Below, piece after piece: positions 1 to 64,000 of a stretch of 64,000 nucleotides of DNA. The notes under the pieces are model-generated. The model did no database searches. It was not told where the DNA came from and worked only from the letters and a program-made list of their open reading frames with translations. Source of the DNA: Gambelia wislizenii (lineage: Eukaryota; Chordata; Lepidosauria; Squamata; Crotaphytidae); the NCBI GenBank assembly GCA_030847615.1, contig JAUMIR010000001.1, forward strand, positions 160,925,001 to 160,989,000, in the 5' to 3' direction. The translations under genes and the position numbers were made by a program. Positions within the stretch are counted from its first letter, which is position 1; every line of letters starts with the position of its first letter.

Positions 1-190
1 TTTCACTGCTTTATCATCATCAATGACACCTGTGTTTAACAGTGGTGAAGTAATTATTTCAGGCTCAACATTTTCAACTATAGTTTCCATGTGCAATTCT
101 TCTCCCTCTAGCAACCCAGAGAACACCACACTGCAATATAGTGAAATATTCTGAAAATAACTGTCAACATCTCCTGTCAGAATAATAAAA
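1..190 (-). other. Unassigned open frame at the left edge (possible exon)
   Basis: Read on the minus strand, one frame stays open from about 190 to the window edge for about 63 codons. It gives an acidic sequence including SVVFSGLLEGEELHMETIVE and NTGVIDDDKAVK. A TTATTTTCAG acceptor-like string precedes codon 13. It is not a BCKDHB segment and I do not recognise it. It may be chance, an exon of a nested gene, or a domesticated repeat. Confidence 0.25.
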
Positions 191-227
191 TCATAGAGTT
201 GTAAGAGACCACGAGAGCTATCCAGTC

Positions 228-624
228 TGTCGTGCCCTACTCTGGATGCTGGGATTTGCAGTAATCCAGAGTAGGCCCCGACATGGTTTAGGTAGGCCCT
301 GACAGGGGCTGGTTCTCTGGGGAACATTCCCAGAACACCTTAACTCCTGGAGCCAGGGCAGCCCACCTTAAACTCCACAAACATCTCCTCCTGGCAGCCC
401 AAGGTCACCAGCTGTGCTGCAGAGTCTGGAATCTATCTTGCCTCCCTCAGCCTCCCTAACAGTTCCCAGGCATACAGGGGATCTGATGACCTTATCTGTC
501 TGTTTTGTACTGGGGCCAGTCAGAACTGGCTTTGGAATGAAACTGTATGCATATCCTTGATCAATAAGCTCTGTTGCTGCTACATGTGTGTTGATTCAGT
601 GTGTGTGTTACCTGGTTCATCACA
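228..624 (+). mobile_element. Solo LTR, 397 bp, TSD CAGTC
   Basis: The element begins TGTCGTGCCC and ends TTCATCACA, i.e. TG...CA. It is bracketed by identical 5-bp copies of CAGTC at 223-227 and 625-629, and it interrupts the CR1 3' end cleanly. A GATCAATAAGC string near 558-568 could be its polyadenylation signal, suggesting plus orientation. No internal coding part remains. The family (Ty3/Gypsy-like or endogenous retroviral) cannot be fixed from the LTR alone. Confidence 0.85.
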
Positions 625-802
625 CAGTCGAACCCACTGCAATGCAGGAATATACAATCAAAGCACTCCTGGAAGGTGGCCATCCAGCCGATTTAAAAAC
701 CGCCAAAGAAGGAGAGTCCACCACACTCTGAGGCAGCGTGTTCCACTGCTCTTAGCATCAGGAAGTTCTTCCTACTATTTAGGTGGAATCTCTTTTCTTG
801 TA

Positions 803-1045
803 CAGTGGACCCTTGGTATTGGCTGGAGTTTCATTCCAGGACGACCACCCCATTGATACCAAAATCCATAGATACTCAAGTCCCACTATATACAATGGCA
901 TAGTAAAATGGTGTCCCTTATATAAAATGGCAAAATCAAGGTTTTCTTTTTAGATTTTTAAAAAAACATTTTCAAGCTGTGGAAGGCTGAATCTGTGGAT
1001 ACAGAATCTATGGATACAGACTCCATGAACACAGAGGGCCAACTG
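803..1045. mobile_element. TA-flanked inverted-repeat MITE (CAGTTGTCCC family), copy 1
   Basis: TIR-like ends CAGTGGACCCTTGGTAT and GGGCCAACTG are flanked by TA on both sides (801-802, 1046-1047). The site interrupts CR1 at a TA. The layout is that of pogo/Tigger-like non-autonomous DNA elements. Confidence 0.8.
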
Positions 1046-1051
1046 TAGTTT

Positions 1052-3250
1052 TTGTTTGTTTGTTTAAGATTTTATTTGGATCAATTCATGAGTCAACATA
1101 GAAACAATAATGTCTCACAAACAAATGAACATTCAATGACAAACATAGTCAGGATGGTTACAAATAGTAGGAAAGGACAACCTGTATAGTCCAGGGCACA
1201 GCAGGTACATGTTTTGTATTTCTTCATTTTCACAGATGAGTCTAAGTAAGAGCAGTTGATGATATTGTGGAAGTTGCAGAGGGAACAGTAGAGTTGTACA
1301 GCACATCCTTCCAGAACGGGAGCTGGGATCCTGGGGGTCTTGGGCATTGGCTTGTATTGTTTACATATTGTATTAAAATAAACCAGTCCTCTTCAAAAGT
1401 AGTAGCTGGCACGTTACCATTATATAGCTTGGTCATATAGGCCAGTTTCTCAGAGAGCCAAGTGGACCAAACCCTTTCCCACCATCCCTGTATAGAAAAC
1501 AATCCAGTTTTCCAGTGCTTGGCTATCTCGGTCCAGGCGGATGCTAAGAAGAACCCCAATATTTTTCTGTACTTTAAGGTACTTTTTCCACCAGTATAAA
1601 TTGTCAAGAGCAACAGAGCAGGACAAAAGTTGATAGATTGTTGTGTGATGGAGGAGAGATAATATAACACCTTATTCCAAAATTTTTGTACTGATGGACA
1701 TTCTACCCACATATGCAAGTAGGAGCCGATTACACTGCAACCTCGCCAGCAATTAGGGGACATGAACTTGGTCATTCTGGAGAGCTGCAGAGGGGTAAGA
1801 TACCATTTATGAATAATTTTCAGTGTCCCTTCTCTAACAGCTTCTGAATGTGATTTGTAAGGGGGAGAGGACCATATACGTGTCCACTCAGATTCTGAAA
1901 GCATAGTGTTGAGGTATGCCAGACAGTTCGCATGAGATCACCTTCTCCATATTGATGACCAAGTATGGACTTATATATAGTTGCAGCCAAACCTTTGTTT
2001 AGGAAGTTAGGGATAGTACAAGCGGCTTTGTAAAAGGTGAGGGATTGGGGGTATTCTCCTTGTGCGACCAAGCAGGATAAAAATGTAGTGGTTTGGTGAA
2101 GCTGGAGCCAATTGGGACAAAATGGAGAGAGCGTGGCCAAAATGTCTTGCGTTGATTTAGGTTTTCCACCTTTAAATAGGTCCCTCATGCGATGGATCCC
2201 ATGCTGTTTCCAGGCCTCATACTGAAGGAATTTATCTGGGGCCATAAAGCCCCAGGTGTAGCAAAAAAGGTTGTATTGGGGATGGATTCGGGGCCAAGAC
2301 TGGCATCCACTTTTGCCATATAGAAAGAGAGGCAGCAAGAAAAGGGTGGGTTATTGGTTTAAGTGTATGCAGCGGAACAGAATATGCAGCATTCGGGTGA
2401 TAAATCCTTAAGTTCAATTTCAACCCATCTCGTTTGGAAGTTTTCTTTGAGTAATTGAGTGAATTGGGCCATTTGAAAAGCATGCAAGTATAAGGTAAGG
2501 TCAGGGATTGCTAGACAGCCCTTCTTGGAGTCCCTGGGCCTCGCAGATTTTGGGAAGCATGGTCGTTTTGCCTCAAAGACAAACTGAGTAATCATATTTT
2601 GCTATCTTTTGAATCTAGAAGGGGAGGGAGACATGGGGATGGTTTGAAAGAGGAAAAAGAGAGGTGGTGTCAGGAACATCTTGATTAGGGCAATCCTACC
2701 CAAAAGAGAGAGTTTGAGGGACTTCCACGCCTTCAACTTGGTAGTCATCCACTTAGTGATATGATTGTAATTTCTTGGAATGAGCTGGTGTGAATCCTTG
2801 GTGAGCATAATACCTAAATATTTGAAGCCATATGGTTTAACTTGCAAGCCAGTAAGAAGATGCCATGTGGTCTGTTGCTGGGGCATAGCACTGATACAAA
2901 GCATGTTTGATTTTGAAAAATTGTCCAAAGTATTCTATGACATTTTTCAATGGTGGAAAAGACATTTCTGGACGCGTCAATGAAAGTAAGATATCATCTG
3001 CATATAGGGCAATTTTATAGTGGTGATTCTTAATGCGAAGGCCCATGATCTCCTGGTTGTTGCAGATGATAATTGCAAGGGGCTCAATCATGATGGCAAA
3101 CAGCAATGGGGAAAGTGGGCATCCTTGCCTAGTGCCACGAAATAGTGTAAATGGGGATGAATCAATGCCATTGACAAGGACCGTGGCATGTGAATGGGAG
3201 GATGTCGAGGAGGGCATTCCTAAATTTGGGGCCAAAATTCATGGCGCTAA
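1052..3250 (-). mobile_element. 5'-truncated L1 retrotransposon, TSD GGCCAACTGTAGTTT
   Basis: This carries the C-terminal half of L1 ORF2: RT with TRQGCPLSPLLFAIMIEPL and ALYADDILL (about 3000-3150), then the post-RT region with KWYLTPLQLSRM and CWRGCS...YLHMWVECP (about 1690-1800). Frames shift at least four times. The 3' end is an A-rich AAACAAACAAAC tail near 1052-1070. A perfect 15-bp target duplication lies at 1037-1051 and 3251-3265, and its left copy overlaps the end of the preceding MITE. Confidence 0.93.
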
Positions 3251-4134
3251 GGCCAACTGTAGTTTGAGTCTACTGCTACATGTCCTAGTCTCTGGAGCAG
3301 CAGAAAACAAGCTTGCTTCCTCTTCAATATGATATTCTTTCAGGTATTTAAACATGGCTATGTCACCTCTCAACCTTCTCATCATCCAAGTCATTGATAA
3401 AGATGTTGAATAGCACTGGGTCCAGGACAGAAGCACATGGCACCCCACTAGTCACTTAACTCCAGGATCAAGGAGAGCCATTGGTGAGCACTATTTGGGT
3501 TCAGTCGGTCATCTAATTACAAATCAACCTAAGAGTAGCATTGTCTAGCCCACATTTTACCAGCTTAATTGCAAGAATATCATGGGGCACTTGTCAAAGG
3601 CCTTACTGAAATCTAACTATGCTACATCCGCAGCATTCCCTTCATCTACCAAGCCTTGACTGTGCATTAGTTCCTCAAAACCTCATATTTTGCAGATGCT
3701 TCAAAATCATAGCCATGCAACCAGAAGATATAAACTGCTCCAAATTAGCAGCACTGGCCTAATATCCTTGAAAGGATAAGCCGATGGCAAAATCAGAAAT
3801 TCTGTTACCATCATGCAGGCTCTACCTTCCATATGTAATCATTATGATGCTCAAATGATTAACATGGGCAACAATGCTTGGTCCAGAGGCTGCACACATC
3901 CACAAGGACTGGGAGGGCTGCATCTCCTTCATCGTTCCTCACCATTGCCCATTACTCACACATTCTATTACTTATACTTAATATCGTTCTTTCTAAAAAG
4001 GTCAATAGCAACATTTTACCTCTTTAAGAATTTTGTGAGATAGGTTGAGAAATTCTGAACTCACAAATGCAACCTAATTAATTCCATGCAAACAGAAGGA
4101 TGTAAACCAAAGTTTTCTACACCACAAACAAGTA

Positions 4135-4339
4135 CAGTCGGTCCTCCATATCCACTGCCTCAATGGATTCAATCAACCAAGGCTCAAAAATATTCAAGTA
4201 AAAAAATTCCAAAAAGCCAATCCTGCTGTTCACCATTTTATACAAGAGATGCCATTTTACTACACCACTGTATACAATGGGACTCGAGCATTCACGAAGG
4301 TCCTGGAACCAAACCCCAGTCAATACCAAGAGCCCACTG
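4135..4339. mobile_element. CAGTTGTCCC-family MITE, copy 2 (degraded)
   Basis: The 5' end CAGTCGGTCCTCCATATCCA and a body with CCATTTTATACAAG...AATGGGACTCGAG match the other copies. The 3' end (GAGCCCACTG) is diverged. Confidence 0.65.
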
Positions 4340-4574
4340 TTATCTGCATACTATTTATCCATGGATTTTTGTGGCTGGGTTAAAACTAGTAGTTCCTTCA
4401 CATCCCAGTTCAGTGACACAACTCAATTTGGGGAAAAAAAATGTTACAGGAGTATAGATGTAAACTGAATAGTAAGAGCAATTAGTGAATAGAACCACTA
4501 CTCGGAGGAGGAATAGGTTCTTATGGTTGACTTCTTCAGGCACTATATAGCCATCTCTTCTGAAGGCTAGAACT

Positions 4575-4800
4575 CTATTTTTTTAATTAGGTATTTATAC
4601 CCTGCTCTTCAGACACAAAAGCTATCAGAGCAGCTTACAAATTGTTAAGCTATAGCGATTTACACATCTACACTGCATTAAGCAGCTTCCAATGTGTATT
4701 AGCTAATTGCCCCCACAAACCGGGTACTCATTTTACCAGCCTATGAAAGAACTCTAGATTGCCTAGTCAGCCTGCTAGGCCTCTTCCAGCTCTGATTCTA
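4575..4800 (-). repeat. Partial tRNA-derived SINE (type B) with a CR1 3' scrap
   Basis: TATTTATACCCTGCTCTTCAG through TTAGCTAATTGCCCCCACAAA matches the tail half of the better copies at 13370 and 25262. It lacks the tRNA-like head. GGCCTCTTCCAGCTCTGATTC at 4778-4798 is a CR1 3' terminus. Confidence 0.6.
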
Positions 4801-4804
4801 TGGT

Positions 4805-5795
4805 CATTCACAAATGTTCATGCATTTTGCAGAACAAGAATTTTATTTACCACTGCAGTAGGAAAACATTTTAACATCTGAACATTGGTGAAAAACAACT
4901 AGTTTTTCCATCTTACCTGCCATGTCACTATAACAACCAATGATGTAAGTCATTTATATCTACACCACTCATGTTATATATGGTGGAATTAAATGAAACC
5001 GAAAAGGTCACAAAGCATAAGAATAGATTCTCCATGGGATACTTAAACCATGATAATGTCAAGATGACTTGTTTTTTCCTTCACATTGCCACTATGTGTT
5101 TTTAACACAGCAAATACAATACCAATTTTAAAATAATAAACGCCTCTACTTAAATGTGAATGTTTTCTTGAAAGCAGGTTTCTTTTGACTAAAGCCACAG
5201 TAGCAGCATTCTACATTTACATTCTCAAAAACATCACAATATAAACCACTTTGCTTATTCCCACATTCATAACTCTCACCCAAAAACCACTACCACCCCT
5301 TTTGTAATTCAAGGGTGCACAAGTAGATTTTTACTATTAACATCAATTCTGCACAAAGACCTTCAGTTTGGGCCAGACTCAGCAGATCCATGGGGCTCAA
5401 GTCATTCAAAACTTAATTAAAACTAATTTTAACAGACTAACAATAGAACCTGTCACTTTTTCCTTCTCTCTGTTTTGGCTGAAACATTTTCAATACTGGA
5501 AAACAATGAACACCATCTTTCCATGGCATTTCAACAGTGTGAAAGATACATTTTTCATTGTAGCTAACATTTGTTTTATCCAAGCATCATGGAATCAAAA
5601 CCAGCTAGACAGTGGAAAATCGAAAACCTCCTTGAGCTCTTCCATAACCTCCCACTGCCAATATGTTTGGCCAATATTAGAACTTCCCAAATAAAACAGT
5701 GAAATAATTCCCAATCTGAAACCACAAATTTGTGGGTAGCATTTTTTTATTCCTCTTTTATTATTCAGTAATTAAGTAGACTGAAAACAAATGTC
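4805..5795. other. No gene or repeat recognised
   Basis: AT-rich BCKDHB intronic sequence. I see no plausible exon, repeat boundary or RNA gene in it. Confidence 0.5.
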
Positions 5796-5800
5796 ATAAT

Positions 5801-5993
5801 GTGGTTTGAGCATTGGTCTATGGAGACCAGGATTTGAATCCCTCCTGAGCCATCGAAATCCACTGGGTGACCTTGGGCACTTTTTCAGCCTCAGAGGAAA
5901 GCAAATGAAAACCCCTTCTGAACATATTTTGTCAAGAAAATCCTGCCTTAGGTTTGCCATAAGTAAGAAATTACTTGAATGCACACAATAACA
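5801..5993 (+). repeat. tRNA-derived SINE (type A, ACA-tailed), copy 1
   Basis: The head GTGGTTTGAGCATTGGTCTA (A-box-like) and GGATTTGAATCCC (B box) precede a body with AAATCCACTGGGTGACCTTGG. The end ATTACTTGAATGCACACAATAAC gives the ACA-rich tail. Confidence 0.8.
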
Positions 5994-6174
5994 AAATTAA
6001 GAAGACTGGCATCCAATCTAAAATAGAATAGAATCTTTATTACGGTCATAGACCAGCACAGGTAAAAAGGGATACAGAATAAAGGTAAAAACACAGGATA
6101 AAAACAGGCTAAAAGCAGTATTTAAAATGTTCCTTCAGATTCCATAGCTCCAGTATAACAAGACTAAGTTGATA

Positions 6175-9100
6175 CTATTCTACTGTGGAGGTCATTGTCT
6201 GTCGAATTTTAACCGCAGCTGCGCAGAATCTGGCAACATTATAAGTTGTTCCTGGGTTGGTGTCTGAAAGCAACAAGTTTATGTAGAATTGTCCAGTGTG
6301 CCCTTGGTATTTATGCAACAGGGGTGAAATAAGGCTGAGACATATGTCCCTGTAGTATGAGCACTGGAGTAATACATGCTCTGTTGTTTCTATTTGGCCT
6401 GAGTTGCAGGGGCACAGTCTGTCTGAGAAGGGGATCTTCTTGTATCGGCCTTCAAGGACAGCTGAAGGGAGGGAATGACACCATGCAAGAGTAAAGGCCC
6501 TTCAATGTTTAGGTATTTCAAGTGTTGCTAAATATGCCAAAGGAGAGGCCAGATATCTGTTGGAGTCACTAGCAATGAAGGTTGGAGTGCTGGCTAGATA
6601 CAGTTGTCGCTCTATATCTACTACCCGTTGTTTGATAGTAACTTTCGCCCTATCATATCCCAGGCTAAGCAAAAGATCTGGAGAAAGGCCCAGCGTTGAA
6701 ATTTTAGTCATCACTGTCTGTTTCCAGCTGGATTGGAAATCATCACTTAAGGTTAGTGGAGCAAGGCCAGTGGGAAAGAGGGATAGTCTGAGCCAGTAGC
6801 TGAGTATGGTCACCCACACTCTAGCCTCCACTTTCATAAATCCTGATTCCAGTCTCAGAGCTGCGTTAGAGACACATTTTGGAGTTTGGAAAGCTGCTCT
6901 TAAAAATTTGGATTGGACAAGTTCTAATGGAGCAGGGTTGGGGAAGGGTCCCAATTGGGATCCATAAAGCAGTTGTGCTACTGGTTTGGCTTCAAAGAAT
7001 TTGAGCGCTGCAGGTAAATAGTGGCCTCCCCTTGTCTTAAGAAATTTGAGAATAGCTGTTGTACTCCTCTGTGCATTGCAAGCAGCATACTCCCCATGCG
7101 CTTTTCTACTACCAGTGGCTTGAAAAATTACCCCCAGGTATTTGAAGCAAGAGACCTGCTCAATCTTGTGGCCATCTATATTCCAGTTGTAGTTCTTAGG
7201 CCTTTTAGCGAATGCCATGATTTTAGTTTTTTGATAGTTGAGTTCTAGCTGTTCCACTCTGCAATATTGTGTTAGTGCTCTTAGTGCTCTTTTTAGGCCA
7301 ATGGGAGTTCTTGAAAGTACTGCTGCATCATCCGCATAAAGCAACGTTGAGATATGCCTTCCCTCTAATTTTGGGGGATGGAGGTTAGTGTTGTTGAGGT
7401 GATCCACCAAATCATTGATGTAGAAGTTAAACAGGAGTGGAGCTAGAATGCAGCCTTGCTTGACACCCTTCTCAGTGACAATGTCATTGGTGAGATGTCC
7501 CTGGGGGTTACATCTTACTTTTAATGAAGTCCCTTCATGCAGCATGCGAAGTAGATGGAGTAAATGTCGGTCGATTGAAGAAACCTCCAGTTTTTACCAC
7601 AGTTTGGTTCGGGATAGAGAGTCAAATGCTGCTTTAAAGTCTATGAAGGCAGCATAGAAAGAAACTGTGCTGCAGGTGGAGTATTTTTCAATAAGGTGGT
7701 GGAGTACAAGGCACTGATCTATGGTGGAAGCCAGCTTATTCTTCTGCAAGTATGTTTTCTTGTTCCAACCAGGTCTGAAATTTCCACTATAAGTGTCTTG
7801 CATAGAGTTTGCTGATTGTACTGAGGAGACTAATTGGTCTGTAGTTGACAATATCATCCTTGCTTCCTTTTTTATATATGGGGACAATGATTGCAAGGCC
7901 CCAATCCATTTGTTTTTAATGGCTTCTGAAGGTATTAATTCTTCCCCTGGAGCCTTCCCCATTCTCAGCTGGGCTACAAGGTTCTTGATCTCAGAGGCTG
8001 TCACTGGTGGCCACCTTTGGATATTTTCTATATTTTGGCTAGTGCATCCACTTTCAATGTAGTTGTCCTTATAAAGTGCTTGAAAGTGATCCTCCCATAT
8101 CCCTGGAGGGATGTGACAGCCCACTGTGGCTGGCCCATTTCTCTGGGAACTTGATGTAATATGCCAGAATAGAGCTGTGTTATTGGATCTGACTGCCTGG
8201 ATAAGTTGTGTCCAGTCAATTTTTCATGGCTTCCTTTTTCTTGTTCATCAGCAGCTCTTTGTAGTCTCTTTTCTGCTGGAGCAGCCGTTATTAGATAGGT
8301 AACCCTGATAAGTAACAATGAGGGCTTGTTTAGCATTAACACATTCCTTGTCAAACCATGGTTTGGAGTGGTGCTGTTGTTTCCACTGATGTGCGCTATT
8401 TTGATGGATTAGATATTGGTGTAGAGCTTGGATAAGTGTATTGTAATTTTCCAAGATTTCATCAGGGGACTCAGCTGATATCAGGGCAGTCCTAAGACGC
8501 TGAAGTTGGTCTGAAGCCAATACCTCACCTATTGTTTTGTTTAGCTGGAGGGTCCATTTAGCTCGGCGATAAGTCCTTCCTGATGGTGTCACAGAAAGGT
8601 GATAGCGCTCCCTGGTGTGTGTCTCCTGAGTGAAGTCACTAAGGTGTAGCCGAATTGGAAAATGATCACTTTCAAATCTGGGCATAACTTCTAAATACTT
8701 GGCATAGGGAAGAAGGTCCCTAGAAATGATTATGTAATCTATGGCACTCATTCTGGACCCAGAGAGATAAGTGAATTCAGCTGGACAGTCATTTTTCAGG
8801 GCACTATTTAGGATTTGAAGGTTCAGCCTGAATACTGTTTGATCCAGACAAAGTCCTGCAAAATTTTATTTCTTATCCTTTGAGCATCGGATGGGGTGGG
8901 TTCCATCATCTTCAAAATCATGAGGAGTGCATTGGGGCCCAGTCTGGCATTCAAATCACCCCCCAAAATTACAAATGCATTTGGGTTCTGCAACATGAGA
9001 TTAGCAGTGTATGATTCCAATTCAGCCCACAGGCCTCTGGTTTGGGATTTCTTCTTCACTGGAGGCATGTAGACATTTATTATCAGCAAGGTGCAATGGT

Positions 9101-9376
9101 TAAATTCAATTAGCACTGCCATGGCATATGTTTTAAAAGTGGAAAGAGGCCTTGTTATGGCACATAGGTGGTGGAAACCAGAACACCCAGGCTGCCTCTA
9201 GCTCTTCCATGCTTTTTCCCTGGCTCTGCCAGAATTGAGAATGAGTGAAAGCCATTTAAAAGCAGATCCTTATTAGTCCATGTTTCCTGGATCAGTATAA
9301 TGTCATATTGGGTGAGGAAGTCACTAAGACAAGGATCTCTGTGGGCCGTCAGCCACCCAGCGATATTCCAGGTCAT
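6175..9376 (-). pseudogene. LINE ORF2: endonuclease, reverse transcriptase and zinc knuckle (broken)
   Basis: The start ATG at 9376 gives MTWNIAGWLTAH, the endonuclease N-terminus. It is followed by IILIQETWT (catalytic Glu), VILGGDLNARLG and SAIDYIIISRDLLP...FESDHFPI, the hallmark APE blocks. RT blocks are AAFIDFKAAFDSLSR (about 7620), VKQGCILAPLLFNFYIND (about 7450) and LLYADDAAVLSRTP with intact catalytic YADD (about 7320). A premature TGA at about 6502 is followed in frame by CPCNSGQIETTEHVLLQC (about 6360-6420), a zinc-knuckle-like terminus ending at TAG 6177-6175. Several frameshifts in the endonuclease region inactivate it. Confidence 0.85.
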
Positions 9377-9406
9377 AAGGGTAATCTTGTGCTGGTCTGT
9401 TGGAAG

Positions 9407-10828
9407 TCAGGCAGTTGCATTGCAGGGCACAGGCTGGATGGGTAATTCATCTGATGACAGTTGATTAAATGGCTGGGTTGACTGTGGCTGTGTCCTCCTC
9501 TGTGAATGGAGGAGTAGTGGATCACATTCCTGTTCTTCCTGCCCTCCCTGTTCTGGAAGGGAGATTGGAAGAACCAATGCAGCATGGGAAGCAAAATGAG
9601 GATCACAAGCAAGCAATGATCCCATCTCTTTAGTGAGGGGGGCATCCTTTGGCTTAGGAGATGAGATAAGTGGCAGTGAAGACTGTTTTTCCCTTGAACT
9701 AGGTTTGCATAGGGATGTTTGAGATCCCTGGAATTTAATTGTAGATGGGGGTGCATCTGCAGTATATTGCATTTTTGAAGGGGTGTTGGCTACAACTCGG
9801 GATTTCAAGGCTTCCTTGATTGTTAGTAGAGAGTAATCACTTTCGCTTTCATTGTCAGAAAAATCAGAAAAAATGCACTGGCAGCTTTCTATGAGTCCTT
9901 CTGGAGGGGGCTGATTTCAATGGGGCTGGATTGCTGTTAGTATTGTGGGAGTGTGTTCCCAAATTTCTGTGAGTTTTTCTCTCAGTTTAATTACTTCTTG
10001 ATTTATAGCCTGAGCTTCTTCCTTTGAGGTGTGTCTAGGTTCTCCCTCTTGGTGTGCAGAATTGTTGCTTCTTTGTGTTATCGTTGCTATTTTCCCTGTG
10101 ATGTCACAGACTATCTCATCCTTAAAAACTCTGATAATTTCTATATAATGTGCATTCCAGAGGAAATTTTTTTTCCGTAACAGCCTGTTAGTAATATTTG
10201 CCTGGTTAAAGGTAAAAAAAATACGTTTAGTAGCTCTTGAGTAGTAGTTGGGTTTAGTAGCTGGGTAAAAAGTGGCAGTCTAGTAAATCAATTGTTCTGC
10301 TGTGCATGTTTAAAAGTTGGGAAAGATATCTCACAACTGACTTGCAGCTGTTCCAAATATGGACATTGTGATGTATTTGTAGCAGGAGCTGATTTTTCTG
10401 TAACACTCGGCAGTGATTAACTGCATCCTGTGACATGGCAGGGCACGCTTCCTCCAAATCTGCTACATTTTAACCCCCTGTTTGCCATATGGGTTTTGCC
10501 TTTGAAAAGCTTGTTGGGAAAGCTTGTTTGTAATGCCATTTAGTCTCTGCAAAATAAGAATCAATGTTTCTATGGACAGTTCGCAGAAATCATAGAATAG
10601 CCGAGCACTGTTATTATAGGGAATGCTGCCAAGCTCCGGGAGTTTGACTTTGTTATCAACTTGCTCTGGCCCATAATTTATACTTACACTTTGAGGAATT
10701 GAGGGGGCTGGTTTGTTTAGTTCAAGTGTCTGTGATGGCTTAGGGAGTAAAGAAGGAGCTATTGTTACAGATCTGTTACTCACAAACTGTGTTGTCTCTA
10801 TCGCTGGGAAGAGTGAATCAATCCTCAT
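9407..10828 (-). pseudogene. LINE ORF1-like frame (broken)
   Basis: Fragments begin with MRIDSLFPAIETTQFVSNRS (10828) and run through a Pro/Ser-rich stretch. After shifts they continue with FKDEIVCDITGKIATIT and end in a Gln/Pro-rich tail (QPFNQLSSDELPIQPVPCNA) with a stop at about 9407, just ahead of the endonuclease start. I saw no CCHC knuckle. It is interpreted as ORF1 by position. Confidence 0.55.
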
Positions 10829-11289
10829 CTGTTTTTCTGCTTTGGAGGATTTCTGGATGTCATTGTTGTTGCTGGGGCTCGTCCGATTTCTTTTCTTGCC
10901 TTTGGGTGGGATTTTTGAGGTATATGTAGGTGGTAATGCCAGATGTTAGTGGGAGGACAATTCAGAAGTTGTTAGTCCGTCGCCATCTTGCCCCTCCTCC
11001 CCTAGTATCCAATCTGTTAAGCAACATCCAGTTTAACAAACTAAACTGCTCCCAAAGGGAGCATTAGCACAACCCAATCCGATCATCAGGAGCATCATTG
11101 AACCCAATGGACTTAATTCCAAAAAAACAGGATTATGGGGTAAATTACAAAGTTCCTAATATCAAAGCAAATAGTGGAAAAACTCTTTTTGAACAATAAA
11201 TAGAGGCGAAAGAAATGTCTGCAAAATTAGAATATGCTCCTTTATATGCAAACACAGAACATTTTACATTGTGTGAGGACGCATTTTAC

Positions 11290-31708
<20,419 letters not shown>

Positions 31709-32017
31709 GTCGGCCCCTGGGGGAGGAGGAGGAAGCAGCCCCACGCGCAGCCCAGGTGGGAGGACACCGAGCGCGAGCACGTTGGAAAGAGGCGGGGATG
31801 CCCTTCGGGCACTCTCATTGGCAGGGCTTGAGCGGCCAAGGGGCCAATCGGAATCCTTCCCTGCTAGGGTGGATAGGTTCCGTAAAGGTGGAGAGAGGCT
31901 CCGAAAGGAGGAGGGAGCTGTACCCCGCATGCGCCGAGGGAGAGTGTTGATTTGCTGGTGAGGTAAAAAGCACCGAAGAGGAAAAGCTGGGAGGAGCATA
32001 TAGGAAAGTCAAGGAAA

Positions 32018-32204
32018 CTGTTATAGCACTGTCCTTGCACTTTAGCTGCTCTGGCTGCCTCCCGTGGAATCCTGGGATTTGCAGTTTAGGGAGGGGTATT
32101 GAGAACTCTCAGCCAGAGAGCTCTTAGGCCTCACTAAACTACAAACCCCAGAATTCCACAGGAGGAAGCCAAAGCAGTTAAAGTGGAATAATAGTGCGAT
32201 AACA
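32018..32204. mobile_element. hAT-like MITE upstream of the BCKDHB promoter
   Basis: CTGTTATAGCACTGTCCTTGCAC is inverted against GTGCGATAACAG at 32193-32204, with TTTAGCTGC/GCAGTTAAA inner blocks and a palindromic GGAATCCTGGGATTTGCAG...CCCCAGAATTCC core. The following LINE inserted at its right edge. Confidence 0.7.
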
Positions 32205-32230
32205 GTGTAGTGTGATAAGGCGACTAATAA

Positions 32231-34014
32231 CCCCTCTCTCTCTCTGGCTTTTCTTCGCAAACGAAGATTCTTATAAGGAAGCACTTATCCCACGCTTTCT
32301 GCAAGCGCGATGATGACTAAAAAGGCCAATCTGAGATAGACAAGTCCAGTTGAAGAAAGCACTGCAGAAGGTTTCCTCGGGTGATGTTACCGGGTTGTGA
32401 TTCTTTCTGCGTTGTCGTTTCTCTTCAAGACTAGTTCGGCGTGAGTTCTCAAATAAGGCTGCAGCATTGTGGATAGTGCATCTCCATGCCTCTTGATGTG
32501 AGGCCAGGGCAGACCACTGTTGGTGATCAATTTGGCCTAGCCTGAGATGTTGTTTCAGGGGGTCCTTATATCGCTTTTTGGGAGCGCCCCTCTTATGCTG
32601 ACCCGTGGCGAGTTCACCGTAGAGTAGTATTTTTGGGAGGTGATGGTCCTCCATCCTAGAAATGTGCCCTGCCCAGCGCAGCTGCGTTCTCAATATCATG
32701 GCCTCAATGCTGGTGATCCATGCTTGCTCAAGGACAGCAACATTCGTCACATAGTCAGTCCAGTGTATTTTTAGGATTGTGCGTAGACAGCGCTGATGAA
32801 AGTGTTCGAGGAGTCGTAAGTGGTGGCGATAGGTGACCCATGTTTCTGACCCATAAAGGAGAATAGACAGTACAATGGCTCTATACACACTGATTTTTGT
32901 GCTTCTCCTCAGGTGTTTGTTACTCCAGACTCTTTTGTAAAGTCTTCCAAATGCGCTATATGCCTTTGCTAATCTGTGATCGATCTCTTTGTCAATCTTG
33001 GCATCAGAGGAGATGATGCTTCCCAGGTAGGTGAACTGCTGAACGGATTTGAGCACAGATTTGCCGATGGCAACGTGGGGATGATGATGTTTGTCCTGTG
33101 GTGCAGGCTGGTAAAGAACTTCTGTTTTCTTCAGGTTGACTTCCAGCCCAAACAGCTCTGCAGCTGTTGCGAAGCAGGATGTTAGACGCTGCAGAGCTGC
33201 TTCTGTGTGGGCAACAAGGGCAGCATCATCAGCAAAGAGAAGCTCACGGACTAGATAGTTTAGAGTCTTAGTGCGAGCCCTCAGACGGCTTAAGTTAAAC
33301 AAGCTACTATCAGTATGGTAACGTATATAGATGCCATCATCTTCTTCAAGCTGTGCCATAGCCCTTTGGAGCATCGTGCTAAAGAAGATTGTAAATAAAG
33401 TTGGAGCAAGAACACAACCTTGTTTCACTCCATTAGTTATTAGAAACGGCTCTGAAAGCGCATCGCCATATCTGACTTGACCACGCTGGCCCTCGTGTAG
33501 CATGATAATCATTTTAAGGAATTTGGGGGGATATCCTAGTCTTTCCAGGATCTGCCACAGACCTTTTCTACTCACAGTGTCAAAGGCTTTGGTGAGGTCA
33601 ACAAATGTTACATAGAGACCCTTGTTCTGCTCTCTACATTTCTCTTGCAGTTGTCTAAGGGCAAATACCATATCTGTAGTACTCCTATTGGCTCTGGAGC
33701 CACCTTGGCTTCCAGGAAGAAGTTCTTCTGCAATGGCAGGAACTAATCTGTTCCTGCCATTGCAAGTATCCTTGCAAGGATTTTTCCAGCAATAGAGAGC
33801 AGTGTTATGCCTCGATAGTTTGAGCAATTGGATTTTGTTCCTTTTTTCTTGTACAGGGTGATGATGACTGCATCTCAGAGATCTGATGACAGTTCCCCCT
33901 TTTCCCAGCAATTCACAAGGAGTTCGTGGAATTTATTGTGGAGTACATGACCTCCATGTTTCCAAACTTCAGGTGGGATTCCACCAATCCCAGCTGTCTT
34001 GCTGTTTTTAATCT
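32231..34014 (-). mobile_element. 5'-truncated LINE with C-terminal zinc finger, TSD GGCGACTAATAA
   Basis: The target duplication GGCGACTAATAA is perfect at 32219-32230 and 34015-34026. It contains most of the RT domain and the full C-terminus. The 3'UTR ends GCGAAGAAAAGCCAGAGAGAG near 32231-32265 with a GA-rich tail. The same 3' end occurs at 37621-38265 and 60650-60777. The protein resembles the metazoan F52C9.6-type transposon protein (Ingi/Vingi- or I-like). The clade is not certain. Confidence 0.85.
32271..33870 (-). pseudogene. LINE RT and C2H2-type C-terminus (long open frame)
   Basis: About 530 codons are open. RT blocks: GLYVTFVDLTKAFDTVSRKG (about 33580), TNGVKQGCVLAPTLFTIFFS (about 33420), LLFADDAALVAHTEAALQ with intact catalytic FADD (about 33230). 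The distal domain has SILLYGSETWVTYRHHLRLL, AGHISRMEDHHLPK and RGAPKKRYKDPLKQHL. The terminus WTCLSQIGLFSHHRAC is a zinc-finger-like motif whose first Cys pair is altered (CSAFFNWTC). Upstream RT blocks are frameshifted at about 33770-33910, and there is no endonuclease because of the truncation. Confidence 0.85.
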
Positions 34015-34179
34015 GGCGACTAATAAGATAGACTGATGACTAATAAGATAGACTGACATTTCAGTTATTGAAAGACAGGATTTCCTAGTTTGTTTTTGTG
34101 CCATTCTTTCTGTGGCCTAAATGGTAAATTTAAAAAAAAAAAAAACTTTCTTTCAGTGTTTTTTCCCCAAGGGCGGTGG

Positions 34180-34181
34180 AT

Positions 34182-34208
<27 letters not shown>
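34180..34208 (+). repeat. (TTTA)n microsatellite
   Basis: About six TTTA/ATTT units follow an A-run and a T-run at 34130-34165. Confidence 0.9.
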
Positions 34209-34212
<4 letters not shown>

Positions 34213-34299
34213 ACTTACAAATAGGTTGGGATCTTGTGGCCCTCCAAATGTTCTGAACCACAGGGCATACCAGCCCAAGAGTTAAAGGTAAAGAGTTAC

Positions 34300-35521
34300 A
34301 GGAGTTGTAGTTTAAACTTTTGCAGGACGCCACACTCAAAGTTGCTGCTATGAGGAGCTGCTGGTGGTAGGGTCTCCCATGTCAGACAGGCTTTTTGCTG
34401 AGGAGCCTGACTAAATGTGCCAATAATGGCTACTGGGCAGCAGCAGTAGTAGTGGGAGCGACAGTGGCACAGAACCTCTACAAGACAACAACAGTGGCAC
34501 CATACCTAACACTTGTTAGTAGTTAGCAGAACGAGGCATGGTAAACTTTTGAATATCTTTTACCATGAAAACCTTATGACTTGTAGTACAAAACACCCAT
34601 CATGTCATTACCATTCCATGGTGGTGGAACTGCATGTTCGGTGAGGCAAGAGTCTATTGCTGATGGTAGCAGGCTATTGGTAGAGCATCCCATGTCCCAG
34701 AGGCTTTTACTGAGGAACCAGACTAAATGTGCCAAACAACTACTGGGCAGTCACATTAGTGGGGGGGGGGGGACACTGGTGGAGGATCTCTCAGAGACCA
34801 TGGCAGTGACACCATTGCTAACTCTTGTTACTACTGTCCAGAAGAAGGCAGTAGTAAGCCAGTTCTGAATGTCTTACCATGAAAACCCTATGATGAGACA
34901 ATCTAAAATGAAACAAGTGATAGTGCCAGAAGATGAAACTCCCACGTCGTATGGGGCTCAGTCAGCTACTGGGGTACAGCAGAGGACAACTGTGAGTAGC
35001 ACTGTGGCTAATGAGGCAAGCTGAAAGAACATTCAGCTGTTGATGTGCTCAGAGGTGAAAGGAAAGTTCAAAGCTGCACAACATATATTATAGGAACATG
35101 GAAACTGAGAAGTATGAATCAGGGGAAGCTAGGCATTGTAAAACAAGAAATGGAACATCAATATTGCAATACTTGGGGTGAGCGAGCTGAATGGGACATT
35201 TTGAATCTGATAATTGCACAGTGCTTACTCAGGAAATGAAAATCTAGGAAGAAATGGGATGGCATTAATAGTAAGGAGAGATGTAACAAAAGCAGTCAAA
35301 GGATATAATACGAAGTCTGACCAAATCATATCAGTAAGACTTCAGGGAAAACCTATCAATTTAACCATAATCCAAGTTTGTGTTCCAACTACAGAGGCAG
35401 AAGAAGAAGAAATTGAAAGATTTGTTGCTGGAGCCCAGGAGGAAACTGATCACACACCAAAACAAGACTTCTTGTTAATCATAGATGATTGGAATGCAAA
35501 AGCAGGAAACAGAGCAGAATA
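34300..35521 (+). mobile_element. BovB/RTE-type LINE 5' part with duplicated 5' monomer
   Basis: Endonuclease frames read GTWKLRSMNQGKLGIVKQEM (35080 on), ENLGRNGMALIVRRDV, DQIISVRLQGKPINLTIIQV (catalytic-domain core) and DFLLIIDDWNAKAGNRAE (about 35465-35520), a clear BovB signature with shifts. The upstream region contains two copies of an approximately 300-bp unit (34360-34580 and 34655-34900, both with GAGGAGCCTGACTAAATGTGCC-like and CCATGAAAACCYTATGA blocks). The element stops abruptly at 35521, before any RT. Confidence 0.8.
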
Positions 35522-35900
35522 AAAGAATGTAGGAAAACCAAACTTCCTTCTTCTGCAGACATACCCCAAAAAACCCTTTTTATTGTTCTTAACCTCTCTA
35601 GCGAGCCTGAGCTCATTCTGCGCTTTAGCTTTTCTGACTTTACTCCTACACGTGTTCGCTATCTGTTTGAATTCTTCTTTGGCAATTTCCCCCTTTTTCC
35701 ATTTCCTATACATGTTCCATTTAAAACTTAGCTCCATTGAAATTTCTTTAGTCATCCATCCTGGTTTCTTGAGACACCTCCCATTTTTCTTCCTCATTGG
35801 TACTGTTTGAAATTGTGCCTTCAGTATCTCCCTTTTGAGAAAGTCCCATCCATCTTGAAGTCCCTTCTCTTTTAGTATTTCTGACCATGGGATCACCCCC
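35522..35900 (-). repeat. CR1 ORF2 fragment joined tail-to-tail with BovB
   Basis: Minus-strand frame: PWSEILKEKGLQDGWDFLKR, AQFQTVPMRKKNGRCLKKPG and AEE-like linker ...RKAKAQNELRLAREVKNNKK GFLGYV. This is the region between endonuclease and RT of CR1 ORF2. It is in opposite orientation to the adjoining BovB. Confidence 0.75.
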
Positions 35901-35989
35901 AGTATTAACCTCTGGAGTAATTGAAAGTTATGCCAGTTTAAGCCACTAATACAATTATAGCCGTAGACTCCTTCTGTAGGGAGTGACAA

Positions 35990-36960
35990 GTTGCAGAATT
36001 ATTTTGCTTAAGAAACAAGCAGCAGCGTCTTTGAATGCAGTTGCATTTGTATAGCTTTCTTAAGGAAGAAAAACTTAAAACAGGAAATGTGTATCTGTTA
36101 AAAAAAATTATATGCAGAATCCGTAGTACACAACTGAAGGGAAGATAGAAAAACCAAAACTCTAGCATCAGTCAAGATGGACAGAAAAGTCAGTGTGGAA
36201 TTGCTTAATAATGCAAGGCCCACATTTTGGTTAGACCTTTGGCTTAGGATCCTATATTTGTATATACAAACACATAGTAATTATTTCCATATTATTAGTA
36301 ATATAATATTTTGCAAAGTCACTTGCATTCTTGGAGTCAAATCATTTGTATTCTTAATTTCACTATACAATATAAGTCTATCTTCTCTTCAGAATGTTGA
36401 CAGGCTTTTGGCACCCTGGCTGTTCCTTTTCTTAGAAATAAGGCCCACTGATTTCAAGGGAGTGCACTTACACATATTTCTTTCTGGTGGGTGTATAAAT
36501 CACCATCTGTACATAATAATAATTTATATTACTTAACAATGCTGACAGCCCTTGGAAATTTCTTGTAATGTTGGCTGGTATTAATGAATTATTATGCAAG
36601 GGAAGAAATTACTATATGGAAAGCAAACAATAACTCAATTTGATTATCATGCTGCGGGAGCAGCTTAGATAAACTAGGAAAAGGAATGAATGATGTCATC
36701 AACTCAAGACACCCTTTCCCCATTTCCCATCAATCATTATTGAAGCATGCCTAACTGCATAATGGTGCAATTCTGTTTTGGAGTTATATCAGCTGGTGGG
36801 CTTCCATGCTAGCCATATAACCAGCATAACAATTACATTAGTGGACTTCCCCATTATACCCATGATGGGTCAAAACCTAAAAACATGATGTAGAAGCATA
36901 TATTTACCAGCACTTAAGAAAATTATTTTTCTGGACCTCAGCTCCCAGAATCCTCAGCCA
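35990..36960. other. No gene or repeat recognised
   Basis: AT-rich intergenic sequence with no exon-like frame or repeat ends that I could recognise. Confidence 0.45.
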
Positions 36961-37620
36961 CCATGTCCATCCATCACATTATTTATGCCCCCTGCCTTTT
37001 CCCCCAAACAGAGAGAATCAAGGTGGCTTACAAAATAAAATAAAAATACAATAAAAACTCATATGGTTAAAACATACAAAAAATGAGATTAAAACAGTAT
37101 TAAACTCATAACAAAATTAAAATAATTTAAAATTACTTTTAATGAAGGAATAAAAGCAATACAGGACCATAAGAAGCCTTTTTATGGTAAAATAATCAGT
37201 TCCCAAAAGCTTGCTGGAATAAAAATGAATAAACCTGCCACTGAAAAGAGCCATCCTAGGATATTATCAGATGCAGCAAATGTGGCGCCAGCAGAATGAC
37301 AGCAGAATGGGTGTCAATATCAGATGAAGTCGTCTTTTTGCATTCCACTGGCCTTATGGTATTGTTTCTTTCTGTTGATGGTTGAAGCAATCAATAGATC
37401 CCCCCATTTTGTTTTGGTGCCAGCATTGCTGGCATGCAAAAACTCAGGCTATTTAAATCCTGTGACTGCAGCGAGAATGTCTGGTCCATCGCAAACACTT
37501 CCGGTTGAGATTGGGACATCCAGGTAAGTTTTGCTCTTTTTATGACCCTCCCTGGGTTATTTGGGACTTGTAAAGTTTGTGTATGTGTTAATAAACACCT
37601 GGGGCGAAGCACAAAAAGAC

Positions 37621-38265
37621 ATTGTACTGTCTATTCCCCTTTACGGGTCTGAAACATGGGTCACCTATCGCCACCACTTACAACTCCTCGAACGCTTTCA
37701 TCAGCGCTGTCTATGCACAATCCTAAATATACACTGGACTGACTATGTGACAAAAGTTGCTGTCTGTGAGCAAGCAAGGATCACCAGCATTGAGGCCATG
37801 ATATTGAGAACACAGCTGCACTGGGCAGGGCACATTTCTAGGATGGATGACCATCGCCTCCCCAAAAACAGTACTCTGTGGTGAACTCGCCACGGGTCAG
37901 CGTAAGAGGGGCGCTCCAAAAAAGTGATACAAGGACTCCCTGAAACAACATTTCAGGCTTGGCCAAATTGATCACCAACAATGGTCTGCCCTGGCCTCAC
38001 ATCGGGAGGCATGGAGACACAGTATCCACAATGCTGCAGCCTTATTTGAGAACTCATGCCGAACAAGTCTTGAAGAGAAACGACAACGCAGAAAGAATCA
38101 CAATCCAGAAACATCACCCAAGGAGACCTTCTGCTGTGCTTTCTGCAGCCGGACTTGTTTATTTCGGATTGGCCTTTTTAGTCATCAGCGCGCTTGCAGA
38201 AAGTGCGGGATGAGTCCTTCCTGAATCTTCATTTGCGAAGAAAAGCCAGAGAGATGTGTTTGGTG
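37621..38265 (+). mobile_element. 5'-truncated copy of the zinc-finger LINE
   Basis: It opens in the distal ORF (PLYGSETWVTYRHHLQLLER) and continues through HWAGHISRMDDHRLPK, a frameshift at about 37880, and the C-terminal CRKCGM to AAGAAAAGCCAGAGAGA. At the zinc finger TGCTGTGCTTTCTGCAGCCGG keeps the first Cys-x2-Cys pair that the 32.2-kb copy has lost. No target duplication is visible. Confidence 0.82.
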
Positions 38266-39193
38266 CAACTTTTTATGTGTTATTTTTCTTTTCTTTTTTT
38301 GAATTTCATGTGCAATGAAGTCTTGTGAGGACTCCAAAGGAGGAAGTGAACAGAGCTCCATTCACTCCTCTTCATAGCCAGGGAAGCCTTTGTATGGGAG
38401 GGAAGGTAAGTGCAGTGGGGAGTGTTCTTTTGCCAGTATAAAAATGGTTTTAAAGGGGGTCATCTGATAATCTCCCTAGTCTCCCTAGGAAGGAAATTCC
38501 AGAGTCTGAAAGCAGCTATGGAGAAGGCCCTCTCTCATGGTCCAGCCAACCAACCGTGGAGGATCTTGGAACTTAGGTAGTTTCATGTGGGAAGATATGG
38601 CCCTTCAGATACCCTGGAGCTGAGTGATACAGTGGACCATGCTGGCCATGTTGGCTGAATCATTCTGGCAGTTGCAATCCAAAAAGTAGGTTTTCCATGC
38701 TCTGACATGTACAGTACTTGTACATAACTGCCCCTTCCATTCACAGCCATGCTCCCACCAACAGCACAACTTTACACCATACCTGGATGTAAACTGAATG
38801 CTGCAGGGTTTTTTTCTTCCTGTGTATTTCAATGAGTGGGTAAAAAATAATTTTAGAAAGCATGTCCTATTTTGACAACTATCCCTTCCACATTGTCACC
38901 ATCCCCCCCCCCCGCAAAAAAAAGTGTAATTCAGCAGCAAACAGCATATAAAGTCCATAGACCAGAACTTAGGACTTACAGCATGGAACTACAGCTCTCT
39001 ATACATGTTATAAATCACAAGGGGGAGTTGAAATGGGAAACTGCAAATAGGTTGGTAACCTCAAATATTTGTCTCTCTATGCAAAATCCCACTCATCCTT
39101 TGTGCTATTCACTAAAGATTTTCAGTGTGCCACTGACCTCTAGTTTTGGTGGAGTTAATGAATAGGACTCCTCCCCTCCCTGATACTAGAACA

Positions 39194-39300
39194 AAATAAT
39201 AATAATAATAATAATAATATTTTATTTCTATCCCGCCCCCTCTGCAATGCAATCGGGGCGGCTTACAATATAAAAACTCCATAGTACCAGTACCCTAGCC
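39194..39300 (-). repeat. (AAT)n microsatellite with reversed LINE tail
   Basis: An AAT run at 39197-39219, then TTTCTATCCCGCCCCCTCTGCAATGCAATCGGGGCGGCTTAC. Confidence 0.65.
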
Positions 39301-39699
39301 CACCCACCCCTTAAAATAATATTAAATTATAAAAGATTAAAACATACAATAATTAAAAATATATAAATTAGAAAAAAAGATTAAAACATACAATAGTTTA
39401 AAAAAAAATCTGATTACAGCTCAGGGAGGACAGCCGAGTCTTGGGCCGAGATAGTTATTCAGGAAAGGCCTGCCGGAAATGCCTCAGCAGGTCTCAACAT
39501 GGGATACTTGTGAGAGGCAGAGTCAGGGGGTTTGATACTATTCTTCTGTTCTATATGGTGGATGGACCTCTCACTCTCTCAGGATACATAGGGACCATAG
39601 GTACAACTGCCAGCAGGAAGGAGAGGGTCTGACAGGTTGCTTGGGGAGATATGGGCAGGCAGATCTCTGTGTGTATGTGTGTGTGCGCATGCACGCAGG

Positions 39700-39952
39700 C
39701 AGTTTTGCAAAGCCGGTATAATAGTTTTGCAGAGCCAGCATAATATCAGAAAATGAGGGTTCAAATCCCTGCTTAGCCGTGGAAACCCACTGGTTGACTT
39801 TGGCCAAGTCCTACTCTCTCCGCCTCAGAGGAGGACAATGGCAAACCTTCTCAGAATCAATTTTGCCACACAGAAAAAAATCCCTCCTCTAATAGAGTTG
39901 CCATAAGTCCGAATGGACTTAAAGACACATAACAGTACCAACAACAACAAAT
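39700..39952 (+). repeat. tRNA-derived SINE (type A, ACA-tailed), copy 3
   Basis: GGGTTCAAATCCCTGC B box, AACCCACTGGTTGACTTTGG body and CCAACAACAACAAATTG tail. The head is partly duplicated (ATAATAGTTTTGCAGAGCCAGCATAAT). Confidence 0.8.
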
Positions 39953-39954
39953 TG

Positions 39955-41135
39955 TTTTACCCTCTGAGGGCCTGAGCGTGCATTGGATATGATAGCTATT
40001 TCATCAGTACAGCAGCAGCATATCTCTAGACACAGCATAATGGAAGTATAAAGTTGTTCTTTCTAGTTTTTAAAAAAGTCTGTTTAGAATGCAGCATGCA
40101 GTTGATATTTTCACTCTACAGTATTTGCATGCTGTGTTCTGTGTATTATTTTCATTGCAGTTCTCTGATGAACCAGAAGATGGCATAGAAAAACAAGGAA
40201 TAGTAAATAGGTAGACTGCTTGCCTTTTATCTCCCTTACTCTCTTAGTGCCCACTAAAGCATCATGTCAAGTTTCTAGTTTCATTTCCTCATCAGGGGGC
40301 TTATAAATATAACACAATTTATGAAGTGAATCAAGTTTCCATAACTCTTTATATCTGCCATGGAAACTACAACTGTACTACCATATTTTTATTAATATAA
40401 TATTATTAATGTCCTTTAACAGCATCACAAACTAGCTTTGCTCTAGATTTTGCACTGGATGATATGTATAAAGTGCCACTGGCAGTAATAGCATTGCTCA
40501 AAAGCACATGCTGTTTTGAGAGTTCAAGTCGACAGGAAGGAGTGGTATCCATTCTGTATGTTTCATATTATAGAGCAGTGGTGACATATTTAAGATTACA
40601 GGGTTTATCATTGTTCTACTCTTACCCATTCAAATCATCATGAAGTCAGGCAAATGTGGCTGAGAAATCTGTTTGGAAAGAACTATAATCTGGCCATTGA
40701 AGAATGACTGGGTATAAATTAAAAAATTGTGCTGAAGTGTGAGGAGAGTTTATGCTCCTAAAAGACACATGTCTTCAGTTTTAATTTGAGGCAGTTTAGA
40801 TTATGTCAAAATTATGATAATTTTTGGCAGATCTTCTGTTCACTAGTTGAGGCAGGAAAAGGACTATTGTGTATTTCTAATGCTAAAAATCACTGTACTT
40901 AATGGGAGATAAACTAAGGGCAAATGTATTCCACACCTATGAAGAAAAGATTTTCAAGAATAGAAATGGAAGGGGGGATATGTTGACCAATGCTTTTTAT
41001 GCAGTGCAGCTGATTGGCTTATACAATCTTCCTTCTCGAAAGTAAAATTAAGTGTGCCAGTCAAAGCAAGCAAGCTTACAAGAAACAGCGGGAGGTGATG
41101 CTCTTTGCGCAGGGTAGGAGGAGGAGGAGGAAAGA
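39955..41135. other. No gene or repeat recognised
   Basis: Intergenic and AT-rich. A (CTG)7 run at 41141-41162 lies just to the right. I see no coding exon. Confidence 0.45.
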
Positions 41136-41140
41136 GAAAT

Positions 41141-41162
41141 TTCTGCTGCTGCTGCTGCTGCA
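41141..41162 (+). repeat. (CTG)7 trinucleotide repeat
   Basis: Seven uninterrupted CTG units precede CATGCTTG. Confidence 0.9.
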
Positions 41163-41998
41163 TGCTTGTGTATGTTTAGGAGATATGCTGCTGTGTCTTT
41201 CTTGGTACATAAGTTGCAGGCAGGCAAAATACTCAAGACTTTAGAATCAAGTTAAGGTTGATTGAGCAATTTCATGCTTTTTGGTGCATTTGTAAGTGAC
41301 TTTCCAATTATCTTAAAACTGAAGGATTGGGGGCGGGGGTATTTATTATGCTAAAAAAGGTTATTCTCTCCCATGCTTTCATTTGTTACAGTGGAATTCC
41401 AGACCTGATGGATCAACGTTTGCTTATATTGTATGCAGTGTGTTTTTTGTTTTTTTTGCATTATCCTGACACCTTGACTGAAGGATCCATTTGTTCCAGA
41501 AGGCACAGCCTCAGCAGCTGACTCCAGGACACCATAGGGCTAAAGGAAAGGAGCCATCGTATCTTGATTAGACTGAAGGGAGTTGTCCCCAAAGTAATCT
41601 AGAAAACAAATGCCTGCCTGATTTCCATGTTACCACCCAGCTGACTAAGCTGTGAGGGAGACTTTGGGTTGGCCAATCAAAAGCCCTGTATAGGATCAGT
41701 TTCAATTGATGTGGTCTGAGGTACTGGACAATGTGCTTGCAGTAATGAATCCAGTCACATGTCTCTTGATTCTTACACCCCATGGCTGATCAAAGCTAGC
41801 CAAAGGGATATTAGTTCAGGTTGTAGTGAGTGCTTCTTTGTGTGAGGGAATGGTTCCTGCTGCCCTTAAAGTAGCAATGGTGTGGTCATTCCTAAAGAAC
41901 CCCATTTTGGACATCATGGTCTTTGACAAGCAAGGAAGGCAAGAGCCATTTTTATTCTTATTCTGGGTGATAGGTGCAGTATTCTTCTCAGATGACTA

Positions 41999-43839
41999 CC
42001 GTATATTCCAGCGTATAAGACAACTGGGAGTATAAGACCACCACCCCAATTTCCAGCCAAAAATCTAGGCTTAGGCATATATTCGCCAGATAAGACCCCC
42101 CCCCCCATTTGGCTAGCTGGGGGAGCCTTGCCAGCTGATCCTCTTTGTTTCCCAACTCATGAGGATCTCCTCGTGAGTTGGGAAAGCGAACAGGATCAGC
42201 TGGCAGGGCAACATTCGCCCCTTTCTTCAACCTTCCAGTCAAACTGGACTCGAAGGTGGAGGAAAGGGGCGAAAATGCCCAGTTTGCCTCAGCAGCCCCC
42301 TTCCCTCCGTCTTGGCTCTTCCGAAGGGGACCAATGCGGGGGAAGCAGGGGCAGCCTGGCAAACCCCTAGATTCTCCCCCTCTCCCCACCTTCAAGGAAG
42401 GTGGGGAGAAGGGGCGAACATGCTCCGTTTGGCTCCATAGGGAGGACGCGGGGCGTGGAGCCGAACCCCGGGATTCGCCCCCTCTCCCCAACGTCAAGGG
42501 AGAGGGAGCGAATCTAGGGATTTAACTCCACAGCCCTGATCCCTCCTTCTGGGCTCCCTCCTCCCGCGATTCCCCAACCCACGGGAGGCTGCCCAGTCTC
42601 CTGGTGGGTTGGGGAATGCGGGATGGCCAGCTGGCTGAGGGGGTGGAGGGAGGGGGCTTCGCAGCCACCACCCCCTCTCCAAAGCACGGCTTTGGGGAAG
42701 GGGGTGACTGGGCGGAGGGTGGATGGGTGGCTGGGAGGAGGGGGCTTCCCAGCCACCCCCCTCCCCAAAGCAAGGCTTTGGGGAAGGGGGGTAGCTGGGC
42801 GGAGGGTGGCTGGATGGCTGGAAGGAGGGGGCTTCCCAGCCCCCCTCTCCAAAGCGAGGGGGGTGGATGGGCAGAGGGTGGGCTGGTGACGGGGAAGAGG
42901 GGGCTTCCCAGCAACCCCCCTCCCCAACGGCGCAATTCCGCGCCTTTGGGGAAGGGGGGTGGATGGGCGGAGGGTGGGCTGGTGACAGGGAGGAGGGGGC
43001 TTCCCAGCCACCCCTCTCCCCAACAGCACGATTCCGCGCCTTTGGGGAAGGGGGGTGGCTGGGCGGAGGGTGGGCGGTTGGCAGGGAGGAGGGGGCTTCC
43101 CAGCCACCACCCCTCCCCAACGGCGCGATTCCGCACCTTTGTGGAAGGGGGGTGGCTGGGCGGAGGGTGGGCGGTTGGCAGGGAGGAGTGGGCTTCCCAG
43201 CCGCCACCCACCCAATGGCGCGATTCCACGCCTTTGGGGAAGGGGGGTGGATGGGCGGCGGGTGGGCTGGTGTCAGGGAGGAGTGGGCTTCCCAGCCACC
43301 CCCCCTCCCCAACGGCACGATTCCGCGCCTTTGGGGAAGGGGGGTGGATGGGCGGCAGGTGGGCGGGTGGCTGGGAGGAGGGGGCGAATCCCGGGGTTTA
43401 GCTCCACGGCCCCGCATCCTCCTCCTGGGCTTCCTTCGGAAGGGAGCCCAGAAGGAGGGATCGGGGTCGCAGAGCAAAACGGGGCATTTTCGCCCTTTTC
43501 CTCCACCTTCAAGGAAGGTGGGGGGAAAGGGCGAATCTAGCGGTTTGCCTCGGCAGCTGCAGAGGCGATCTCGCGGCAGCCGCGGCAAACCACAACATTC
43601 GCCCCCCTCCTCTGTCTCCGTTGCTTCCCAAAGGGGGAGAAGCAGAGGAGGGGGGCGAATGAACTTCAAAACAGTTTGCTTCACCCCCCTGCCCCATCTC
43701 CTGCCTCTTCACTCAGTTTGCGAAGAGGCAGGAGATAGGCAGGCAGGCGAAGCAAAGTATATCCAGCGTATAAGACGACTGTCAATTTTGGAGGGCACTT
43801 TTGAGTGCCAAAAGTCATCTTATACGCCGGAATATACGG
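41999..43839. mobile_element. TA-flanked element (CCGTATATTCC TIR) with GC-rich minisatellite
   Basis: Ends CCGTATATTCCAGCGTATAAGAC and CTTATACGCCGGAATATACGG are near-perfect inverted repeats bounded by TA (41997-41998, 43840-43841). A second inner copy (ATATCCAGCGTATAAGACGACT) lies at 43759-43781. The interior is entirely GC-rich and partly tandem. No transposase frame is recognisable, so it is non-autonomous. The TIR family differs from the CAGTTGTCCC elements. Confidence 0.8.
42620..43385. repeat. Minisatellite of about 96-bp units
   Basis: Roughly eight units of GGGGAAGGGGGGTGGMTGGGCGG, AGGGGGCTTCCCAGCCACC and CCCCAACGGCGCGATTCCG. Spacings of 96, 97, 95 and 97 bp were measured at the CGCCTTTGGGG sites from 42941 to 43326. 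Earlier units are shorter. Because the period is close to a multiple of three and AT-poor, long Gly/Trp- or Pro-rich frames appear on both strands. Confidence 0.85.
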
Positions 43840-44212
43840 TATATGGATTGGAATGTATTTAAGGTTGCTATCCTATGTACACCTTAGCTGGGAATAACAC
43901 CTATTGAGTATACTAGGACTTAGTTGTACTGTACTCAAATGTAACATGGAAGTTACAGAGTGACTGTGTGGCCTCATAAATTAAACTGCATTCTCATGCA
44001 TGTAGAACTTGGATTTGGGGGTCGGTTGATTCTACTAGGGGTAGTAAACCATCTTCTTTGAGTACACAAGGCAACTGTTCTCTCCAGGTGAATGTAACAT
44101 TAATCTGACATGTTTGGCTCAGTCTGGTGGGAAGAATTAGAAGATGAAAATAATTGGCCACTGAAGAATACAATAGTGTTGAAATGCCTCAGGCCTTTGT
44201 TTTATTGACTCA

Positions 44213-44325
44213 TAGAATCATAGAGTTGGAAGAGACCTCAAGGTCCATCCAGTCCAACCTCCTGCCATGCACAATCATATCATTCCTGACAGATGGCCAT
44301 CCAGCCTGAAGGTTTGTTTAGATCT
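44213..44325 (-). repeat. CR1 LINE 3' end
   Basis: CATAGAATCATAGAGTTGGAAGAGACC through CAGATGGCCATCCAGCCTG, the reversed CR1 terminus. Confidence 0.88.
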
Positions 44326-44459
44326 CTGATCTTCAATCTTCCTTCAGTTAAAGATTCATTCCTATTTGGACCATCACATCTGTCCCTACAAAACTGTGTG
44401 GACCATGTATTTACTATATATGGACTCTTGATTATTTGGTAGATCCACTGTAATTTTTT

Positions 44460-44482
44460 AAATATTTATTTATTTATTTATT
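44460..44482 (+). repeat. (TTTA)n microsatellite
   Basis: AATATTTATTTATTTATTTATTTTG, about four to five units. Confidence 0.85.
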
Positions 44483-44514
44483 TTGTATACATTTAATTCA
44501 TTTATTTCCTAGTT

Positions 44515-46600
44515 CTGTTCATTTGCTATTTCCTTGACAACTACTGATCAGTTGCAAACACCTCTCTTTTGAGAAAGGTCCTCAAGAGAGTTATGGGATG
44601 CAACTGCAGACACGTTTGGATTATACCAGTTATGTGGATCCATTTCAAACTGGGTTGAGGCTTGGTTTGGGGCTAAACAGCCTTGGCCACCCTGTTAGAT
44701 GGCCTTTGTTGAGACAGAAATGGAAGGACTATAATCTTATTGCTCTTGCTTGATATTTCAGTGGCTATTATCCCCATTGGCCATGATAACCTCCTGGATC
44801 ATCTCAGTGGGATCAAATATAGGTATCTGGTACTTCAGTGCTTCCACTCCTACCTACAGGGCAGATTCCAAAAAGTAGCATTGGGAAGTTGTTTCTCATC
44901 ACCTTGGCAACTGTGCTATGGGCTATTGCAGGTTGTCATCCCCAGTGCTGCTTAATAAATACACAAAGCCATGGGGAGTGGTCTTCAGGTGATATGGAAC
45001 AAAGTTTTATCACTATGTTGATGTCATCCAATTCTACTTCTCTGTTATTGTCCAGAAAGCAACTAGTTACCAGCAAAGTATAAACAGCACTAGTCTGGGA
45101 AGATAGCCAACTGTTAATTAGCTCACAAGAATGCAAACAGAAAGATTTAGTCCAGTAACACAGTCCAAAAGGTCAGAGGCTTATGGCAGTCAGTCAGCAT
45201 GAGTCCAAAACAGTCCAAGGGTCAACAGGAACAGGCAGCAGAGTAGTCAGGGACAATCCACGGTCTAAGCACAAGGTAATAGAAGTCAAGATAACCGGGA
45301 TCCAGGCACTTAAGTTAGCAGGAAGATCAGTTGATCTCTGACAAAGCCTCCATCTCCTGTCCCAGCATATATAAAGCAGTTAAGGCTTTGTCAGGTGTTT
45401 CTTAATGAGCAGGTTTTTCTCATAAAGTCTCAGAGATTTCCTTTGAGCTTCCTTTTGAACTCACTGCTGGGTATACACTGGTGGAAGTAAGTCCTTCTCT
45501 TCTTCGTCATCCTTATCTAAATTGGTAGGACTCTCTGTTGGGACTGATGCCAACCCACTTGGACCAGGCTCTTCCTCAGCTCAAGCCTCTAGATTGGTAG
45601 GGTTCCCTGCTGGCACAGGTGTAGATAAACCTGTGCCAGGGTACCTAGGCCCATTCCCTGCCATGTCATCCTCCTCCTCTGACTCTATGCCCTCATCAGG
45701 CTCACGGGGCATGACAGTTATATATGAATCAGGGGCATCTCTGCATGTTCTGAGCCACTGACTGAATTCAGTGGTGGACTAGATGAGGGCCAATGAATCT
45801 GAATCCTGGCAAGATGGAGACCTTGTGTGAGCATGGTTCCCATGTTTGGGGAAATAGGTAGACGGCCTGTTCTGGATTGGGTTGCACTTCCTCTGAAATA
45901 TTAAGTTTGTAGACTGATGGTACTCTTGGAGTACATTTTATCACAGTATCTTTTATCAGAGTACCAGAGTTCTCAGAGTACTTTTTGTCAACTTCAGCTA
46001 GCACACCAACTGTAGCCAATTCATGGACAAGGACAGCTTTTGTACAATGATCCACATACGAGTATGTTTGGAGCTTTCCCTTAAAGCTGGCCTGGAAACT
46101 GCAGCTGGCACAGATGGAGCCTCTGAGTGGGCCAACCTACAGACCCATAACCCTTCTGTGGGAAAAATGCACTGGCTGACTATTTGTTATTGAGTTAAGT
46201 TTAGAATACAGATTGTTTAGGGATTATAACCCAATAATGAGACTTTAAGCCAATTGAATTCTGGTTACCTGAGAGAACACCATCTTCTCCCTTGTTATAC
46301 CCTTTCACTCTTAAAGGTCATCTAGAGAAGCTGTCCTGGTGGTGCTACATGCTCTTGATGTCTGCTCAACAGTTTTGGAGCAGGGCATTCAGTGTAGTGG
46401 AACCTACTGTACAGAACACTCTTCCATCAAAATTTCAACATGTTCCAGCTATCCCTAGTTTCAGTGTATATTAAAACCTATTTATTTTAGCAAGCCTTTC
46501 CTGTTGAGTCTAATCCACCATCTATTTCTTGGACCTCAAAAATAATTTACGTGTTGTGTTTCATGTACTGTGTCTATTTTATTGATGTGCACCATGCTGG
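44515..46600 (+). repeat. L2-type LINE ORF2 remnant split by a solo LTR
   Basis: The translation, with many stops, follows L2 RT: WLLSPLAMITSWIISV-like, then FHSYLQGRFQKVALGSCFSS, a decayed YADD-like HYVDVIQFYFS at about 45010-45040, and after the LTR the LNPGKMET (LNPDKTE) and later blocks from 45745. The two halves are collinear across the insertion. Confidence 0.75.
45049..45716 (-). mobile_element. Solo LTR, 668 bp, TSD GTTAT
   Basis: TGTC...GACA ends with identical 5-bp GTTAT at 45044-45048 and 45717-45721. Read on the minus strand it starts TGTCATGCCCCGTGAGCC, reminiscent of the TGTCGTGCCC start of the 228-624 LTR. It has a CTTTATATATGC core near 45360-45380 and a downstream TGACTTC/TTGGACTGTTTTGGACTC style R-U5. 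A minus orientation is therefore preferred. No internal region is present. Confidence 0.85.
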
Positions 46601-46622
46601 GTTTTTTTTTAATATAAGTGGT

Positions 46623-46690
46623 ACAGAGTGGGCCCTCAGTATCCTCTAGGTTTGGTTTCAGTTTCCCCCATGAATACCAAATCCTGAATG
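46623..46690 (+). repeat. Fragment of a CAGTTGTCCC-like MITE
   Basis: CAGAGTGGGCCCTCAGTATCC followed by CCATGAATACCAAATCCTG resembles the left end of the family. No right end was found. Confidence 0.4.
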
Positions 46691-46899
46691 TTAAAAGGTC
46701 CCAAATAAGGGTCTCAATGTTTTTGGCTTTATCCATCTTGAAACTGCCTCCTTCACAGTCCACCATGTGTTCTGTCTCTAAGCAAAACGGCCTCTTGGTA
46801 GACTCTTTCCTTTTGGAGTTCAATAAAGACTTTCTAGACTTCTTCCCAGTGAAAATAACATTTTCATGTGGGAGAACTTGTAACGGATATGGATGAGCA

Positions 46900-48013
46900 C
46901 AGTTTTAATATAGTTTGAACTCTGGAAACTATTTTAATCATTTGTTTTTAGATGTTTGCCTTCATTTCAGTGAATAGTTCAAACTAGTATGTATGTTTGT
47001 GTGCACACACTCATTGGCACATACAGATTTACCATATGGTTTTAAAGCCTTACTTAAAATTAACCTGGAGAAACCTAAGCTGCAAATCCATACCCTCTGA
47101 TGAAGCTGTGCCTTTGAAGTAAAGACCCAAAATATATTTTTAATTTGATTTTATCTATTGCTTTCAGTTCTCTGCAGAATTTCAGAGAACTGTTTGAAGC
47201 TTTATTTGAAATATTAGAAGCTTTATTTTTCTGCAAACTATGTAGCCCATGTGGGGTTTATATTCTTGTTATTTAACCTTAAAGCATGACAAACATTTTT
47301 GTCTGTCATGATAGTAATGTTTAAATCAAACACCACTGTTTTAATTGCTTGTTTCTCCACTATTAGAAGTCTTGACTCATTCTGCTTTTCACACTGTAGA
47401 CTGTTAGAATCTAATTATACTAATTCTTATAATTATTTCTTAATGGAAGACAGGAGAAAGGATGCAGAGACGTTGTTTTCTAAGCAGTCTACAGAAGAGC
47501 AAATATATCAGCAAGGTATTTCTCCCAGTGAGTAGATTAGCAGCAGAATCCAGTACAGTATAGATGAAATTATGGACCCCAGAATGTTTGGGGAGGAGCA
47601 GGGGGACTGAAGCCCCTCCTCCATGACTAGGCTGGGCCCTCCCCATAATGACAGGGAAAAATTGGCCACCAAGATTGCTATGTAGTTGAGCCTCCGCTAG
47701 GAATTATCAACCAAAAGCATACTAAATTACCATTAGTTTGCTATTGCTTTCATGGTATTCAGATTGTTACTAGCTTCAATTGGATGATGATGACGATGAT
47801 GATGATGATGATGACAACGACTTTAATACAACATATCCTAAGTCATCGTTATTTTGTAAAAACAGATCTGCACGTAGTCAAAATTAACAATGACCTGCTT
47901 GCCAGTGTTCAGCCCCCTACACACACAACAACAACCATTTCAGGGTCCCTGGATTATATAGGAGCTGGTTTTCAAATATACTCAAGAGTCCCAACTAATT
48001 TGTTAGGGTTTTT
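46900..48013. other. No gene recognised; contains a (GAT)n run
   Basis: Intergenic sequence. A GATGAT repeat at 47782-47814 is the only structured feature that I see. Confidence 0.5.
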
Positions 48014-48946
48014 CAGCTGTCAAATAAACTTTTTTTATTAAATATACCCATAAAATAATATTATCAAACAAATTGATACAATCAAATCCTCTCGCGCAAC
48101 CTTACATTTCACTCAATCAAACTAAAATACAACTTCCTCTCCAGCCTATGCATGATTATTTATGTAGATCTTTGTATCCCATTCATTGTATATATCTTAT
48201 ATTCTTAATTTCAACAAGTTACTGTCTATAGAAAAAATTTCCCCTTGTTAGACTGCTATTTACCTTGTTATTGATATATTTAACCACCGTATATCATAAA
48301 ACCATAAAACCGTAAAACTTCATTGGAATCTTGCTGAAACTGTTGAGGGACTGAAGTACTCATGCCTCTTATACATTTAACAAAATTTATCTTACTGTAG
48401 TTGGTTTTAACCTATTAAATATAAACATTGTATTTACCTAGGGATTACAGCAAAATTTCCCCATCTCCTCCCAACATAACTTGAAAAGCTGTTCCATGTT
48501 TCCCAATACTCTTCAACGTACTTACCTTTAAGTAATAACGTCAATTTATCCATTGCCACCATATCATATGCCTTTAATAACCACTGGTCTACTGTTGGGG
48601 TGTTTGGAGTTTTCCAGATTGAAGCGTAAGATATTCTTGCCGCTGCTAACAGGTAGAATATTAATTTCTCTTGTCCCCGATCAAGTTTTTCTTCATGTAT
48701 TCCTAATAGAAATATTTCTGGACTTAAAGGGATGTTACTCTCTAGTCTATCATTAATTATTCTCTGGACTTGAGACCAAAATTTTTTGGCCTTTTCACAG
48801 CTCCACCAGAATATGTTTGCATTTCCAACATTCGTTTTTCAGATTTGTGTACATTTTGGATAACTTATCTGGTGAGAGGTACCATCTAAAATACATCTTA
48901 CACCAATTTTTTTAATGTTGCTGCAAAGAGTTAATTTTATTTTAGA

Positions 48947-51900
48947 TTACCACATTTGTTCCCATTTTTTAAGTTCAATTGAATGACCAACATTTTGGGC
49001 CCATTTTAACATATTGTCTTTAACCGTTTCATCTTCAGTATCCCATTCGTGTAGCTGTTGATAAAATCTAGAAATTAATTGTTTGTTTCCAATTTGTGTT
49101 AATCTTTCCCATGTGGATTTAGATAAATCTATGCCTTCTAATTTCTCATCCATTTTAAACCTTTCGTAAACTTGTCTATATAGATACCAATGACATCTAA
49201 TTCCTTCTTCTTCTAATTTTTCTTGAGATTTAATATTTTGCTGACCTCCTTCCAACATCATTAGATCTTTATAAGTTATCCATTTTTGACCAGGCAATTT
49301 TTCTTTGCCAAAAAGCACTTCGTGGGGTGATAGCCATGAGGGCAACTTGGGACACATCCGTCTTTTATATTTGTTCCAGATTTTAAGTAAGTTTTTCCAT
49401 ATGAAATGATAACTGAATTTCTTATTTACCGACTCTTTATTATAAAACATATAGGCATGCCAACCATATCTATTTTTGAATCCTTCTAATTTCAGTAATC
49501 TTTCGTCCTCTAGAGATGTCCACTCTTTGATCCAAATCAAGCAACAAGCCTCATAATATAATCTTAAATTGGGAACTCCTAGCCCTCCTCTTTTCTTCGA
49601 GTACTGCAAAATTTTCATTTTTACTCTTGGCTTTTTTTCTAGCCAAATAAATTTCGTAATATCTCTCTGCCACTCAGTAAAAATCTTTGCGGTATGGATA
49701 ATCGGGAGCATTTGAAAAAGGAACAACTTTTTTGGTAAAATGTCCATCTTAATTGCTGAAATTCATCCCAGAAATGACAACTTCAAATTTTTCCAGTTAT
49801 TTAAGTTCTTCTTGATATCAATCCATATTTTTTTATAATTGTTTTGGAATAATTCTGTGTTTTTATTTGTAATATTAACTCCCAAATATCGAACTTTTTA
49901 AACTACCTTATATCCAGATATTGAAGTTATCTCTTTCATCTCCTCTTGTGTTAGATTTTTGGCAATTATAACTGTTTTGTCTGTATTAACCTTCAGACCC
50001 ATTAGACATTCAAAATCTTTTAGAATATACATAATTACTTTCATCTCTTCGAGCAGGTCACTCAATGAAATCATCATATTGTCCACGTATAATTTTAGTT
50101 TATAATTATATTTACCAATCTTAATTCCTGTTATTTTCTTTTCTTCTCTTATCCTTTTACTCAAGATTTCCAATTTGTAAAGTCTTTCCCTGCCTTTATT
50201 TTGTTCAAGATATCTATAATTATTTTCCAATTTACATTGTCAAAAGCTTTCTCAATGTCCAAAAATATTAAAGCCAGCTTCTTGTCAATGTGGATATCAT
50301 GATACTCAATTAAGTCAAGCACATGACGTACATTATCCTTTAGAAATCTGCCAGGAAGGAATCCTCTTTGATCTTCTTGTACCCAACTTTTAAGTATTTC
50401 TGTCAGTCTATGAGCCAATATGGAGATGAAAATTTTGTAATCCACATTTAACAGTGATATGGGCCAATAATTTTTTTGATCTTGGAGATCACGATTTTCT
50501 TTATGTATTAAAATGGTATTTGCTTCTCTCCATGATTCAGGGATAACTCCTTTTTTAATTTCTTCTAATATTTCCTTAAAAAGATTAATAATAAGCTCTT
50601 CCATACATTGATAATACTTTAATATAAAGCCATCATGGCCAGGAGCTTTCCCCAACTTAAGCCTTCTTATTGCTTCTGAAATTTCAATTTCCTCTATAGG
50701 TTGATTTAGACTACGTCTCTGTTCATCTGTAAATTCTGGTAGGTGTTCATCCTTTAAGAAGGATTCCATATTACACGTTGGAGTTCTTTGATTTTTATAT
50801 AGAGATGCGAAAAAATTCCTGAATACAGTTTTGATTTTATCCTGTTGTGTATATATTTGTTTTCCTTCTTTTACTTTAGCGATATGATTTCTTTCTTTCA
50901 TTTTTCTTAATTTAAAAGCAAGCCATCTACCCAGTTTATTCGAGTTCTCAAAATGAAATTGCTTGATGTATTGTAATTTTTTCCCTATTTCTTCTGATGT
51001 TGCAAGCGAAAGCTGTTCTTGTAAGATTTTAATTTCTGTTAGTATACCTTCCTTATGGGGAGTTGATTGTAATTCCTTTTCTTTAACTCTTATACTATTG
51101 TTGAGTTTAGATATTTTTTCCGTTCTCTTCTTTTTCAATTCTGCAGCTTGTTGTATAAAAAACCCTTGCATGACTGCTTTTGATGCCTCCCATGTAGTAA
51201 AAATGTTTGTTTGTCCATTTAAATTTTCCTCAAAATACCATTTGAGGGTCTGCTTCGTTTTTTTAAGCACTTCTCCATGATTTAATAAATTATCGCTTAA
51301 TCTCCAGTTATATTCTGTTCTTCTTTCCTTTATTTCTAATACCACTGGATTATGGTCAGTGCAAACTCTTGGGAGGATTTCCACCTTTTGTATCAGATTA
51401 CACATATTATTAGTTAGCAGAAAGAAATCAATTCTCGAGGAAGATTTGTGTCTTTCCGAATAAAACGTATAATCCCTCGCATCATTGTATAAGAATCTCC
51501 ACGCTTCGGTTAACATTAAGTTTTTTGTCATGGTCTCAAATGACTGTGGTAGTTTTATTTTTATTTTTCGATGATTTTCTGTCAAGGATTGGTGAAATCA
51601 CGCTGTTCCAGTTTCCCATCAGAATTATTCTATCATAATTATAGGACATTATTTTCAACATCAATTCTTCGTAAAACTTACGTTTGTTTTCTAGTGGTGC
51701 ATGAAGACCAATTACTAATGTCTTTGTATTTTGTATGGATATCTCCAATCCAATGTAATGACCATTTAAATCCTTGAAGAGTTCTTCCGCATGTATTTTC
51801 TAATTTATATAAATCACCACACCTTTTTTCTTTGTTTCTTTGCTTGCAGATACATATTCCTTACTAAGTTTTTTATTTTTTAACAATTTTACATCATCCT

Positions 51901-52023
51901 GTTTTATGTGCGTTCCCTGGAGGCATGCTACATCGTATTTTTTCCTACTCAATGAATGAAAAAATTTCTCTTTTCGGGCGAATTTAATTCTTTAACATTC
52001 CACGTTATAAGTCTAAAAGTCAT
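48947..52023 (-). pseudogene. L1 ORF2 (broken): endonuclease and reverse transcriptase with lost catalytic residues
   Basis: It starts 22 bases downstream of the ORF1 stop with MTFRLITWNVKELNSPEKRN. An early TGA follows. The endonuclease motif LQETHI reads LQGTHI and the GDWN motif reads GNWN, so two metal/catalytic residues are lost. RT contains LKLGKAPGHDGF, EDQRGFLPGRFLKDNVRHVL and LALIFLDIEKAFDNVNW, but the YADD box reads YVDN (about 50095-50070). The 3' domain (ITKFIWLEKKPRVKMKILQY, KRGGLGVPNLRLYY) is fairly intact. Frameshifts lie near 51570, 50190 and 49890-49750. Confidence 0.92.
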
Positions 52024-52044
52024 TTTGCTTTATTCTTACTTTGT

Positions 52045-53020
52045 TTATTCACCTATGTCTTCCTCGATTTCCTCCTCTTCGTCTCCTTCTTCCTTTTCCT
52101 CTGTCGGGTTTTCTTCACTTTCTTCTTCACCTTCTGGGTTCTGTTCTCCACTATCACCCTCTTTCCTGTCCTCCTGTTTCCTATTCACTTGCTCCTGCGA
52201 ATCTTGCATGTATTTTACTTTAGGTTTCAATTCTTTCATGTATTTCTCCAAAAATTCTTCCATTTTTCTTTACTGTATCTATTCTGAAAATTTTTTGTTT
52301 AAATTTAAAAGAGATTCCCTCCAATTTCTCCCACCTGTAGGGGATTCCCAGTTGTTTTAATTGGATTATCAAAGCATTATAGTTCTTTCTTTTCTTCAGA
52401 ATTCTCATTGGAATGTCTTTATATATTGTCACATCTGATCCTTCTATTTGAAATTTGTTAATGTAGTTTTGTTGTAAAATCATATCTCTTGTTTTTTTCT
52501 GCACAAAATAAACCACTATATCTCTTGGGAGACTTCTTTGTTGTGCCACTTTGGAAGAAATTCTGTAAATCTTGTCTATTTCCCACTCAAACTGTGTCTT
52601 TGTTTTTCCCACAAATTTAGCTAACTTAGGTATCAAGAATTTATATAAATCTTCATTTGTCTGTTCTTTTATCCCCCTTATCTTTATGCAATTCTCTCTC
52701 CACTTTAATTCTTGCAGACTTCATTCATCCAATTCTTGACCTTGGGCTCTTTCTAAAAGATCTGTTCTTGTTTCTAGTTGTTCCACTTTATTTTCTAATA
52801 CCCCCATCTTTTCCTTTAATTGTTTTGAATCCACTGTAATCTTCTCGATTAATTCTTTTATTCCTTTTAATTCTTTCTTCATGTCTTGTTTAAGTTCAGA
52901 TTTCATTTCTCTTATTTCAGTCCGTAATATTTTCAATTCTTCCAAGATAGGTGATAAGTTTGGATCAGATGACCTCCTCATCATTTGTATTGTTGTTTGC
53001 ATTGTCCTTTTTGCTGCCAT
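52045..53020 (-). pseudogene. L1 ORF1 (broken): coiled coil, RRM/CTD, acidic tail
   Basis: ATG at 53020 gives MAAKRTMQTTIQMM and then a heptad-rich coiled coil (ELKILRTEIREMKSELKQD ... VLENKVEQLETRTDLLERAQ). An in-frame TGA at about 52721 precedes SLQELKWRENCIKIRGI, which starts the RRM. The CTD has PRDIVVYFVQKKTRDMILQQ. A frameshift at about 52260 leads to the Glu-rich tail (GEEESEENPTEEKEEGDEEE). ORF1 packages L1 RNA. This copy cannot do so without readthrough. Confidence 0.88.
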
Positions 53021-55770
53021 TACTATATATATATATATATATATATATACTATATATATATACTATATACTTTCTATCCTTCCTATATAAATTCTCTGTA
53101 TCTCAATTTATCTGTCTCCCGACTCTAACATTTTTACTGTAATCCTCTAGAGAGATAAAATGTTAGACAGTGTTGTAATGTAATATATACTCAGTTGATT
53201 AATTAATTAATAAGTTAATTACTTATAAATTCAAAGATCAAAGTTCAGTCTTTCACAGTGTCAGGGAAAACAGGGGAGAGCACTGCAGCCCTTAGCTCAC
53301 AATCTATATGACCTAATACAACCAACTTCCTTCTTCAGCAGTAACCAAATTTTCTAATATCTATTAATATGATTAAGATATGGTTAAGATATGTTTAAGT
53401 AATCAGTTATACCAAAATAGTAATGCTGTTTGGCAAATAAATTAGTAGAAAGCACTAAACAGAAAAGACACCCTAGAGAGATAGGAACAGAGGAAAAAGA
53501 GAAAAAGAGAGAAAAACTTAAGAAAGGAAGAAAGAGAAAAAAAAATTTTTGAAAAATCAAAAACTGAAAAAGCTGGAATAATGAAATAAAAGCTGGGATA
53601 ATAAAAAATGAAAGAGAATGGAAGAAAGGCTGGAATAATAAAAAAAATGAAAGAGGATGGAAGAGAGGGGGGGAAGGGAAAGAGAAGAAAACCCTATTGA
53701 GATTAAATTGATCCTCTCAGCACACACTTGTATAATTCGTTAACTCGGCAGAAACCACTCAATTGTTTTTATCCTAAAAAAAAGAAGAAGAAAAAAATTC
53801 CTTTCCCTCCTTCTTCAATAGAAATTATCTTCAATAAAATATAATCTTAAGTTGTGTGTTCACCTATATATTTAACTGTTCCCCTTCCCCCTCTCCCTTC
53901 CCTCCTCCCCTCCCTCTTCCTCCTTTCTTCCCCTCCCTTCCATAACAGTTGTCTTCTCACTTAAATCTTAGCAATTGTTCTAAATTCCCCACACACACTT
54001 CACACCACAATAATTCCTTCCCGTTAAGTCACACTTCTACTCTTACAGAGCTATCACTTCAGTCCACGTCTTTTGCATTCTCCTCACTTATTCAACCACT
54101 CCTTTCTCCCTCTTTAACTTCACAGCTTCTAACGCTTCCCCGTCCTCTGCCTTAGCTTGTTTACCTTCCTCCCGATTACTACCCTTTCAGGCCAGCCACT
54201 ATCTTCACTCTCCTTCTGAGTCTATCTTTATTTGTTCCCCACCAATACACAATGCGTCATCTACATGTCTTCTCCCTTCTTCTACAATCAAACTACAAAC
54301 CACTTCCCCCCACCTTCTGCACTTACTTCAATCCTTCTTAAACACAGCACTCACGCTTACTCTTCCGCTCAGTCCATCCCACATTTTCTCTATCTCCTGT
54401 CTCCCTTTACCAACACAGTTCTGTAATCTGATTCACTTCTATCCTATCCCTCTACGGCTTCCCTCCTCCCTTGTTTGGTGCTCTTATATTTTAATTCCCC
54501 CTTCCTCCTTTACATACCTAATTCCTCTTTCCCAATCCAATATCTTGGCTTTACCTAAACCTAAACCTTTAATTTTTCATCTCCTTTCTTGTTTTAATCC
54601 CAGATTTCTTCCAAAGTCTCCCCACAATCCCCTTACGACAGTCACCCTTCCTTTATATCCATCCCCCTGTATTGTCCTTCCCTCCTCCCCTTTACCCGTT
54701 GGTTGTCAAGACCTCCCTTTCCCAAAACCAAAATCACTTCTCTTATATCCTCTTATTTATGTAACTTCCCTTTTAAATGACCCAATACAGTTTAGTACAG
54801 CTCAGTCCAGTCCCCCCCAGCCCAGTCCATTCCGTTCTTTCCATCAGTTCAGTTCTCCTTGATCTCCTTCTTCCCATCTCCGCTGGTCTGCGCTGATATG
54901 TCGTTTGTCCTCCTCCACTCTTCTTGACACGTCGGTAAGTTTTTTGTTGTTGTTCAGTGCTGTATAATAAGTAATCAAAATGTTGCCATATTGGCTTCGT
55001 CTTTGTCCTTTATAAATCCCTCAATGAATCCATGTACATCCAATGTAAATCCACCAACACAGTTCTGTAATCCGTTCAGAATAAACCCCGCAAGTTGTCT
55101 CTTCTGGTGTAAAATATACAAAGTATAACACTGTTTCACTATATCCCAGGCAGTAGATTTTAGATCTTAGATGATGTCCCATGACTTCTAGTTGTTTTCT
55201 ACTGCTTATGAGACAGTCCAGTAAATCAACAACAGCAATACAGTAACAGTGTCCATTAGAGGTGCTTTAAGCACAGTCCCCCTCAACTCAAATTCTTCAC
55301 AGATAGCTGTAATAGATCGTGCATATAACGTAATCACTTTCAGTTAAAAGTCAATATTAATTGTCCAAACAAGTTGTATCTGTCTTGCTTGTGAAACTTA
55401 AATAGTCAGGCATTCAATGATCACGAGTAAAGCTGGATTTTCCCATAGGTGAAACTATTTACATGGTGCTTACATAAAATTGGTGGCGGCGCTTGTGCCG
55501 AGAACCCTCAGCTGCAGACACGTGGCGGTGGGTTGCTCCGATCACCTCTGCTCTATTGCCCTGCCCGATCTACCTTACAGTGTCAGAGCCATCAGGGACA
55601 AACTGAGCAGGCACTGGATCTTCGTGAGCCCCTCTGCTTTCTCCGTGCCAGGATAGAGATTCTGCCGATCTTGATTGCCAGTGATCAGACTGCAAACCTC
55701 GTGCTGCCAAACTTTCACTAGGAGCTTCTTAGTGAAAGTTTAACTGCGACGCCATAGCCAACCGGAAGTC
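53021..55770 (-). repeat. L1 5'UTR
   Basis: The non-coding leader of the L1 starts with GACTTCCGGTTGG. A (TA)n run at 53024-53070 sits next to the ORF1 start. From 53870 to 54900 the plus strand is almost purely pyrimidine, so the sense transcript is GA-rich. No tandem monomers of mouse type were seen. Confidence 0.8.
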
Positions 55771-56079
55771 CAGCTGTCAAATAAACTTGATGGTGAATAG
55801 ATGCTAAGAGTTTTCTTCCTTTACTATTTACAATTTAAAGAACGCTTATTTTGTTACATCTTCTCATACTGTACAGTCAAATGTTTCTTTTTGATGCAGA
55901 AAGTTGAAGTGGTGGAAGCTCCAAGAAATGTTATCTTCCAGATGGCTGCAAGATCTTACTGTTCAGGCAAATAGAGGTCAGATGAGGAACAGGTTCTTTT
56001 AATGGTAGATTTATGTCCATGTGCTTTACGTTTTGTTTTGAGAGAAAGCCTGGGGTTCAAAATTAATCAAAGAAGGATA

Positions 56080-56150
56080 CTATAGCACCATATTGCCCAG
56101 AACACATCTAGTCTTGTCTGCTTTTGGAAGCTAAGTAGAGCTGAGCTTTA
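56080..56150 (+). repeat. 5S-rRNA-derived SINE fragment
   Basis: CTATAGCACCATATTGCCCAGAACACATCTAGTCTTGTCTGC, then TTTTGGAAGCTAAGTAGAGCTGAG, aligns with the first 70 bases of 5S rRNA (CCATACCACCCTGAACACGCCC; TCGGAAGCTAAGCAGGGT). It breaks off before the internal promoter is complete and carries many changes. It is a 5S-derived SINE (a class known in squamates) or a 5S pseudogene, not a working 5S gene. Confidence 0.75.
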
Positions 56151-56640
56151 TCTTCTGATGGGTGGGGGAGGTTTCACCACCCTGCCCCTTCTTGTTGCAG
56201 CACCTTTTTCTTTGCTGTTGTGCCACTTGCTCTTCTGCTGGCAGAGCCAATAGGACTCTGGCCAGTGGCTGCTGTGCTAGGCACACATATCTGTGGGAAG
56301 TCCCACTGAATTCACTACTACTACTCAGGGCTTGTCTATATGAGGGGGGAAATTTGGACTGATGCTCACTAACGCCAATTTGCAGCAGCTTCTATTTGTC
56401 TTAATGTTGTTTTTTTGGCAAGATTGCAGGCATGCGAAGCTATCCGTTTTCACTGTTCCAACAGGAATGCCTGTGAATCAAGATAGCAGACATGAGTGAA
56501 TTACTCACATTTTTATTATCACCAGCAGGGCCAGTTTAAGGAATTTTGGGGGCCCCTGCAATGCTTTATTTTGGGGGCCCCATATGTTTATCTCAGGTCA
56601 ATGTAACCTAACCTATTCACCGTACAGGATGTTCAGATCA

Positions 56641-56879
56641 CAGTAGGATCCCCGTATCCACGGATTCATTATCCATGGGACACAAAACAGCACAACTACC
56701 ATAGAGTCTTCCTAGAAAATGTGTCCTCCCTAGCGGTTTTCTAGGCCCTCCAAGGCAACTCTATGGTATTTTAAACCAGAAGTCCCATTATTTTCAATGG
56801 CGTTCACTATTATTCATGGTTTTCAGAATCCACACACACACACCTGAACCAATCCCCAGTGGATAAGAGGGGCCTACTG
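56641..56879. mobile_element. TIR element CAGTAGGATCCCC nested in the hAT
   Basis: CAGTAGGATCCCCGTATCCACGG is inverted against GTGGATAAGAGGGGCCTACTG. It is related to the CAGTTGTCCC family but has its own body (AGAAGTCCCATTATTTTCAATGGCG). Confidence 0.75.
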
Positions 56880-56999
56880 TACTACATAATTTGACACCAA
56901 TAATTTAGTTTAAAAACTATATTATAGGCACTAACATAATATTTTTAGTTTATTAGCAATTAATGTAATGATGTAGATTTCCTCAAAGAAAAGAAAGAG

Positions 57000-57612
57000 T
57001 GGACTACAAGCTAAACATGAGTTAGCAGTGTGATGCAGCAGCAAAAAATGCCAATGCAATTCTAGGCTGCATTAATAGTGTCTAGATCAAGGGAAGTAAT
57101 AGTATCATTCCATTCTGCTTTGGTCAGACCTCACCTGGAATATTGTTTCCAGTTCTGAGGACAACAATTCAAGAAAGATACCAAGAAGAATGTTGGGAGG
57201 TCTGGAAGCCATTATGCCCTATGAGGAACGACTTAGGGAGCTGGGCATGTTTAGCCCAGAGAAGAGAAAGTTAGGAGGGGACATGATAACCATGTTTATT
57301 TGAAGGGGTGTCATACTGAGGAAGGAGCAAGCTTGTTTTCGGCTGCTCCAGAGACTAGGACACGGAGCAATGGACTCAAACTACAGGAAAAGAGATTCTA
57401 CCTAAACATTAGGAAGAAGTTCCTGACAGTAAGAGCTGTTCAGAAGTGAAATGCACTGCCTTGGAGTGTGGTGCACTCACCTTCTTTGGAGGTTTTTAAG
57501 GAGAGGCTGGATGGGCATTTGTCAGGAATGCTTGGATTGTGTGTTCCTGCAGGGCAGAAGCCAATAGGATGGGATGGCTGTTGGGGTCCCTTCCAGCCCT
57601 ATGATTCTAGGC
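57000..57612 (+). repeat. CR1 LINE 3' part nested in the hAT
   Basis: GGCTGCATTAATAGTGTCTAG, TTTGGTCAGACCTCACCTGGAATA, GGAGCAAGCTTGTTTTCGGCTGC and GGTCCCTTCCAGCCCTATGATTC appear in CR1 order. Confidence 0.88.
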
Positions 57613-57722
57613 TGCATTCAGAGCCTGGGAAAGTTACTCTTGGATTACACCTCCCAGAATCCCCCTGCCAGCACCCTTCTCAAGATCTGGTTGCATTGTT
57701 CCTTTTCCAGCATTCTCTAGCC

Positions 57723-58061
57723 CAGTGGTGCTTAACTTGGGGTCCCCAATGTTCTCACAGGGGGTCCACAAAGGCTTGAAGGCTGCTTGGCCCACCTTCT
57801 CCCTGTAGTGGACTAGTCACGTGACAGGAACCAAGGCAAAGGCTGGCTGGCTTGGCCTGCACATTGCCATTCAATCCACTCCAGCCACAAACTTGCAGGA
57901 AGAAGCAAGAGTGTCTCTGAGGGAAAGTTTAATGGATGGTGTAATTGCATTGTTGTTGTTGTTAGCTATTATTATTAGGGTTTTAAATCTTTAGTTAAGT
58001 CTTGGGGCAACAAAAGATATTTAAAGGGGGTCCCTGGTAAAGAAAAGGTTAAGATCCACTG
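57723..58061. mobile_element. hAT non-autonomous element, TSD CTCTAGCC/CTCTAGGC
   Basis: CAGTGGTGCTTAACTTGG and GGTTAAGATCCACTG are inverted termini. The 8-bp flanks differ at one base (57715-57722, 58062-58069). It is the same family as 30327-30692. Confidence 0.85.
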
Positions 58062-58207
58062 CTCTAGGCCAATGCCTCTCACATAACACTAATGGGATAC
58101 CGGTGTTTTAGTGACAACAATAAAACCATTGTTCCCAGTAATATTACTCCAAATTTTAATTTATATTCTTTATACAGTATTCTTCTGTTAAAAGAGTTAA
58201 GAGTGTT

Positions 58208-58421
58208 GTAAAAGTTTCAGCATTGCACTATGACTATGGAGACCAGGGTTTGAATCCTTACTCAGCCATGAATACCCCACTGATCTTGGGCAAGTCACAC
58301 TCTCTCAGCCTTAAAGGAAGGCAAAGGCACACACCCTTTGAACAAACCTTGCCTAGAAAACCCCATGGTAGGTTTGCCTTAGTCAGAAATGACTTGAAAG
58401 CACATAGGCAAACACACACAA
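58208..58421 (+). repeat. tRNA-derived SINE (type A), copy 4
   Basis: CAGCATTGCACTATGACTATGGAGACC, GGGTTTGAATCC B box, TGATCTTGGGCAAGTCACAC and a CACATAGGCAAACACACAC tail. Confidence 0.82.
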
Positions 58422-58786
58422 ATGCAGGCTGAACTCAGTTGGCAAGGGAAGGGAAGAGAAGGGAAGGGAAGGGAAGGAAAGAAGCCCTTTCCGAAACAAC
58501 GCTCAAATTCCCTGTCTCTCTCATAAACACACACTCACCGTCTCCACGGTAACAGCAAACTCCCTCCAGCTTCTGCCACGGAGGGCTGCTGTTTCTTTCG
58601 CTTTCTCTTTAGTTTGGGAGACAGCTGTTTTTTTAAAAAAGCCAGCAGGTTTTTGGAGAAGGAGGGGGCTACTACTGGCTGTCTCCTTCGTCAGATTAAG
58701 GAGGCTAGCACGGGGCCCTCTCTTGAGCTTGAGGCCCCCCGCCAATGCTGATTTGGCAGACAGGTTAAACCGGCCCTGATCACCAG

Positions 58787-60570
58787 TTGCCACCACCAAA
58801 TAGTATTTTTTAAAGTATATCTAAGATGTGAAAGTGCAATATTCTGCCTAAATAAATAGAAAACGGGGGTGGGGAGGCTGTTTCATCACCTCAGCAAATG
58901 ATCGCTACAGCGTAAAGCCAACATAGCAGTTCCAGGCACTTGCCTTATTACCAAGCTCCTCCCCTGTGCATGTCCAACCAATCAGCTTTCCACTTCCACT
59001 CTCATTGGGAATGTGTATCAAAGCAAATCGGCCGTCTCAATGAGCAGAAATGGAGCTTTATAAAAAAATACAGAGAAAGCTACGAAGGCTTTTCCTGCAG
59101 AGTTGTTGGCGGTTTTGCCCCTCCCCTTCTGAATACAGTGGATTGATGCCAAAAATTAGGCTTACTTCAACCCTACCTCCATTAAAAACATGTGGAAATA
59201 GAACAGCCAGCAACATTCCAAGTCTGCAAATTATTTTTAAAATATTTTTATGAGTGAAGACAATGCAATGTTACCTGAAAAAGTATGCATTGATATTTGT
59301 GTGAAAAATAAAAGGCAAATGAATCATGTAAAGATATAATTGAACATACAGAAATAAAGCACATGTTGCACTAAATTCATTCTAAATCACCAGCAGCTTC
59401 TATTTTAAAACCTCAAATCCCAGAATATGGTACCATCTCATCAGTTAATTAGCCCTTGAGGGACTGAGTCAAGCTGCTTAATGAGGATTTTGAGACCTGG
59501 GTTCACAAAGATGGAAGACAAGATCAATCAAGAGTTCTGATTAACCTTTTGCCAATAACCTAGCACCAGGATTGTAAATGCTGGAATTGTAACAGAATAT
59601 GAGTTATGTGTATGTATCCATACCCTCCACTGTCCCAATTTGGCGGGGACAGACTTGATTGATCCTCTGTCATCCCATTTATCACCTACTTTTAAAATGT
59701 TCTAGTTTCTCTCTCTTCCTCCCGCTTTACCCCACTGTTCTCAGCTGAGTTCTGTTGCTGCAAAATGAGTTCAAAGTGCAAACGTAGTTTGCACTCTGTT
59801 AACTCAGCAGAGTGGGGGGAGGGAGTGAAGTATCACCTTTCCCAGTAGACTCAGGCAAAAGCAAACCACTGCAACCCCTCCTAGCTTGTATGTTCTTCCT
59901 CCTTAATACCTTTTGCCATCTTGACCCCACTCTGATGTTGCTTGGCCACAGACATCCTCATTTTCTTCTGTGAAATGTTGATGGATATTTAAAACTATAG
60001 ATATTTTTGTGGTGTGTAGCAGGCTAGCTGGTTATTTCCATAATGTTGCATCTTCTAGACCAATCTGCAATATAGCTAAAGTACATAGACAAGGGGTATG
60101 TGCTAGACCCACCAGCTCTGTGATAGTTCTCTGAATAGTAACCGTATTGAAGAGAAGATAATTAACCACACAGGGGGTTGCAGTTGTGTGGAGACCTTCA
60201 CTCTTCATACATGGAGAGCTACAATAGAGGAAGGGGAGGGTGCTGTGCCCACTTCTTTACATTAATTGCACTACAAAACACCTAAATGAATAGGGCTTCA
60301 TGTGTGGTAGTTTACAGGCTACAGATTAAGCTAAGATATTACCGCCAGACAGTGACTCCTCAGCCATTCAGTGGCTCTGCAGATGTGCCCTGGTGCTGTT
60401 AAACCATGATTGTGCCAGGGAGAAGCCACAAGCAGGTGTGGGATCATCTGCTCCAGGTGAGCTCTCCCCTTTTTTGGCTTCATTCCTCAAAGAGCACACA
60501 TGCATCCTCAGTAAAAGCAGTACTAGAAGCCAGGAGACATTTTCCCTGAACTTGATCTGGGTTTTAAAAA
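58787..60570. other. No gene or repeat recognised
   Basis: Intergenic DNA between the hAT element and the region downstream of the NR0B-like gene. No exon-like frame or repeat termini were identified. Confidence 0.45.
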
Positions 60571-60571
60571 A

Positions 60572-60599
60572 AACACACACACACACACACACACACACA
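60572..60599 (+). repeat. (CA)14 microsatellite
   Basis: Uninterrupted CA units after an A-run. Confidence 0.95.
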
Positions 60600-60649
60600 A
60601 CCTGCATCAGTTCAAAGTGTGGAACAAAATGTGGAATGTGTGCTTCCAT

Positions 60650-60777
60650 AGTCTCTCTCTCTCTGGCTTTTCTTCACAAACGAAGATTCAGGAAGGACTC
60701 GTCCCGCTCTTTCTGCAAGCACGCTGATGACTAAAAAGGCCAATCGGAGACAAACAAGTCCAGTTGCAGAAAGCACA
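60650..60777 (-). repeat. 3' terminus of the zinc-finger LINE
   Basis: CTCTCTCTCTCTGGCTTTTCTTC...GAAGATTCAGGAAGGACTCG...ACAAGTCCAGTTGCAG matches the tail of the 32.2 and 37.6 kb copies, including the codons for the last zinc-finger His/Cys. Confidence 0.85.
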
Positions 60778-61138
60778 GTGTACTTGCTTCTAAAATCATA
60801 CATGTATATACATCCCCGTTGTAAGAAAGAGCCTTGTGTAACTCAGTCCTATGGTGGTTTGGGTACCTGATGCAACACTATAAAATGGTGGTGTGGAACT
60901 GCACCAGATTTCAGGGGAAAACGTCTTCTCCAACAGCCTCTCAGATCATGTACAATGGTTTCTGTTCTCCCACCCCAGTAATGCTTTCTGATTCACTTGT
61001 GTTTGGAATGCAGTTGGGTTGCAGAGAAAAAAGACCAAAAATTCACTCCCTTCCCTGCCTTTTAAAAAAAATTGATAGCCATGTTCCCATTATAATACAT
61101 ATTCTGTGATGGACCCTCACATCTAAAAAAAAAAAATC

Positions 61139-61380
61139 CTATTTGCTGTAAAGAGTTTCTAGAAGTAAGCTGCTTACACTGACATCTCCCAAGAAGGGCT
61201 TGAAAAAGAGTTCTCCAACAGTATTTGGTTGGAAGCTTCTCAGAAATCCAAGCAGTTCCATCAGCCAAGTGTATCTCCTCAGGTTTCTGGAATGAATCAT
61301 TGAGGTGAATTCCATCAGAGTTCGCTTGGCTTCCCATTGAAGAGCCTGGATGTAAGTACAGCATTTTAGGTCCTGGAGGT
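61139..61380 (-). CDS. NR0B-like gene, exon 2 (residues 192-271)
   Basis: A TCCTTTACAG acceptor precedes 242 bases. With the G carried over from exon 1 they encode DLQDLKCCTYIQALQWEAKR through ELFFKPFLGDVSVSS to LLLETLYSK and a TAG stop at 61141-61139. Length and spacing align without gaps to the human SHP exon 2 product (LFFRPIIGDVDI). The exon contains only a short ATG-initiated frame and is overlapped by a longer meaningless frame, so it is easily missed. Confidence 0.93.
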
Positions 61381-63081
61381 CTGTAAAGGAATGACACTAT
61401 TTTATATTTATATTTATAGATCACTAAGATCTATACATTTAGAAATACAGAGAGGATTTTTTTTTTCTTGTAGCTGCTGTGCTTGTTTCCTAAAGACAGG
61501 ACAGTATGAAGAAACAAGGCAATGTCGTTGTTGGGCTCTGGATATGGCAGATGAAGACCTCTTTACAATAAGCAACATTGTGCCTTTTTGAAAAGAATGA
61601 TTTGCACAGACAAATTTTAATTTCCTTCTCATAGTGCTTCAAGGACCCTGTGAAGGTTACTTATACTATATCTTTCATTACAGAAAATCTTACTAAGTAG
61701 GTCAGTCTATCAAGCCATGGCCACTCAGTCAACTTCATGAGGGTATGTGTGATTTTTTGTATTGTAATTCCCAGAATTCCCCAGCTAGCATGACCTTTTC
61801 CCCAAGCTCTGCAAATGACTCCACTATTGAAGAGTCTGTTATTCCAAATTTTCACAGTGAATTCTGTTCTTACATTGGAGCAGTAACATTACATATAAAC
61901 TGTGCAGTATACATTGTTCCTATGTGTAGTATAAACTGTGCAACATGTATGTCTCACCTGCAAGCACCTTTGTTACAACAGACAATTTAAATCTTAATTG
62001 AAGCATAAATATACATGTTCCTTATTCATTCCGAACATGTACCAGCATGTGTGTGTTTCTCTAATTTAACACCTACATAAGATATTTGAAGAGCTGTAAA
62101 TACAAACATCTTGAGCCAATCATTGCTCCCAACTAGAGTGGACTCACTGAATGTATGGAGCTCACATAAATGTTCACTTCCCAGCTTCCCATCGATTCAG
62201 TGAATAGTTAGGACTAACAATTTTAAGCAGATCCACGGCCTCCCAAAAGAGCAAGGTATAGTATAGAATTCATAGATTGTCAAATGTGAATTTAAAAATA
62301 CATCTAGAACTCAGCTTAAAATGGAGGTAGGGTGTTGCTTTTTCACACAGCTCTCAATGTATTTCTAGGCTTACTCCAAACTATGCATTCTTGGGGTGCA
62401 ACCTGGCCAGTAGCAAAATGTGAAACTGAAAGTCCTTTTGAATCCAATGGGATTCAACACAAGGAATTGGGGACAATAGTGCAGCTGTTGCACTAATGGG
62501 GACTTACCAGGGTTGAAAAGAACAATTCCTTTGAGATAGGCGTATTCTTTTGCAGAAATGTCTGAATCCCAGAATTTCCCCAGGATGTTTTTTAGCTTCT
62601 GAACTTCTGTCAATGGTGCACCCAAAAGATAATTATGTAGTTGTTCATTATCTGTCAGAGTCTGGTTAAGAAGGATCGTTTTCAACAAGCTAGGAACTGA
62701 GATCTCTTCCAGTTCAAAATCAACTTGTTCCTGAGCTAGTCCCAATATGAAGAGAGGTGCCCAATACTGTTCTATCAGTAAGAGCTGGTCTTCTGGAGGC
62801 AGCTGAAAAAATGAAGGCAAATTTTTTATAAAAGTGACTGTTTTCAGAAGCACTTTTGAAGCTCTAAGACAGATGATGTCAGGAGTTTTCAGAACGACCC
62901 GTCTGTTCTCCTTACAGGGGCAGTCAGTAGATGGAAACAAAGGGGGAAGAGGGAAATCTTGATGGGTCCATTGAGTCCTCACTCGCTGTTCCTTGTTAAG
63001 GACTCCATAGAGGTTGCTGGTAGGAGAAGGTGAGTTGCTGCAATATTTTCCACTCTTCTCAAATGGCCCTTGGAAAGCCAT
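61139..63081 (-). CDS. NR0B-family orphan nuclear receptor (SHP/DAX1-like), complete two-exon gene, 271 aa
   Basis: Exons 63081-62508 and 61380-61139 join in frame to 271 codons plus TAG. There is no zinc-finger DNA-binding domain, as in SHP (257 aa) and DAX1. The N-terminus has one NR-box-like motif, NLYGVLN (residues 23-29; SHP has ILYALL, DAX1 ILYSLL). The ligand-binding domain shows VTFIKNLPSFFQLPPEDQ (82-99), YWAPLFILGLAQ (106-117), VPSLLKTIL (129-137), SAKEYAYLKGIVLFNP (176-191), CCTYIQALQW in exon 2, GELFFKPFLGDV and a C-terminal SSLLLETLYSK. The intron splits the Asp codon after LFNP, exactly as in SHP and DAX1. Family members repress other nuclear receptors by binding their coactivator surface. 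The paralog is uncertain: core residues look more SHP-like, CCTYIQALQW more DAX1-like. No frameshift or stop was seen. Confidence 0.93.
61381..62507 (-). other. Intron of the NR0B-like gene
   Basis: This 1,127-bp intron has GTAAGT at its 5' end and TTTACAG at its 3' end. No recognisable repeat or RNA gene was seen inside. Its position within the LFNP/D codon is the family-diagnostic intron position. Confidence 0.9.
62508..63081 (-). CDS. NR0B-like gene, exon 1 (residues 1-191)
   Basis: I place the start at the ATG at 63081-63079 (MAFQGPFEKSGKYC). It has purine at -3 and G at +4, and gives an N-terminus of SHP-like length. The frame stays open upstream to a TTG near 63153, but no ATG is there. 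The exon covers the NR-box region and helices 3 to about 8 of the ligand-binding domain and ends at a GTAAGT donor after LFNP plus one base. Confidence 0.93.
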
Positions 63082-63211
63082 AGCAGCTTCCTGGAAGCAA
63101 CCTTGATCAGGAATCACTTGCAGCTCTAGGAACTGGTTGATGCAGCAGTACAACAGTAAAGTACAAATTACTTTTGTTGATGTTTTTCTAACAAGATAAG
63201 CCTCCTGTTCA

Positions 63212-63268
63212 TTTTATACATGGTAAACTGAGCAGTAATGTGACCCCAGTTGTTGTTACCTTGGACCT
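63212..63268 (-). promoter_or_regulatory. Proximal promoter of the NR0B-like gene: TATA box and DR1-like nuclear-receptor site
   Basis: On the minus strand a TATAAAA box (63218-63212) lies about 130 bp before the ATG, predicting a start near 63185 and a 5'UTR of roughly 100 nt. About 38 bp upstream of it is AGGTCC-A-AGGTAA (63268-63256), a direct repeat with one-base spacing close to AGGTCA-n-AGGTCA. Its second half also reads as a CCAAGGT-type SF-1/LRH-1 monomer site. A further GGGGTCA half-site follows at 63247-63241. SHP promoters are known to be driven by such receptors. Function here is inferred. Confidence 0.55.
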
Positions 63269-63269
63269 T

Positions 63270-64000
63270 TATTTGCTCCAGGCTGTTTTCATTCATAGCC
63301 AACCAGGGTGTGGCTAAACCAATCCTCACCGCTGAAACAAGCTAAAGGAACTAAAGAAAAAGAGATGGAGAAAGAGAAAGAGCATTCAAAACCTGGTTGT
63401 ATGCTCTGATGAAAATGAGAGCTTGACCTTTACCCATTGCAAACAACTAGTTACCTGCAACTAATTATTTTGACAATGGTGGTATAACTTAATTACTTCA
63501 CAGGTTGTAACTTAACAGGAGACAGCTTTCAAGAAATAAAACATTAAAAATCACCCCAAAAAAACCACATTAAAAAAACCCAAGATGGAGTGTTTTCCCT
63601 ACTATACTTAGCTGGCTCTAGAGCTAGCAATTTGCATCAACAGGGATCAGAGCCAGACTGCTCTTGCATACAGAGAAGACCCTGAAAGGCCATCCTTCCC
63701 ATACTCTTAGGAATGACTTCCTGCCATTATGTTAGTCCTATGAGCAAGTCTTGCAACCAGATCTTTTACCTCTTAAGGGAGACAAGTGAAATTTTGCTCA
63801 GGAAACCAGGGCAAATGAATTAATCATATTAGAAGGAACTTCATTCTTGACATGTGCTTCAATCAGATATGCCTTGTGCAGCAGGGCCAGGTAACATGTG
63901 GAACATTGAACCAGGACTAATATAAGCACAGGTGACATTCTTGGATAGTTGCTGATGCCCCAGAGCCCATAGGCCCTGCGTTTCACATCTGGGTGTGCGG
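63270..64000. other. Upstream region of the NR0B-like gene, nothing further recognised
   Basis: No additional exon, repeat boundary or RNA gene was seen between the DR1-like site and the right window edge. Confidence 0.45.

What the first reader, a model, noticed from the sequence alone, without database searches (positions are those of the whole stretch)
61139..63081. Candidate third NR0B (SHP/DAX1) nuclear receptor upstream of BCKDHB, with a hidden second exon
Seen: two exons with GTAAGT and TTTACAG splice signals join to a 271-residue, DNA-binding-domain-less ligand-binding domain. It ends in ELFFKPFLGDV...LETLYSK and carries the family-specific intron in the LFNP/D codon. Known: mammals have only NR0B1 (Xp21) and NR0B2 (1p36), neither near BCKDHB (6q14). 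Inference: either a third paralog retained in reptiles and lost in mammals, or a translocated NR0B2. Its core (KNLPSFFQLPPEDQ) looks SHP-like, while CCTYIQALQW looks DAX1-like. Exon 2 escapes simple ORF calling, so automated annotation may have missed or truncated the gene.
Basis: partly seen in the sequence, partly recalled or inferred. Interest (0 to 1): 0.86.

Follow-up and report, generated by a model that had tools for sequence, protein, structure and literature searches.

The report
A third SHP/DAX1-type receptor gene
This genome, probably a lizard's, carries beside SHP (NR0B2) and DAX1 (NR0B1) a third gene of the same kind, predicted to make a nuclear receptor with no DNA-binding domain; relatives in the same branch occur in sharks, frogs, turtles and many birds, and it likely represses other receptors and was likely lost in mammals.

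Summary
Two exons (63081-62508 and 61380-61139, minus strand) join in frame across GTAAGT/TTTACAG into a 271-residue NR0B-type ligand-binding domain without a DNA-binding domain, about 29 kb upstream of BCKDHB on the same strand. The same genome holds separate NR0B2 (75 kb from a 14-3-3 sigma gene) and NR0B1 genes; all three share the intron in the same Asp codon. In a 68-row tree the window protein falls in a third clade (99/96) with cartilaginous fishes, amphibians, turtles, a crocodile, birds and lizards, outside NR0B1 (98/97) and NR0B2 (100/100). TENT5 and SH3BGR paralogs lie within about 1 Mb of both this gene and NR0B2, pointing to a duplicate from the early vertebrate genome duplications. 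So 'third paralog' is right and 'translocated NR0B2' is wrong, but the gene is neither reptile-specific nor hidden: databases list it, mostly as 'NR0B2-like'. Named members include no mammal, snake, gecko, chicken-duck bird or ray-finned fish; losses are inferred. Its repressor-helix and N-terminal motifs predict a corepressor; that is untested. I recall that Fonseca et al. 2020 (text not held) reports extra NR0B genes in cartilaginous fishes, so novelty is moderate.

The parts
62508..63081 (-). Exon 1 of the third NR0B gene, from ATG (63081) to the donor; codons 1-191 and the first base of Asp-192's codon
   Evidence: 195 residues matched in the own assembly
61381..62507 (-). Intron of 1,127 bases, GTAAGT...TTTACAG, inside the Asp codon of LFNPD; same codon as in this genome's NR0B1 and NR0B2
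61139..61380 (-). Exon 2, to the TAG stop
62998..63012 (-). N-terminal LYGVL motif (residues 24-28), the LYxIL-type motif of the group
   Evidence: pattern in 95 of 104 clade members of 250 residues or more, and in 120 of 120 NR0B1 proteins
62797..62817 (-). PSFFQLP (residues 89-95), counterpart of the DAX1 repressor helix PCFXXLP
   Evidence: loose pattern in 124 of 136 clade members, strict P[CS]F..LP in 44 of 136; motif described in PMC5423462, passage
61142..61168 (-). LLLETLYSK (residues 263-271), C-terminal helix at the AF-2 position
   Evidence: alignment; helix 260-269 in the model of the Sceloporus ortholog
11276..31612 (-). BCKDHB, six matched exons (neighbour, same strand, about 29 kb downstream)

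Best explanation
This is a third gene of nuclear receptor group NR0B, next to the NR0B1 and NR0B2 of the same genome: two exons predicted to be spliced into a 271-residue ligand-binding domain without a DNA-binding domain, which likely works as a corepressor that docks on DNA-bound nuclear receptors. Shown by the calls: the open frame, the splice signals, the shared intron position, the separate clade and the shared neighbour families. [quoted passage not shown] Inferred mechanism: like DAX1 and SHP it cannot bind DNA itself; its PSFFQLP helix and its N-terminal LYGVL motif would occupy the AF-2 groove of an active partner receptor (NR5A receptors LRH-1/SF-1 first, by analogy with the DAX1:LRH-1 structure), displace coactivators and bring in corepressors. 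It was likely lost in mammals and several other lines.
Confidence: 0.8

Rival explanations
1. It is the ordinary NR0B2 (SHP) of this species, moved beside BCKDHB.
For: Databases name it NR0B2-like or NR0B2; 51% identity to the own NR0B2 over 139 residues of exon 1.
Against: The genome has another NR0B2 beside 14-3-3 sigma, and that one, not the window gene, groups with mouse SHP, paddlefish and shark NR0B2 at 100/100.
Confidence: 0.02
2. It is a younger, sauropsid or tetrapod duplicate of NR0B2 or NR0B1 that evolved fast and is drawn to the shark sequences by long branches.
For: Forced union with NR0B1 is only borderline rejected (p-AU 0.0505); sharks joined with 94/63 in the 39-row tree.
Against: Clade with sharks 99/96 and 99/94, inner order close to the species tree, union with all NR0B2 p-AU 0.016, TENT5 and SH3BGR paralogs around both loci.
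Confidence: 0.1
3. In this lineage it is a decaying or dead copy of a gene that works in other vertebrates.
For: No snake or gecko among the named members; the window's N-terminal motif departs from the usual one; long branch of the skink Tiliqua.
Against: No stop, frameshift or damaged splice site over 271 codons; 80-81% identity to two phrynosomatid proteins.
Confidence: 0.06
4. It is a functional third NR0B but not a corepressor: for instance a ligand-sensing or activating partner.
For: No functional data exist in these calls; DAX1 is described as acting both as coactivator and corepressor (PMC5423462, passage).
Against: It shares the repressor helix and N-terminal motif with DAX1 and SHP.
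Confidence: 0.15

Closest known systems
NR0B2 (SHP, small heterodimer partner)
   Same: No DNA-binding domain, ligand-binding domain, same intron codon, PSF..LP helix, LYxxL motif; TENT5 and SH3BGR paralogs nearby
   Different: Separate clade with shark members of each; 51% identity in exon 1 in the same genome; lies beside BCKDHB, not beside 14-3-3 sigma
NR0B1 (DAX1)
   Same: Same architecture, intron codon and motifs; nearly equal PDB score
   Different: Separate clade; 34-35% identity to the own NR0B1
'NR0B2-like' database entries, e.g. P0003 Sceloporus undulatus
   Same: Ortholog, 80% identical over the whole length
   Different: Named as a kind of NR0B2, which the trees contradict; several bird records are simply called NR0B2
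Extra NR0B genes of cartilaginous fishes (Fonseca et al. 2020, Gen Comp Endocrinol 295:113527)
   Same: I recall from its abstract that novel NR0B members were found in this lineage; the shark rows of the third and fourth clades may be these
   Different: Text not held; seen here only as a reference; whether it names tetrapod orthologs is unknown to me

Membership tests
NR0B (nuclear receptors without a DNA-binding domain) | Nuclear receptor ligand-binding domain | tested here: met
   Pfam PF00104, E 5.9e-16; NR0B chains best in the PDB by sequence
NR0B (nuclear receptors without a DNA-binding domain) | No zinc-finger DNA-binding domain | tested here: met
   No other Pfam family in the 271 residues; aligned orthologs mostly start at the same Met. 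An alternative upstream exon was not excluded
NR0B (nuclear receptors without a DNA-binding domain) | Intron in the Asp codon of LFNPD | tested here: met
   Same place in all three genes of this genome
NR0B (nuclear receptors without a DNA-binding domain) | Repressor helix PCFXXLP or close variant | tested here: met
   PSFFQLP in the window; loose pattern 124 of 136, strict 44 of 136 clade members; absent in TLX and TR4
NR0B (nuclear receptors without a DNA-binding domain) | Groups with NR0B1 and NR0B2 against other receptors | tested here: met
   100/99 against TLX and TR4, the only two outgroup rows
NR0B (nuclear receptors without a DNA-binding domain) | Binds other nuclear receptors and represses them | not testable with these tools
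   Inferred from motifs and the fold of the ortholog model only
NR0B2 (SHP) ortholog | Falls in the NR0B2 clade | tested here: not met
   NR0B2 clade 100/100 excludes it and holds the C2 gene; p-AU 1e-36 and 0.016 for the forced unions
NR0B2 (SHP) ortholog | Lies in the SFN (14-3-3 sigma) neighbourhood, as in human (recalled) | tested here: not met
   The C2 gene does; the window gene lies beside BCKDHB
NR0B1 (DAX1) ortholog | Falls in the NR0B1 clade | tested here: not met
   NR0B1 clade 98/97 excludes it and holds the C22 gene; forced union with NR0B1 is borderline, p-AU 0.0505

The most novel reading that the evidence does not exclude
The early vertebrate genome duplications left a full quartet of receptors without a DNA-binding domain. 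The third one ('NR0B3', this gene) survived from sharks to lizards and birds as a separate corepressor with its own partners or tissues, and vanished independently from mammals, ray-finned fishes, snakes, geckos and the chicken-duck line, that is, from most laboratory species except Xenopus, so a whole arm of receptor repression has gone unstudied. The fourth, once near TENT5 and SH3BGR on this genome's contig C3, survives only in cartilaginous fishes.
Probability: 0.5. Interest if true: 0.72.

Novelty: new member of a known kind. Interest (0 to 1): 0.56.

Why it matters
SHP and DAX1 are standard regulators of bile-acid, steroid and gonad programmes (general knowledge), and mammals have just these two. 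A third gene whose branch reaches from sharks to lizards and birds, but which is named 'NR0B2-like' or plain 'NR0B2', means that comparative endocrine studies in reptiles, birds and amphibians can mix two different genes. Because it is absent from the lists for mammals, chicken-duck birds and ray-finned fishes, its role is open; Xenopus tropicalis (P0247, with its own NR0B1 P0259) offers a laboratory species in which to knock it out.

Tried and rejected
Translocated or orthologous NR0B2: rejected (own NR0B2 on C2, trees). NR0B1 copy: rejected by the tree, though the forced-union test is only borderline (p-AU 0.0505). Chance frame or pseudogene: no stops, canonical splice sites, 80% identity to Sceloporus. 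Promoter hints: HNF4-type DR1 sites (5 found, 6.8 expected) and NR5A-type sites (3 found, 4.2 expected) in the window are no commoner than in shuffles and none lies between the ATG and the window's end; nothing is claimed. Rfam: no match at the gathering threshold in the window. The bacterial promoter scan does not apply to this genome. Papers: ten searches of the held open-licence library; none of the titles and abstract starts that I saw describes a third NR0B gene in tetrapods, and 'NR0B3' and 'NR0B2-like' gave no paper; listings were cut, so this is no proof of absence. PMC4339804 (passages) counted receptors in 12 vertebrates including chicken, mallard, softshell turtle and Xenopus tropicalis and reports no novel subfamily. 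Fonseca et al. 2020 is not held. My first N-terminal motif count (0 of 104) came from a wrong pattern and was replaced. My first splice of the own NR0B2 dropped one base; corrected; the identities quoted cover only its exon 1 part. The frame beside NR0B2 at L015:3290-3862 looks like GPATCH3 from memory only; Pfam gave nothing. In the fold comparison many other receptors are listed and NR2F6 ties with the NR0B chains.

Full report
What is there. On the minus strand an ATG at 63081 opens 191 codons that end at a CTG|GTAAGT donor (last exon base 62508); a TTTACAG acceptor starts exon 2 at 61380, which runs to a TAG stop at 61139. Joined, they give 816 bases, 271 residues and a stop, in frame. Pfam finds one family, Hormone_recep, and no zinc finger. 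The best solved relatives are DAX1 3f5c (141.7 bits) and SHP 4nuf (138.9 bits); the next receptor, TLX, has 78.2.

Neighbourhood. The window lies at G000:C1:160925001-160989000 of a 2.47 Gb assembly in 68 contigs. The nearest database proteins are from Phrynosoma (81%) and Sceloporus (80%), so the species is probably an iguanian lizard; this is inference.

Two other NR0B genes in the same genome. A search of the assembly (14 matches at E up to 10) gives strong matches at three places: this one, C2:10565216-10571266 and C22:264731298-264734167; the next, on C10, has 30.7 bits and was not identified. Two stops reported inside the C2 match lie where it runs past the exon end. Read out, the C2 gene is a 254-residue NR0B2 (240 bits to mouse SHP) and the C22 gene a 316-residue NR0B1. 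All three break the same Asp codon with their intron. The C2 gene lies 75 kb from a frame that is 14-3-3 sigma (SFN) by PDB match; SFN near NR0B2 is the human arrangement (recalled). So NR0B2 is at home and this is not a moved copy.

Phylogeny. The first search lists 120 of 165 hits, the NR0B1 search 120 of 1,108 and a shark-profile search 120 of 869. From these I chose rows by hand. A 39-row tree set the window in a tetrapod clade of 21 rows (100/99) apart from NR0B1 and NR0B2, with the three cartilaginous rows joining at only 94/63. A 68-row tree rooted on TLX and TR4 shows four groups: NR0B1 (27 rows, 98/97), NR0B2 (5 rows, 100/100, with two sharks and paddlefish), the third clade with the window (32 rows, 99/96) and a fourth with Callorhinchus and Carcharodon only (2 rows, 99/100). 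The third clade holds five cartilaginous fishes, an unnamed sequence (P0245), frogs, salamanders, caecilians, turtles, a crocodile, birds and lizards, in an order close to that of the species. Without the outgroup, the two mouse rows and Tiliqua (63 rows) it is 99/94. In a quick tree of 294 sequences, 135 database proteins and the window fall in it, among them all 120 listed hits. Forced alternatives: its 27 non-shark rows with the two tetrapod NR0B2 rows p-AU 1e-36; with all five NR0B2 rows 0.016; with NR0B1 0.0505; shark third with fourth clade 0.0501; third plus fourth 0.47. The order of the deepest splits is thus open; the separateness from tetrapod NR0B2 is firm and that from NR0B1 rests on the branch supports.

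Origin. Families chosen beforehand from the human map (recalled: TENT5A, SH3BGRL2 and HMGN3 on 6q14; TENT5B, SH3BGRL3 and HMGN2 on 1p36) were sought in the assembly. TENT5: C1 1.05 Mb from this gene, C2 0.34 Mb from NR0B2, C3 at 8.46 Mb, and a weak match with a stop on C12. SH3BGR: C1 0.30-0.33 Mb from this gene, C2 1.05 Mb from NR0B2, C3 at 8.74-8.75 Mb, C22 at 278.9 Mb, 14 Mb from NR0B1. HMGN: C2 at 11.18 Mb, C3 at 8.67 Mb, C22 at 278.96 Mb and a weak match with stops on C12; none found on C1. This is the pattern of a block copied in the early vertebrate genome duplications, with NR0B copies on C1, C2 and C22 and no match to the third protein on C3. The C22 link is weak because of the 14 Mb.

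Distribution. None of the named third-clade proteins is a mammal, snake, gecko, chicken-duck bird or ray-finned fish. The NR0B1 list, also cut at 120, shows by my hand count 8 marsupial, 12 snake, 6 gecko and 8 chicken-duck entries, so those groups are in the database. It also shows lizards such as Varanus, Elgaria and Salvator that the third-clade lists do not name, so the lists may miss real cases. An ortholog should have scored above the 243 bits at which the list ends, but the search needs shared five-residue words, four clade members carry no species name (P0042, P0084, P0245, P0261), and no genome of those groups was searched. Losses are therefore likely, not shown. Xenopus tropicalis has it (P0247).

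Expression. Two short contigs, 1,049 bases (P0245) and 1,056 bases (P0042), encode 276 residues straight across the intron codon, which fits spliced transcripts in those unnamed species; P0084 reads on into the intron. Nothing tests expression in the window's own species.

Verdict. The gene is older and wider than thought and is present in databases under a misleading name. It is a new member of a known kind. Part of it is probably in print for cartilaginous fishes (Fonseca et al. 2020, content recalled, seen here only as a reference); among the titles and abstract starts listed by my ten searches none describes the tetrapod gene.

Noticed in passing
P0279 (Callorhinchus milii) and P0282 (Carcharodon carcharias): A fourth NR0B clade, 99/100, with only cartilaginous fishes in the rows used; this genome's contig C3 has TENT5, HMGN and SH3BGR members within 0.3 Mb of each other but no match to the third NR0B protein, so it may be where a fourth copy was lost.
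   Followed up: partly
P0245 (unnamed contig of 1,049 bases): Third-clade protein that branches just outside all tetrapod rows (100/99), 58% identical to Callorhinchus P0120; possibly from a lungfish or coelacanth.
   Followed up: no
many bird entries (e.g. P0067, P0069, P0091): Partial bird proteins named simply 'NR0B2 protein' fall in the third clade, not with NR0B2: a systematic naming error in bird annotations.
   Followed up: partly
window 15504-16153, 17197-18101 and 42857-43385: GC-rich tandem arrays with units of 61-192 bases; the first two lie in introns of BCKDHB and give long spurious open frames on both strands.
   Followed up: no
window 6505-7593, 32274-33932 and 50164-51597 (minus strand): Open frames with a reverse transcriptase domain (RVT_1), likely LINE-type retroelement pieces; one lies just upstream of the BCKDHB first exon.
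   Followed up: no
window 48001-56000: 8 kb with strong negative GC skew (down to -0.33) and AT skew on the plus strand, overlapping retroelement frames.
   Followed up: no
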